In this document: one piece after another, positions 1-64,000 of the stretch
Layout of the letters: each line of letters opens with the position of its first letter
Numbering within the stretch: position 1 is the first letter of the stretch
Assembly (NCBI GenBank): GCA_902521805.1
Contig: CABYTL010000001.1
Location: 1 to 64,000 of the forward strand
Length of the DNA stretch: 64,000 nucleotides
Source of the DNA: an uncultured Pelagibacteraceae bacterium
GTDB taxonomy: Bacteria; Pseudomonadota; Alphaproteobacteria; Pelagibacterales; Pelagibacteraceae
Reading direction: 5' to 3'
Translations under genes and position numbers: made by a program
Notes under the pieces: model-generated
Told to the model about the DNA's origin: nothing
Databases searched by the model: none
Seen by the model: the letters and a program-made list of their open reading frames with translations, nothing else

Positions 1-1406
1 GTAAAAAAAACATCTAACGGCCTTAATAAATTGAGATAAACAAAAGCTCTTAAACCTTTTGCAAACGAAATAAAACCAGGGTTGACCGTTAAACTTTCCA
101 CAGCATTGGTAATTGGTTGTCTAATGGACAATCTCCATTCCTCAGGAAATGAACCAATCTTTAAAAAATATGTGTCAACTAAGACTATTAAGAAAAAAAC
201 TAAAAAAGATGGAATTATATAATATCTTTTACTTATAAATTCTCTAATATTTTCTGCTGATGTCTTGTTAAATATTGAGATTAAAGATTTAAAAAAGTAA
301 GCAATTAAGTTTGTTATAAATAAACATATATATTTTATAATAGAATGCGTAATACTTAAGGGTTTTTCAAAAAGTCTCGCTACCTGGTATTTTGCCCAAC
401 CTTGGGGAAGTAAATAAAATTTTTGTACGTCTGATGGTAATCTTTCATCAGTTTTACTAAAAGCCATACTAAATCTATCAAACATTATAGCCATAAATAA
501 AATACAAAGTCCTCCTTCCATAGCCCAACCAACATCTAATCTTCTAATAGCTTGCCATACTTGACCACCAATTCCTTCAGCCCCAATAAAACACGCAAGA
601 ACAACAAGTGCGAGTGCCATCATTATAACCTGATTGATCCCCATCATTAAGCTTGGAAGGGACAATGGAATTTTTATTTTAAATAAAAGTTGTAACTTGC
701 TCGAACCAAACGATGTTGCACTCTCTATAGTTTGAGCTGGTACTTGTCTAATACCAGTATTAGTTAATCTTATAATCGGTGGCATTGCGTAAATCATCGT
801 AGCAAGAATTGCTGGTGCACCTCCAATACCAAAAAAAAATACTGCTGGAAATAAATAGACAAAGGCAGGCATTACTTGCATTGTATCCAAAATTGGTTTC
901 ATGAAATTATCAAACCTATCGCTTTGAGAACATAAAACTCCTAAAATAAATCCAAAAAAAACGCAGAGTATTACTGATAATCCCATTAACGCCACAGTTT
1001 GAAGTGAAGGCTCCCACATTCCGGTTGCACCCCAAAAGTAAATTACAAATAAAGAATAAAGTCCTAATCTTAAACCTCCTGCAATCATACATGGTAAAAA
1101 AATAATTGCTGTTATCAAAATCCAAGGAGACTCAAGTAAAAAATCTTCAACAAAGTAATAACTAGCTTTGATATAATTAGCAATTATTTTAGTTATCCAT
1201 CTATAGTTTTTTTTTAAAAAATCCTCTCCTTCATTCACCCATGCAGTAAATGTAAATTGATCAGTTATCTCTTTTGGAAATTTTGAAGGCCCATCACTTT
1301 GAGAAGAAAGAAAAAGAGCTATAAAAAAAATAAGTCCAACTACAGTATATGTAATAATATTTTTAGAGTGATTAGCTTTTTTTAGGATTTCGTTACTACT
1401 AGACAT
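1..1406 (-). CDS. proW: ABC transporter permease, glycine betaine/proline (ProW/OpuAB) type; partial, runs off the window start
   Basis: Not in the ORF track. My minus-strand translation from the ATG at 1406 is open to position 1 (MSSSNEILKKANHSKN...). It contains a binding-protein-dependent permease core with an EAA-like segment (IESATSFGSSKLQLLFKIKIPLSLPSLMMGINQ). Confidence 0.85.
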   Translation of the reverse strand, partial: MSSSNEILKKANHSKNIITYTVVGLIFFIALFLSSQSDGPSKFPKEITDQFTFTAWVNEGEDFLKKNYRWITKIIANYIKASYYFVEDFLLESPWILITAIIFLPCMIAGGLRLGLYSLFVIYFWGATGMWEPSLQTVALMGLSVILCVFFGFILGVLCSQSDRFDNFMKPILDTMQVMPAFVYLFPAVFFFGIGGAPAILATMIYAMPPIIRLTNTGIRQVPAQTIESATSFGSSKLQLLFKIKIPLSLPSLMMGINQVIMMALALVVLACFIGAEGIGGQVWQAIRRLDVGWAMEGGLCILFMAIMFDRFSMAFSKTDERLPSDVQKFYLLPQGWAKYQVARLFEKPLSITHSIIKYICLFITNLIAYFFKSLISIFNKTSAENIREFISKRYYIIPSFLVFFLIVLVDTYFLKIGSFPEEWRLSIRQPITNAVESLTVNPGFISFAKGLRAFVYLNLLRPLDVFF

Positions 1407-1479
1407 ATTTATGAAGTTAGAATAATTAAATTTACTTTTAAAGTAAAATATTGTGTATTTTAACAATAAATTGTAAGCT

Positions 1480-2532
1480 TTGAGTATGGATAAAGAGCAA
1501 AAGATTACTTGTACTAATATATGGAAGTTATTTGGCCCAGACGAGAAAAGAATAATAAAAAATTTAGATAAAAATTTATCAATTAAAGAAGTTCAAAAAA
1601 AAACTGGTCATGTAGTTGCTGTCAAAGATGTAAGTTTTTCAATTCAAAAAGGTGAAACTTTTGTTGTAATGGGATTATCTGGTAGTGGAAAATCTACTTT
1701 AGTAAGATGTATATCAAGACTTATTGAACCTACTTCGGGTACTGTTAAAATGGACGATGTTGAGGTTACTAAAATGAGTTCTAGAGACTTATTAGAACTT
1801 AGAAGAAATAAAATGAGTATGGTGTTTCAACACTTTGGACTTTTCCCTCACAGGACTGTTATTGAAAATATTGGGTATGGACTTGAAGTAAGAGGAACAA
1901 AAAAAGATATAAGATTAGAAAAGTCTATGGAAGTTTTAAAGATGGTTGGATTAGACGGTTGGCAAAATAATTATCCAAGAGAGCTTTCTGGTGGTATGCA
2001 ACAACGTGTGGGATTAGCAAGGGCACTTGCGGTAGATCCAGAAATTTTAATTTTTGATGAACCTTTTTCTGCTTTAGATCCTCTTATAAGAAGAGAGATG
2101 CAAGACGAACTTTTAAAGATACAAGAAAAACTTCAAAGAACTATGGTTTTTATTACTCATGATTTTTTAGAGGCAATAAAAATGGGTGACCACATAGCTA
2201 TAATGAAAGATGGTGAAATTTCACAAATTGGAACACCAGAGGAAATAGTTTCTAATCCAAAAGATCAATATGTTAAAGATTTTTGTGAAGATGTCCCAAA
2301 ATATAAGGTTCTTAGTGCAGGAAAAGTGATGAGAGAAGAGTGTTGCGCTGAAGCAAGAAAACTATATGAAAAAAAAGAGAACTGTATAGAAGATAATTTG
2401 AAGATTGAAACTTTAATTGATAAATTAAGTGAGGGGGATCACGCATATCCAGTAGTTTGTTCTTCATCAGGAAAGTTACTTGGTGAAATTGATAGATCCA
2501 TTGTCATGCAATCAATGAAATCAAAAGTTTAG
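1480..2532 (+). CDS. proV: ABC transporter ATP-binding protein, glycine betaine/proline type
   Basis: Walker A GLSGSGKST, signature LSGGMQQRVGLARAL, Walker B ILIFDEPFSALDP, and a C-terminal extension as in OpuAA/ProV. Start is TTG at 1480 or ATG at 1486. Confidence 0.9.
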   Translation: MSMDKEQKITCTNIWKLFGPDEKRIIKNLDKNLSIKEVQKKTGHVVAVKDVSFSIQKGETFVVMGLSGSGKSTLVRCISRLIEPTSGTVKMDDVEVTKMSSRDLLELRRNKMSMVFQHFGLFPHRTVIENIGYGLEVRGTKKDIRLEKSMEVLKMVGLDGWQNNYPRELSGGMQQRVGLARALAVDPEILIFDEPFSALDPLIRREMQDELLKIQEKLQRTMVFITHDFLEAIKMGDHIAIMKDGEISQIGTPEEIVSNPKDQYVKDFCEDVPKYKVLSAGKVMREECCAEARKLYEKKENCIEDNLKIETLIDKLSEGDHAYPVVCSSSGKLLGEIDRSIVMQSMKSKV

Positions 2533-3461
2533 TAAATTTTTTTACTTACTTTAAACGTCTTTTTCTTTTTTTTATCTCTCCAGATAATAATCATTCCTGC
2601 CAAAACAATTCCTAAGACACCCGGAAAAAGTTGATCAATTGGTGCTTCATCAAAAAAAAGCCAACCAAGAAAGAAGGAAGAGGGTATCGCTAAATACTCA
2701 AACACAGCAAGCTTACTTGCTTCTATTAATCTATAAGAATATATAAAAAGTATTCCTGCTGAACCCCCTAGAATTCCAATTGATATTAACATTAATAAAT
2801 CTACGTAACTTTGAATAGATTTATTTTCTAAGGTAAAAGCTAAAAGAATTATTGCGCCGATAATTGAGGCTACTAAAGAATAGAACTGAATTTTAGCAGT
2901 TGAATTATATTCTGGAATAAACTTAAGAATAATAATTGCTATAGCGTATAAAAAACCAACCATAAGAGGGTAAATAGAATAATAAGAAAAAACATCAGAA
3001 TTTGGTTTCATGATCATTGCAACGCCTATAAATCCTATTATTACAGCGAACCATCTATAAATTCCAACTTTATCATTTAAAAAAAATATAGATAAGATGA
3101 CAATAAAAAAAGTTGCTGAGAATGTAAGCGTAGATGCAGTTGCAAAATCCATATTGTTTATTGCTATAAAATAAAAAACATTCATAAATAGAAAACACAA
3201 ACCCCTAATAAAACATAAAACTACAAATTTTTTGGTCAAGTTTTTAAATATTCTTAAATTTTCATTTGTATAAAAAATTAATGCCAACAAAGGTATTATT
3301 GCAAACATATTTCTAAACAAAACCATTTGATTTGTTGAATAAGTGTCACCTAAAAACTTGACAATTATTCCGTATATATCAATAAAAAGAACACCAAGAA
3401 GCATTGAACCTACTGAAAGATAAATTATTCTTGAACTATTTTTAGTTAATGAATTCTTCAT
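2529..3461 (-). CDS. EamA/DMT-family transporter
   Basis: About 10 hydrophobic segments with the EamA repeat pattern, 310 aa. Confidence 0.8.
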   Translation of the reverse strand: MKNSLTKNSSRIIYLSVGSMLLGVLFIDIYGIIVKFLGDTYSTNQMVLFRNMFAIIPLLALIFYTNENLRIFKNLTKKFVVLCFIRGLCFLFMNVFYFIAINNMDFATASTLTFSATFFIVILSIFFLNDKVGIYRWFAVIIGFIGVAMIMKPNSDVFSYYSIYPLMVGFLYAIAIIILKFIPEYNSTAKIQFYSLVASIIGAIILLAFTLENKSIQSYVDLLMLISIGILGGSAGILFIYSYRLIEASKLAVFEYLAIPSSFFLGWLFFDEAPIDQLFPGVLGIVLAGMIIIWRDKKKKKTFKVSKKIY

Positions 3462-3510
3462 TTACTTTTTGATATAATTGATAGTATATAAATAAATTAT
3501 TTATATAAAA

Positions 3511-4701
3511 ATGCAAAACTTTAAGTTAAACGAAGAAGACATCTTATCCAATCAAGATTGGACTTTTCCAACTAACACTGTTTATGGTCCTGGTAGATTT
3601 AAGGAAATCGGAGATCATTGTGTTAAATTTGGAATAAGAAATCCATTGATAGTTACTGATAATGGTAGCACTAAACTACCTTTCATAAATGAATTAAAAG
3701 AACTTTTATTAAAAGCAAATATAAAGTCAGATCTTTTTTCTGATATATCTCCTAATCCTAGAGAGGATGAAGTATCAATTGGCCGTAAAAAATTTAAAGA
3801 TGGAAATCATGATTCAATCATTGCTATTGGCGGGGGTAGTGCAATGGATGGTGGTAAATTAATATGCCTCACAGCAAATAATGAAATACCACTCAGAGAT
3901 TTTGAATTTGAGCTTACTCCTCCTAAATTAGGTAAAGATAACCCATTTCCAAAGATAATAACTATACCTACAACAGCAGGTACTGGTGCAGAAACTGAAA
4001 TTACAGCAATGGTTACTTACCTAGAGGAAGGAATGAAATTTTGTATGTGGCATCCAGATGTAAGACCAGTTTTAGCTTTAGTTGATCCTGAATTAACTTT
4101 AGGATTACCATCTTCTTTAACAGCTTGGACAGGAGTGGATGCAATGGTTCATGCAATAGAGGGTTATTGTGTGCCTGGGTTTCATCCTCTCTGCGATGGA
4201 TCAGCATTGGAAAGTTTATCTTTGATTTCAAAATCTTTATATTTAGCAGTTGAAGAACCAAAAAATATAGTTGCAAGAGGTGGAATGCATATTGGTTCTT
4301 ACTTAGGAGGAATAGCTTTCTTAAAAGGATTAGGAAATGTTCATGCTATATCACACATGGTAGGAGCAGAATTTAATACACAACATGGTTTAACAAACGC
4401 AATTATATTACCAGTTGTGCTAAAATATAATCTATCAGGATTGAACGAAAAAGTTAAACGTATGTCTGAAGCTATGCAATTTAAAGAGCATTCAGTTGAG
4501 TCTTTTATAAATAACATTGAAAAAATATTAGATAGACTTCAAATACCAAAAAGTTTAAGTGAAATTGGAGTTACAGAGGATTGTGTAGATAGGATTGCAG
4601 AAAAAAGTATGAAAGATCAAGCATATGCAACCAATCCCAAAAAAGCTTCATTCGAGGATATGAAAGAGATGGTTTCGCAAAGTATTAAAAAAGCTCGTTA
4701 A
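3511..4701 (+). CDS. iron-containing alcohol dehydrogenase
   Basis: GGGSAMDGGK nucleotide-binding region, TIPTTAGTGAE, and metal-site segments DAMVHAIEGY and GNVHAISHMVGAEFNTQHG typical of Fe-ADHs. Confidence 0.9.
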   Translation: MQNFKLNEEDILSNQDWTFPTNTVYGPGRFKEIGDHCVKFGIRNPLIVTDNGSTKLPFINELKELLLKANIKSDLFSDISPNPREDEVSIGRKKFKDGNHDSIIAIGGGSAMDGGKLICLTANNEIPLRDFEFELTPPKLGKDNPFPKIITIPTTAGTGAETEITAMVTYLEEGMKFCMWHPDVRPVLALVDPELTLGLPSSLTAWTGVDAMVHAIEGYCVPGFHPLCDGSALESLSLISKSLYLAVEEPKNIVARGGMHIGSYLGGIAFLKGLGNVHAISHMVGAEFNTQHGLTNAIILPVVLKYNLSGLNEKVKRMSEAMQFKEHSVESFINNIEKILDRLQIPKSLSEIGVTEDCVDRIAEKSMKDQAYATNPKKASFEDMKEMVSQSIKKAR

Positions 4702-4707
4702 GCTTTT

Positions 4708-6123
4708 ATGTTAGAAAATCAATCAGTTTATGAAATCCAAAAAAATATTAGAAGTCGCCAAATTTCAATTAAAGAAGTTTTAGAATATTATTTAGATAAA
4801 ATTGAGAAATTAAACCCTGATTTAAATGCTATTGTTCTTCAAAAAGATAGAGAATTATTAATAAAAGATGCAATTGAGAAAGATAAAAATAATGAAGTTG
4901 AGAAGCCTCTAAACGGGTTACCTATAGCAATTAAAGATCTTACCGATGTCGTTGGTTTTAAAACAACTTATGGTTTTCCTGGATCAAAAAATAACCAACC
5001 AAAAAAAAATTCTTTATTTGTAAACCGATTAATTGACAAAGGAGCAATTGTTATAGGAAAAACCAATACTGCAGAATTAGGTGTTGGAGGACATACTATA
5101 AATAGACTTTTTGGACCAACTTCAAATGTTTATGATTTGTCAAAATCTGCAGCCGGATCAAGTGGCGGTGCAAGTTCGGCAGTTGCCGCTGGATTATTGC
5201 CATTTGCTGATGGAACCGATCAAATGGGATCATGTCGCGGACCTGCGGCTTATGCAAACATTTATGGTTTTAGACCCACACCAGGTTTAATTTCAACAGA
5301 CCGTACAGGACAAAAAAATAATTTACCAACACTCACAACACCGGGATGTCTTGCTAGAAATCCTAATGATATGTCTGTCTTATTAGATGAAATTATTGGG
5401 AGCGATACATTAGATAGATTTTCATTTGATTTAGAAGGATTATTTAAAAATCAAAAGATAAGTGATAAAGAATTTTCAACATTCAGAATTGGTTGGTTGT
5501 CAAACATGAATGGAGAGTACAATATAGAAAAAGAAATATTGGAAATATGTGAAAATAAATTAAGGGAATTGGAAAAAATAAACATTAAAGTAGAGGAACT
5601 TAGACCTAAAATAAATAACGATTTTTTGTGGAAAAGTTGGACAACATTAAGAGCAAAAGGTATTTATGAAGACACTTTAGCAATGAATATTTCAGATATT
5701 GGTTCTATGACTTATCAAGCAATCTGGGAATACAATAAAGGTAAGGAAATAAATTCAGAAGATTTACGATTAGCTATTGATCAAAAACAGAAATGTTTAA
5801 AAGAAATAAATTTAGTTTTTGGGAATTTTGACTTTTTAGCCTTACCATCAGCTCAAGTTTGTCCTTTTGATAAAAATTTACAGTTTCCAAAAAAAATTAA
5901 TAACATTGAATTAGATACTTATCACCGTTGGTTAGAAGTTTTTATTCTATCTAGTCTTTTAGATTTACCTACTATTACAATTCCAGTTGGTTTTAATAAA
6001 AATGGCATGCCAATGGGGATGCAAATTATTGGAAGGAATAAGGATGATTTAAAGTTATTTTCTTTTGCAATTAAATATGAAGATGCTTTTAATTACAGTA
6101 AGATCAAGCCTAAATTAAAATAA
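4708..6123 (+). CDS. amidase (amidase-signature family)
   Basis: GLPIAIKDL Lys region and AAGSSGGASSAVAAGLLPFADGTDQMGSCRGPAA Ser-cisSer region. Confidence 0.9.
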   Translation: MLENQSVYEIQKNIRSRQISIKEVLEYYLDKIEKLNPDLNAIVLQKDRELLIKDAIEKDKNNEVEKPLNGLPIAIKDLTDVVGFKTTYGFPGSKNNQPKKNSLFVNRLIDKGAIVIGKTNTAELGVGGHTINRLFGPTSNVYDLSKSAAGSSGGASSAVAAGLLPFADGTDQMGSCRGPAAYANIYGFRPTPGLISTDRTGQKNNLPTLTTPGCLARNPNDMSVLLDEIIGSDTLDRFSFDLEGLFKNQKISDKEFSTFRIGWLSNMNGEYNIEKEILEICENKLRELEKINIKVEELRPKINNDFLWKSWTTLRAKGIYEDTLAMNISDIGSMTYQAIWEYNKGKEINSEDLRLAIDQKQKCLKEINLVFGNFDFLALPSAQVCPFDKNLQFPKKINNIELDTYHRWLEVFILSSLLDLPTITIPVGFNKNGMPMGMQIIGRNKDDLKLFSFAIKYEDAFNYSKIKPKLK

Positions 6124-6128
6124 TCGAT

Positions 6129-7025
6129 ATGAGACACCCACACCATTATAAAATTTCAATTGCTTTAGCTATATCAGCGGGAGCCTGGGGAATATATTGG
6201 TTGCCACAAAGAATTCTCGAAGATGGTGGTCTTACTGGAGGTTGGGGCACAATATCTCAAATGATAATTGGAACTTTATTATTATTACCTATTGCAGTTT
6301 GGAGATTAAGCAAAAGAAAAGGGACTGGGTTAGAACTTCCAGCTATGGGAATTTTAATTGGTGGAGGTTTTATATTATACGCATTAAGTTTTCTATTAAC
6401 GGATGTAGTAAGAGCTCTAATAATGTTTTATATGACACCCGTCTGGACAACTATCTTCGAAATAGTTTTTTTAAAGAAAAAACATGGTTGGCAACGAATT
6501 GTAAGCTTAAGTTTAGCACTCGGAGGTTTATGGGTAGTTTTTGGACAAGGTGGCAACATTCCTTTGCCAGTGAATGCTGGAGACTGGATTGCTCTTTTAG
6601 GTGGAGTTATGTTTGCCGGAGGAATGATAAGGCTCGAGGTTATTAAAACCGATGGAGTATTTCCAATCATTTTTGGTTTTTTCTTTTATGGAACATTATT
6701 TAATATTGCAGCTGGTCTATTACTCGTAGATTATCTTGGTCCTGTTCCAACTATTGATGCTTTTGTTTCAATGACTGCTTTCTTAATTCCTCTATCAATT
6801 TTTTATTTTATTCCAACTGGTATCGTAATTCTTTGGGCACCAACTCAAATAGGGGCGGGAATCTGTTCAATTCTATTTTTATCAGAAATAATAGTAGGCG
6901 CTGTAAGTTCGAGTATTTTAACAGACGAACCATTTGGCTGGCGTCAGATTGTCGGTTGTTCTTTAATAATTATAGGTGGGGTTGTTGCAGTAGTCTTATC
7001 GCCAAAAGAAGATGTTAGTAAGTAA
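6129..7025 (+). CDS. EamA/DMT-family transporter
   Basis: Polytopic membrane protein with DMT-like repeats, 298 aa. Confidence 0.75.
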   Translation: MRHPHHYKISIALAISAGAWGIYWLPQRILEDGGLTGGWGTISQMIIGTLLLLPIAVWRLSKRKGTGLELPAMGILIGGGFILYALSFLLTDVVRALIMFYMTPVWTTIFEIVFLKKKHGWQRIVSLSLALGGLWVVFGQGGNIPLPVNAGDWIALLGGVMFAGGMIRLEVIKTDGVFPIIFGFFFYGTLFNIAAGLLLVDYLGPVPTIDAFVSMTAFLIPLSIFYFIPTGIVILWAPTQIGAGICSILFLSEIIVGAVSSSILTDEPFGWRQIVGCSLIIIGGVVAVVLSPKEDVSK

Positions 7026-7034
7026 AAAATTAAA

Positions 7035-7628
7035 TTAATCTTTTGTTAATTTAGAAATATCTTCAAATTTATTTTTCCAAATTACAAAACTCAAAACTGG
7101 TTTTTCTTCTGTAGTAATTGCATGAGATTCAAAACTTTTGTGTAATCTGGTTTTAGTAGATGTCAACATTTCTGTATTTTGATTTTTACTTTCAAATTTT
7201 GCTTTCCCAGAAACAATGAAATATAACTCCTCTGCGTCATGGTTGTGCCAGGGATAATAAGCATTTTTACATAAGTAATTAACGTATAGAGCCATTTCAG
7301 AAGTTTTAAAATGACCAGATGGACCAATTAATTCAAAAAAACCATATTTATTTAAAAAATCTTTTCCTACTTCTTTTTCTTTATATCCATGTTCCCAATT
7401 AACATAAGCAGATAATTTACTTATAGAGTTGTGCAATTCTATTAGTTTGGTATCCAAATTTGAGTTCCATTTTAAAAGTTTGTCTGTTACAGGGATTTTG
7501 TTTTTATTCAAATTTTTAAGAGATAAATTTTTAGGAAATTTTACAAAATTGGAAAGAACACTTTTTTTATTCCATAATTTTTCGATTTCACTTTTAGCAT
7601 TATTAAAAATATTCTCTGTGTTACTCAT
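7035..7628 (-). CDS. cupin-domain protein, DddQ/DddL-like dimethylsulfoniopropionate (DMSP) lyase family
   Basis: C-terminal cupin with YPWHNHDAEELYFIVSG and a downstream ESHAITT. The H-x3-E-x-Y plus distal His layout resembles the metal site described for DddQ-type DMSP lyases. Confidence 0.65.
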   Translation of the reverse strand: MSNTENIFNNAKSEIEKLWNKKSVLSNFVKFPKNLSLKNLNKNKIPVTDKLLKWNSNLDTKLIELHNSISKLSAYVNWEHGYKEKEVGKDFLNKYGFFELIGPSGHFKTSEMALYVNYLCKNAYYPWHNHDAEELYFIVSGKAKFESKNQNTEMLTSTKTRLHKSFESHAITTEEKPVLSFVIWKNKFEDISKLTKD

Positions 7629-8549
7629 TTATAATTTGAGATTGGATAAAGACTTAATTAAATCTGGACCTATACCACAACATCCACCAATTATTTGGGA
7701 ACCATCTTCAACCCAAGATTTTGCTTGAATTAAATAATCTTCTGGCTTCATATTATCTTCATAAATCCAGTGAGGCTTTTCATAAAAACCTACATTAGGG
7801 TATGCTCCGATTATTCCATTAAAAATTTTTTTTGCAATTTTTACAGCTTTTCCTGTCACATCAATATTTGAATGAGCTATTAATATTGGGCCTTTGTGAA
7901 GTTGACTAAATTTGTTTAAAGATTTTTCAAAATTTTCATAAACTTCAGGAGGTGCATCTATTGAATCGTTATAACCCAACATTATCTCATTTGAATTATT
8001 ATCAATCACACAAGATATTGCCAGCCAAACTGGCACTTTTACTCTTGTGGAACATTCTATCATTGCTTGAACAATTTCCGCTTGAGAAGACATTGCCTCT
8101 AAGATAATTAAATCTACTCCTTCTTCAGTCAAAATTTTTAATTGTTCATTAAAATTTGGTATCATTGTTTTTATTCCAAGTTTATAAAAACTTCCTGAAG
8201 CAGATACGCTTCCAGCTATAGCAATATCTTTGTTTGAATTTTCAGCTGCTTTTTTTGCTATTAGAACACTTTTTTTATTGTATTCTCTAATAGAGTTTTC
8301 AAACCCATAATTTTTCATAGAAATAGGAGTTGATGCATAAGTATTAGTAGTTATGACGTCTGCCCCAGCCTCAATATAATCTTCGTGGACTTTTTTTACT
8401 ATTTCTGGAAATTTAATTGAGGATGTTCCACACCATAATTTTTTGTCCATTTGAGCTCCATTTTTTTCAAGCTCAGATCCCATAGCTCCATCTAAAATTA
8501 CTAATTTTCCATTATCTAATTTTTCTTTAACAATATTATATGACATCAA
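7629..8549 (-). CDS. homocysteine S-methyltransferase family protein (MmuM/BHMT-like)
   Basis: N-terminal DGAMGSELEKNG and Zn-binding C-terminal GGCCG (QIIGGCCGIGP). Confidence 0.85.
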   Translation of the reverse strand: MMSYNIVKEKLDNGKLVILDGAMGSELEKNGAQMDKKLWCGTSSIKFPEIVKKVHEDYIEAGADVITTNTYASTPISMKNYGFENSIREYNKKSVLIAKKAAENSNKDIAIAGSVSASGSFYKLGIKTMIPNFNEQLKILTEEGVDLIILEAMSSQAEIVQAMIECSTRVKVPVWLAISCVIDNNSNEIMLGYNDSIDAPPEVYENFEKSLNKFSQLHKGPILIAHSNIDVTGKAVKIAKKIFNGIIGAYPNVGFYEKPHWIYEDNMKPEDYLIQAKSWVEDGSQIIGGCCGIGPDLIKSLSNLKL

Positions 8550-8932
8550 GTTTTACTGTTTGTGAAAGCACAAATTTTATTTCCATCTATATCTCTTATA
8601 TAAGAATAATATACTCCAGAGCCTTCTGGTCTTTCACCACCAGTTCCTTCACTTTTTCCACCAGCTTTTATTCCAACTTCATGAAATTTATCAACTACTG
8701 ATCTTGAAGTTGTAATAAAAGATACTTGTGATCCATTACCTATGGTTGCTTCTTTTTTATTAACTGGCAAAGTTACATAAAATTCTATTGCGCCTGAACC
8801 TTCCTTGGATGCATATCCTGCACAAACTTCATCCTTATCAACTCTGGTTAAACCTAAAACTTCCAGTAACTCATCATAAAATTTAATTGCATTATCAAGT
8901 TCATTAGTCCCGACCATTACATAACCAATCAT
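8546..8932 (-). CDS. VOC (glyoxalase/bleomycin-resistance) family protein
   Basis: 128 aa: VGTNELDNAIKFYDELLEVLG ... SYIRDIDGNKICAF. Confidence 0.8.
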   Translation of the reverse strand: MIGYVMVGTNELDNAIKFYDELLEVLGLTRVDKDEVCAGYASKEGSGAIEFYVTLPVNKKEATIGNGSQVSFITTSRSVVDKFHEVGIKAGGKSEGTGGERPEGSGVYYSYIRDIDGNKICAFTNSKT

Positions 8933-8950
8933 ACTTAAGTCCTCGCTAAA

Positions 8951-10381
8951 TTATTTCCATTCAGTAATTGTTTTGACTTCTAAATATTCATGCAAACCCC
9001 AATTACCTCCTTCACGACCATTACCGGATTGTCTATATCCACCAAAAGGTGTTCCCGAGTCAGCTGATTTATGATTTACATAAACTATACCAGATCTTAA
9101 TTTTTTTGAGACCCTCTTAGCTTTCTCACTATCCTCTGTTTGTAGATAATTACCAAGACCATATTCTGTATCATTTGTAATTTTAATCGCTTCATCTTCA
9201 TTCTCAAAAGGTATAATTGAAAGCACAGGGCCAAATATTTCTTCTTTTGCAATTCTCATTGAATTTTTAACATTAGTAAAAACTGTGGGTTTTATAAAAT
9301 ATCCTTTTTTGAAATCCTTAGGTTTATCAGGACCACCTGCCACTAAAGTAGCTCCCTCATCTATACCGCTTTGGATTAAACTTTGAATTTTATCAAATTG
9401 AACTTTTGAAATGACAGGACCAATATGATCACCAGATTTACTTGCTAAATCTACTTTTATTTTGTTTGCTTCATCTGCAGCTTCCTTTATGGCTCTATCA
9501 TAAATGGATTTTTCAACTAACATTCTAGTAGGTGCATCACATGATTGACCTGAGTTACTCATAATATTCCTAATTCCATCTCTAACAGCGTCAGGATAAG
9601 AGTCTGCAAAAACAATATTTCCTCCCTTGCCCCCAAGTTCTAAACAAACTCTCTTAATGGTATCAGCAGCATTTTTTGTAATTAGCTTTCCTGCTCTTGT
9701 TGAACCAGTAAAAGAGACCATATCAATATCAGGATGTTTTGAAAGATCTGTTCCAACTCCTAAGCCATCTCCATTTATTAAATTGAAAACTCCCTTTGGA
9801 AAGCCTGTTTCATGTATCATTTCTGCAAACAACATTCCCGAAAGCGGGGCAATTTCTGATGGTTTTAAGATCATTGTACAACCAGTAGCAAGTGCAGGTA
9901 TGACTTTTAAAGCAATCTGATTTATAGGCCAATTCCAAGGTGTTATTAATCCGCAAACACCTATCGGTTCGTATATAATATGATTTACAGATTCTTTACC
10001 AAAACCAGGTTCAAAATTAAATTCTTTTAGTCTTTTTATAAAATCCTCTATATGAGATGCACCTGAAGAAGTTTGGTTTGCTGAACACCAATCTTTTGGA
10101 CAACCTAATTCTGTTGATATAGCATTTGTCATATCATCCCATTTTGAATTATAAATTTGTAATAATTTTTCTAATAATCTTATCCTTTCCTCTTTTGATG
10201 TTTCTTTCCAAGTATCAAAAGCTTTTTTAGCATATTTAACTGCTAAATTAGTATCTGCAGAGCTGCCTAGTGAAATTATTGCACATACTTCCTCAGTAGA
10301 GGGGTTTATAACCTCATAATTATTTTGATTAATAGAATCTACCCATTCACCATTGATATAAAATTTTTTTTTATCTAACAT
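8951..10381 (-). CDS. NAD(P)-dependent aldehyde dehydrogenase
   Basis: VCLELGGKGGNIVF Glu motif, NSGQSCDAPTRMLV Cys motif and ITPWNWPINQIALKVIPALATGCTMILKPSE. Confidence 0.93.
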   Translation of the reverse strand: MLDKKKFYINGEWVDSINQNNYEVINPSTEEVCAIISLGSSADTNLAVKYAKKAFDTWKETSKEERIRLLEKLLQIYNSKWDDMTNAISTELGCPKDWCSANQTSSGASHIEDFIKRLKEFNFEPGFGKESVNHIIYEPIGVCGLITPWNWPINQIALKVIPALATGCTMILKPSEIAPLSGMLFAEMIHETGFPKGVFNLINGDGLGVGTDLSKHPDIDMVSFTGSTRAGKLITKNAADTIKRVCLELGGKGGNIVFADSYPDAVRDGIRNIMSNSGQSCDAPTRMLVEKSIYDRAIKEAADEANKIKVDLASKSGDHIGPVISKVQFDKIQSLIQSGIDEGATLVAGGPDKPKDFKKGYFIKPTVFTNVKNSMRIAKEEIFGPVLSIIPFENEDEAIKITNDTEYGLGNYLQTEDSEKAKRVSKKLRSGIVYVNHKSADSGTPFGGYRQSGNGREGGNWGLHEYLEVKTITEWK

Positions 10382-10389
10382 AAGTATTT

Positions 10390-11532
10390 TTAATTAAATT
10401 CTTTTATTATCTGCTCTCTATGTTCATCAAGATCTGGAATATCTCCTCTAGATTTTTCATCTTTATAAGACGACATCTTAATTGGGTTTCCAGCTAATTT
10501 AAAATCACCTATTTTCTTATGGTAAGCTTTTACAATCATATTTCTAGATTCAATTTGAGGATTTTCAACCGCCTCTTTAATATTAAATATTGGACCACAT
10601 GGAATTTTTTCTTTTTCCATTATTTTAACCCATTCATTAGTTTCTTTAGTTTTTAACTTATCCTCAAGAATTTTCTTTAGCTCGTCCATATTACTAGCTC
10701 TAGATGAATTATCAGAAAATTTTGATTCACTATTAATTTCTTTTATATTTAAAATATTACAAAGTTTCTCGAATAATTTATCGTTTCCTGCAGCAATTAT
10801 GATGTGACTATCTTTAGTTTTAAAAGCTTCGAAAGGAGCAATAGATGGATGACGAGACCCCATAGGTTTAGGAATTTCATTTTTTGCTAAATATCTTGCA
10901 ATTGCATTTTCTAGAATTGCTATCTGACAATCAAGCATGGAAACATCAATATACATTCCTTTCCCAGTTTTTTTTCTATCATAAAGAGCTGCATTAATTC
11001 CAATAGCAGTAAACAATCCTGCAGTAATGTCCCCAATAGAAGTACCAACTCTTGTAGGTTCTGAGTTAGGTTGACCAGTAACGCTCATCAAACCACCCAT
11101 ACCTTGTACTACCATATCATACGCTGGTAATTCTTTTAAGGGACCTGTTTGTCCAAATCCAGAAGCTGAAGCATAAATTAATTTAGGAAATTTTTTATTT
11201 ACTTCTTTCCAACCATAACCCCATTTTTCTAAAGTGCCTGGTTTGAAATTTTCAACTAAAATATCTGCCTTAGCTAAAATTTTGTCAAAAATTTTTTTAT
11301 CATCACTGTCTTTTAAATTAAGGGCAATACTTTCTTTTCCTCTGTTTAAAGACATAAAATATGCTGAGTAATCTTCAACAAATGGCCCAAACTTTCTGGA
11401 GTCATCTCCGATTTCAGGAGCTTCTACTTTTATTACTCTTGCACCTAGATCAGAAAGTATCATGGTACAGTAAGGACCTACTAATACTCTAGTTAAATCA
11501 ACAACTAGTAAATTTTTTAAAGGTCCATCCAT
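10390..11532 (-). CDS. class III CoA-transferase (CaiB/BaiF family)
   Basis: VDLTRVLVGPYCTMILSDLGARVIKVE, NLKPGT-like ENFKPGTLEKWGYG, and candidate catalytic Asp in PAYDMVVQGMGGLMSVTG. Confidence 0.92.
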   Translation of the reverse strand: MDGPLKNLLVVDLTRVLVGPYCTMILSDLGARVIKVEAPEIGDDSRKFGPFVEDYSAYFMSLNRGKESIALNLKDSDDKKIFDKILAKADILVENFKPGTLEKWGYGWKEVNKKFPKLIYASASGFGQTGPLKELPAYDMVVQGMGGLMSVTGQPNSEPTRVGTSIGDITAGLFTAIGINAALYDRKKTGKGMYIDVSMLDCQIAILENAIARYLAKNEIPKPMGSRHPSIAPFEAFKTKDSHIIIAAGNDKLFEKLCNILNIKEINSESKFSDNSSRASNMDELKKILEDKLKTKETNEWVKIMEKEKIPCGPIFNIKEAVENPQIESRNMIVKAYHKKIGDFKLAGNPIKMSSYKDEKSRGDIPDLDEHREQIIKEFN

Positions 11533-11627
11533 ATTTTATCGTTTATTTTGTTTTTTTGACGACTTGACTCTTATTAATAACTTTATTTTAATTGAATTAA
11601 TAAAAATAACAATAGAGGGAAATAATA

Positions 11628-12638
11628 ATGTTAAAAAAAATATCTTTATATTTAGCTTCATTAGTTTTTGTTTTCACTACTGTTGGTTCTGCTTTTGCTG
11701 TTACATTAAAAGCAAGTCACCAATGGCCGGGAACTCCAAGAGCTGATGGATCATTCGACCCACGTCACGAAATGGTTCAAATAATCGCTGACGAAGTAAA
11801 AAAAGCAAATGTTGGAGTGGATATAAGAATTTATCCTGCCAAATCTTTGTATAAACCTAAAGAACAGTGGAAACCTATGACAACAGGTCAATTAGATATT
11901 TCTGCTTTTCCATTAGCATATGCGTCTAAATTCCATCCAGAGTTCGATGCAACCTTAATGCCAGGAACAGTAAAAAATCATGACCATGCATTAAGATTTA
12001 ATAAAGGTCCAATGATGACTGAAATTAAAAAAATCATTAATGATGCTGGTGTTGTAGTTTTATCTGATGCTTGGTTAGGTGGTGGTTTTGCTTCAAAAAC
12101 AAAATGTATAAAAAATCCTAGTGATGCAAAAGGTCAAGTTATGAGAGCTGCAGGAAAAGCATTTAATCAAATGTTAGAAGCAGCAGGTGCCGGTATACAA
12201 AGTATGCCATCATCTGAAATCTATACAGGTCTACAAACTGGTGTATTAACAGGTGCTAACACTAGTTCAGGAAGTTTTGTAAGTTACAAAATTTATGAAC
12301 AAGTTTCATGTGCAACCCCTCCAGGAAAATTTGGTCTATGGTTTATGTATGAACCAATTTTGATGTCAAAAAAGTCTTTCGATGCTCTAAATTCTAAGCA
12401 ACAAAAAGCTTTAATGAAAGCTGGTAAAGTAGCTGAGAAATACATGACAGCTCAAGTAGAAAACTTAGATAAAAAGTTTGAAGATGCCTACAAGGCTGCT
12501 GGTGTAAAATTAGTATACATGGATGCAAAAGATCATGCTGCATGGGTAGAGATTGCGAAAAAATCTTCTCACAAGGCATTTGCTGATAAAGTTCAAGGTG
12601 GCGATAAGCTGATGGAAATGGCTTTAGCAGTTAAATAA
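11628..12638 (+). CDS. dctP: TRAP transporter substrate-binding protein DctP family
   Basis: N-terminal signal peptide, DctP-like fold sequence (GLQTGVLTGANTSSGSF), followed by the DctQ and DctM genes. Confidence 0.88.
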   Translation: MLKKISLYLASLVFVFTTVGSAFAVTLKASHQWPGTPRADGSFDPRHEMVQIIADEVKKANVGVDIRIYPAKSLYKPKEQWKPMTTGQLDISAFPLAYASKFHPEFDATLMPGTVKNHDHALRFNKGPMMTEIKKIINDAGVVVLSDAWLGGGFASKTKCIKNPSDAKGQVMRAAGKAFNQMLEAAGAGIQSMPSSEIYTGLQTGVLTGANTSSGSFVSYKIYEQVSCATPPGKFGLWFMYEPILMSKKSFDALNSKQQKALMKAGKVAEKYMTAQVENLDKKFEDAYKAAGVKLVYMDAKDHAAWVEIAKKSSHKAFADKVQGGDKLMEMALAVK

Positions 12639-12652
12639 AATAATATATAAAG

Positions 12653-12689
12653 AACCCCTATTTATTCTTATTAAATAGGGGTTTTTTTT
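12653..12689 (+). terminator. intrinsic terminator-like hairpin between dctP and dctQ
   Basis: AACCCCTATTTA-ttcttat-TAAATAGGGGTT followed by a T tract, immediately before the dctQ ATG at 12690. Confidence 0.85.
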
Positions 12690-13184
12690 ATGAAAAAAAA
12701 ATATCTTCAATTTTGTGATCTAATAGCTAAAGCTTGTGGTGCTTTCGCTGTATTAGCATTGCTTTTATCAATCTTAGTAATCGTTGAGCTTGTTTTTGAA
12801 AGATATTTTTTTCAAAGAGCAATTACTTGGCAAACAGAACTCGTAACTATGTTGTTAGTTGCTTCAACTTTTATAGGGAGCGTATACGTTCTAAGTGAAA
12901 AAGCTCATGTAAGCATGGAATGGATTTATGATTTTTTATCAAAAAAAAATATAATTATATTAAAAATTTTTACATCCTCATTAAGTTTAGTGTTTTTCTT
13001 AATTTTATTTTACTTTGGATTTTTAATGGTGGAGGAAGCATTTACCAAAAATTATTCAACAGGAACTGTCTGGGATCCACCACTATGGATACCATATTCA
13101 TCAATGATGATAGGGGCTTTATTAATGATATTACAGTACATTGCAGAAATTATAAAACTAACTGATGAAAAGGATTTTAGATAA
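12690..13184 (+). CDS. dctQ: TRAP transporter small permease DctQ
   Basis: 4-TM protein of 164 aa between dctP and dctM. Confidence 0.85.
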   Translation: MKKKYLQFCDLIAKACGAFAVLALLLSILVIVELVFERYFFQRAITWQTELVTMLLVASTFIGSVYVLSEKAHVSMEWIYDFLSKKNIIILKIFTSSLSLVFFLILFYFGFLMVEEAFTKNYSTGTVWDPPLWIPYSSMMIGALLMILQYIAEIIKLTDEKDFR

Positions 13185-14516
13185 ATGGATCCATTAATTA
13201 TAGCTATAATCGTTGCAGTTTTTACATTAATAGTACTTTTTTCTGGAATTCCAATTGCTTTTGGTTTGAGTTTTGTCTCTATAGCTCTATTGGTTACATT
13301 TGAAGGTTTTCAAATGCTAGATGTCTTTGCCGAAACATTTTTTGCAGGACTAAACTCTTTTGTTCTGCTCTCAATACCGATGTTTATTTTGATGGGAATG
13401 GCTGTTGCCAATTCTCCTGCGGGAAAAGATTTATATACAGGATTAGATAGATGGCTTTGGAGAGTTCCCGGGGGACTGGTGATTTCTAATATAGGAGCTT
13501 GTTCAATTTTTGCCGCATTAAGTGGATCTAGTCCCGCAACTTGTGCTGCGATTGGAACAATGGGAATACCTGAAATGAGAAAAAGAGGTTACTCCGACCA
13601 AATCGCAACAGGAACCATTGCGGCTGGTGGAACTTTAGGAGTTTTAATTCCCCCCAGTATTGTTTTAATAGTTTACGGAATCGCAACAGGTACATCAATT
13701 GGTAGATTATTTTTATGTGGGCTTGTACCAGGTTTTATGTTGGCAGGTATGTTTGCGATATGGGCTTTAATACATAGTTATTTTATTGATAAAGAAGCTG
13801 CAAAAGCTTTAAGAAATAGAGTAAGACCAACTCTAAAAGAAAAACTTGAGGTATTACCAAGAATTCTTCCTTTCCTAGCTATTATAGCAGGTGTTTTATA
13901 TGTTCTTTATGGAGGAGTTGCGACACCATCCGAGGCATCTGGTGTGGGGGCATTCTTAGTTTTTGTATTAATTGCTGTTGTGTATAAAATTTATCAGCCA
14001 AAAAAAATTTGGAACATTGTTAAAGTTTCAATGAAAGAAAGTGTAATGATAATGTTCATTATTGCTGCCTCATATCTTTTTGCATTTACTCTTTCACAAC
14101 TTTATGTAACTCAGTCATTAGCACAGAGCATGGTCGAATTAAGCTCTAACAAATGGGTTGTGTTCATTCTAATAAACATATTTCTTTTAATAGCTGGTTT
14201 CTTTTTACCGCCAGTTGCAGTTATCGTAATGACTTCAGCTATATTATTGCCAGTTATTACTTCTTTAGGGTTTGACCCCTACTGGTTTGCAATAGTTTTT
14301 ACAATTAATATGGAGATTGGCTTAATTACTCCACCAGTTGGATTAAATCTTTATATTATTAAAGGAATTACCCCAGACGTTAGTTTGTCAGAAATTTTAA
14401 AAGGATCTATACCGTTTATGATTATTATGGCTTTAGCTATAGTAATTTTATGTATTTTTCCTGAGATTGTTACATGGTTACCTGATAAAATAATGGGTAA
14501 AGACCTTGGATTCTAA
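13185..14516 (+). CDS. dctM: TRAP transporter large permease DctM
   Basis: GIPIAFGLSFVSIALL, GTLGVLIPPSIVLIVYG, EIGLITPPVGLNLYIIKG motifs. Confidence 0.93.
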   Translation: MDPLIIAIIVAVFTLIVLFSGIPIAFGLSFVSIALLVTFEGFQMLDVFAETFFAGLNSFVLLSIPMFILMGMAVANSPAGKDLYTGLDRWLWRVPGGLVISNIGACSIFAALSGSSPATCAAIGTMGIPEMRKRGYSDQIATGTIAAGGTLGVLIPPSIVLIVYGIATGTSIGRLFLCGLVPGFMLAGMFAIWALIHSYFIDKEAAKALRNRVRPTLKEKLEVLPRILPFLAIIAGVLYVLYGGVATPSEASGVGAFLVFVLIAVVYKIYQPKKIWNIVKVSMKESVMIMFIIAASYLFAFTLSQLYVTQSLAQSMVELSSNKWVVFILINIFLLIAGFFLPPVAVIVMTSAILLPVITSLGFDPYWFAIVFTINMEIGLITPPVGLNLYIIKGITPDVSLSEILKGSIPFMIIMALAIVILCIFPEIVTWLPDKIMGKDLGF

Positions 14517-15510
14517 AAAACAAATAAACAGAAAAATATCAGTTGCCCCAATGATGGATTGTACTGATAGGCATGATCGTTTCTTTTTAAGACTGATGAG
14601 CAAAAATGTAATGCTTTATACTGAAATGGTCGCTACAAAATCAGCAATTCACGGCGATAGGAAAAAAATTTTATCCTTTAGTCCTGAAGAAAAACCATTA
14701 GCTTTACAAGTTGGTGGTTCTAATAAAGAAGAGTTAGCAGAAGTATCTAAAATTGCAGAAGACATGGGTTATGATGAAATTAATATTAATCTTGGTTGTC
14801 CTAGCAAAAAAGTCCAAAAAAATAAATTTGGCGCATGTTTAATTAAAGAACCTGATTTGGTTGCTGAATGTATTAATTCAATGGTAAATGTATGTAAAAT
14901 TCCTGTTACAGCTAAGACAAGAATTGGTTTCGATGATACAGAAGATTTCGATTATTTAAATAATTTTATTCATAAGATGAGAGACGCTGGTTCAAAAACA
15001 TGTATTTTGCATGCAAGGAAAGCAATTTTGACAGGTTTATCTCCAAAACAAAATTTAAACATTCCAAAATTAAACTATAAAATGGTTTATGATATTAAAA
15101 AAGAAAATCCTAATTTAGAAATAATTATAAATGGTGGAATCACAAAAGTTGAGGAAATAAATAATCATTTAAAGTTTTGTGATGGTGTAATGATAGGAAG
15201 ATCAATATATCAAAATCCATATTCCTTAATTGAAATTGAAAAAGAAATATTCAAGACAAAAAGTATTACTACAAGGGAACAAGTTGTAGAAAAACTTTTA
15301 GAGTATGCTGATAAAGAGGTAAAATTAGGAACAAAAATTAATCATATCATGAGACATACAGTAGGTTTATATCATGGACAAGTTGGTTCAAAAGAATGGA
15401 AAAGATATTTAAGTGATAATATGATGGCAAGAGACTCTGATTTTCAAAAAGCAAAACATATTATGACTATTGTTCAGAATAATGAGAAAGCAATTCAGTC
15501 TAACTCATAA
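14506..15510 (+). CDS. dusA: tRNA-dihydrouridine synthase A
   Basis: SVAPMMDCTDRHDRFFLRL, NLGCPSKKVQKNKFGACLI, HARKAILTGLSPKQN. TTG start overlaps the end of dctM. Confidence 0.92.
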   Translation: MDSKKQINRKISVAPMMDCTDRHDRFFLRLMSKNVMLYTEMVATKSAIHGDRKKILSFSPEEKPLALQVGGSNKEELAEVSKIAEDMGYDEININLGCPSKKVQKNKFGACLIKEPDLVAECINSMVNVCKIPVTAKTRIGFDDTEDFDYLNNFIHKMRDAGSKTCILHARKAILTGLSPKQNLNIPKLNYKMVYDIKKENPNLEIIINGGITKVEEINNHLKFCDGVMIGRSIYQNPYSLIEIEKEIFKTKSITTREQVVEKLLEYADKEVKLGTKINHIMRHTVGLYHGQVGSKEWKRYLSDNMMARDSDFQKAKHIMTIVQNNEKAIQSNS

Positions 15511-16346
15511 TGGAAACTTTAGACATAAATGAAATTATAAATCTTTTATTTGTTTTATCTTTAGCAGCATCTGTTGCTGGTTTTATGGCAGGATTATTAG
15601 GTGTTGGTGGTGGTATTATAATAGTGCCTGCTCTTTATTATGCTTTTACCATTTTAGATTTTGATATTGCTACAAGAATGCATCTCTCAGTTGGTACTTC
15701 ATTGGCAATAATAATTCCGACTTCCATTATATCAACTAAAACTCATATGGAGTACGATGCAGTTGATTTTAAGTTAATTAAATCTTTTGGTTTATTTATT
15801 TTATTTGGTGTGATTGCTGGAACATTTTTAGCAGTGAACTTAAAAACACCTGCTTTTGTTTTATTCTTTTCCATTATGGCCTTTATCGTTGGTTTATTCT
15901 TTATTTTTTTTAGAGAACAACTTTTAAAAAATCCAAAAATGATTTCCAACTCTGCTAAAAATATTTCTGGAGTTATTATCGGTTTCATATCTGTATTATT
16001 AGGGATTGGTGGCGGTTCATTAATGGTTCCTTTTATGAGAACTTTTGGATACGATATTAGGAGATCAATAGGAACTGCAGCAGGAGTAGGATTTTTGATT
16101 GCAGTTTTTGGTACAATTACAATGATTACCGGAGGTAAAATTGTAGATAATATTAATACACCCTACAGTCTTGGATATGTAAATTTACTTGGGTTTTTGG
16201 TTTTTGTGCCCGTAACAATGATAATGGCTAGAGTAGGTGCAAAAGCAGTTTATAGAATAAATAAAAATATATTAAGTAAAATCTTTGGGATATTCCTAAT
16301 TATTGTTTCGATTAGATCTTTTTTTGAATACTTATCTATAAATTAA
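15510..16346 (+). CDS. TauE/SafE-family sulfite exporter-like membrane protein
   Basis: Two repeats with GLLGVGGGIIIVPAL and LLGIGGGSLMVPFM. Confidence 0.85.
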   Translation: METLDINEIINLLFVLSLAASVAGFMAGLLGVGGGIIIVPALYYAFTILDFDIATRMHLSVGTSLAIIIPTSIISTKTHMEYDAVDFKLIKSFGLFILFGVIAGTFLAVNLKTPAFVLFFSIMAFIVGLFFIFFREQLLKNPKMISNSAKNISGVIIGFISVLLGIGGGSLMVPFMRTFGYDIRRSIGTAAGVGFLIAVFGTITMITGGKIVDNINTPYSLGYVNLLGFLVFVPVTMIMARVGAKAVYRINKNILSKIFGIFLIIVSIRSFFEYLSIN

Positions 16347-16348
16347 TA

Positions 16349-16549
16349 TTAACCAGTTCCCCACTTAACTTTGTTCCAAATTCTTTCATGAAAATAGTAA
16401 AAAAAAAGTGGAACTATTGATCCAACACCGAGTATTCCTGCACCTGTGAATGTTCCAGTGTATATGTATCCAAAAATTACCCAATAAACAAAAATGATAA
16501 ATCTCCAAGAAAAAGTTTTAGCTATTGATCTAATTTTTTTATCAGCCAT
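16349..16549 (-). CDS. DUF2061-like small membrane protein
   Basis: 66 aa: RSIAKTFSWRFIIFVYWVIFGYIYTGTFTGAG. Confidence 0.65.
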   Translation of the reverse strand: MADKKIRSIAKTFSWRFIIFVYWVIFGYIYTGTFTGAGILGVGSIVPLFFYYFHERIWNKVKWGTG

Positions 16550-16588
16550 AAAAAAAAAGAGGTGACTTCAGTCTCCCTCCATCACCTC
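16550..16588 (-). terminator. terminator-like hairpin with U tract directly 5' of the DUF2061 ATG
   Basis: On the minus strand, GAGGTGA ... TCACCTC followed by a T run of about 9 and then ATG. Confidence 0.7.
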
Positions 16589-16652
16589 ACAAGTATAAAT
16601 TAAATGATTCTTTACAATTTTATGAACACTTTTTAGTTGAATCTTTATTTTA

Positions 16653-18107
16653 TTAAATTTTTTGATCGTACCCACCAATCTTGCCGGTTTTCATTAATGT
16701 TTTATCAATGAATTTAAAAATATTTAATTTTCTTTCATCAGAAGTAGGGCTTTCAGTTACTACAACTAATGAGGGTTTATTAGAGGATGCTCGAATTAAA
16801 CCCCAAGAACCATCTTCAAAAGAAAATCTAACTCCATTTACAGTTATAATCTCTTTTATTTCTTGATTATCTATTTTTAATTTTTGATCTTTTATTTTTT
16901 TAAATTCCTTTACCATTTCATCAACTACTTTATATTTTTCCTCGTCTTTACAAAATGGCGCCATCGTTGGCGATTGGTAAGTAGTAGGAAGTTCTTTAAT
17001 TATTTCACTCATTTTCTTTTCTTGATTATTTAATAAGTGGCAGACTTGAATTGCAGAGTAAATTCCATCGTCATAACCATAACCTAATGGTTGATTGAAA
17101 AAAAAATGTCCACTTTTTTCAAATCCTGCTAAAGCTTTTTCATTATGCACTTTCCTTTTTATGTGAGAATGACCTGTTTTCCAATAGAGAGTCTCACATT
17201 GATTTTTATTTAAAATTTTGTCTGTTGAGTAAAGACCAGTTGATTTTACATCTACAATAAACTTTGAATTTTTGTGTGAATTAGATAGGTTTCTTGCTAT
17301 TAACAATCCTATTTTATCTGAAAAAATTTCTTTTCCCTCGTTGTCGATTACACCAACACGATCACCGTCTCCATCAAAACCAAAACCTATATCAGCATTA
17401 TTTTCTTTTACTGATTTAACTATAGCATGAAGCATTTCTAGATCTTCAGGGTTTGGATTATATTTTGGAAAATTCCAATCTAAATTGCAGTCTAATTCAA
17501 TTACCTCACACCCAATACCTCTAAGTATTTCAGGAGCAAAAATTCCAGCTGTGCCATTACCACATGCAACTACAGCCTTTATCTTTTTTTTTAACTTATT
17601 TTTATTAATTAAATCTTGTTTATAGACTTTATCAAAATTTTTAATTTGTTTCTCATTACCATCACCTTTTGTAAAATTTTGATTTAATGTGATTTCCTTT
17701 AATTCTTTCATTTCCTCAGGAGCATGTGTTAATCCTTTTTCGATGCCCATTTTTACTCCTGTCCAACCATTTTCATTATGGCTGGCTGTTACCATTGCAA
17801 CTGCATCTGCATTTAAATTGAATTGTGCAAAATAAACCATTGGAGATAAGGATAAACCGACGTCTTCTATGAAACATCCAGTTGAGACTAAACCTCTTTT
17901 TAAAGCTGATTTTATTTTTTCACTATATGATCTATAGTCATGCCCAACTATAACCCTTGGGTTATCTTTTTGTGTGTGTTGTTTGATTTGAGTACCTAGA
18001 CCCTTTCCTAAATCTGTGATTCCCTCCTCATTAATATCTTTTTCATAAAGCCATCTTGCGTCATATTCTCTAAATCCGAAGGGATCTATTTTTACTAATT
18101 GATTCAT
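16653..18107 (-). CDS. phosphomannomutase/phosphoglucomutase
   Basis: MVTASHNENGWTGVKMG phosphoserine loop, FGFDGDGDRVGV metal loop and FEKSGHFFF sugar loop. Confidence 0.93.
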   Translation of the reverse strand: MNQLVKIDPFGFREYDARWLYEKDINEEGITDLGKGLGTQIKQHTQKDNPRVIVGHDYRSYSEKIKSALKRGLVSTGCFIEDVGLSLSPMVYFAQFNLNADAVAMVTASHNENGWTGVKMGIEKGLTHAPEEMKELKEITLNQNFTKGDGNEKQIKNFDKVYKQDLINKNKLKKKIKAVVACGNGTAGIFAPEILRGIGCEVIELDCNLDWNFPKYNPNPEDLEMLHAIVKSVKENNADIGFGFDGDGDRVGVIDNEGKEIFSDKIGLLIARNLSNSHKNSKFIVDVKSTGLYSTDKILNKNQCETLYWKTGHSHIKRKVHNEKALAGFEKSGHFFFNQPLGYGYDDGIYSAIQVCHLLNNQEKKMSEIIKELPTTYQSPTMAPFCKDEEKYKVVDEMVKEFKKIKDQKLKIDNQEIKEIITVNGVRFSFEDGSWGLIRASSNKPSLVVVTESPTSDERKLNIFKFIDKTLMKTGKIGGYDQKI

Positions 18108-18184
18108 GCTGTTAATTACTTACATTTTTTTTAATTTTATACTTGAATTATTTTTTTAATGTTCTATAAATGTTCTGTTGATTT

Positions 18185-18232
18185 AGTATTCATATAGTAT
18201 ATTAATAATAGGCGCATACAACATATAGTTGT
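18185..18232 (+). promoter_or_regulatory. two NrdR-box-like imperfect palindromes upstream of nrdA
   Basis: agtattCATATAGtat (18185-18200) and acaaCATATAGttgt (18218-18232). The shared CATATAG cores start at 18191 and 18222, exactly 31 bp apart. Confidence 0.6.
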
Positions 18233-18266
18233 TTTCGTACATTTAACCAACTAAAATAACAATTTT

Positions 18267-20204
18267 ATGAATAAAACTCTATCCCAAGCATTAAAGAGAG
18301 CTGTCTCCGAATATAGCCCACAAGTAAGAGAAGTTACAAAAGATAACAGACCAGATTTATTTTCACTAAATAATGAGACTGAGCTTTTTCAGAATGAAAA
18401 AGGAATTATTATTAAGATTGATCGTTCTAAAGATAAAAATTTAACAGACTTCGGTAAAGCTACTTTAAAAGACAGATATCTCGGACACAATGAGTCGTTT
18501 CAAGATCTATTTGCAAGAGTAGCAAGTACTTACTCAGATGACAACTTACATGCACAAAGAATTTATAATTATATTAGTAACCTTTGGTTTATGCCTGCTA
18601 CTCCAGTCCTGTCAAATGGAGGAACAAAAAGAGGCCTACCTATTTCATGTTTTTTAAACGAAGCTTCAGATAGTTTAAGTGGCATTTTAGATTTGTGGAG
18701 TGAAAATGTTTGGTTAGCAGCTAAAGGAGGAGGTATAGGAAGTTACTGGGGTAACTTAAGATCAATTGGAGAAAGAATTGGTAAAGTAGGAAAAACATCA
18801 GGGATAATTCCTTTTATAAAAGTTATGGACTCCTTAACAATGGCTATTAGTCAAGGTTCACTTAGAAGAGGATCTGCTGCTTGTTACTTACCTATTGATC
18901 ATCCAGAGATAGAGGAGTTTATTGAAATGCGAAGACCAACCGGTGGTGATCCAAATAGAAAAGCTTTAAATTTACATCATGGAGTTTTAGTTTCAGATGC
19001 ATTCATGCGTGCTGTTGAAACAGATGAACAGTGGGCACTAAAAAGTCCTGCAGATGGAACAATTCAACAAACTATTTCCGCGAGAAATTTATGGATAAGA
19101 TTACTTACAGCTAGAATTGAAACAGGCGAACCTTATATTATTTATATTGATACTGTTAATAGACAAATTCCCCAACATCATAAATTAGCTAATCTTACAG
19201 TTAAGACATCTAACCTATGTAGTGAAATAACTTTACCAACAGGAATTGATAAAGATGGAAAAGACAGAACAGCTGTTTGTTGTTTATCATCTTTAAACTT
19301 AGAAAAATATGAAGAATGGAAAGATGATCCTGAAATGATTAGTGATGTTATGAGGTTTTTAGACAATGTTTTGTCTGATTTTATAAATAAAGCACCAGAT
19401 CAATTCAAAGATGCTAAATATTCTGCCGAAAGAGAAAGAAGTGTTGGACTAGGTGTAATGGGCTTCCATTCATTTTTACAAAAAAATAGAATTCCACTTG
19501 AGTCGGTGATGGCGAAATCTTGGAATAAAAAAATTTTTAAAAATATATACGAGAAAGTGAATCAAGCATCAAAAGAATTAGCAGATGAAAGAGGAGCTTG
19601 TCCTGATGCTGCAGAATACGGTTTTAAAGAAAGATTTTCAAACAAAACCGCAATTGCTCCAACTGCATCAATCTCTATAATTTGTGGTGGTGCTTCACCA
19701 GGAGTAGAACCAATAGCAGCTAATAGTTATACACATAAAACTTTATCTGGATCTTTTAATGTTAGAAATAGATATCTTGAGGAAATTTTAGATAGTCATA
19801 AAAAAAACAATGATGAAACTTGGTCTACAATAACAACTAATCAAGGATCAGTATCTCACCTAGATTTTTTAACAGATCTAGAAAAAGATGTTTTTAAAAC
19901 TGCTTTTGAATTAAACCAAAGTTGGATCATAGAACTAAGCGGTGATAGAACACCGTTTATTTCTCAAGCACAGTCAGTAAATTTATTTTTACCTGCTGAT
20001 GTTCATAAAAAAGAGTTACATAAAATTCATTTTGATGCTTGGAAAAAAGGCTTAAAGAGCCTTTATTACTGTAGATCAAAATCAATTCAAAGAGCTGAAA
20101 ATATTAATGACGCTAAGTCAACAGATATTATGGCTAATGTTTATAAAAATAAATCAACCCAAAACAAAGAAGAAGAATACGAGGAGTGTCTATCATGTCA
20201 GTAG
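18267..20204 (+). CDS. nrdA: ribonucleoside-diphosphate reductase large subunit, class I
   Basis: PATPVLSNGGTKRGLPISCFL, NLCSEI, PTASISIICGGASPGVEP and C-terminal CLSCQ cysteine pair. Confidence 0.93.
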   Translation: MNKTLSQALKRAVSEYSPQVREVTKDNRPDLFSLNNETELFQNEKGIIIKIDRSKDKNLTDFGKATLKDRYLGHNESFQDLFARVASTYSDDNLHAQRIYNYISNLWFMPATPVLSNGGTKRGLPISCFLNEASDSLSGILDLWSENVWLAAKGGGIGSYWGNLRSIGERIGKVGKTSGIIPFIKVMDSLTMAISQGSLRRGSAACYLPIDHPEIEEFIEMRRPTGGDPNRKALNLHHGVLVSDAFMRAVETDEQWALKSPADGTIQQTISARNLWIRLLTARIETGEPYIIYIDTVNRQIPQHHKLANLTVKTSNLCSEITLPTGIDKDGKDRTAVCCLSSLNLEKYEEWKDDPEMISDVMRFLDNVLSDFINKAPDQFKDAKYSAERERSVGLGVMGFHSFLQKNRIPLESVMAKSWNKKIFKNIYEKVNQASKELADERGACPDAAEYGFKERFSNKTAIAPTASISIICGGASPGVEPIAANSYTHKTLSGSFNVRNRYLEEILDSHKKNNDETWSTITTNQGSVSHLDFLTDLEKDVFKTAFELNQSWIIELSGDRTPFISQAQSVNLFLPADVHKKELHKIHFDAWKKGLKSLYYCRSKSIQRAENINDAKSTDIMANVYKNKSTQNKEEEYEECLSCQ

Positions 20205-21229
20205 TAGAGAAGAAAAATAAAAAAATTATTGAGTCAGAAAAAAATGAGATCATTAAACCAAATAAAATGGGTTTATTAGTTGAAAACCCAGTTTACAAAC
20301 CTTTCAGGTACCCATGGTGTTATGATGCTTGGTTAACTCAACAAAGAATTCACTGGTTACCAGAAGAGGTTCCACTTGGTGATGATGTTAGAGATTGGCA
20401 AAAAAATTTATCACAACCAGAAAAGAATTTATTGACTCAAATATTCAGATTTTTTACACAAGCAGATGTTGAAGTGAACAATTGTTATTTAAGACACTAT
20501 ACTACAGTTTTTAAACCAACTGAAGTATTGATGATGATGACTGCCTTTGCTTCAATGGAAACCGTGCATGTTGCAGCTTATTCCCATCTTTTAGATACGA
20601 TTGGTATGCCAGAGTCAGAATATTCAGCTTTCATGAAATATAAAGAAATGAAAGATAAATATGATTATATGCAAGATTTTAACGTAAATTCTAAAGAAGA
20701 TATCGCAAAGACAGTTGCAGTGTTTAGTGCATTTACAGAGGGTTTACAACTGTTTGCAAGTTTTGCAATTCTTCTAAATTTTCCAAGACATAACAAAATG
20801 AAGGGTATGGGCCAAATAGTTACTTGGTCGGTTAGAGATGAGACTCTTCATTGTAATTCAATGATTAGAATTTTCAAAGAATTCATAAAAGAAAATCCTG
20901 AAATTTGGACACCAAAATTAAAAAAAGAACTTTATGAAGCATGTAGAACTATTATAGAACATGAAGACGCTTTTATAGATCTTGCGTTTGAAATGGGTCC
21001 TATGGAAGGATTAACTGCTCAAGAAGTAAAAGACTATATCAGATTTATTGGAAACCGAAGATTAGTTCAATTGGGATTAGAACCAATTTACGATATAGAT
21101 AAAAACCCTCTAACTTGGTTAGATACAATGTTGAATGCGGTTGAACATATGAATTTCTTTGAGGGAAGAGCTACAGAGTATTCTAAAGCTTCTACACAAG
21201 GAACTTGGGCAGAAGCCTTCAGTAATTGA
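20195..21229 (+). CDS. nrdB: ribonucleoside-diphosphate reductase small subunit
   Basis: Ferritin-like radical/metal motifs METVHVAAYSHLL and WSVRDETLHC. The ORF track starts at 20186 (GTG); ATG at 20195 is preferred. Confidence 0.92.
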   Translation: MSVVEKKNKKIIESEKNEIIKPNKMGLLVENPVYKPFRYPWCYDAWLTQQRIHWLPEEVPLGDDVRDWQKNLSQPEKNLLTQIFRFFTQADVEVNNCYLRHYTTVFKPTEVLMMMTAFASMETVHVAAYSHLLDTIGMPESEYSAFMKYKEMKDKYDYMQDFNVNSKEDIAKTVAVFSAFTEGLQLFASFAILLNFPRHNKMKGMGQIVTWSVRDETLHCNSMIRIFKEFIKENPEIWTPKLKKELYEACRTIIEHEDAFIDLAFEMGPMEGLTAQEVKDYIRFIGNRRLVQLGLEPIYDIDKNPLTWLDTMLNAVEHMNFFEGRATEYSKASTQGTWAEAFSN

Positions 21230-21852
21230 AATATAAGAAATATTTTAGAAAAACTAGTTTAAAACAAAAAGGTGATGGTGAGTTTTTTTTAGAAGAAATT
21301 AAAAAAAAAAATCCGAAAATTTTTTTAGAGGTAGGTGTTTTTCATGGTGTAACCGCAAGAAATGTTTGTGAACTACTATCTGAATTAAATGGTAATAATT
21401 TTCAATACATAGGGTTAGATTTATTCGAAAAAAGTGAGGAAAATAAATCTGAGATAATTCCAAATACAAATTTTTCAAACCCTTTTAAACAAATTTATTT
21501 TAGATATATTAAAAGACAAGATCCATACACCATAGAAGCTGTTGAAGATTTATTAAAAAAATTTCAGAATAATATTCATTTAATAAAAGGAAATTCAAAC
21601 TCGGTATTAAAAAAAATAGATATGACTAAAGTGGACTATGTATTCTTAGATGGTGGTCATGATTACAATACTGTCAAAAATGACCTAGATAGTTGTAGTG
21701 AAGTTATTAATAATGATGGCACTATTTTATGTGATGACTACAACTTGTCATATGCTCCGGGGGTTAAAAAAGCTATTGATGAATATGTAGAAAATAATAA
21801 CTATAAATGTGAAATTTTACGAAATTCTAGATTTGCTAAGATAGAAAAGTAA
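21226..21852 (+). CDS. class I SAM-dependent methyltransferase
   Basis: IFLEVGVFHGVTARNV, VDYVFLDGGHDYNTVKNDL. Confidence 0.75.
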   Translation: MKYKKYFRKTSLKQKGDGEFFLEEIKKKNPKIFLEVGVFHGVTARNVCELLSELNGNNFQYIGLDLFEKSEENKSEIIPNTNFSNPFKQIYFRYIKRQDPYTIEAVEDLLKKFQNNIHLIKGNSNSVLKKIDMTKVDYVFLDGGHDYNTVKNDLDSCSEVINNDGTILCDDYNLSYAPGVKKAIDEYVENNNYKCEILRNSRFAKIEK

Positions 21853-21856
21853 TTAA

Positions 21857-22981
21857 TTATCTTTGATTGAGTGGAACAACTTTTCTGTGTTGGTTACCTT
21901 TATAACTAGCAAGTGGTCTAATTAATTTGTTAGCCGCATGTTGCTCAAATATGTGAGCTGACCATCCTGTAATTCTTGAGATAACAAAAATAGGTGTGAA
22001 AAAATCAGTATCAAAACCCATTAAATGATAAGTAGGTCCGGTTGGGTAGTCTACATTTGGATGTATATTTTTTCTTTCAATCATTACCTTTTCCACAATA
22101 TCGTAAATTTTTTCAAATTTTTTATCTTTTTTAATTTTAGCAACTTTTGCAAAATATTTTCTCATTGTTGGCACTCTAGAGTCTCCACTTTTATAAACTC
22201 TATGACCAAAGCCCATAACTACATCTTTATTTTTCAAAGCATTATTAATCCACTTAAGTGCATTGTTTGGTGTCTTAATTTTATTCATCATATGCATTAC
22301 TTCTTCGTTTGCACCACCATGAAGAGGGCCTTTTAAACTTGCTATTGCTCCTGTAATAGCTCCATGAATATCAGATAAACTACTTGTGATAGTTCTTGCT
22401 GTAAATGTTGATACATTAAAACTATGTTCAGCATATAAAATTAAAGAAACATCAAAAGCTTTTACTATTTCTTTTTGTGGCACTTTACCAAAACACATGT
22501 AGAAAAAATTTTCAGCTATGTTTAAGTTTTTTTTTGGTTTAATAATTTTTTTACCTTTTCTTAATCTATAGAAGGCTGCTAATGCTGTAGGTGTTTTAGC
22601 TAAAATTCTGATAGTTTTTCTCATATTAGACTCTGGTGATGAATCTACTGTATCCTTATCCTCAAGACCCATTATACTTACAGCTGTTCTAGCCACATCC
22701 ATTGGGTGAGAATTTTTAGGCATTTTTTTTAGAATTGCGTAAAGATCTTTAGATAAGTTTCTATTATTCTTTTCTTCTTTTTCAAATTTTCTAAGTTCTA
22801 AGGTATTTGGAAGATCTTTGTTTAAAATTAAATAAGCAACTTCTTCAAATCTGCAATATTCACATAAATCTTGTGCAGCATATCCTCTATATGTTAGAGA
22901 ATTAATTTCAGGCATAACTTTAGAAACTTCTGTCTCATCAACAACTATTCCTAGTAAACCTTTTTTAATATCATCACTCAT
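21857..22981 (-). CDS. prpC: 2-methylcitrate synthase / citrate synthase
   Basis: Citrate synthase fold motifs (GPLHGGANEEVMHM, MGFGHRVYKSGDSR) in a run with prpB and prpD. Confidence 0.88.
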   Translation of the reverse strand: MSDDIKKGLLGIVVDETEVSKVMPEINSLTYRGYAAQDLCEYCRFEEVAYLILNKDLPNTLELRKFEKEEKNNRNLSKDLYAILKKMPKNSHPMDVARTAVSIMGLEDKDTVDSSPESNMRKTIRILAKTPTALAAFYRLRKGKKIIKPKKNLNIAENFFYMCFGKVPQKEIVKAFDVSLILYAEHSFNVSTFTARTITSSLSDIHGAITGAIASLKGPLHGGANEEVMHMMNKIKTPNNALKWINNALKNKDVVMGFGHRVYKSGDSRVPTMRKYFAKVAKIKKDKKFEKIYDIVEKVMIERKNIHPNVDYPTGPTYHLMGFDTDFFTPIFVISRITGWSAHIFEQHAANKLIRPLASYKGNQHRKVVPLNQR

Positions 22982-23877
22982 TATTCATGACCCTCTGAAC
23001 TAAAGTTATAAATTTTTTCATCTAAACTGTTGTACTTCTCATAATCAACAAGCTCATATAATCGTTTTCTCGTCTGCATTTTATCAATGATGTTGTTTTG
23101 ATGTCCATTTGCATAAATGTCTCTTAATCCATCCTCAACGTTTTTCATTGCTAATCGTTGAGTAGTAACTGGATAAATCACAATATTATAACCTAACCGT
23201 TCTAATTCTTTGTAATTAAATAGTTTAGATTTACCAAATTCAGTCATGTTAGCAAGTAAGTAGCAAGATAGTTCTTTTCTTACTTTTTCAAAATCTTTTT
23301 CATTTTCCAAAGCCTCTGGAAAAATTATTTCAGCGCCTGCATCAATATAAGCTTTACATCTCTCAATCATTTTATCAATTCCTTCAACACTTTTTGCATC
23401 AGATCTTGCAATAATTTTAAAATTCTCATCTTTTTTTGCTGATACGCATTCTTTAATCTTTTTAACCATCGCATCAGTTTTAATTAATTCTTTATTATCT
23501 AAATGCCCACATCTCTTTCTTTCAATTTGATCCTCTATATGTACAGCTGTAATTCCAAATTCTTCAAAGACTTCAATTGTTTCTTTGCAAGATTTAAAAC
23601 CTGTATCAATATCAACAATAGTCGGAAGATTTGTTACCCTGGAGATTAAATATGATCTTGTACTCACATCTTGCAAAGTAGTTAATCCAATATCAGGAAA
23701 ACCAAGATCATTAGCCATGACTCCACCAGAAACATAAACTGCGTCGTAACCTATTTCTTCAATCAATTTAGCAGTTAGAGGATTGTATGCACCTGGAACT
23801 CTAAGGATTTTATTTGATTTTAGTTTTTCATTAAAATCTATTCTCTTTTGGTTAGGTTCTTTATCAACAAAGTGCAT
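22981..23877 (-). CDS. prpB: methylisocitrate lyase
   Basis: ICL/PEP-mutase family: GAYNPLTAKLIEEIGYDAVYVSGG, VHIEDQIERKRCGHLDNKEL. Confidence 0.9.
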   Translation of the reverse strand: MHFVDKEPNQKRIDFNEKLKSNKILRVPGAYNPLTAKLIEEIGYDAVYVSGGVMANDLGFPDIGLTTLQDVSTRSYLISRVTNLPTIVDIDTGFKSCKETIEVFEEFGITAVHIEDQIERKRCGHLDNKELIKTDAMVKKIKECVSAKKDENFKIIARSDAKSVEGIDKMIERCKAYIDAGAEIIFPEALENEKDFEKVRKELSCYLLANMTEFGKSKLFNYKELERLGYNIVIYPVTTQRLAMKNVEDGLRDIYANGHQNNIIDKMQTRKRLYELVDYEKYNSLDEKIYNFSSEGHE

Positions 23878-25379
23878 TAAAAGATTCCTTTTTTAAAATT
23901 TCTTTTTAGTTTACTTTTTTTTACCTGTATATTTAGTCTATTTAATTGACCTGATTTTAATTTGTTTAGATTTTGTACTGTTTTTAAGAATCTATCTCTT
24001 TCTTTCTTATCAACAATATTTTCAGTTAAAATTAAAAATTTATTAATATAGTTTTGTCTTTTAAAAGGTCTTGATCCATAAGGATGGGCGTCTGCTCTAT
24101 CTTGTTGTTCAGATATTTTCTGACCATTTTTTAAAGTTACAATTACTTTAGCACCAAATGATTTCTTTTTAGGATTTGGGTTATGGTATTTTTTAGTCCA
24201 TTTTTTATCTTCATGAGTTTTTATTGATCTCCAAATTCTGATAGTGCTTTTTCTTTTAGCTCTTGCTTTAGTATATGAATTAACGTGATGCCATTTCCCA
24301 TCTTCTAATGCTACAGCAAAAATGTACATTATTGAATGATCTAATGTTTCTCTACTAGCATTAGGGTCCATTTTTTGAGGATCATTTGCTCCTGTGCCAA
24401 TAACATAATGTGTATGATGACTTGTATGGATATCAATTTTCTTAATTAAGTTAAGATTTTTAATTTTCCTTTTAATTTTTTTTGCTAAATCAATTAAAGC
24501 TTGTGACTGATATTCAGCTGAATACTCCTTAGTATAAGTCTCAAGTATTGCCTTTTTGATTTCATTTTTTTTCGGTAGAGGAACTTTATATAATGCTTTT
24601 TTACCATCAAGAATTCTTGCTATTACACTATCTTCCCCCTCATAAATTGGACTTGGAGCACCTTCGCCTCGCATAACTCTATCTACAGCTTCTATTGCAA
24701 GTTTTCCAGCATGAGCTGGTGCATAGGCTTTCCAACTAGAAATTTCACCTTTTCTAGACTGCCTAGTAGATATTGTTGTGTGTAGGGCTTGTTGCACTGC
24801 TTGATAAATTGTTTCAGTTTTTAGTTTTAACATTGAACCTATACCAGCAGCAACGCTAGGTCCCAAGTGTGCTATGTGATCTATTTTGTGTTTGTGTAAA
24901 CAAATTCCTTTTACTAAATTCACTTGCACTTCATAAGCTGTTATTATTCCTCTTAAAAGGTCAGTACCACTTCTTTTGAGTTTTTGACCAACTGCTAAAA
25001 TTGGGGGAATATTGTCTCCAGGGTGACTATAATCTGCTGCCAAAAAAGTATCATGAAAATCAAGCTCTCTTACGGCGGTACCATTTGCCCATGCTGCCCA
25101 CTCGACATCAAATCTAATTTTTGAGTTAACACCAAATAATGTAGAACCATTTTTTTTTTTATGCCCAAAAGCCATTTCACGAGCTGATATGACTGGTTTT
25201 CTGTTTAAAGATGCAATTGCAACGGAGGCATTATCAATGATTCTATTTATAACCATCTCTATTGACTCTTTACTTAATTTGCTATTATCAGATGATATTT
25301 CAGCTATCTTCCATGCGAGTTGTTTTTTTTTTGGAAGATGTATTTTTGATGGATATACTTTTACTTTATTTAATAACAA
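23877..25379 (-). CDS. prpD: 2-methylcitrate dehydratase (MmgE/PrpD family)
   Basis: [39 protein letters not shown]. Confidence 0.92.
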
Positions 25380-25414
25380 AGATTCTCCTTAAATTTGATA
25401 TTATAAATAATAAA

Positions 25415-26017
25415 TTACTTTTGTATTACAATAAAAATGGCTGTTAACAAAAGTAAAAATGCTAAAAAATACTCAATAATTGCTCTTAAAGTATTATTCT
25501 TTACTAAATTTCTTATCGCAGCCCCAAAAGCTGCCCAAGGAGCAATAGATAGTGGACATATTATAGAAGCTACCAAAGCAATAAAAAAAATTGAAGCTAA
25601 TAAGTTTCCTTCAGTATTTAAAAAACCAGATGCAGCCATACTAGATATTGTCCATGCCTTAGGATTTACTATTTGAAATAATGCAGCTTCATAGTATTTC
25701 AAAGGTTTAGAATTATTTTCTTTAATTTTATTAAAGGATCCAAGAATTTTGTATCCTAAATACAAAAGATAAATAGCACATAAAATTTTTAAAATTGCTT
25801 GAATTAATGGAAATATTTGAAATATTTTTCCTAATCCAAAACAAACTAGAATTAATTGAATAATATGGCCAAAAGTAATACCAGAAATATGGGGAATAGT
25901 TTTTAGAAATCCAAACTTAAGGCCAGACGTTAAAACCATGGCATTATTTGGACCAGGAGTAACATACATTACAAAATAATAACTAATTAATGCTACAATT
26001 ATATTAAGATCAATCAT
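25415..26017 (-). CDS. LysE/RhtB-family translocator
   Basis: MYVTPGPNNAMVLTSGLKFGFLKTIPHISGITFGH. Confidence 0.88.
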   Translation of the reverse strand: MIDLNIIVALISYYFVMYVTPGPNNAMVLTSGLKFGFLKTIPHISGITFGHIIQLILVCFGLGKIFQIFPLIQAILKILCAIYLLYLGYKILGSFNKIKENNSKPLKYYEAALFQIVNPKAWTISSMAASGFLNTEGNLLASIFFIALVASIICPLSIAPWAAFGAAIRNLVKNNTLRAIIEYFLAFLLLLTAIFIVIQK

Positions 26018-26699
26018 TCAAATATTTAGATATTATTTTTTCTATTCCTATAAAATCTTTCACCAGATGATTATGATACATCTCAGAAGTTTTTTTTTCT
26101 GTATAACCATCCTCTAATAAGATTAATGGGATACCTGCATTCTTTGCTGCGTTAGCATCTGTTTCACTATCTCCAATCATTAAGGCTTTATTTAAATCGC
26201 CATCTAATATTTCAATAACTGATGTAAGATGTCTTGGATCTGGCTTACAATAGTCAAACGTATCATGACCAGCTATATATTCAAAAAAATCATATATACC
26301 TATCTTCTTTAAAAGATCAATTGCAAGGTGTTCTTGTTTATTTGTACAAACTGCCATTGATAAATTTTTTTTTTTAGACCAAATTAAAAAATCTTTGACA
26401 CCATCTATTAGTTTACTTTCATTCATTATATTTTTACCGTAAAAATCTACAAAATCTTGAATCATATTCTTTTTTATTTTGTCGTCTTGAACTTTACCAA
26501 ATTCTTTTTTTGCTTGGCCCCAAATAGATCTTCCGAGCATGGCCCCAGCACCTTGACCAACTAAATTTCTAATCTCCTGAGTTGATTTGGTTGAATATCC
26601 AAATTTCTTCATAACATGATTATGTGCACGCATTAAATCTGGCGCAGTATCTACCAATGTACCGTCTAGGTCGAAAAGTATTGTAAATTGCTTTGCCAT
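26010..26699 (-). CDS. gph: HAD hydrolase, phosphoglycolate phosphatase-like
   Basis: FDLDGTLVDTAPDL, CTNKQEHLAIDLL, MIGDSETDANAAKNAG. Confidence 0.85.
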   Translation of the reverse strand: MAKQFTILFDLDGTLVDTAPDLMRAHNHVMKKFGYSTKSTQEIRNLVGQGAGAMLGRSIWGQAKKEFGKVQDDKIKKNMIQDFVDFYGKNIMNESKLIDGVKDFLIWSKKKNLSMAVCTNKQEHLAIDLLKKIGIYDFFEYIAGHDTFDYCKPDPRHLTSVIEILDGDLNKALMIGDSETDANAAKNAGIPLILLEDGYTEKKTSEMYHNHLVKDFIGIEKIISKYLND

Positions 26700-26769
26700 T
26701 ATAAAAGTATTTTTAAGAAATATTTTGTGAATTAAGAATGATATATACTTAATATAAAGAATTTCAAAG

Positions 26770-27393
26770 ATGAAACAATTAAATATTCTTAAATTACAAA
26801 TTAAACTTAGGAATAAGTTTTTAAGGTCGGGTGTTAAAATGTTAGGACCTGAAACAATTTATTTTTCAAAAGATACAAAAATTGGTAAAAATGTTATAAT
26901 TGAACCTTACGTTGTTATTGGATCAAGAGTTAAAATTGGAAATAACGTAGTTATAAAATCTTTTACTCATCTTGAAGGTTGTAAAATAGAGAATAAAGTT
27001 GACGTTGGTCCTTATGCCAGAATTAGACCAGGTACAATTTTAAAGGAAGGATCAAAAATCGGAAATTTTGTAGAAGTTAAAAAAAGCATACTAGGAAAAA
27101 AATCAAAGGCAAACCATCTATCATACATCGGAGATAGTGATATTGGAAAGTTTGTTAATGTTGGGGCAGGCACGATTACTTGTAATTATGATGGTATTAA
27201 AAAAAATAAAACAAAAATAAAAGATAATGTTTTCATAGGATCAAATTCTTCTTTAATAGCTCCGTTAGTTATTGAGTCAGACAGTGTAGTTGGTGCAGGC
27301 TCTGTTATTACAAAAAAAGTAAGAAAAAAATCTTTGGCTTTAACAAGAAGTTTACAAACTGAAGTTAAGAATTATAAAAGAAAACAAAAATAA
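26770..27393 (+). CDS. free-standing GlmU C-terminal acetyltransferase domain (left-handed beta-helix)
   Basis: GVKMLGPETIYFSKDTKIGKNVIIEPYVVIG ... GAGTITCNYDGIKKNKTKI. No N-terminal uridylyltransferase domain. Confidence 0.85.
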   Translation: MKQLNILKLQIKLRNKFLRSGVKMLGPETIYFSKDTKIGKNVIIEPYVVIGSRVKIGNNVVIKSFTHLEGCKIENKVDVGPYARIRPGTILKEGSKIGNFVEVKKSILGKKSKANHLSYIGDSDIGKFVNVGAGTITCNYDGIKKNKTKIKDNVFIGSNSSLIAPLVIESDSVVGAGSVITKKVRKKSLALTRSLQTEVKNYKRKQK

Positions 27394-27395
27394 TT

Positions 27396-29216
27396 ATGTG
27401 TGGAATTATCGGTATAAATAGCAGCAAACCTGTATCAGCGACAATTATAAATTCTCTAAAAAAATTAGAATATAGAGGATACGACTCAGCTGGTATAGCT
27501 ACTCTTTCTGCTGGCTTGATCAATGAGGTTAAATCTGAGGGGAGAGTCGATAATCTTGAAAAAGACTCTTTAGTTCAAAATATGCAGGGCACCATAGGGA
27601 TTGGTCATGTTAGATGGGCAACTCATGGATTACCAAATAGTATTAATGCACACCCTCATTCTTCTCAAAATGTGTCAGTAGTTCATAATGGTATAATTGA
27701 AAATTCAACGTTATTAAAAAAATTTTTAGTTAGTAAAGGGCATAAGTTTAAATCTCAAACAGATACAGAAGTTATAGTTCATTTAATAACAGAATATTTG
27801 AAAACTAAAAATATTATAGACTCAATTAAAAAAACTTTAAAATCACTTCATGGAAGTTTTGCTTTAGGGATACTTTTTAAAGATCAACCAGACTTGATTG
27901 TAGGTGCCAGAAGAGGCTCACCATTAGCTGTAGGTTACGGTCCAAATGAAAATTATTTGGGATCAGACTCTTATGCTTTAAAATCTATGACAAATAAAAT
28001 TACATATCTTAATGACGGTGAATTCTGTTTTATTAAAAAAGACCAAGTTGAGTTCTTTAATAATGAAGGAATAAAAATAAACAAAAAAGTTTTGCAGCTA
28101 TCTTCTGAAGAGCAAAAATATGATAAAGGTGATTATAAACATTTTATGGCTAAGGAAATTGATGAACAACCCAAAACTTTAAAGAATGGAATTAATGAAT
28201 ATTTAGATAATATTAATAATGATATTAATATTTATAATTTTCCTTGGAAAATAAGTGAAATATCAAGCGTATTATTGATTGGTTGTGGAACTGCTTATCA
28301 TAGTTGTTTAATGGCTAAATATTGGTTTGAACAAATAACTTCTTTAGATGTAAATGTAGATATAGCATCTGAGTTTAGGTATAGAAAAAATAGATTTAAA
28401 AAAGATACTCTTTATGTTTTTGTATCTCAATCTGGAGAAACTGCAGACACTTACGCTGCTCTAGATTTATGTAAACAAAATGGTATGAAAACATGTTCAG
28501 TTGTCAATATTATTGAGAGCTCTATAGCAAGAGACTCTGATTTTGTTTTACCAATCCATTGTGGAATTGAAATTGGTGTAGCATCTACAAAAGCCTTTCT
28601 AGGCCAGATGTTAATACTGTATATTCTATGTCTCAAACTTAGTTTTTTAAGAAAAGATTTAGATAAAGATAATTTTATAAAAAAACTAATAGACTTAAAA
28701 AAACTCCCAAAATTAGTAGATCAAACTTTATTAACAGATAATAAAATACAATCAGTCTCAAGTAGCTTTAATGAGGCAAAAGGATCAATGTTTTTAGGTA
28801 GAGGATTTTCATATCCAATTGCATTAGAGGGAGCGTTGAAACTAAAAGAATTATCTTACATTCATGCAGAAGGTTACCCAGCTGGAGAAATGAAACATGG
28901 ACCTTTAGCATTAATTGAAGAAGGTATGCCAGTGGTAGTTTTAGCTCCAAGAGACAGTTACTATAAAAAAACAATTTCAAACATGCAGGAAGTAATTGCA
29001 AGAGGTGCAAAAGTTTTATTAATTACAAATAAAAGCGAAGATGAAATTATATCAGAGAATATTTGGGAAACCTTAGAAGTAGAAAATACTAATGAGGATC
29101 TTTTGCCTTTTCTTTTAACAATACCTTTACAAAAATTGGCATACTATTCAGCATTAAAGAAAGGTTACGATATAGATAAACCTAGGAATTTAGCTAAATC
29201 AGTAACCGTTGAATAA
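27396..29216 (+). CDS. glmS: glutamine-fructose-6-phosphate aminotransferase
   Basis: N-terminal MCGIIGI, RWATHGLPN, VSQSGETADT and C-terminal KPRNLAKSVTVE-like end. Confidence 0.97.
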   Translation: MCGIIGINSSKPVSATIINSLKKLEYRGYDSAGIATLSAGLINEVKSEGRVDNLEKDSLVQNMQGTIGIGHVRWATHGLPNSINAHPHSSQNVSVVHNGIIENSTLLKKFLVSKGHKFKSQTDTEVIVHLITEYLKTKNIIDSIKKTLKSLHGSFALGILFKDQPDLIVGARRGSPLAVGYGPNENYLGSDSYALKSMTNKITYLNDGEFCFIKKDQVEFFNNEGIKINKKVLQLSSEEQKYDKGDYKHFMAKEIDEQPKTLKNGINEYLDNINNDINIYNFPWKISEISSVLLIGCGTAYHSCLMAKYWFEQITSLDVNVDIASEFRYRKNRFKKDTLYVFVSQSGETADTYAALDLCKQNGMKTCSVVNIIESSIARDSDFVLPIHCGIEIGVASTKAFLGQMLILYILCLKLSFLRKDLDKDNFIKKLIDLKKLPKLVDQTLLTDNKIQSVSSSFNEAKGSMFLGRGFSYPIALEGALKLKELSYIHAEGYPAGEMKHGPLALIEEGMPVVVLAPRDSYYKKTISNMQEVIARGAKVLLITNKSEDEIISENIWETLEVENTNEDLLPFLLTIPLQKLAYYSALKKGYDIDKPRNLAKSVTVE

Positions 29217-29245
29217 TATCTAAACTCTGTTACAACAATCTTGAG

Positions 29246-30631
29246 TTGAATATGAAAAATTGGAAAGTTAATAGCTGGAGAAAGTATCCTGTCAAACATG
29301 TACCTAAGTACGATGATGAGAAGGAACTAAATAGTGTCTTGAATAAATTAAAGACATTTCCTCCTTTAGTTTTTGCAGGCGAAACTAGACATCTAAAAGA
29401 TCAATTAGCAAAAGTTGTGGATGGTAAAGCATTTCTTCTTCAAGGTGGGGACTGTGCAGAAAGTTTCGCAGAATTTCATCCTGATAATATAAGAGATACT
29501 TTTAAAGTTATTCTTCAAATGTCCTTGATATTAACTTACTCAGCATCACTACCAGTGGTTAAGCTTGGAAGAATAGCTGGTCAATTTTCTAAACCAAGGA
29601 GCGCACCTACAGAAAAACAGGGTGATAAAGAATTACCAAGTTACTTGGGTGATAATATTAATGCTATAGAATTTTCTGAAAAAGCTAGAAAAGCAGATCC
29701 TAAAAGATTATTTAAAGCATATTCTCAATCTGCATCTACACTAAATTTATTGAGAGCTTTTTCTAAAGGGGGTTTTGCAGATTTAAATAAGGTTCATTTA
29801 TGGAATTTAGATTATATTAAAAAGAGTCCTCAAGCTAAAAAATTTAAGGATTTAGAAGATAAAATTGCAGATGCATTAGCATTTATGGAAGCATGTGGAA
29901 TAACTTCAGATTTTAATAACAGATTGTATACTGTAAATTTCTGGACATCTCACGAGTCTTTACATTTACCATTTGAAGAAAGCATGACTAGAGTTGATTC
30001 AACTACCGGAGAATATCACGATACTTCTGCACACTTTGTTTGGATTGGTGATAGAACTAGACAACTTGATGGTGGACATGTTGAATTTTGTAAAGGGATT
30101 GAAAATCCGATTGGAATTAAATGTGGTCCGACTTCAAAACCAGACGAAATAGCTAAAATTTGCGAAGTTATAAATCCTAAAAATGAAAAAGGTAAAATAA
30201 CTCTAATCTCTAGATTTGGGCACAAGAATGTTGAAAAATTTTTACCTAAGTTAATTAGAGGTATTAAAAAAGAAGGATTAAACGTTATTTGGTCATGTGA
30301 TCCAATGCATGGAAACACTATGCAATCAACTACAGGTTTTAAAACTAGACCATTTAACGATGTTGTCAGTGAAGTAAAAAATGTTTTTGGTGTTCACCAT
30401 TCAGAGGGATCATACGCTGGTGGTTTGCATGTTGAAATGACGGGACAAGATGTGACTGAATGTACAGGTGGTGCAAGAAAAATATCAGATGCTGATTTGT
30501 CAAGTAGATACCATACTCATTGTGATCCAAGGTTGAACTCTGATCAAGCCTTAGAGCTAGCTTTTTTAATTTCTGATGAGATTAAAAAGAATAGCAGCTA
30601 TTCTAAAAATGCTATCCAAGCGGCATCTTAG
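29246..30631 (+). CDS. class II (plant-type) 3-deoxy-7-phosphoheptulonate synthase
   Basis: LQGGDCAESFAEF, GRIAGQFSKPRS, HFVWIGDRTRQLDGGHVEF, CDPMHGNT. Confidence 0.95.
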   Translation: MNMKNWKVNSWRKYPVKHVPKYDDEKELNSVLNKLKTFPPLVFAGETRHLKDQLAKVVDGKAFLLQGGDCAESFAEFHPDNIRDTFKVILQMSLILTYSASLPVVKLGRIAGQFSKPRSAPTEKQGDKELPSYLGDNINAIEFSEKARKADPKRLFKAYSQSASTLNLLRAFSKGGFADLNKVHLWNLDYIKKSPQAKKFKDLEDKIADALAFMEACGITSDFNNRLYTVNFWTSHESLHLPFEESMTRVDSTTGEYHDTSAHFVWIGDRTRQLDGGHVEFCKGIENPIGIKCGPTSKPDEIAKICEVINPKNEKGKITLISRFGHKNVEKFLPKLIRGIKKEGLNVIWSCDPMHGNTMQSTTGFKTRPFNDVVSEVKNVFGVHHSEGSYAGGLHVEMTGQDVTECTGGARKISDADLSSRYHTHCDPRLNSDQALELAFLISDEIKKNSSYSKNAIQAAS

Positions 30632-30670
30632 TCTATTGTTATCAGTGAAAAGAATATTAAATAATTAGAT

Positions 30671-31408
30671 ATGAATTCTACAGAAAAAGTAAAATATATA
30701 TCTAATTGGATCAAAAATTATGTTGATCAAATGCCCTCAAAAGCCCAATCTTTAGTTATAGGTATATCTGGTGGAATAGATTCTTCAGTTTCAAGTACTC
30801 TGAGCGCTATGACAGGCTTAAAAACAATTGTTTTAACAATGCCAATTAAGCAAATAGAGAACCAACATGATTTGAGCTTGAAACATCAGGAATGGTTAGT
30901 TAAAAACTTTAAGAATGTTGAAAGTCATACGATCAGTCTAGATAAACTATTTGAAACTTTTTCTACAACACTTAATAAGTTTGATAATGAACATGGTTTT
31001 GCCAATTCTAGAGCTAGGTTGAGAATGACCACACTTTATCAAGTGGCAGCAGCTAATAAAGGTATCGTGGTTGGTACAGGTAATAAAGTAGAAGATTTTG
31101 GAGTTGGATTTTATACAAAATATGGAGATGGTGGAGTTGATATTTCTCCAATAGCAGACTGTAACAAAACCCAAGTTTGGGAATTAGGTAAAGAATTAGG
31201 TATATTAAAAGAGATCATCGATGCTCCCCCAACTGACGGTTTATGGGACGATGGAAGAACTGACGAAGGTCAGCTTGGTTTTAATTATAGTGAATTAGAG
31301 GATGCAATGATCAATCCCGACTCACCTCACAAAGCTAAATACGAAAAAATTAGAAAACAAAACTTGCATAAAATGGACCCCATTCCAGTATGTAAAATTC
31401 CTAGTTAA
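30671..31408 (+). CDS. nadE: NAD synthase
   Basis: GISGGIDSSVSSTL PP-loop, VVGTGNKVEDFGVGFYTKYGDGGVDISPI. Confidence 0.93.
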   Translation: MNSTEKVKYISNWIKNYVDQMPSKAQSLVIGISGGIDSSVSSTLSAMTGLKTIVLTMPIKQIENQHDLSLKHQEWLVKNFKNVESHTISLDKLFETFSTTLNKFDNEHGFANSRARLRMTTLYQVAAANKGIVVGTGNKVEDFGVGFYTKYGDGGVDISPIADCNKTQVWELGKELGILKEIIDAPPTDGLWDDGRTDEGQLGFNYSELEDAMINPDSPHKAKYEKIRKQNLHKMDPIPVCKIPS

Positions 31409-31459
31409 TCAATTAGATTAACAAATCATAAAATAAGGTATATTTCTTAATCTAGCGCA

Positions 31460-32806
31460 ATGGATATTTATTTAACAAATAATTTAACTAATAAAAAAGA
31501 AAAGTTTATTCCTCGGGATAACAAAACCATAGGAATGTATGTTTGTGGACCTACAGTTTATGATGATCCACATATTGGAAATGCAAGACCATTAGTTATT
31601 TTTGATATTCTTTTTAAACTACTTAAATATAAATTTACTTCAGTCATATACATTAGAAATATCACAGACATTGATGACAAAATTATAAAATCTTCCAAAG
31701 AGCTAAATATATCATCAAAAGAGTTAACTGATAAAATAACTAAAAATTTTTTAAGTGATTGTTTGTATTTGAATTGTGAGAATCCAACTCATCAACCAAA
31801 GGCAACTGAACATATTGATCTTATGATCGAAATGATAACTGAATTGTTAAAAAAAGGTGTTGCCTACGAAAATAATAAACATATTTATTTTGAAGTAAAA
31901 AAATTTTCCGATTATGGAAAATTATCAAATAAAAAGTTAGAAGATTTGATCGCTGGATCGAGGATCGAAGTAAGTGAAAACAAAAAAAATTCTGAGGATT
32001 TTGTACTATGGAAACCATCAAATGAAGATGAACCTTCATGGAATTCTCCATGGGGAAAAGGAAGACCAGGCTGGCATTTAGAATGCTCCGCCATGTCAAA
32101 AAAATTTTTAGGTAATGAATTCGATATTCATGGAGGAGGTATAGACTTAATATTTCCTCATCACGAAAATGAAATTGCACAATCAAGATGCGCCAATGAA
32201 ACAAAAAGTTTTGCTAATTACTGGATTCATAATGCTTTTATTACTATGTCAAATGAAAAAATGGCTAAGTCCCAAGGTAATATTCTTAAGATCAAAGATT
32301 TTAGAAAAAAAATGAGTGGTCAAGTTTTAAGATTAGCTTTAATGAGCACTCATTATAAACAACCTTTAGACTGGAATAATAAACTTTTAGATGATTGTCA
32401 AAATACATTAGATAAATGGTACCTTATATATTCAGATAAGTTAAAAAGTAAAAATGAAATTTCAGAAGAAATCCTAAAACCATTACATGAAGATCTTAAC
32501 ACTCCTGGATATATTGCTAATTTACACCAACTTTATGAAAATGCAAAAAAAGGCAAGGATCAAGAATTATTTATCTCTGCTTGTAAGTTTGTTGGATTCT
32601 TTTGTGAAAGTATTGAAACTTGGGAAAAATTTAAAAAAGACAAAGTATCTATCAATGAGTCTGAAATACAAAAAAGGATAGAATTAAGAAATAAAGCTAG
32701 GAAAAATAAAGATTATAAAGAAGCAGATAGAATTAGAGATGAGCTTTTAGACAAAGGTGTTTTAATAGAAGATAAAGATGGTACAACACTTTGGAAATTT
32801 AAATGA
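31460..32806 (+). CDS. cysS: cysteinyl-tRNA synthetase
   Basis: MYVCGPTVYDDPHIGNARP, WHLECSAMS, HHENEIAQSRC, KMAKSQGN. Confidence 0.97.
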   Translation: MDIYLTNNLTNKKEKFIPRDNKTIGMYVCGPTVYDDPHIGNARPLVIFDILFKLLKYKFTSVIYIRNITDIDDKIIKSSKELNISSKELTDKITKNFLSDCLYLNCENPTHQPKATEHIDLMIEMITELLKKGVAYENNKHIYFEVKKFSDYGKLSNKKLEDLIAGSRIEVSENKKNSEDFVLWKPSNEDEPSWNSPWGKGRPGWHLECSAMSKKFLGNEFDIHGGGIDLIFPHHENEIAQSRCANETKSFANYWIHNAFITMSNEKMAKSQGNILKIKDFRKKMSGQVLRLALMSTHYKQPLDWNNKLLDDCQNTLDKWYLIYSDKLKSKNEISEEILKPLHEDLNTPGYIANLHQLYENAKKGKDQELFISACKFVGFFCESIETWEKFKKDKVSINESEIQKRIELRNKARKNKDYKEADRIRDELLDKGVLIEDKDGTTLWKFK

Positions 32807-34404
32807 GTAAAGACAGATTATATATTTTTGATACGACATTAAGAGATGGTGCTCAAACCCAAGGTGTACATTTTTCTATAGATGAAAAAACAAAAATTGC
32901 TCATGCATTAGATAGCTTGGGCGTAGATTATATTGAGGGTGGCTGGCCAGGTGCAAATCCCTCAGATACTGATTTTTTTCAAAAAGATTTAAATTTAAAG
33001 AATTCAAAATTTACAGCTTTCGGAATGACAAAAAAATCTGGACGAAGCGCTGAAAATGATCCTGGTTTATCAGCTATTATGAATTCCAATACCCACTCAG
33101 TTTGTTTAGTTGGAAAGGCTTGGGATTTTCATGTTGATGTTGCTTTAGGAATATCAAATGAAGAAAATTTAGAAAACATTAGAGAGACAACAAAACATTT
33201 TGTAAAGAATGATAAGGAATTTATGTTTGATGCTGAACATTTTTTTGATGGCTATAAATCAAATCCAAAATATGCATTAGAATGTATTAAAGCTGCTTAT
33301 GATAATGGGGCTAAATGGATAGTCTTATGTGATACAAATGGAGGAACACTTCCTCATGAAGTTTCTAAAATTGTTAAAGAAGTATCAGAACATATTCCTG
33401 GTGAGAATTTAGGTATACATGCCCATAATGACACAGGTAATGCAGTAGCAAATTCAATTGCAGCTGTCTTATCAGGTGTGAGACAAATTCAGGGAACAAT
33501 TAATGGTTTAGGTGAAAGGTGTGGTAATGCTAATCTAATGTCTATAATTCCAACGTTCCATCTTAAAAAAGAATTGTATGATAAATATGAAACAAATATC
33601 AAGGAAAAAAATATTAAGCAGATCACACAATGTTCAAGACTACTTGATGAAATATTAAACAGAAAACCTAATAAACATTTGCCATATGTTGGTGCTGCAG
33701 CATTTTCTCATAAAGGTGGCTTGCACGTATCTGCTGTTCAAAAAGATCCCAAAACTTATGAGCACATAAGTCCCGAAGAAGTTGGCAATAACAGAAATAT
33801 TATTGTTTCAGATCAATCAGGAAAATCAAATATCCTATCGAGACTTAAAACAATAGGAATTGAAATTGAGGAAAATGATCCAAAGGTAAAAAAATTGCTT
33901 GATGAAGTGAAGGATAGGGAATTCATAGGCTATAGCTATGATGGGGCAGATGCTTCATTTGAATTGCTAGCAAGAAGGGTAATGGGTGAAATTCCAAGAT
34001 ATATCTCTATTAAAGAATATGATGTTTCAGTATCAAAAAATGATAAAGACCAAATTTTATCTAAAGCTAAAGCTAAATTAGAAGTTGATGGTGAACAAAT
34101 TATTTGTGAAGGCGAGGGGAATGGACCAGTTCATGCACTAGACAATGCTATCAGAAACAATGTTACTAAATTGGTGAAGTATTCTGAATATTTGAAGGAT
34201 TTAAAGCTTGTGGATTATAAAGTAAGAATTCTTAATACAGGTACTGAAGCAACAACAAGAGTATCAATAGAAAGCACAGACTCTCAAGGAAAAAATTGGT
34301 TTACAATTGGTGTTTCTCCAAACATTATAGATGCTTCTTTTAAAGCACTAATTGACAGTCTTGATTTTAAATTATTTAAAGATAAAGCACCTGCAAGCAA
34401 ATAA
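32803..34404 (+). CDS. cimA: citramalate synthase (LeuA/CimA family)
   Basis: FDTTLRDGAQTQGVHFSIDEK, GIHAHNDTGNAVANS, NGLGERCGNANLMS. N-terminal layout matches CimA. Confidence 0.88.
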   Translation: MSKDRLYIFDTTLRDGAQTQGVHFSIDEKTKIAHALDSLGVDYIEGGWPGANPSDTDFFQKDLNLKNSKFTAFGMTKKSGRSAENDPGLSAIMNSNTHSVCLVGKAWDFHVDVALGISNEENLENIRETTKHFVKNDKEFMFDAEHFFDGYKSNPKYALECIKAAYDNGAKWIVLCDTNGGTLPHEVSKIVKEVSEHIPGENLGIHAHNDTGNAVANSIAAVLSGVRQIQGTINGLGERCGNANLMSIIPTFHLKKELYDKYETNIKEKNIKQITQCSRLLDEILNRKPNKHLPYVGAAAFSHKGGLHVSAVQKDPKTYEHISPEEVGNNRNIIVSDQSGKSNILSRLKTIGIEIEENDPKVKKLLDEVKDREFIGYSYDGADASFELLARRVMGEIPRYISIKEYDVSVSKNDKDQILSKAKAKLEVDGEQIICEGEGNGPVHALDNAIRNNVTKLVKYSEYLKDLKLVDYKVRILNTGTEATTRVSIESTDSQGKNWFTIGVSPNIIDASFKALIDSLDFKLFKDKAPASK

Positions 34405-34429
34405 CAGTATATGAATATAATTGTAGTTA

Positions 34430-35143
34430 ATGAGTAAAAACAATATCTCATTTATTCTAAACAAACCTCAGCTATCTGAAAATATAGGAGCAAGTGCAAG
34501 AGCAATCAAAAATTTTGATTTTAAAAAATTAGTTATTGTGAACCCAAGGCCTATTTTTCCTAACGATAAAATTTTTGCAACTTCAGTAGGAGCAAAAAAT
34601 ATAATAAAGGAAAGTGAGGTTTATGAAAATATTGAAAAAGCGATTGAAAACGTTGATATTGTTATTGCGACATCTGCTAGGTTTAGAAATAAAAACATTA
34701 AACATATTAATTTAGAGGGTCTCAAAAAAATCAATTTTAAAAAGAAGGTTGGCTTTTTATTTGGGTCAGAGGCTTCAGGATTATCCAATAATGAGATTGG
34801 TTATGCAAATTACACTCTACAAATACCTACTAACCCAAAATTTAAATCGTTAAACCTATCTCATAGTTTAATAATTATTGCTCAAATTGTTGCAAGCATA
34901 ATAAAGCTTAAAACAAAACCATATATAAGATCGAAAAAAGTTAGAACTGCTTCAAAAAAAGAAATTCAATCAGTGGTCAATCTTTGTTTAAAAAACTTAG
35001 AAGACATAAATTTCTTTAAACCTATAGAAAAAAAACCAAAAATGTTGCAAAACTTAAAAAATATTTTTTACAAAATGGACTTATCTGATAAAGAAACACG
35101 GATTTTATCAAGTGTATTTGCTAGTTTAGGTAAAAAACGTTGA
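34430..35143 (+). CDS. SpoU/TrmJ-family RNA 2'-O-methyltransferase
   Basis: LNKPQLSENIGASARAIKNF, FLFGSEASGLSNNEI, IPTNPKFKSLNLSHSLIII. Confidence 0.88.
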   Translation: MSKNNISFILNKPQLSENIGASARAIKNFDFKKLVIVNPRPIFPNDKIFATSVGAKNIIKESEVYENIEKAIENVDIVIATSARFRNKNIKHINLEGLKKINFKKKVGFLFGSEASGLSNNEIGYANYTLQIPTNPKFKSLNLSHSLIIIAQIVASIIKLKTKPYIRSKKVRTASKKEIQSVVNLCLKNLEDINFFKPIEKKPKMLQNLKNIFYKMDLSDKETRILSSVFASLGKKR

Positions 35144-35183
35144 TTGACAAAATATAGAGTAAGTTTATAAAGCCGGGTACTAA

Positions 35184-35801
35184 ATGACAAAAAGATTAAA
35201 CTCTAAACATAAAGTTGATAGAAGATTAAAAGTTAATCTTTGGGGAAGACCAAAGAGCCCTTTTAATACAAGAGCATATGGCCCGGGTCAACATGGTCAA
35301 ACCAGATCTTCAAAACCATCAGATTATGGTATTCAGCTTCAAGCCAAGCAAAAATTAAAATCTTATTATGGAAATATTAATGAAAGACAGTTTAGAAATA
35401 TTTATAAAAAAGCTTCAATGTTAAAAGGTGATACAAGCGAAAATCTTATAGGCTTATTAGAGAGAAGGCTTGATGCAATTATTTATAGAGCCAAATTTGC
35501 CACAACAATATTTTCTGCAAGACAACTAATTAACCATGGTCATGTAAAAGTTAATGGGAAAAAAGTTAATATTGCTTCATATTTAATTCGAGAAGAAGAC
35601 TCTATTGAAATAAGAGATAAGTCTAAACAACTTGCTATCATTGATATTGCTCTTGCTAATAAAGAAAGAGAAATCCCTGAATATATTCAGATGGATGAAA
35701 AAAATAAAAAACTAAAATTTGTTAGAGTTCCAAAATTTGAGGAAGTTCCTTATCCAATAGTTATGGAGCCAAATTTAGTTATTGAATATTATTCAAGATA
35801 A
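35184..35801 (+). CDS. rpsD: 30S ribosomal protein S4
   Basis: S4 N-terminal and S4 RNA-binding domain: [37 protein letters not shown]. Confidence 0.97.
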
Positions 35802-35806
35802 CAATT

Positions 35807-36418
35807 TTGATCAAACGGTCTTCAAAAAAATTTATTGAGGAATTATTAGAAAAAAATTCTGATTGGAATGTTTTGGATATTGGTTGCGGATATACAGCTA
35901 ATAAAAGGGCAGATGTTATTTGTGACACTCAAGATTTATCTCATTTTTACAAAGATAGAAATTTTATAAAACTTAATGATAAAATTCTTCCCTTTAAAGA
36001 TAAGGAATTTGATTTTGTAATAACATCACATGTAATAGAACATGTAACAGATGTTAATTTTTTTATAAAAGAATTACAAAGAATATCAAATAAAGGATAT
36101 ATTGAATTGCCGACAATATTGGAAGATAACCTGGTGTTTGAAAATAAAAATGATCATGTTTGGCATACTGAGTTTGACGATGTAAATAATCGATTGGTAA
36201 TTTCGAAAAGAAATCAGTATTTAGAACCTGTCTTAACAGTTTCATCTGCAAAAAAATTTGCCAAATATTTTAGGCAAAGTCTAATTCTTGAATTACTATG
36301 GGAAGAATCTATAGAATTCGACACAAAAACAGAAAATAATATAAGTTTTGAAAAAATATCTAGGTTATCTTTATTACGTAAATTTTTTTCTAAGCTATTT
36401 AGAAATCTAGTAAAATAG
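35807..36418 (+). CDS. class I SAM-dependent methyltransferase-like protein
   Basis: WNVLDIGCGYTANKRADVICD, FDFVITSHVIEHV. Non-ATG start. Confidence 0.75.
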   Translation: MIKRSSKKFIEELLEKNSDWNVLDIGCGYTANKRADVICDTQDLSHFYKDRNFIKLNDKILPFKDKEFDFVITSHVIEHVTDVNFFIKELQRISNKGYIELPTILEDNLVFENKNDHVWHTEFDDVNNRLVISKRNQYLEPVLTVSSAKKFAKYFRQSLILELLWEESIEFDTKTENNISFEKISRLSLLRKFFSKLFRNLVK

Positions 36419-36422
36419 AAAA

Positions 36423-36758
36423 TTAATTTTTTTTATATTCAATTCCTTTATCTTCAAATATCTTTTTTAGCTCTCCATTTTCATACATTTCTTTTATTAT
36501 GTCACAACCACCAACAAATTCTTTTTTAATGTACAATTGAGGAATTGTTGGCCAATCACTATAAATTTTAATGCCTTCTCTTAATTTTTGATTTTCCAAA
36601 ACATTCACACCTTGGAAATTTACTTCTAATATTTTTAAAATATTTGAAACTGCCATTGAAAAACCACATTGTGGCGCGTCTGGCGTTCCTTTCATAAACA
36701 AACATACTTCATTACTATCTATTTGGTTTTGAATTGTATTTTTTGTCTGTTCATCCAT
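36423..36758 (-). CDS. grxD: monothiol glutaredoxin (Grx4/GrxD family)
   Basis: VCLFMKGTPDAPQCGFSMAV, DWPTIPQLYIKKEFVGGCDI. Confidence 0.92.
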   Translation of the reverse strand: MDEQTKNTIQNQIDSNEVCLFMKGTPDAPQCGFSMAVSNILKILEVNFQGVNVLENQKLREGIKIYSDWPTIPQLYIKKEFVGGCDIIKEMYENGELKKIFEDKGIEYKKN

Positions 36759-36988
36759 TATTGCTCCTTTGTTTTAATTGCTAGTGCATGTAATTCATTT
36801 CCCATTTTACCTTTTAAAGAATTATAAACCATTTTATGTTGATCAATCTTACTTTTACCAGAAAATTGAGAAGAAGTAATTGTAGCTGAATAGTGATTAC
36901 CATCTCCAGCTAAATCTTGAATCTCAACTTTAGCATCAGTTAATGACTCTTTAATTAAATTTTCAATTTCTTTAAGATCCATTGCCAT
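36758..36988 (-). CDS. BolA-family protein
   Basis: 76 aa, SGKSKIDQHKMVYNSLKGKMGNELHALAIKT, adjacent to grxD. Confidence 0.9.
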   Translation of the reverse strand: MAMDLKEIENLIKESLTDAKVEIQDLAGDGNHYSATITSSQFSGKSKIDQHKMVYNSLKGKMGNELHALAIKTKEQ

Positions 36989-39180
36989 TATTTGCTCATA
37001 TATTTATTTAACCAACTTGTATTAGATGTTTTTAATTCGTCAATTGTAACTTTTGTCTTATCATTAATATATAAATATTTCTCATTTACAGTTCCAAGTT
37101 TATCAAAATGTACTGCATTTTTGTTTAGAATATCAATTACTTTTTCTTGATCCTTTTTGGTTATTTCTATCAAATATCTTCCCTGATCTTCTGAAAAAAA
37201 ATAATCTATTTCATTCATTAAATATTTTGATTTTTCTAAATAAATTCCTTTGTTGCCCTTAATACACATTTTGCTTAAAGCTACAATTATACCTCCTAAA
37301 GAAATATCGTGAGCACTTTTAATTAAACCGTTATCACTTAATTTTAATAATGTTTCTCCATTATTTTTTTCATTGAAAAGGTTTACTTCTGGAGGTGGGC
37401 CATTTTTTTCATCTAAAATATTTCTAGCAAATATACTTTGATCAATATGACCTTCGGTTTTACCAATAACCAAAACTATATTACCAATCTCTTTCAAATC
37501 CATTGTAACCATTTTTGTGTAATCTTTGATTAAACCTACTCCACCTATAGAGGGAGTTGGCTTGATCCCAATATCCTTAGTTTGATTATAAAAAGATACA
37601 TTTCCTGAAACTACTGGAAATTTAAGATATTTACTCGCTTCTGCTATTCCCTGAACACATTCTACAAATTCCCCCATATTTTCCTCTTTCTCTGGGCTAC
37701 CGAAATTTAAACAATTAGTTATAGCAATCGGTTTTGCTCCGACTGAAATAAGATTTCTGAAACTTTCACAAACTACCTGTTTTCCTCCAGTAAGCGGATG
37801 TGCCCAACAATATACTGCTGATGAGTCAACACTAGCTGCAATAGCTTTTTGAGTTCCATGAACTCGTACAACGCCTGAGTCACCACCTGGTTTCTGAATA
37901 GTATCGCCCATGACAGTATGATCATATTGTTGCCAGATCCATTCTTTTGAACATATATTAGGATTAGATAATATTTTTTTTAGGACATCAATAATATTCA
38001 TATCTTTTTGGTTTATTTTTTTGATTTTATTTTTTTTTGGAAGTTTTGCTTTTTTCCACTTACGATCATACATTGGTGCGTTTTCTACTAATATATTAAT
38101 TGGAATATCTGATACTTTTTCATTATTAAAAAAAAGTTCTATTTTTTTTGAGTTATTTGTTTTACCAATTACCGCAAAGTCTAAATTCCATTTGTGAAAA
38201 ATATTTTTTGCTATTTCCTCTTTTCCACTTTCAAGTACAATCAACATTCTTTCTTGACTTTCTGAAAGCATAATTTCATAGGGCGTCATATTTGTTTCTC
38301 TAGTTGGAACTTTATTTAAATTTATCTCTATTCCCAAGTTTCCTTTTGATGCCATTTCTATACTTGAAGATGTTAATCCAGCAGCTCCCATATCTTGAAT
38401 AGCTATAATAGAGTCACCAGACATTAATTCTAAACAAGCCTCTAGTAAAAGTTTTTCCGTAAAAGGATCTCCAACTTGAACAGTTGGTTTTTTATCCTCA
38501 ATTTTTTCATCAAAACTCGCAGAAGCCATGCTAGCACCATGTATTCCGTCACGACCTGTTTTAGAACCCACATAAATGACAGGCTTATTTATTCCAGTTG
38601 CTTTTGAATAAAAAATTTTATTTTTTTTTACCAATCCTAAAGTCATTGCATTTACAAGAATATTTCCATTATATGAACTATCAAAACTTGTTTGACCTGC
38701 AATAGTTGGGACTCCAATACAATTTCCGTATCCACCAATCCCGTGCACAACACCTCTAAGCAAGTTTTTTGTTTTTTTATTTTGTGTTGAACCAAAGTGA
38801 ATTGAATTTAAGTTAGCTATAGGTCTAGCTCCCATTGTAAAAACGTCTCTCATTATACCCCCAACACCTGTTGCAGCACCTTGGTAAGGCTCTATAAAAG
38901 ATGGATGATTATGACTTTCAATTTTAAATACAATTGCATCGCCATCACCAATATCAACAACACCTGCATTTTCACCAGGTCCTTGAATTACTTGTTTTCC
39001 TTTAGTTGGAAGTTTTTTTAAATGCAAACGTGAAGATTTATATGAACAATGTTCATTCCACATTGCTGAGAATATTCCAAGTTCAGTTAAATTAGGAGTT
39101 CTTTTAAGTAATTCACATATTTTTTTGTATTCTTGATTGTTAAGACCATGATCGATGGCAATTTTTTCGTTTACTATCAT
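36988..39180 (-). CDS. purL: phosphoribosylformylglycinamidine synthase subunit PurL
   Basis: [45 protein letters not shown]. Confidence 0.96.
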
Positions 39181-39860
39181 TTGATATTATTAATTAAATT
39201 ATTAAAAAATAATGACCCATCTTCACCTGATAATGATAAGTCAATCATTCTCTCTGGATGAGGCATCATTCCCAATACATTTTTTTTTTTATTGAATACA
39301 CCCGCAATATTATTGATTGATCCATTAGGATTAAATTTTTTTTCTACCTCACCATTTTGGCTACAATAATTTAATGCAATTTGTTGATTATCTTGAATCT
39401 CTTTTAATTGATCAGAAGTACAAAAATAATTCCCTTCATTATGAGCAATGTGCAATTCTAAGATATCATTCTCAATATTCTTAAAATAAGTATTTTGTTT
39501 GTTATTAATTTTGACAAAAACATTTTTGCAAATAAATTCTAAATACTTATTTCTCAATAATGCACCAGGAACTAGACCAGTTTCAACTAAAATTTGAAAC
39601 CCATTACAAATACCAATCACCATCCCGCCAGTATTTGCAAAGTTTAATACAGCTTTCATTATTTTCGATTTTGAAGCCATACTTCCACATCTTAAATAAT
39701 CACCGTAAGAAAATCCTCCAGGCAAGACAACAATATCACTTTTTGGAAGTTCTATATCACCATGCCATACCATTTTATTTTTGAAACCAAATTTTTTTAA
39801 AGCTACGTCCATGTCTCTGTCACAATTTGATCCAGGAAAAGTTATAACAGCTGATTTCAT
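39177..39860 (-). CDS. purQ: phosphoribosylformylglycinamidine synthase subunit PurQ
   Basis: [36 protein letters not shown]. Confidence 0.95.
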
Positions 39861-39863
39861 TAA

Positions 39864-40106
39864 TTATTGAGCATCAATAATTTCATAATTTTCAATCACA
39901 AGATTAGCCAAGAGTTTTTTACACATTTCCTCAACTTTATCTTTAGCTCTTTTGGTCTCAGTTTCTTTAATATCTATTTCAAAATATTTTCCCTGTCTAA
40001 CTTCGGAAATATTATTGAAACCCATACCCTCTAAAGCTTGATGAATCACTTTACCTTGTGGATCTAGTACGTCCTTTTTTAAAGTAATAATTATCGATAC
40101 TTTCAT
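39864..40106 (-). CDS. purS: phosphoribosylformylglycinamidine synthase subunit PurS
   Basis: 80 aa: [24 protein letters not shown], in pur order. Confidence 0.93.
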
Positions 40107-40888
40107 TTGCGTTTACTTTTTACTGAAGATAGTTTTGTGATGTTTACAACTGATACATTTGTTTGTTCATGGAGAATACCAAGTCTTCTTGCAACTTCTG
40201 AATATGCTGGAATAAGATCACCCAAACCTTTTCTAAATCTATCTTTATCTAATTTTTTATCAGTTACACTATCCCAAAGCCTGCATGTATCTGGGCTTAT
40301 CTCATCAGCTAGAATTACCTCAGATTTTCCGTCTGATTTGAGTCTTCCAAATTCTAGTTTAAAATCTATTAATCTAATATTTACCCCTCTAAACATTCCA
40401 ACCATAAAATCGTTAATTCTTAAAATCATTTTTTTTATTTTTTTTATTTCATCTTTTTCAGCCCATTCAAATGCATAAATATGTTCCTCTGAAATTAATG
40501 GATCACCTAATTTGTCATCTTTTAAGCAGTATTCTATGAGAGGTTCTTTTAAAATAGTACCGTCCTCAATAGAAAGTCTTTTTGTGATAGAGCCAGACGC
40601 AACATTTCTTACTATAAATTCTATAGGAATTATCTCTACTAACTTTACAACTTGTTCACGCATATTTAATCTTTTTACAAGATGATTTTTAATCCCTATT
40701 TGAGATAAATTTGAGAGAATATGCTCAGAAATTCTATTATTTAAAACACCTTTTCCTTCGATTACACTTTTTTTTTGGTTATTAAAAGCGGTTGCATCAT
40801 CTTTAAAGTATTGAATTACTAAATTTTTATCTGTAGTAGCATAAATGATCTTAGCTTTTCCCTCGTAAAGTTTTTTACCTTTTCTCAT
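40103..40888 (-). CDS. purC: SAICAR synthetase
   Basis: [37 protein letters not shown]. Confidence 0.96.
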
Positions 40889-42180
40889 TATCTAAATACT
40901 CTTTTAAAGATAAAATTGACGTATTTAAAATGCTTGTCATAGCTAAAAATTTTTTTGAGTTTTTGAGGTGGGATTTTTTTCATTATAGATTTATCCTTTA
41001 AAATAAGATCAAATAAGTCTAAGTTTTCTGCTAAACTTTTTTTTACGTAATTTTGAACCACCTTATAAGATTTTTCCCTACTAAATCCAGATTTAGTTAG
41101 TTCAAGCATTATTTCCTGAGAAAATATTAATCCATGAGTAATACTTAAGTTTTTCATCATTCTTTTCGGATAAATTATCATGTTATCTAAAATATTTGCA
41201 AGTCTTGTTAATGCAAAATCAATTGTAATATTTGCATCTGGTCCAATATTTCGTTCAACACTCGAATGAGAAATATCACGTTCATGCCACAAAGCGATAT
41301 TTTCGAGCGCTGGTAAAACAGCACTTCTAACCATTCTAGAAAGACCAGTTAAATTTTCACTTAGAATAGGATTTTTTTTGTGTGGCATTGCTGAAGAGCC
41401 TTTTTGATTTTTAGAAAAATATTCTTGTAATTCATAAACTTCTGTTCTTTGAAGATGCCTGATTTCTATGGCGACTCTTTCAATTGATCCAGCAATAATT
41501 CCTAAAATTGAAAAATAAACTGCGTGTCTATCTCTTGGGATAATTTGTGTAGATATAGGCTCAACTTTAAGATTCAACTTTTTAGCAACATGTCTTTCAA
41601 CCTTTGGATTTATATTTGCAAATGTACCTACAGCTCCCGAAATTGCGCATGTAGATACCTCATCTATTGCAATTTTTAATCTATTTCTATTTCTTTTAAA
41701 TTCCTCATAGTATGAAGCTAACTTTAAACCAAAGGTAATTGGTTCAGCATGGATACCATGGCTTCTGCCCATACATGGAGTGAATTTATATTTTTTGGCT
41801 TTTTTTTTTAAAACTTTTAAAATTTCATCAATGTCTTTCAAAATTATTTTTCCAGATTGAATTAATTGAATATTAAAACTTGTATCCACTACATCTGATG
41901 ATGTCATGCCTAAGTGAAGATATCTTGCTTTGGAGCCAGCTTTTTCAGTAATTGATGTAAGGAATGCGATTACATCATGCTTAACTTCAGTCTCAATCTG
42001 GTGGATTCTCTTTACATTAATTTTTGCTTTTTTTTTGACGATCGATGCTACACCTCTTGGAATTTGTCCAATTTTTTCCATAGCTTCTGCAGATGCGATT
42101 TCTACATTCAGCCAAATTTTATATTTGTTTTCTTCTGACCAAATATCAGTCAATTCTTTACGTGAGTATCTTTTAATCAT
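40888..42180 (-). CDS. purB: adenylosuccinate lyase
   Basis: [33 protein letters not shown]. Confidence 0.96.
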
Positions 42181-42183
42181 TAA

Positions 42184-42954
42184 TTATAAGTATGGAGGCT
42201 TCGTATAACCTTTAGCAGATTCTGTGAAAATTTCATAACCATTTTCGTTAATTCCTAGAGTATGTTCAAATTGTGCAGATAGTGATTTATCTTTTGTTAC
42301 TGCAGTCCAACCATCATTAAGAATTTTAACATTATAAACACCCGCATTAATCATTGGTTCTATAGTGAAAGTCATTCCAGGTTTAAGTTCCATGCCTGAA
42401 TTTTTATTTCCATAATGCAATATATTAGGTGGCTCATGAAATTTGTTACCTATCCCATGTCCGCAAAAATCTCTTACAACTGAAAAGCCTTTTTCCTCTA
42501 CATATGATTGTATTTCATATCCTAAATCACCTAATTTAATCCCTGGTTTTAAAATTTTAATTGCTCTCATCATTGCTTCATAAGTTGCGTTAATAAGATT
42601 ATTTAACTTTACTGAAGTTTTTCCAATACAATACATTCTGCTTGTGTCTCCATAATACTCATCAACTACAGCCGTGACATCAACATTAACAGCATCTCCA
42701 TCTTGTAATATTCTGTCAGAGGGAATACCATGACAAATAACATGATTTAAAGACGTACATAAAGATTTAGTAAATCCTCTATAGTAAAGAGGAGCAGAAT
42801 ATCCTCCATTATCTCTTATAAACTCATATCCTAACTTATCGATATAATTAGTAGACACTCCTTCTTTAATATTTTCTGATAACATGTCCAGCGTTCTTGC
42901 TGCTAGACTTCCAGCAATTCTCATTTTTTCAAATTTTTCAATATAGTTATTCAT
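42184..42954 (-). CDS. map: type I methionine aminopeptidase
   Basis: VNVDVTAVVDEYYGDTSRM, DFCGHGIGNKFHEPPNI, TIEPMINAG. Confidence 0.95.
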   Translation of the reverse strand: MNNYIEKFEKMRIAGSLAARTLDMLSENIKEGVSTNYIDKLGYEFIRDNGGYSAPLYYRGFTKSLCTSLNHVICHGIPSDRILQDGDAVNVDVTAVVDEYYGDTSRMYCIGKTSVKLNNLINATYEAMMRAIKILKPGIKLGDLGYEIQSYVEEKGFSVVRDFCGHGIGNKFHEPPNILHYGNKNSGMELKPGMTFTIEPMINAGVYNVKILNDGWTAVTKDKSLSAQFEHTLGINENGYEIFTESAKGYTKPPYL

Positions 42955-43645
42955 TTATAATTTTAATTTTTTTTTCAATTGTAATTCTTTTAGAACTTAT
43001 ATCACATCTATAAGCTATAAAATTTACACCAGCCTTTTTAGCTTTGAGATAATTAATATAGTATTGTTCATCAATGTCTTTTGCTATTTTAAAATATTTC
43101 ATATTTTGAATTTGGACTAAAAACAACAAGTAAGTTTTATATCCTTTATTTATGGCATCAATAAGGGCTAATAAATGTTTAGACCCTCTAGACGTGACTG
43201 CATCTGGAAATTCTGCTGTATCTTTATTTCTAAAAAGTGTCACATTTTTAACTTCGATAAAAATTTTTTGTTTTTTTTTTTCAACCAAAAAATCAAATCT
43301 AGTATGGTCGTTAAAGAATACTTCTGGTTTAATATAATCATTATTTTTGAGCTCATTTACTAAATTATTCTCTAATCCATGCTGGACTATACGGTTAGCC
43401 ATGTGAGTATTTATGCCTACTAAATTTTTTCTTGATTTAATTATCTCTAATCCATATTTTAATTTTTTTTTAGGATCATTATTTGGAAGCAAATACACTT
43501 CATTACCTTCTTCTAATAATCCTTTCATAGAACCAGTATTGGGGCAATGAGCTGTGACAATGTCTTTACTCAATTTTACATCAGTAAAAAACCTCTTGTA
43601 ACGTTTGATTAATTTGCCTTTTATTAAAGACTTGGTAAATTCCAT
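42947..43645 (-). CDS. sfsA: SfsA-family DNA-binding/sugar fermentation stimulation protein
   Basis: MEFTKSLIKGKLIKRYKRFFTD, HCPNTGSMKGLLEEGN, FPDAVTSRGSKHL. Start placed at MEFTK rather than 43696. Confidence 0.9.
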   Translation of the reverse strand: MEFTKSLIKGKLIKRYKRFFTDVKLSKDIVTAHCPNTGSMKGLLEEGNEVYLLPNNDPKKKLKYGLEIIKSRKNLVGINTHMANRIVQHGLENNLVNELKNNDYIKPEVFFNDHTRFDFLVEKKKQKIFIEVKNVTLFRNKDTAEFPDAVTSRGSKHLLALIDAINKGYKTYLLFLVQIQNMKYFKIAKDIDEQYYINYLKAKKAGVNFIAYRCDISSKRITIEKKIKIINE

Positions 43646-43665
43646 GACTAAATTATATATTTTAT

Positions 43666-44415
43666 ATGTCCAAAAAAGTAAAAGTAAATGCAGCAATTTT
43701 AATTATTGGTAATGAGATATTATCAGGAAGAACTAAAGATGCTAATACCTCCACATTAGCCATTTGGTTAAATGATATAGGGGTTAAGGTTGAGGAGGTT
43801 AGAGTCATACCTGACGTTGAAAATATAATTGTCCAAACTCTAAATATTCTTAGAAAAAATTATAATTATGTGTTTACAACAGGTGGTATTGGACCTACAC
43901 ATGACGATATTACCGCTAAGTGTGTCTCAAAAGCTTTTGGATTAAGATATGAAATTCATAAAGAGGCCTTCAAAATTTTAGAGTCTTATTACAAGCCTGG
44001 GGAATTTTCTGAAGGAAGACAAAAAATGACTTGGATGCCAGAAAATGCAAATTTAATATTAAATCCTACTAGTGGGGCACCAGGTTTCAATGTTGAAAAT
44101 GTTTTTTCTCTTCCAGGAGTTCCTTCAATATTAAAATCTATGTTAGGTGGTTTGACCAACAAGATTATTGGAGGAGAACCTATTATAAGTCTGACAATTA
44201 GTCTAAGGACAGTGGAGAGCGAAATAGCAAACTCACTAACTAAAGTTCAAAATGACAATAAAGATGTTGAAATTGGTAGTTATCCATTTTTTCACGCAGG
44301 TAAACTAGGTGTTTCAATTGTTATTAGGTCTGAGGATCAAAACAAAATTGATAATTGCAAATCTCAAATTATAAAATTTGTTAATGAAAAAAAAATAGAG
44401 GTAGTGAATCGTTAA
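43666..44415 (+). CDS. CinA N-terminal-like molybdopterin-binding domain protein
   Basis: AAILIIGNEILSGRTKDANTSTLA, VFTTGGIGPTHDDIT, SLPGVPSI. Confidence 0.9.
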   Translation: MSKKVKVNAAILIIGNEILSGRTKDANTSTLAIWLNDIGVKVEEVRVIPDVENIIVQTLNILRKNYNYVFTTGGIGPTHDDITAKCVSKAFGLRYEIHKEAFKILESYYKPGEFSEGRQKMTWMPENANLILNPTSGAPGFNVENVFSLPGVPSILKSMLGGLTNKIIGGEPIISLTISLRTVESEIANSLTKVQNDNKDVEIGSYPFFHAGKLGVSIVIRSEDQNKIDNCKSQIIKFVNEKKIEVVNR

Positions 44416-44816
44416 TGTTATATTTTGCATATGGGAGCAATCTTCATCATTTTCAAATGAAAAGAAGATGCAAAGATAGTATTTTTTTGAAAAAGATAAG
44501 TTTGAAAAATTTTAGGTTAACATTTAGAAGCAAATATAGAGCAGCAGATATAGAGCAAAATAAAAATTCGATTGTTCATGGAGGTTTATTTGAAATATCA
44601 AAAAGCGATGAAAAAAAACTTGATATTTACGAAGATTTTCCATTTTTATATAAGAAATTTTATTTTCTATATTATGGGAAAAAAGTTATGACTTACACAA
44701 TGGTAAGAAAAACATCTTTTAAATTTCCAACAGAAAGATATTTGAATGTTGTTAAGAAGGGATACAAAGATTGTGGACTGAATTTAAAATATTTAAAAAA
44801 AGCATTAAATGATTAA
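44415..44816 (+). CDS. gamma-glutamylcyclotransferase-like protein
   Basis: MLYFAYGSNL start motif, VHGGLFEISKSDEKKLDIYED. Confidence 0.8.
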   Translation: MLYFAYGSNLHHFQMKRRCKDSIFLKKISLKNFRLTFRSKYRAADIEQNKNSIVHGGLFEISKSDEKKLDIYEDFPFLYKKFYFLYYGKKVMTYTMVRKTSFKFPTERYLNVVKKGYKDCGLNLKYLKKALND

Positions 44817-45945
44817 CTTTATCAAAAAGATCATATTTAATTATAATTTATTTAAAGAGATTTTAAAATTAACAGATAAAAAAGTTAAAATTATTTTTTA
44901 TTCTGAAAGTAAATATTATCAAATGTGTAGTAACTCATTAATTAAGTTTTTTTCAGAAAGATATCCTAATCAAGTGTATTACGTGAGCTCTGATAAAAAT
45001 GATAAATTTGAAAATCCGAATATTAAAAACTTGTTTATTGGCAACGGTTTTTTGATGAATTTTTTTTTTTCAATTATAAAAGCAGAATATTTTTTTTTGA
45101 CACTTACAGACTTGGATAATCATTCGTTAAAAAAAAGTAAGAAAATTGATAATTATATTTATTATTTTCATAGTGGTGGAAGCACTTTTCAAGGATATAC
45201 AGATAGCTCTTTTGATAATTATGACATAATTTTGTGTAATGGTCAGTTCCACGTTGATGAAATTCGATTTCGAGAAAATCAAAAAAATTTACCAGAGAAA
45301 AAACTGATTTTGACTGGTTTTTTTTATTTTGACGACATAAAAAAAGAAATTAATTTTGACCAATATGCCAATGAAATTTTAATTGCCCCATCATGGAATT
45401 ATGATCATAAAAACTATATTGATGAAAACTTTATAAATATAATTGATGAACTATTAAACAAAAACCATAAAGTAACTTTCCGACCACACCCAGAACATTT
45501 TAAAAGGTCAAAAAATTTTCTTAAAATGATTAATGATAAATTTGGTAGTAATGAAAATTTTAGATTTGATAATAACCCTCAAAATATAGAATCGATGGAA
45601 AAAGCTAAATGCGTAATAACTGATATTTCTAATATTTCTTTTGAGTACATGATGTTATTCAATAGACCAGTTTTGTATCTAGAAGGAATTAATAAAATAC
45701 ATAATAAAGATTATGCAGAATTTGAAAAATTTGAGTCAATTGAGAATAAATTTAAAAAAAAATTTGGAGTATCTTTTTTTGAAAAAGATATTAATAATAT
45801 TGATTTAATTGTAGAGAACTCAATTAAAAATTTTAGTTCAAAAATTTCTCCGTTAAATCAATTTAAGAATGAACATTTCTTTAATTTTGGAAAAACAATT
45901 GAGAAATTTGAAACAATTTGGGATAATCAAATATCAAAATCCTGA
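44809..45945 (+). CDS. CDP-glycerol glycerophosphotransferase-like protein
   Basis: VTFRPHPEHFKRS and VITDISNISFEYMMLFNRPVLYLE are typical of the family. Confidence 0.65.
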   Translation: MINFIKKIIFNYNLFKEILKLTDKKVKIIFYSESKYYQMCSNSLIKFFSERYPNQVYYVSSDKNDKFENPNIKNLFIGNGFLMNFFFSIIKAEYFFLTLTDLDNHSLKKSKKIDNYIYYFHSGGSTFQGYTDSSFDNYDIILCNGQFHVDEIRFRENQKNLPEKKLILTGFFYFDDIKKEINFDQYANEILIAPSWNYDHKNYIDENFINIIDELLNKNHKVTFRPHPEHFKRSKNFLKMINDKFGSNENFRFDNNPQNIESMEKAKCVITDISNISFEYMMLFNRPVLYLEGINKIHNKDYAEFEKFESIENKFKKKFGVSFFEKDINNIDLIVENSIKNFSSKISPLNQFKNEHFFNFGKTIEKFETIWDNQISKS

Positions 45946-45969
45946 ATGGATCAAATTTAAAGATTAATT

Positions 45970-46698
45970 ATGAAAAAAAAATTAATTAAGATATTTGTGA
46001 ATTTTTTATTTTTGATATTACCAAAAAAATTATTTAATTTTATTACTTATCTGAATGGTTATAGATTTTTTAAGATTTCATTTTCACAGAACGCTGAGGA
46101 TCTTATCTTAGTTAAGTATTTGAAATATAAAGGTATAGAAAATGGAAAATATTTAGATATAGGAGCATTTCATCCCAGATGGATTTCAAATACACATTTA
46201 CTACACAAAAAAGGTTTCACTGGTTACTGTGTTGATTTAGACGATGAAAAGCTTAAATGGTTTAAATTTGCGAGAGGAAATAAAGTTAAAACAATTTGTG
46301 GTGCTGTAAGTAATTCTAATGAGGAATTTATAAACTTTTATAAATTTATAAGAAAAACCCCTTTTTCAGAATTAGATACCTGCTCTTTGGAGACTGCAGA
46401 GAGATATAGAATAAAAAAAAATATTCAGTATGAAATTAAGAAAATAAAAAATTATCATATTAACGAAATATTCAATATCGTTGGAAAAATAGATGTTTTA
46501 AATATAGATATTGAGGGTAAAGATTTTGAAATATTAAAATCATCTAATTTAGATATTATTAAACCTGAGATTATATTGATTGAAGAACAGAATGATTTTT
46601 TTGCATCTAAAGAAATGATCTTATTTTTTCAAAGATATAATTTTGATCTTTTATCTAATAACGGATTAACAAAAATTTTCGTGAAAAGAAAAAAATAA
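45970..46698 (+). CDS. FkbM-family methyltransferase
   Basis: SQNAEDLILVKYLKYKG, YLDIGAFHPRWISNTHLL, DVLNIDIEGKDFEILKS. Confidence 0.85.
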   Translation: MKKKLIKIFVNFLFLILPKKLFNFITYLNGYRFFKISFSQNAEDLILVKYLKYKGIENGKYLDIGAFHPRWISNTHLLHKKGFTGYCVDLDDEKLKWFKFARGNKVKTICGAVSNSNEEFINFYKFIRKTPFSELDTCSLETAERYRIKKNIQYEIKKIKNYHINEIFNIVGKIDVLNIDIEGKDFEILKSSNLDIIKPEIILIEEQNDFFASKEMILFFQRYNFDLLSNNGLTKIFVKRKK

Positions 46699-48243
46699 TC
46701 AATTCATATTTTGTTTTTTTAAACAATTAACAATATGTTTTGTTATATTTGTTGCATTAGGGTTGTCAGGTAAATTTTTACTACAAAAAGAATTATTTTT
46801 GACAAGATTAAAAATATTATTTCTTTTACCATATTGCTCTTGAGATTTTTCAGACATTATCCAACTATGGTCTGACTGAAAAATTACAATAGCATTGGGG
46901 TCAAATTTCTCTAAAGTTTCAATAACATTTGTAATTTTCTTAATTACGCACAAATAAGAATTTTTGTATCCCTCTAAATTATATTTGCCTGGAAATCTTT
47001 TGTTAGCGCAATTTGAGTCGACAAAATATGGTTCGTGAGGTTCCATATCATGAATAAAAAAAAATGTTGGACCCATATCTTTTAAATAATCTTTGTTGGA
47101 AACAACAAAGTTATTTAATTCAAAAATAGCATCAGAGTGAAGTATTTTTATATCGATAAAATTATTTACAAACTCTATTTGAACCAATTTATCAAATATT
47201 TGAACAATAGCGCTTTTACTTAAAAAGGCCTGCAAAGTATATAAATCTATATAAACTCTTTTTTGATCTTTTAAACAATAGTTATAATTAGTATATGAGC
47301 AATTTTGAACATAATTTCCTGCCCACTTAAATTTATAACCTAGAATATCTAATTCTTTTAATAGTTTTGGTTTGAAACCATCTTTTAAAAAAATTGGAAA
47401 AGTTTCTTTAATCTCTGATTTAAGGGTTTTATTTTTATAAATTTCAGTCCAATTAACAAACTCATTATTTTCCGAATTTGAATTATAAATATTTTCTTCT
47501 AAATAAAACATTGAAGTTAAAACTGGTTCTGTCCACATGTATAAATTCGAAGTGTTCTCATAATATTTGTATTTACGTAAACTAATTAAATTTCTAAAAT
47601 CCTTTAATTGAATATTATAAAAATTTTCAAATTCGTCTAAAGGTTTAAAAGAGTCTATAAGAAAAAAATAAACATTAATTCCATCATTATTTTTTGATGA
47701 AAATTCTACTAGGTTACTATTTTTTTGATTTTGTACATTATTTTTAATTTTAACCACACTTAACTTTGGAAAAAGAATTATACTTGAATAAAAAAAATTC
47801 ATTACCAAAAAGATTATAACGAAAATTTGCCAATTTTTATTTTTAATTAAAAAAACAGTTAATATAATTATGAAAATTACGATTATAAATAATGCTATTT
47901 CAGATGAAAAATGCCAAATATGAGTTGTTTTAAATAAATAATTTAAAATTGATTTTATAAGATTATGTTGAAAAAAAATCCAGATTGAAATTCCTATTAA
48001 AGAAATATAAAAAATTTTAGTTTTATTTTTGAAAATTATCTTGGTTAGATAATAAACTAAAGTAACAAATAAAAAATATAATCCTATTAAGAAAAAAAAG
48101 CTATCATTAAAAATTTCATTTATTTCTTTATAGTTATTATTTAAAAATTCTAACCAAGGTATTAAGCTGGCAAATAAAATTAATATTATAGAAGTAATTT
48201 CTGTTAAAAAGACATTGTAATTTTTATTTTTTAATATAGACAT
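46699..48243 (-). CDS. membrane-anchored sulfatase/alkaline phosphatase-superfamily protein
   Basis: Multiple N-terminal TM segments, INVYFFLIDSFKP, FFIHDMEPHEPYFVDSNC, IVIFQSDHSW. Confidence 0.65.
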   Translation of the reverse strand: MSILKNKNYNVFLTEITSIILILFASLIPWLEFLNNNYKEINEIFNDSFFFLIGLYFLFVTLVYYLTKIIFKNKTKIFYISLIGISIWIFFQHNLIKSILNYLFKTTHIWHFSSEIALFIIVIFIIILTVFLIKNKNWQIFVIIFLVMNFFYSSIILFPKLSVVKIKNNVQNQKNSNLVEFSSKNNDGINVYFFLIDSFKPLDEFENFYNIQLKDFRNLISLRKYKYYENTSNLYMWTEPVLTSMFYLEENIYNSNSENNEFVNWTEIYKNKTLKSEIKETFPIFLKDGFKPKLLKELDILGYKFKWAGNYVQNCSYTNYNYCLKDQKRVYIDLYTLQAFLSKSAIVQIFDKLVQIEFVNNFIDIKILHSDAIFELNNFVVSNKDYLKDMGPTFFFIHDMEPHEPYFVDSNCANKRFPGKYNLEGYKNSYLCVIKKITNVIETLEKFDPNAIVIFQSDHSWIMSEKSQEQYGKRNNIFNLVKNNSFCSKNLPDNPNATNITKHIVNCLKKQNMN

Positions 48244-48251
48244 AATTTTTT

Positions 48252-48485
48252 ATGATAAAGAATTTGCTAATCTTAAACTTTATATCGTTATTCTTAACTG
48301 TTTCAAGTGCACATGCTTATCTAGATCCAGGAACAGGAAGCATTATCTTGCAAGGAATAATTGCAGCGTTAGCAGCTGGAGCTGTATTTATAAAAATTTA
48401 TTGGCACAAGTTGTTAGTTCTGCTCGGCATTAGAAAAAAGACAGACACTGATCACAAACAAGATTTAAATAATAAAAGCAGTTAA
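48252..48485 (+). CDS. small membrane protein with YLDPGTGS motif
   Basis: 77 aa with signal-like N-terminus, AYLDPGTGSIILQGIIAALAAGAVFIKIYW. Confidence 0.75.
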   Translation: MIKNLLILNFISLFLTVSSAHAYLDPGTGSIILQGIIAALAAGAVFIKIYWHKLLVLLGIRKKTDTDHKQDLNNKSS

Positions 48486-48519
48486 CAAAAATATTAAATC
48501 AGAATCCCTTATTGAACAT

Positions 48520-49572
48520 TTAATTATTGATCAGTTTATTTATATTATGATTATTAAAACTAATTATGTTATTATCACTGTCAATCCCCTCAATATTGGA
48601 TAGATCAATAAGATTTTCTTTTTTGAATGTATCATCAAAAGAATTACACATAAAATTTATCTTAAAGTTTCTAGTGTAAAATTTTTTATAATTATTATTT
48701 TTATTTATGTTGTTAATACAAAGCCATATAATATCAATATTGTTATCCATAGCCCAATTTATGAGATTTTTATTTAATAACTCCTCATCTTTTAAATTGT
48801 TAAATTGAGAATAAATTATATTTAGTTTCATTTTATTTTGATCTTTAAATATAGAGATAATTATTAAGGAATTGTTAATATTAAAAAAATAATAATGATT
48901 TAGAAAAGGACTTTTATTAAATCGCCAATTGTACCAATTTTGGTCTCTTAGTATAAAAGGTTTCTCAGAAATGTTTTTAGAATTAAATGAAAATAATTCT
49001 TCAATTAGCTTCCTATTTTCTGATAATTTGTAAATTTTTAATTTATTTTTAATATCTCTATTTCTGAAAAATTTAAAAAAATTTATTTTATCTAAAATAT
49101 TTTTGTCTATAGACTTAACTATGGGTATCCACTTAAGAGGATTTAATAATTTACAACTTTTAATATTATCGGTACTTAAAGTCCAATCACATTTTTTAAA
49201 TACGCTTAAAGAATAATCATTACAAATTGTTAAATGAATTTTTTCAACTTTCATCCAATAGTTGGTTATAAACTTTCCAATGCCTTTATTTCTATATTCG
49301 GGTAAGATAAAAAAATCCACAAACCATATCGCTTTATATTTGATATTTTTATATAAAATATCAGTGGGGATTAATCCAGCATGTCCAATGATTTCTTTTT
49401 TATATATTACAGCAAATGCACCTTTTTGATTTTCTTCGTGTTTATAAATCCATCTCCAATTCTTAAAAACTATTTCATTTTTATTTGGAAAACATTTTTT
49501 ATAAAAATTAAATAATTGACTTTGATTTACAACTGATAAATCTTTAAATTCAATTTCATTTAATTCTATCAT
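48520..49572 (-). CDS. GNAT-family acetyltransferase-like protein
   Basis: AIWFVDFFILPEYRNKGIGKFITNYWM acetyl-CoA binding-type motif. Confidence 0.7.
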   Translation of the reverse strand: MIELNEIEFKDLSVVNQSQLFNFYKKCFPNKNEIVFKNWRWIYKHEENQKGAFAVIYKKEIIGHAGLIPTDILYKNIKYKAIWFVDFFILPEYRNKGIGKFITNYWMKVEKIHLTICNDYSLSVFKKCDWTLSTDNIKSCKLLNPLKWIPIVKSIDKNILDKINFFKFFRNRDIKNKLKIYKLSENRKLIEELFSFNSKNISEKPFILRDQNWYNWRFNKSPFLNHYYFFNINNSLIIISIFKDQNKMKLNIIYSQFNNLKDEELLNKNLINWAMDNNIDIIWLCINNINKNNNYKKFYTRNFKINFMCNSFDDTFKKENLIDLSNIEGIDSDNNIISFNNHNINKLINN

Positions 49573-49629
49573 TTTAATTTATATAATATATTAATTTAAT
49601 TTTATTAAACTAATATTATTATTCATATT

Positions 49630-50298
49630 TTGGTTACAATGTATAAAAAATTAAATATTGGATTATTGTTCAACAAAAATCAAATTTTAGCTGATGGACA
49701 TATCAAATTAATGTATGATTTAATTAAATCAAATAAATATAAAATTAAATATAATTTTGAAATTAATGAAATTGATAAAAATAACTTTCTAAATGATCTT
49801 TTTTTTAATATTATTTTTTTTTTTTAGAGAAAATATTTAAAGAGAAAGAGAATAAATGAAGAGCGAACTATAAAAAAAAAATTACCTAAATTTAAGATTT
49901 TAAATGATAAATATTTGGATAAAGATTTATTTAGAAAATTAGATTTGTTATTATGTTTCGATAAAAATATTCTTAAACCTAAATACAACAATTTTTTAGT
50001 TAATAATGAGGTTTGGTTTATAGATTACTGTTGTTATGATAACTTCTTTGCAGGTTTTTGGCATTGTTTTCTTAATAAAGAAATAACACCTGTTTATTTG
50101 AATAAAATATCAAAAAAAAAAAATAATATTAAGATTATTAATATAGATGAAGGTTTTTATAGCACTAAACAAAGCTCTTGGTTATTAAATAGAGACTTTA
50201 TAATCGAAAAATCAAACTCATTAATAATCAAAAATTTAAAATTGGTTGGTAGAAAAATTAATAGAAAAAAAAATTTTTTACCTAAAGTTTTTTATTAA
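49630..50298 (+). pseudogene. interrupted formyltransferase/glycan-enzyme-like ORF with an in-frame TAG at 49825
   Basis: ORFs 49630-49827 and 49915-50298 are in the same frame and separated only by TAG. Frame 1 reads through as ...FFF*RKYLKRKRINEERTIKKKLPKFKILNDKYLDKD... The functional name is uncertain. Confidence 0.65.
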
Positions 50299-51250
50299 TC
50301 CTGATTGTTTTACTTTTTTAAAATATATATTTAAAAAATATCCTAAAGTTTTAATAAGATCTTCATTTAAAATATTATTTAGAATATTAAGACTTAATTT
50401 ATTTTATAATACTAATTTAAATCCATGGAATCTTCATATTGGATCATACAAAGATGAGAGAAAAATTAATTTTCTAGAGTCAAAACGAATTATCGCTCAA
50501 AAGGGTGAAGAATGGGCTGACCCTTTTCTAATTTACTTTAATAATCAAAATTATCTTTTTTTTGAAAATTTTGAATTTAAAAGAAATAAAGCAAAGATAT
50601 CTTATACGATTATTCAAAATAAGAAAATTACTAAAGTACATGACGCATTAGATCTTAAAGATCATTTATCCTACCCGTTTATTTGGAAAGAAAAAAATAA
50701 TCTTTACTTAATGCCAGAATCAGCGAGATCAAAGTGTATTCAAATATGGAAAACAGATAAAAGTTTTAAAAAATGGAATATTTATAAAACACTATTTAAA
50801 GGAATTAGTAGTGTTGATACTACATTCTTTGATGACAAAAAAGGAAATAGATGGCTTTTTATTAATCAATCAAATGATAAATATGATGATCATAACTCAG
50901 AACTTTATATTTATAAAACTGATAAAAAATTCAATAAGATTATCCCGCATGATTTAAATCCCGTTATTATTGACTCTAGATTTTCTAGAAATGGAGGTAA
51001 TATTTTTTATAATAAAAATGGATTATTGATCAGACCATCTCAAAAAAATGTCAGTAATTTTTATGGTAAGGGCTTAAACTTTAGGATAATAAAAAAATTA
51101 ACTCTAAAAGAGTATGAAGAAATTAATTATAAGTCTTATAATGGAGATTTTAAAAAAAATATAAATGGAATACATCATTTTACCAAAAATAATGAAATTT
51201 ATGCTACCGACCTAAAATATAAACAAATAATGTATAATTTACTGTCTTGA
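50246..51250 (+). CDS. GINT1 N-terminal-like / five-bladed propeller protein, probably the C-terminal part of the interrupted gene
   Basis: WNLHIGSYKDE, EEWADPFLIYFNNQNYLFFENF, LMPESARSKCIQIWK. Overlaps the preceding ORF in another frame at an A9T6 tract. Confidence 0.55.
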   Translation: MVEKLIEKKIFYLKFFINPDCFTFLKYIFKKYPKVLIRSSFKILFRILRLNLFYNTNLNPWNLHIGSYKDERKINFLESKRIIAQKGEEWADPFLIYFNNQNYLFFENFEFKRNKAKISYTIIQNKKITKVHDALDLKDHLSYPFIWKEKNNLYLMPESARSKCIQIWKTDKSFKKWNIYKTLFKGISSVDTTFFDDKKGNRWLFINQSNDKYDDHNSELYIYKTDKKFNKIIPHDLNPVIIDSRFSRNGGNIFYNKNGLLIRPSQKNVSNFYGKGLNFRIIKKLTLKEYEEINYKSYNGDFKKNINGIHHFTKNNEIYATDLKYKQIMYNLLS

Positions 51251-51275
51251 TAATAATTAAAAGCTATTTGTCAAA

Positions 51276-53003
51276 TTAGATATTCGATAACCATATTGTT
51301 TGAAATGGAGTTATTGAAAAAAAATTATTTTTTCCAAATTTTAACCTTGGTCCAATTAAATTTTTCCATTTATGATATTTTTTCTTTAATTTCATATTCT
51401 GGGCCTTAGAAGATAAATTATTAATACATATCACCGTTTGCTTACCGTCAATACTCACCCTTTTAAAACAAAATATTTTGGAGTTAATATTAATGTTTGA
51501 TCTCAAAGCATTTGGATGGAAAGCTTTTTGTTTTCTTCTTATATCTAGAAGATTAGTGATATTTTTATAAAAAATACTCTGTTTAGTTTTTTTATTTTTA
51601 ACAAGATTAATAATATTTTTTTCATTCCATCTGTACCTATTTATATCTCTATTATTTCCAGTAATAATATATTTCGCTTCATCATTAGATGTCCCAAACA
51701 AAGAATTAAAATATATTGCTGGAACTCCTTCAAAAGCAATCATTATTGAGTGAGCTGAAATATAGCGCTCAAAATAAAACTTACCAATTTCATCAGTGTC
51801 GGATTTCTTAAGTGCATCAAAAACAGTTATATTAGCTTCATACACTTTTTTGGATTTTCCTGTGATTTTCCTGTATGAAAATTTTGAACCATTTTTTTTT
51901 AGTCTTTTGAAAAAAATATTAATTGTTTTTTTATTTATAATTCCCTCTAGAGGTCTCATTCCAATACCATCATGTGATGCTATAAAATTAAGGTAATTAT
52001 TTCCTATTTTTGTCGATGGTAAATTTTTACTCCACTTATTTAAATAAGTACTTTTTTCAAACAAAAAAGCATGTATTAATAATGGCGAAAGTGAAAAATT
52101 GTAAATCCAATTTGCTTCATCTTTATTTCCAAAATAACTTAAATTTTCTTTTTCAGGTAAATTGGTCTCTGTGACTAAGATTGTTTGCACATTCAAAAAA
52201 TTAGAAATTAATCTAAAAAGTTTTATTATTTCATGAGTTTGTTTAAGATTAATACATTTTGTTCCACTTTCCTTCCAAAGATAGGCAATTGCATCTAATC
52301 TAAAAATTGTTACTCCATGATTTATAAGATTAATCATAATCTTTATAAACCTAAGTAAAACTGATGGATTTTTAAAATTTAAATCTAATTGATCTGGACT
52401 AAAAGTTCTCCAGAGAAATTCAGATTTTTTAAAAATATTAATCTTTTTTAGTAACTTATGATCTCTAGGTCTTATTACTCTTGAGGTATTGAATTTAGAA
52501 TTTACTCTTAAGAAATAATTTTTACCTGGTTTTTTTTCTTTTAAAAAATTTTTAAACCACAAACCTCTAGCAGATGAGTGATTAATCACAATATCCGCCA
52601 TAACATCATTCTTTTTGGCAAAATTAGAAATATCTGTCCAATTACCAATTCTTTTGTCTATTTTATAATGATCCTTAACAGCAAAACCACTATCACTACT
52701 TGAAGGATAAAATGGTAAAAAATGAATTGTATTAAAATAATTTTTTAATTTTTTTTGGTAAAATCTTTTAAAACTTTTAATTAAATATTTCTCATTACTA
52801 TTAAATACACTGTCTCCATAACAAATAACTATTGAAGTTTTTTCTGAAATTATCTTCTTTTTTTTAATTTTTTTTTTATTAAATTTATTAATTATTTTGA
52901 ATATTTCTTTACTAAAATCATTGATTTTTGATTTGGAATTAGAAAAATTATATATATTTGAAAGATTAAGTTTGATTTTTTTCTGATCTATTTGAGATAA
53001 CAT
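51276..53003 (-). CDS. GH13 sugar phosphorylase (sucrose phosphorylase / glucosylglycerate phosphorylase-like)
   Basis: HFLPFYPSSSDSGFAVKDHYKID, IFRLDAIAYLWKESGT, NFIASHDGIGMRPLEGI. Confidence 0.85.
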   Translation of the reverse strand: MLSQIDQKKIKLNLSNIYNFSNSKSKINDFSKEIFKIINKFNKKKIKKKKIISEKTSIVICYGDSVFNSNEKYLIKSFKRFYQKKLKNYFNTIHFLPFYPSSSDSGFAVKDHYKIDKRIGNWTDISNFAKKNDVMADIVINHSSARGLWFKNFLKEKKPGKNYFLRVNSKFNTSRVIRPRDHKLLKKINIFKKSEFLWRTFSPDQLDLNFKNPSVLLRFIKIMINLINHGVTIFRLDAIAYLWKESGTKCINLKQTHEIIKLFRLISNFLNVQTILVTETNLPEKENLSYFGNKDEANWIYNFSLSPLLIHAFLFEKSTYLNKWSKNLPSTKIGNNYLNFIASHDGIGMRPLEGIINKKTINIFFKRLKKNGSKFSYRKITGKSKKVYEANITVFDALKKSDTDEIGKFYFERYISAHSIMIAFEGVPAIYFNSLFGTSNDEAKYIITGNNRDINRYRWNEKNIINLVKNKKTKQSIFYKNITNLLDIRRKQKAFHPNALRSNININSKIFCFKRVSIDGKQTVICINNLSSKAQNMKLKKKYHKWKNLIGPRLKFGKNNFFSITPFQTIWLSNI

Positions 53004-54223
53004 TAACTATATTTTTTATTATCTTCATTAACAGCATCTTTTAATCTTTCAAGGAAATTGGGAATTGCACTTTTTACTCTACTCCATGTTGGTATAAATG
53101 GTGCATCCATTGGATTAAGAATAAAAGCGCCTCCTGCTTTCATAATATTCATGGCAAAAAGTTCAACAGCTTTTTCTTCAGTATGTGAGTCAAATTCAAG
53201 ACCATTCATTACTGCATCACTTCTATAAATATCGATTAAATCTAAAGCAGATCTATAATATGTAGCTTTTAAAGATCTAAATTTTTCTCTACTAAAAGTA
53301 TGTCCTTGCGTAGCTAATTTTTTTATAAATGTTTTAATTATGTCAATAGACATTCTAGATAAACCTTTGTTTTCGTCGTCTATTGATAAAATTTGATGTT
53401 TATGGTCATACGTATCTGCTAAATCAACCTGACATATATTTTGTGGAGAGAAACTTCTTTGCATTTCAGATAAAATTCCAACTTCAATTCCCCAGTCTGA
53501 TGATATCCTTAATTCAGGTAGAACATTTCTTCTAAATGAAAACTCACCAGCTAAAGGATATTTAAATGATTTCATGAACTCTAAATAATCACTTTTTCCG
53601 ATTGTTTTTTCTAGAGCTGTAAGTAATGGAAAAACAAGAAGTCTAGCTACACGTCCATTCATTTTTTCATTAGCTATCCTAGGATAATATCCTTTACAGA
53701 ATTCGAAGTTAAAAAGAGGGTTTACGACTGGGTAAATAAGTTTTGCTAACATTCTTCTATCGTAGGTTTTTATATCACAATCATGTAATGCAACTGAGCG
53801 AGCACTATCTCTAGCAATACACATGCCTATACAGTACCAAACATTTCGTCCTTTGCCGAGTTCACTAGGCGCTAAATTATTTTTTTTTAGCTCTTGATCA
53901 AGTTTTTTTAATTTTGGTCCATCATTCCAAAGAATTGAATATGGTGTTTTAAAATTTTTAAAAAATTTCCAAGCTTTTTTTGCCTGAGACTCATTAGCTT
54001 TATCTAGTCCAATTATTATATGATTTAAATATTTTGTTTTACTTATTTCCTCTACTATGTTTGGTAATGCCGTACCTTCTAGCTCAGAGTATAAACATGG
54101 TAAAATTAACTCCATTTTTCTTTCTTTAGAAAACTTTAATAATTCTTTTTCTATAACTGAAGTTGATTTGGTGCCGAAGTCATGTAGCGTAGAAATTATA
54201 CCATTTTGCGAAAAATCACTCAT
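53003..54223 (-). CDS. glucosyl-3-phosphoglycerate synthase-like (GT81) / mannosylglycerate synthase-type glycosyltransferase
   Basis: LILPCLYSELEGTALPNIVEEI, SVALHDCDIKTYDRRMLAKLIYPV, DWGIEVGILSEM. Confidence 0.85.
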   Translation of the reverse strand: MSDFSQNGIISTLHDFGTKSTSVIEKELLKFSKERKMELILPCLYSELEGTALPNIVEEISKTKYLNHIIIGLDKANESQAKKAWKFFKNFKTPYSILWNDGPKLKKLDQELKKNNLAPSELGKGRNVWYCIGMCIARDSARSVALHDCDIKTYDRRMLAKLIYPVVNPLFNFEFCKGYYPRIANEKMNGRVARLLVFPLLTALEKTIGKSDYLEFMKSFKYPLAGEFSFRRNVLPELRISSDWGIEVGILSEMQRSFSPQNICQVDLADTYDHKHQILSIDDENKGLSRMSIDIIKTFIKKLATQGHTFSREKFRSLKATYYRSALDLIDIYRSDAVMNGLEFDSHTEEKAVELFAMNIMKAGGAFILNPMDAPFIPTWSRVKSAIPNFLERLKDAVNEDNKKYS

Positions 54224-54234
54224 AATTTATTTTA

Positions 54235-55038
54235 TTAATTTTTGTTTATTTTAACTAGAGCCATTTTAATCACATCTGCCCAGCCTTCAGGAGATGGCTT
54301 ATTTGTTGTTATTAAATCATTTATTGGAATTTGATCTAATGTAAATTTGTCATTAAACACCAAACAAGGGAAATCACTTGTTTTAAGCATATCTAAATCA
54401 TTATAATTATCACCAACTGCTATTGTTTTTATATTTTGATTTTTTTTCTTAAAAAATCTGACAAATACTTGAAGCGCTTTAGCTTTATTGACTTTATCAG
54501 TTAAATTAATAACTCTACCACCTTCCTGTAAAGCTAATCCTTTTTTTTTTAATATTTTAGATAGTTCTTTTTTTTCATTTTTATTTCCTTCAAATACAAA
54601 TGGAATAGTGTATTTTCGATCTAAGGCCATTTTAAGTTTTTCATCTTTTAAACCAAAAATTACACTTTGTTTCTTCTTATCCATCCTAGATAACCATTTA
54701 CATTTATTTTGTAAATTATCTGGAACTGAATTTTCAAAAATTTTTGCTAGATTGTCTTTTTCTTTACTTAGGATTAGTTCTTTGGGTAAATTAGAATTTA
54801 GTAGTTCTAAACCTTTAATAGCTGCTCCATTTTCACAAATATAAGGTAAATTTGAACCTAGCTCATTATTAAATTCTAAAATCTCTTTTTCAGTTTTACT
54901 TGTGTTAGGTATTATAAAAATACCTTTAGACAGTAACTGTTTGAGATAATCTTTTATAAGATCAAATTCAAATGTGTCTCTGTGAAGAAGAGAGCCATCA
55001 AGATCAGTAAATATTAATATCTTATAAATTTTTTTCAT
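54235..55038 (-). CDS. mannosyl/glucosyl-3-phosphoglycerate phosphatase (HAD-IIB)
   Basis: IFTDLDGSLLHRDTFEFD, PYICENGAAI, AVGDNYNDLDML. Confidence 0.88.
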   Translation of the reverse strand: MKKIYKILIFTDLDGSLLHRDTFEFDLIKDYLKQLLSKGIFIIPNTSKTEKEILEFNNELGSNLPYICENGAAIKGLELLNSNLPKELILSKEKDNLAKIFENSVPDNLQNKCKWLSRMDKKKQSVIFGLKDEKLKMALDRKYTIPFVFEGNKNEKKELSKILKKKGLALQEGGRVINLTDKVNKAKALQVFVRFFKKKNQNIKTIAVGDNYNDLDMLKTSDFPCLVFNDKFTLDQIPINDLITTNKPSPEGWADVIKMALVKINKN

Positions 55039-55079
55039 TTTTCAATCAATTAATGTGAATTAGAACGTACACAAAAATT

Positions 55080-55226
55080 TTAACGAGTAATAAGCAAAGT
55101 TTTTTTATCTTTTTTACTTTTTAATTTATTTTTTTGTTCACAATATTTCTTATAAACATAAGCTGTTGATACACCACCAATCAGTATAAATTTTAAAATC
55201 TTTAATTTAATGAGTGTTTTAATCAT
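55080..55226 (-). CDS. small Lys-rich single-TM protein (48 aa), hypothetical
   Basis: Own minus-strand translation: MIKTLIKLKILKFILIGGVSTAYVYKKYCEQKNKLKSKKDKKTLLITR*. Below the ORF-track size cutoff. Confidence 0.4.
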   Translation of the reverse strand: MIKTLIKLKILKFILIGGVSTAYVYKKYCEQKNKLKSKKDKKTLLITR

Positions 55227-55228
55227 GA

Positions 55229-55471
55229 TTAAATATCAAATTTTTCTAATAAGAAGTGGATTACTAAATTGTAGAGAAACACAAAACAAGAAATATAGAA
55301 TAGAAAAATTATTTCTTTTGAATTAAAAATGTATCCAGTTGAGGTTAAAAGTGCAATAAATAAGCTAATTGATAAAGCGAGCTTTGATTGTGCTTTCTTT
55401 TTTAAGTGAGATTTAACAATATCTTTTTTATTAATCATTATATTAATTAAACTAACACAAATACCAAACAA
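55229..55471 (-). CDS. small membrane protein, hypothetical
   Basis: 80 aa with two hydrophobic segments; overlaps the upstream gene as in an operon. Confidence 0.5.
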   Translation of the reverse strand: MFGICVSLINIMINKKDIVKSHLKKKAQSKLALSISLFIALLTSTGYIFNSKEIIFLFYISCFVFLYNLVIHFLLEKFDI

Positions 55472-55836
55472 ATCATTTGAACAAAATTAATAAGAACAGA
55501 TAGAAAATGTGAGTATTTAAATTTTTTTTCCTGTTTTTCATCTCTATGTTTGTTAATTAATGGCATTAACAAATAGTTAGAAGTAGCAAATAAAACTGTA
55601 ATTGCTAATATTATATAAAAATCTACTCCAATCTTGCTCGACAATATAAATGTTATGAGAACAATAAAACTTACACCTAAATTAACATTATAATAAAATG
55701 GGAATATTCTTCTTATAAACTTTCGAGCATTATTCTCATCTAGTGTGGTAAAGACAACAGGAGCTATTACAAATGAGAAGAATAGCATTATTCCTAAAAT
55801 CATTGATGTCAAATAAACGCTAAGTTGTTCAATCAT
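55447..55836 (-). CDS. DUF4149-like membrane protein
   Basis: 129 aa, 4 TM, MILGIMLFFSFVIAPVVFTTLDENNARKFIRRIFPFYY. Confidence 0.65.
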   Translation of the reverse strand: MIEQLSVYLTSMILGIMLFFSFVIAPVVFTTLDENNARKFIRRIFPFYYNVNLGVSFIVLITFILSSKIGVDFYIILAITVLFATSNYLLMPLINKHRDEKQEKKFKYSHFLSVLINFVQMICLVFVLV

Positions 55837-55839
55837 AAT

Positions 55840-56025
55840 TTAGTTTTCTATAGAATTTTCTTCTTTCATTAATATGGGTCTACCATCATGAGCTGTATTT
55901 AAAGGTATAATTTTCCCTTTATATTTTGCACATAAAGTTGGAGCACTTCTAACTTCTTCTCCTAATCTAACCTCTAGTTCAACAATAACTAATTTTGCAT
56001 CATCTAACTCTTTTAATATTCTCAT
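55840..56025 (-). CDS. hypothetical protein, 61 aa
   Basis: Compact ORF in the same operon direction, 3 nt from its neighbour. Confidence 0.5.
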   Translation of the reverse strand: MRILKELDDAKLVIVELEVRLGEEVRSAPTLCAKYKGKIIPLNTAHDGRPILMKEENSIEN

Positions 56026-56057
56026 TTTTATTTCCTATTATTAAATTTAAAATATAT

Positions 56058-56360
56058 TTAAAGCACTACTTCAAAGCCCTCAAAGTTTGGTGCTCCAAAA
56101 TATAGGTCTTTATGTTGCCCAGCATTTTTATGAGCTAATTTAAATGCCTCTGATTTGGTCCAATTAATAAAATCCTCTTTAGAATTCCATATACTATGAG
56201 AAGCGTATAGTGAAAATTTTTCATTTTTTTCACCTTTCACTAAATGAAATTCTTTAAAACCATTAACACCATTAAGATGAGTATCTCTTTCTGTCCAAAC
56301 TTTTTCAAATTCAGATTCTTTACCTGGTACAATTTTAAATCTATTCATTGCTATAAACAT
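56058..56360 (-). CDS. antibiotic biosynthesis monooxygenase (IsdG/HmoA-like) domain protein
   Basis: MNRFKIVPGKESEFEKVWTERDTHL ... YASHSIWNSKEDFINWTKSEAF. Confidence 0.8.
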   Translation of the reverse strand: MFIAMNRFKIVPGKESEFEKVWTERDTHLNGVNGFKEFHLVKGEKNEKFSLYASHSIWNSKEDFINWTKSEAFKLAHKNAGQHKDLYFGAPNFEGFEVVL

Positions 56361-56590
56361 TCTATGCTTTTATTCTAATAATTTGATTATATATAAAATA
56401 TCATTGTCGCAGAATTATTAAAAATTAATCTAAGATGAAGAAGATATTTACTAGTGTAATTAATAACAAACAGTATTTTATAGGATAACTTGCACCAGAC
56501 TTGCGCACAGAGAGATAAGATAAAAAAAATTTACTTATAGGACTTGTTCAATTATAAATATTAGCATAAATACTCATGAAATTCATTAAT

Positions 56591-56676
56591 GCCCTCGTGG
56601 TGAAATTGGTAGACACAAAGGACTTAAAATCCTTGCCGCTTGCGGAGTGCCAGTTCGAGTCTGGCCGAGGGCACCA
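56591..56676 (+). tRNA. tRNA-Leu(UAA)
   Basis: GCCCTCG acceptor pairs with CGAGGGC; anticodon loop acttaaaat; long variable arm; encoded CCA. Confidence 0.95.
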
Positions 56677-56687
56677 TTAAATAAAAA

Positions 56688-57449
56688 ATGCAAATTATTT
56701 CAGACATAAATCAAAGATCAATTAAAATAAAATCACAATTAGTAAAAATTTTATCAAAAAGTAAAATAATTAAATCTAAAATAATTATCGTTATAGGCGG
56801 AGATGGTTTCATGCTTCAAACACTTAAAAGAAATAAAAATTCAAATAAATTATTTTATGGAGTTAATTCGGGAAATTATGGATTTTTAATGAATAAATTT
56901 TCATCATCAAATATTGTTAAAAATTTGTCAAAAGCAAATATGATCTCAATTTCACCTTTGGAGATGATTGTGAAAAATAACAAAAATCAAGTTAGGAAGT
57001 CACTTGCAATAAATGAAGTTTCAATACTTAGACAAAGTAGACAAGCGGCCTCCTTATCAATTAAAAGTGGTTCAAAAACAATTATAAAAAAGTTAGTCTC
57101 AGATGGAATATTAGTTTCAACTCCTGCAGGAAGTACAGCTTATAATCTTTCAGTTCATGGACCTATCTTAAATCTTAATTCAAAAAAGTTATCAATTTCC
57201 CCTATTAGTCCTTTTAGACCACGTAGATGGAAAGGTAAAATTGTTAGCGATAAATCTAAAATTGTCATTAATAATCTTTATCCAAAAAAGAGACCAATAA
57301 GTGCTGTAGCTGACAATATTGAGGTAAGAAATGCAAACAATATAATTATTAAAACAAATCAAAAAATTAAGTTTAATCTTTTATACGACAAAAATAATAG
57401 TCTTCAAAAAAAAATTAAGATTGAGCAGTTGAGAAGAGAAACATCTTAA
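56688..57449 (+). CDS. nadK: NAD kinase
   Basis: IIVIGGDGFMLQTLKR, NSGNYGFLMN, DGILVSTPAGSTAYNLS. Confidence 0.92.
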   Translation: MQIISDINQRSIKIKSQLVKILSKSKIIKSKIIIVIGGDGFMLQTLKRNKNSNKLFYGVNSGNYGFLMNKFSSSNIVKNLSKANMISISPLEMIVKNNKNQVRKSLAINEVSILRQSRQAASLSIKSGSKTIIKKLVSDGILVSTPAGSTAYNLSVHGPILNLNSKKLSISPISPFRPRRWKGKIVSDKSKIVINNLYPKKRPISAVADNIEVRNANNIIIKTNQKIKFNLLYDKNNSLQKKIKIEQLRRETS

Positions 57450-57492
57450 AAGTGAAAAAAAAATATTAAAAGAGGTCTATAAATTTTAATCA

Positions 57493-57546
57493 TGGTGCCC
57501 TCGCACAGATTCGAACCGCGGACCTATTGATTACAAATCGATTGCT
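57493..57546 (-). repeat. 3' fragment of tRNA-Thr
   Basis: 51 of 54 nt identical, by hand, to 57882-57935 of the intact tRNA-Thr; similarity ends at the D-arm side. Confidence 0.9.
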
Positions 57547-57633
57547 AAAGTTCAAATAAACTATGTTTTATATAATTTAATTAATTCAAATAAGTATTTG
57601 ACTACAATCTGACGACAATGATAGAATTTAAAT

Positions 57634-57846
57634 ATGAGAAGATTGTTCAAACCAATAATTGTATTAATAATTCTAATTACAGCTATGGTTTATCCTTCAT
57701 TAGTTGCAAATTCAGCAACTACTTGTTTTAAAAAAGGAGAATATACATCAGGCTTTAATAAAATTTGTATTTACAATTGTATGGGGTCAGACGTTGCCAT
57801 AACGATTAGTAATACGCAACTTTGTCCGCTTACCATACAAAGATAG
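57634..57846 (+). CDS. small secreted Cys-containing protein, 70 aa
   Basis: Signal peptide-like N-terminus then TTCFKKGEYTSGFNKICIYNCMGSDVAITISNTQLCPLTI with four cysteines. Confidence 0.65.
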   Translation: MRRLFKPIIVLIILITAMVYPSLVANSATTCFKKGEYTSGFNKICIYNCMGSDVAITISNTQLCPLTIQR

Positions 57847-57881
57847 AATATATTAAAAATTATATGAAAAAGTAAGTGATG

Positions 57882-57957
57882 TGGTGCCCCCGCACGGATT
57901 CGAACCGCGGACCTATTGATTACAAATCAATTGCTCTACCAGCTGAGCTACAAGGGC
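57882..57957 (-). tRNA. tRNA-Thr(UGU)
   Basis: Reverse complement GCCCTTGTAGCTCAGCTGGTAGAGCAATTGATTTGTAATCAATAGGTCCGCGGTTCGAATCCGTGCGGGGGCACCA forms a full cloverleaf. Confidence 0.95.
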
Positions 57958-58135
57958 TTTCGTATCAACGAAGTTTTTAATGTTAAAAGTCAATTAAATC
58001 AATACTAAAAAGATTTGGTTGTTAAAAGGTAATTCTCTAATTAGTAAATTTGTAGCTTGTTGTAGACCTTTTGCGACTAATCTGTCGGACCAGTTGTCGG
58101 TTTGAGAGTTTAATCTATAAATACAAAAATTTTAA

Positions 58136-60676
58136 TTATTGATTTCTTATTAGAGGATAAACCTTAGGATTTAGATATTTTAAGTTAGTTAATAATATCA
58201 AAACTAAGGTAATAAAACCAATTGAAAGTCCTAAATAAATTAAGATCTTAAAATCAAACATCCAGACTAACTCAAAAATATTTTCCATAATAAATTTTGA
58301 ACCAATCACAGCAAAAAATACTGAAATTAAAATCACAGATTTAAAGATAATGACGAATTCAATTAAAGATGAAAAAATAATTTGTTTTTTGGAAAAACCT
58401 AAAATTTTGAAAACCAAATTTTGATATTCTTTTATTTTTCCTTGAACCATAATTGCACTTGAAATTACGATTAAACCTATAACAATGGTAATCGCTGAAA
58501 TTAATGTAACCGCAATAAACACCTTATTTAAAACAGCTGTAACTTTTGATAAATAATCTGCAATTTTAATCATTGATAAACTTGGCATGATTTCAAGCAT
58601 CTCAGTTTCATCAAATTTATTTGAATTAAATTTTGCAGTAGCCAAATACTCATGTGGAATATTTTTTGCAAATTGAGGATTAAATAACATTGCAAAGTTG
58701 ATGCTTAAATCTCGATAATTAACTTCTCTAAAATTTACTACTTTACCCTCAATTTCACGTCCATAAATATTTAAAGTAAAGATATCATCTAACAGGATGT
58801 TAAAATCCTTAGCAACTTTTGCATCTAAAGAAATTTGAAGTTGATCTGGTTTTGATAAATCCCACCATTCACCTTCTAAAATTGAGTTATCTTCAGGCAC
58901 ATTTTCTACCCACGAGGATCTTCGTTCACTCCCAATAACCCAGTAACTGTCATTATCTGGTTTAATATAAGTATTAGGATCAACCCCATTAATTTTTACT
59001 ATTCCAGATGAAACCATTGGTACAATTTCAATAGATGCATTAGGATCCATATTTAAAATACCTTGTTCAAATTTCTCTCTTTCTCCTTTTTGAATACCGA
59101 CAAAGAAATAATCAGGTGCAATATCAGGAATAGATTTAGCAATTTCTCTTTGAAAATTTGTACCAACTAAAGCTAAAGTTAATAACAATGTAACACCTAA
59201 GCCAAGAGACATAACTGTAATAGGAGTTATACTTTTTGTCTGAGTAATATTTTTAATTGAAACTTTTAAAGATATTATTGGACTTGATTTGAATTTTTTA
59301 AGAAAATAAATGATTAATTTTGAAAGTAAGAAAAATACAATTAAACAAATAAAAAAAGCAGTAAAGTAACCCAAGCTATAAGAAGGTTGTTCAGATCCAA
59401 TCGTGAATAAAAAAATTAAGACAGATAATAAGACAAAGCTTAGAATAACTGATCTCTTAGAATAATAAAATTGAAGGTTTTGAAATATGTTTCTAAATAA
59501 ATTAGAGGCTTTTACTTGATCTATAGAACTAATTGTTGGAATAGAAAAAATTACAAGAACTATCAAACCCACTAAAAATATTTTTAAAAAATTAAGTAAT
59601 GAAAAAGCTGGATAAACATTTAATCCCAATCCATCAGATAGATATTTATCTACAATTGGCAAAATCAAAAAACTTGATCCATAAGCAAACATAGTGATGA
59701 TAAATAAAAGTATAAATAACTGAAGGTAATATAGTCTTTTAATATTGCCTGAATAAAAGCCAACCGCCTTTCTTACAGCAATAGATATGTTGTTTTGATT
59801 GATAAAAGAAAGGAGAGTATTTGCAATTCCAATGCCTGCAATTAACATTGCACTAATTGATACTAGAGATAAAAATTGAGAAAAATTATTAATAATTCTC
59901 TTTATTCCACTAGCAGAATTTTCAGGATATCTAAGCTTTACTTTCCGATCGTCTTTAAAAATTTCTTTTATTCGTTGTTCGATTTCTTCTGGTTTATCAT
60001 TTTCGTTAAATTTTACTTTGTATTCATAGTTTAAAAAGCTTCCAATTCCATTTAGTTTTAAAATATCTAAAGTTTGTTTTCCTGCCAAAGCCCAATCTCC
60101 AAATGCAACAAATCCACTAACATCCGGTACTGATTTAATAATTCCAATTACTGTAAAGTTTTGATCTTGAACTTTTACCTTTTCATTAATTTTTATATTA
60201 AGGGTTTTTGATAAACTTTCATTGATAAGGATAGAGTAAGGTTGTTTTTGCATTCTTTCATAAGCACTAATTGGCTCATATACAACATTTCCATATAAAG
60301 GATATTTTTCATCCACAGTTTTAATTCTAGTAAATAATGATTTATTTTTTTCTCTTCCTGTTGTTGTAAGCATAGTACTGAACTCAATCATTTGAGAGAC
60401 AGTTGCAAATTCTTTTACTTGATTAACTAGATCTAAATTTCCTGGATTACGATTGTAATCAATCTCTAAATCTCCACCTAAAAGTGCTTTGGCGTTATCA
60501 TTTAATTCTTTTTTAAGACTATCTTCAATTGTGAAAATAGCACTTAAGATAAAAAGACTTATAAATAGCGTTACAATGATACTAGATATTTTATGATAAT
60601 TTCTGCTTAAGTCTTTTAAAGCATATTTTAAAATCAAACTAAATTCTGAAGTATTATTTAATTTTTCCATCTTCAA
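58136..60676 (-). CDS. FtsX-like ABC transporter permease (YbbP-like)
   Basis: 846 aa with paired FtsX-type TM blocks and large extracytoplasmic regions; adjacent ATPase. Confidence 0.88.
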   Translation of the reverse strand: MKMEKLNNTSEFSLILKYALKDLSRNYHKISSIIVTLFISLFILSAIFTIEDSLKKELNDNAKALLGGDLEIDYNRNPGNLDLVNQVKEFATVSQMIEFSTMLTTTGREKNKSLFTRIKTVDEKYPLYGNVVYEPISAYERMQKQPYSILINESLSKTLNIKINEKVKVQDQNFTVIGIIKSVPDVSGFVAFGDWALAGKQTLDILKLNGIGSFLNYEYKVKFNENDKPEEIEQRIKEIFKDDRKVKLRYPENSASGIKRIINNFSQFLSLVSISAMLIAGIGIANTLLSFINQNNISIAVRKAVGFYSGNIKRLYYLQLFILLFIITMFAYGSSFLILPIVDKYLSDGLGLNVYPAFSLLNFLKIFLVGLIVLVIFSIPTISSIDQVKASNLFRNIFQNLQFYYSKRSVILSFVLLSVLIFLFTIGSEQPSYSLGYFTAFFICLIVFFLLSKLIIYFLKKFKSSPIISLKVSIKNITQTKSITPITVMSLGLGVTLLLTLALVGTNFQREIAKSIPDIAPDYFFVGIQKGEREKFEQGILNMDPNASIEIVPMVSSGIVKINGVDPNTYIKPDNDSYWVIGSERRSSWVENVPEDNSILEGEWWDLSKPDQLQISLDAKVAKDFNILLDDIFTLNIYGREIEGKVVNFREVNYRDLSINFAMLFNPQFAKNIPHEYLATAKFNSNKFDETEMLEIMPSLSMIKIADYLSKVTAVLNKVFIAVTLISAITIVIGLIVISSAIMVQGKIKEYQNLVFKILGFSKKQIIFSSLIEFVIIFKSVILISVFFAVIGSKFIMENIFELVWMFDFKILIYLGLSIGFITLVLILLTNLKYLNPKVYPLIRNQ

Positions 60677-61319
60677 TTTTTATTTTTCTTTTAGCTTTGT
60701 CAGCAAGCTTAATGTCATGGGTTACCATGATTAAAGAAGAGCCTTCTTCTTTTACATACTTAAATAGAATATTTGCAATCATGATAGAATTTTCAGTATC
60801 CAAGTTTCCGGTTGGCTCATCAGCTAAAATTAATTCTGGTTTCATTGCAATTGCTCTAGCGATTGCAACTCTTTGTTGTTCACCACCTGATAATTGATTT
60901 GGTAGATTATTAAAACGATGTTTCAAACCAAAACGATCTAATAAAATTTTTGCTTCTTTATCTGGATTTTTAAAATTATTGAGCTCAAGTGTAAGCGCAA
61001 CATTTTCAACTGCAGTGTAATTAGGAATTAAATAAAACGACTGAAAAATTATTCCAATATTTTTCTTTCTTATCTCAGATACCTCATCTTCACTTAGGCT
61101 TGTAATTTCCTGATCTTGGAAAATTATTTTACCAGAGTTAGGTCTCTCCAAACCCCCTATTAACATGATTAAACTTGTTTTCCCTGAGCCACTTTCCCCA
61201 ACAACAGAAACAGTTTCTTTTTTTTTAATTATTAAATCAATATTCTTTAAAACATTGATATTATCTTTACCAGTTTGGTATTTGAGATTTATTTTTTTTA
61301 ATTTAAGAAGAGTACTCAT
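60654..61319 (-). CDS. LolD/YbbA-like ABC transporter ATPase
   Basis: VGESGSGKTSL, LSGGEQQRVAIARAI, LILADEPTGNLD. Start placed at MSTLLKLKK (61319). Confidence 0.9.
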   Translation of the reverse strand: MSTLLKLKKINLKYQTGKDNINVLKNIDLIIKKKETVSVVGESGSGKTSLIMLIGGLERPNSGKIIFQDQEITSLSEDEVSEIRKKNIGIIFQSFYLIPNYTAVENVALTLELNNFKNPDKEAKILLDRFGLKHRFNNLPNQLSGGEQQRVAIARAIAMKPELILADEPTGNLDTENSIMIANILFKYVKEEGSSLIMVTHDIKLADKAKRKIKIEDGKIK

Positions 61320-61929
61320 GAATAAAACTATATTTATAAAAATTTTGATAATCTTTCTAGTGCACATAAACGCAAGTGCAATAGAAAAGGTAGTTTTATT
61401 TGGTGATAGTTTGATGGCTGGATATGGATTACCTAAAGAACATCATCTATCAATAGTTTTAGAAAACAATCTAAAGGAAGTTGGTTTAAATATTAAAGTT
61501 ATTAATGGAAGTGTTTCTGGAAGCACGACATTAGGTGGATTGAATAGAGCTGACTGGAGTTTATCAGAATCAGGAATAGATTTAATCATTTTAGGATTAG
61601 GAGCTAATGATATGCTCAGGGGAATTCAGCCATATGAAACAAAAAAAAATTTAGAACAAATAATAAATATTGCTTACAATAAAAAAATTAAAATTATTTT
61701 AGCTGGGATGGTTGCACCAAATACTCATGGAAAAAAATATAAAAAAGATTTTGACGATATTTATCCAAAATTATCAAAAAAATATAATTTACCCTTAATC
61801 CCATTTCTTCTTGAAGGAGTAGCACTTAATCCAAGCTTAAATCAAAAAGACGGAATTCATCCAAATAAAGAAGGGACAATCAAAGTAAGTGAAACTATTA
61901 AAAAAAGTATTATTAATATTTTAAATTAA
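61318..61929 (+). CDS. TesA-like arylesterase / GDSL-type lipase
   Basis: VVLFGDSLMAGYGLP GDSL block, LILGLGANDMLRG, DGIHPNKEG. Start at MNKTIF; the track start at 61165 lies inside the opposing gene. Confidence 0.88.
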   Translation: MNKTIFIKILIIFLVHINASAIEKVVLFGDSLMAGYGLPKEHHLSIVLENNLKEVGLNIKVINGSVSGSTTLGGLNRADWSLSESGIDLIILGLGANDMLRGIQPYETKKNLEQIINIAYNKKIKIILAGMVAPNTHGKKYKKDFDDIYPKLSKKYNLPLIPFLLEGVALNPSLNQKDGIHPNKEGTIKVSETIKKSIINILN

Positions 61930-62059
61930 ATAAATAAATTTTTAATCTGTCGGTTTCTACTCGGTCTTCATAAGAATAAAATTATTGAATTTTTTTGCTT
62001 AAATTATACTAGTGTTTATTTGATGTTAAATGCAGTGTGTAAAACTAGATTGAAGTCTT

Positions 62060-62101
62060 TTGATTAAAAATTAATTGCTCAACTATCTGAGCTACAAGGT
62101 C
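62060..62101 (-). repeat. 5' fragment of a tRNA-Thr-like sequence
   Basis: 36 of 42 nt identical, by hand, to 57916-57957 (5' end through the anticodon loop of the intact tRNA-Thr). Confidence 0.8.
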
Positions 62102-62126
62102 ATTAGCAATGATTATTAATTATTTC

Positions 62127-62876
62127 TTAATTAATCAACTTTTTTTTTAAAAAGCTTAAATGGTGAAAAACAATCGCAGCACTATTTGATATATTTAAGC
62201 TTTCTATATTTGAATTGATGTTTATTCTAACCAAAAAGTCAGCATATTTCGATGTATGTTTGTGCATACCTAGACCTTCTGATCCAAACAATAAAATGTT
62301 ATTACCTTTCCATTCCAATTCTGTAAAATTTTTTTTTCCTTTTCCATCAAAACCATAGACCCAAAAATTTTTTTCTTTTAAATTTTTTAAAGTTGAATTT
62401 ATATTTGAAACTTCAAAAATATTCATATATTCGATCGAACCACTTGCAGCTTTGTACATAAGTTTACTTTCACTAGGAAAATGTCTTTCTTTGATTATAA
62501 TTCCATCTATATTAAACGAAGTAGCGCTACGAATTAAGGATCCAATATTTCTTGGATCGGTCACTCCATCTAAACAAGCTAAAGTGATATCTTTATGATT
62601 TTTTATAAAATCTTTAAGTATAGGTTTTTCCAAATGTTTAATTTCAGCAACATAACCTTGATGCAATAAATTTTCTTTTGTACTGTATTTATCTAGCTCT
62701 TTTTTAGTCTTAAAATAAACTTTAATATTTTCTAGTAAATTTTTTTTTGGATTTTTTCTATGAATATTTTTTTTACTTTCCTCTGTAAGAAACACTCGAA
62801 GAACCTTTCTTTTGGGGTTTTTAAGCGCTTCTATTACAGCATGCTGACCTATAATAAAAAAAGACGAATTATTCAT
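62127..62876 (-). CDS. rlmB: 23S rRNA (guanosine-2'-O-)-methyltransferase RlmB / TrmH family
   Basis: GQHAVIEALKNPKRKV, LDGVTDPRNIGSLIRSATSF, LLFGSEGLGMHKHTSKYAD. Confidence 0.92.
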   Translation of the reverse strand: MNNSSFFIIGQHAVIEALKNPKRKVLRVFLTEESKKNIHRKNPKKNLLENIKVYFKTKKELDKYSTKENLLHQGYVAEIKHLEKPILKDFIKNHKDITLACLDGVTDPRNIGSLIRSATSFNIDGIIIKERHFPSESKLMYKAASGSIEYMNIFEVSNINSTLKNLKEKNFWVYGFDGKGKKNFTELEWKGNNILLFGSEGLGMHKHTSKYADFLVRININSNIESLNISNSAAIVFHHLSFLKKKLIN

Positions 62877-63009
62877 AAATTTACGTACTTTTTACACATT
62901 TTTTTGAATATTTTCTTATTAAATCTCGTATTGCAATTGCATAATAAAAATATATAAAACGCATGTTGTTTGAAGCTTTTATTGAACAAGGGGACACTTC
63001 CCCAAAAGA

Positions 63010-63095
63010 GGAGGGGTTCCAGAGCGGTCAAATGGGGCGGGCTGTAAACCCGTTGACTTCGGTCTTCGAAAGTTCGAATCTTTCCCCCTCCACCA
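63010..63095 (+). tRNA. tRNA-Tyr(GUA)
   Basis: GGAGGGG pairs with CCCCTCC; anticodon loop CTGTAAA; long variable arm; encoded CCA. Confidence 0.95.
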
Positions 63096-63141
63096 TTCGA
63101 TGATTCTTTAAATAACACTGGAGTGTAACTCTTGGGGTTGT

Positions 63142-63215
63142 GCGGGTGTAGTTCAATGGTAGAACGCTAGCCTTCCAAGCTGGATGTAAGGGTTCGATTC
63201 CCTTTACCCGCTCCA
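63142..63215 (+). tRNA. tRNA-Gly(UCC)
   Basis: GCGGGTG pairs with TACCCGC-type acceptor; anticodon loop CTTCCAA; encoded CCA. Confidence 0.95.
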
Positions 63216-63253
63216 AGAATTAAAATTATTAATTAAAGTGAGGAATATAAGTA

Positions 63254-64000
63254 ATGTCTAAAGAGAAATTTGTAAGGAATAAACCGCATTGTAATATTGG
63301 TACAATCGGACATGTTGACCATGGTAAAACGACTTTAACTGCAGCTATAACAAAAGTTTTATCTGAAACTGGTGGAGCAAAGGCTGTAGCATATGATCAA
63401 ATTGATAAAGCACCTGAGGAAAAAGAAAGAGGAATTACAATTTCAACAGCGCACGTAGAGTATGAAACTGAGAAAAGACACTATGCCCATGTTGATTGTC
63501 CAGGCCATGCTGACTATGTAAAAAATATGATTACTGGTGCCGCTCAAATGGATGGAGCAATACTTGTGGTGAATGCTGCTGATGGACCAATGCCTCAAAC
63601 TAGAGAACACATTCTTTTGGCAAGACAGGTAGGAGTTCCAGCTATTTGTGTTTATTTAAATAAAGTTGACCAAGTAGATGATAAAGAAATGATAGATCTT
63701 GTGGAAGAAGAAATCAAAGAGCTTTTAACCTCATATAAATTTCCAGGTGACAAGACCCCAATAGCAAAAGGATCAGCTTTAGCAGCTGTAGAGGGAAGAG
63801 ACGAAGAAATTGGAAAAAATTCAATTTTAGAACTAATGAAAAATGTAGATGAATTTATTCCACAACCAGATCGGCCAAAAGATAAAGATTTCTTGATGCC
63901 TGTTGAAGACGTTTTTTCCATCTCAGGAAGAGGAACTGTTGCAACTGGAAGAGTCGAGTCAGGTGTACTTAAAACTGGTGACGAAATAGAAATTGTTGGT
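63254..64000 (+). CDS. tuf: elongation factor Tu, partial at window end
   Basis: Own translation from ATG 63254: [106 protein letters not shown]. Confidence 0.98.

Follow-up and report, generated by a model that had tools for sequence, protein, structure and literature searches.

The closest described relatives of the protein considered here are the DddQ enzymes of R. lacuscaerulensis (4la2, 5jso-5jsr) and Roseovarius nubinhibens (4b29); at the date of one report dddQ was known from roseobacters only (PMC3338564). Six active-site residues of the R. lacuscaerulensis enzyme, Tyr120, His123, His125, Glu129, Tyr131 and His163, are essential for catalysis (PMC4437653). DMSOP is a substrate of all nine known Ddd enzymes, among them DddQ, and DddK of Candidatus Pelagibacter is a SAR11 cupin lyase that acts on DMSP and DMSOP (PMC10686828). 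A preliminary description of this DNA held that SAR11 is known for a different, shorter cupin lyase, DddK. The premise that SAR11 has DddK alone is outdated, as polar metagenomes have yielded DddQ assigned to Pelagibacterales (PMC8520302), and a SAR11 DddQ as such is therefore not new. What appears to be new is the context: dddQ ends a conserved operon, directly after a homocysteine S-methyltransferase gene, and in related genomes DddQ and an MsrA-family protein exchange at that place.

The window, by which we mean the whole 64,000-nucleotide stretch that was analysed, opens contig C1 of a 1.02-Mb assembly of 30 contigs that is 83% complete. The named relatives of this DNA are Pelagibacteraceae, which places it in SAR11. 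The features that concern us are as follows.

6129..7025, plus strand: EamA-family transporter at the flank of the island, convergent with dddQ.
7035..7628, minus strand: dddQ, encoding a 197-aa cupin, predicted DMSP/DMSOP lyase (PF16867, PDB DddQ matches, tree, AlphaFold/Foldseek with TM 0.90-0.91 to 5jsp and 4la2).
Within dddQ: metal and catalytic residues predicted by homology, Y125, H128, H130, E134, Y136 and H169.
7629..8549, minus strand: homocysteine S-methyltransferase, 306 aa, PF02574, with Cys180 and Cys290-291; its stop codon abuts the dddQ ATG.
8546..8932, minus strand: glyoxalase/VOC-family protein, 128 aa; 4-base overlap with the methyltransferase gene.
8951..10381, minus strand: aldehyde dehydrogenase, 476 aa.
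10390..11532, minus strand: class III CoA-transferase, 380 aa; nearest solved protein E. coli YfdE; common in SAR11, including where dddQ is absent.
11628..14516, plus strand: TRAP transporter dctPQM, divergent; a SAR11 backbone flank, not specific to dddQ.

The 197-aa reading frame is genuine and lies on the minus strand, which the preliminary description had left unstated; the plus strand of the same interval is full of stops. Its sole Pfam match is DMSP_lyase (PF16867), at 77.7 bits (cut-off 27; E 1.1e-21), the HMM search proposed beforehand thus coming out in favor of the lyase family; NCBIfam returned no match to the protein. When the PDB was searched by sequence, the only strong matches were solved DddQs (4b29, 5jso, 4la2, 4la3 and 5cu1, E about 3e-25 to 6e-33), the first match below them standing at E 0.5, and a profile built from six SAR11 sequences recovered the same five entries and nothing further at E 0.01. 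With these E values and the dN/dS given below, the frame is far from chance. Identity to the assayed roseobacter DddQs is about 36-38% across about 160 residues for the closest SAR11 copies.

The residues agree as well. Both the motif YPWHNHDAEELYFIVSG and the later ESHAITT occur as they had been reported, laid out as Y125-P-W-H128-N-H130-D-A-E-E134-L-Y136 with a further histidine, H169, exactly 39 residues past the second histidine of HNH. All six residues essential in R. lacuscaerulensis DddQ have their counterparts here, invariant across a 19-protein alignment. Trp122 and Arg155 are also present; the two nearest solved DddQs have them too, but the more distantly related PF16867 members sampled in the class do not. 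An AlphaFold2 model made from the 19-protein alignment (mean pLDDT 92.9, pTM 0.90) bears out the architecture that had been proposed, a helical N-terminal region (helices within residues 3-94) followed by a cupin barrel from residue 95 onward. The best six Foldseek matches to this model in the PDB are all DddQ, 5jsp, 4la2, 4b29 and 5cu1 among them (TM 0.90-0.93, rmsd 1.3-1.5 A), whereas the seventh is a different cupin at a TM of only 0.42. Solved DddY resembles the model only remotely in fold (TMq 0.55, TMt 0.30).

Two other cupin lyases deserve mention. DddK is a short, single-domain SAR11 cupin; we reject it as an identity for this protein, which has an N-terminal helical domain and whose strong PDB sequence matches are to DddQ only. 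DddK is absent both from those sequence matches and from the top 50 fold matches. Amylibacter DddU is reported to be under 15% identical to DddQ, and the 36-38% identity to DddQ argues against a DddU assignment.

In a 52-sequence tree, into which the solved DddQs entered as aligned segments rather than full chains and in which sampling outside the family was limited, 18 SAR11 proteins form one group (support 100/99). This group is nested within the clade that holds all three solved DddQs (4b29, 5jso and 5cu1; 100/98), with 4b29 and 5jso nearer to it than 5cu1. With the SAR11 group bracketed by assayed lyases, the same activity would be the parsimonious expectation for its members. The group itself splits into an operon type, comprising 14 proteins (84/75), and a type sited elsewhere in the genome, comprising four (99/94; L012 in genome G078, and L032-L034). 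The latter is a sister group inside the SAR11 DddQ clade and has the same catalytic residues, but it is only 44-47% identical to the operon type, occupies other genome sites and is not accompanied by the methyltransferase operon. Homologues of dddQ occur in six of the 247 family genomes; five are of the operon type and the sixth is of the other.

The SAR11 protein thus shares with the roseobacter DddQs the family, the two-part fold, every residue of the metal site and of catalysis, and also Trp122 and Arg155; it differs from them in forming a separate branch and in the placement of its gene after a homocysteine S-methyltransferase gene. The suggestion that its H-x3-E-x-Y...H layout marks a DddQ has passed all available tests of sequence, structure and phylogeny. 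Better matches to non-lyase cupins and a different set of metal ligands, either of which was to have counted against it, were looked for, and neither occurred. As judged by homology, the product is DddQ proper, not merely DddQ-like. We accordingly favor, with a probability of roughly 0.83, a metal-dependent cupin lyase that would convert DMSP and/or DMSOP to acrylate and DMS or DMSO. By analogy with the R. lacuscaerulensis enzyme, the carboxylate of the substrate would be bound by a metal that H130, E134 and H169 hold in place and at which Y136 also lies; Y136, perhaps with help from Y125, would act as the tyrosine base that removes the alpha proton of DMSP; and cleavage of the C-S bond would then release acrylate together with DMS, or DMSO if the substrate is DMSOP.

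The earlier reading of the gene passed over its operon, a run of five minus-strand genes that ends with dddQ. The order CoA-transferase, aldehyde dehydrogenase, glyoxalase-like protein, homocysteine S-methyltransferase, DddQ is found in 14 of 14 operon-type loci, these being the locus in the window plus 13 named records from SAR11 (L035 repeats the record L024). In all 13 cases compared, the methyltransferase stop either directly adjoins the dddQ start or overlaps it by 1-8 bases, and this suggests that the two genes may be translationally coupled. Because the gene that precedes dddQ encodes a homocysteine S-methyltransferase, the cleavage reaction would probably be co-expressed, from a presumptive common transcript, with one-carbon and sulfur salvage of methylated sulfur compounds. 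The operon contains no gene for a DMSP transporter or for acrylate use, which counts against the lyase reading, as do the identity of only 36-38% to assayed enzymes and the cupins of the superfamily, mentioned below, that are reportedly without known lyase function. Only a minority of DMSP lyase genes cluster with transporters (PMC10030565). The aldehyde dehydrogenase and the CoA-transferase were considered as acrylate genes specific to dddQ and rejected: the CoA-transferase gene is present in 81 of the 247 family genomes, most of which have no dddQ; it and the TRAP genes therefore belong to the SAR11 backbone and offer no argument for acrylate metabolism. A phage or mobile origin of dddQ was likewise set aside, there being no homologue among the viral contigs or phage records searched; relatives on plasmids are remote, mostly rhizobial, and 22-28% identical.

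The flanks vary among relatives. Many carry, after dddQ or msrA, a gene for a 387-aa beta-lactamase-fold hydrolase (PF00144; L009:8520-9683, L011:8576-9739 and equivalents), which is missing from the window. In several (L082:11095-13011; L080, L083-L085 and L087) the methyltransferase island adjoins EutA- and DoeA-like genes of ectoine catabolism and a further ABC system, and some have a second PF02574 methyltransferase, divergent from the first, on the far side of this island (L077:3763-4755, L082:4669-5658).

The methyltransferase gene occurs in 29 of the 247 family genomes, nearly always in a block with the aldehyde dehydrogenase and glyoxalase genes (L040 is without the dehydrogenase there). 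What follows it differs: among these 29 genomes, which are related and not independent of one another, the position after it is occupied by dddQ in 5, by an MsrA-family gene in 20 and by neither in 4, and none has both. The MsrA-family gene that fills this slot encodes 150 aa (L042-L066; L078, L080 and L082). In a tree of the methyltransferase, counting well-supported branches alone, the dddQ label changes at least three times, and the pairing of dddQ with the methyltransferase has therefore been made, or broken, more than once. Such a history fits a useful partnership and fits equally well recombination at a variable locus.

The exchange bears on the question of substrate. DMSOP rather than DMSP could be the main substrate, with DMSO and acrylate as the chief products, and we think this a possibility of real but lesser weight, with the odds somewhat against it. 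DddQ, DddK and DddU are more efficient with DMSOP than with DMSP, although the preference varies among the DddQs that have been tested (PMC10686828). MsrA belongs to a family of methyl-sulfoxide reductases, and its presence in the slot that dddQ otherwise fills would fit a theme of oxidized sulfur; MsrA may, however, simply repair methionine.

The methyltransferase (METHYLTRANSFERASE) is a PF02574 protein whose Cys180 and Cys290-291 form what we take to be the usual zinc triad pattern of that family. It thus shares family membership and the Cys / Cys-Cys pattern with MmuM, BHMT and MetH, but it scores below the cut-off of every NCBIfam equivalog. No other PF02574 protein was found in the genome from which the window derives, and two further dddQ carriers (G181 and G106, 95-97% complete) likewise have a single one; other carriers have more. 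The clade to which these genomes belong has been reported to be without MetE and MetH. This protein may therefore plausibly serve to make methionine, with a methylated sulfur compound as the donor, and the gene arrangement is suggestive, though only suggestive, of a link with DddQ. One could go further and imagine the two as a functional module, in which the methyltransferase would draw on DMSP or a related sulfonium for the methyl group of methionine while DddQ would cleave the same pool for carbon, MsrA replacing DddQ in sister genomes; we regard this as unlikely. We found no paper that brings together SAR11, dddQ and homocysteine S-methyltransferase, in a search that was thin on subscription journals, and this offers a slight hint that the operon is so far undescribed.

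The linkage to the methyltransferase, tight and repeatedly conserved, also lends something to the proposal that the lyase acts on another sulfonium or betaine of the operon, for example the substrate of the methyltransferase, and that DMSP cleavage is a side activity. Some cupins of the DMSP lyase superfamily are reportedly without known lyase function (Lei et al. 2018), so that lyase-like groups of this kind would exist. Published lyases, moreover, have millimolar Km values (PMC5395565). We nevertheless hold the proposal to be improbable: the active-site residues are exactly those of DddQ, and the protein nests within the DddQ clade, not with the groups of unknown function. We found no evidence for the divergent, new-substrate paralogue that the preliminary description had raised as one outcome of interest. 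That the gene is a non-catalytic or decaying paralogue is scarcely credible, since, even though it changes fastest among six genes compared in the closest relatives (dN 0.045-0.056), its dN/dS of 0.11-0.26 against seven relatives places it under purifying selection, its catalytic residues are invariant in the 19 aligned sequences and it has been kept in every operon-type locus.

Also in favor of a DMSP lyase, the genome that contains the window encodes a 369-aa DmdA that scores 568 bits, across all 369 residues, against 3tfh, which we take to be Pelagibacter DmdA; a match of this strength and length rules out misassignment, and the presence of DmdA means that the organism handles DMSP. In the 83%-complete genome we did not find DddK (there are two PF07883 cupins, one of 143 aa without a DddK match and one within a 403-aa frame), nor did we see a strong match to AcuI. 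At the start of the window, in positions 1-2532, are an ABC permease gene cut by the contig start and the gene for its ATPase. We do not regard the adjoining ABC system as a DMSP transporter: the contig stops short of its binding protein, but the one in a relative's system is nearer to 4xz6 (E 3e-21), presumably the TMAO-binding TmoX, than to 7yle (E 1e-7), presumably DmpX.

The operon-borne type of DddQ belongs to a minority of Pelagibacter, 5 of the 247 family genomes sampled. Within that minority the fixed pairing of dddQ with the methyltransferase gene may connect DMSP cleavage with the supply of methionine, a possible link that lends itself to direct testing; were the two proteins indeed to form a module, these cells would possess a route to methionine independent of MetE, MetH and classical BHMT. 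SAR11 bacteria, which rank among the ocean's most numerous cells, rely on DMSP and other reduced sulfur, and the complement of lyases they carry therefore bears on the amount of DMS and DMSO that they release.
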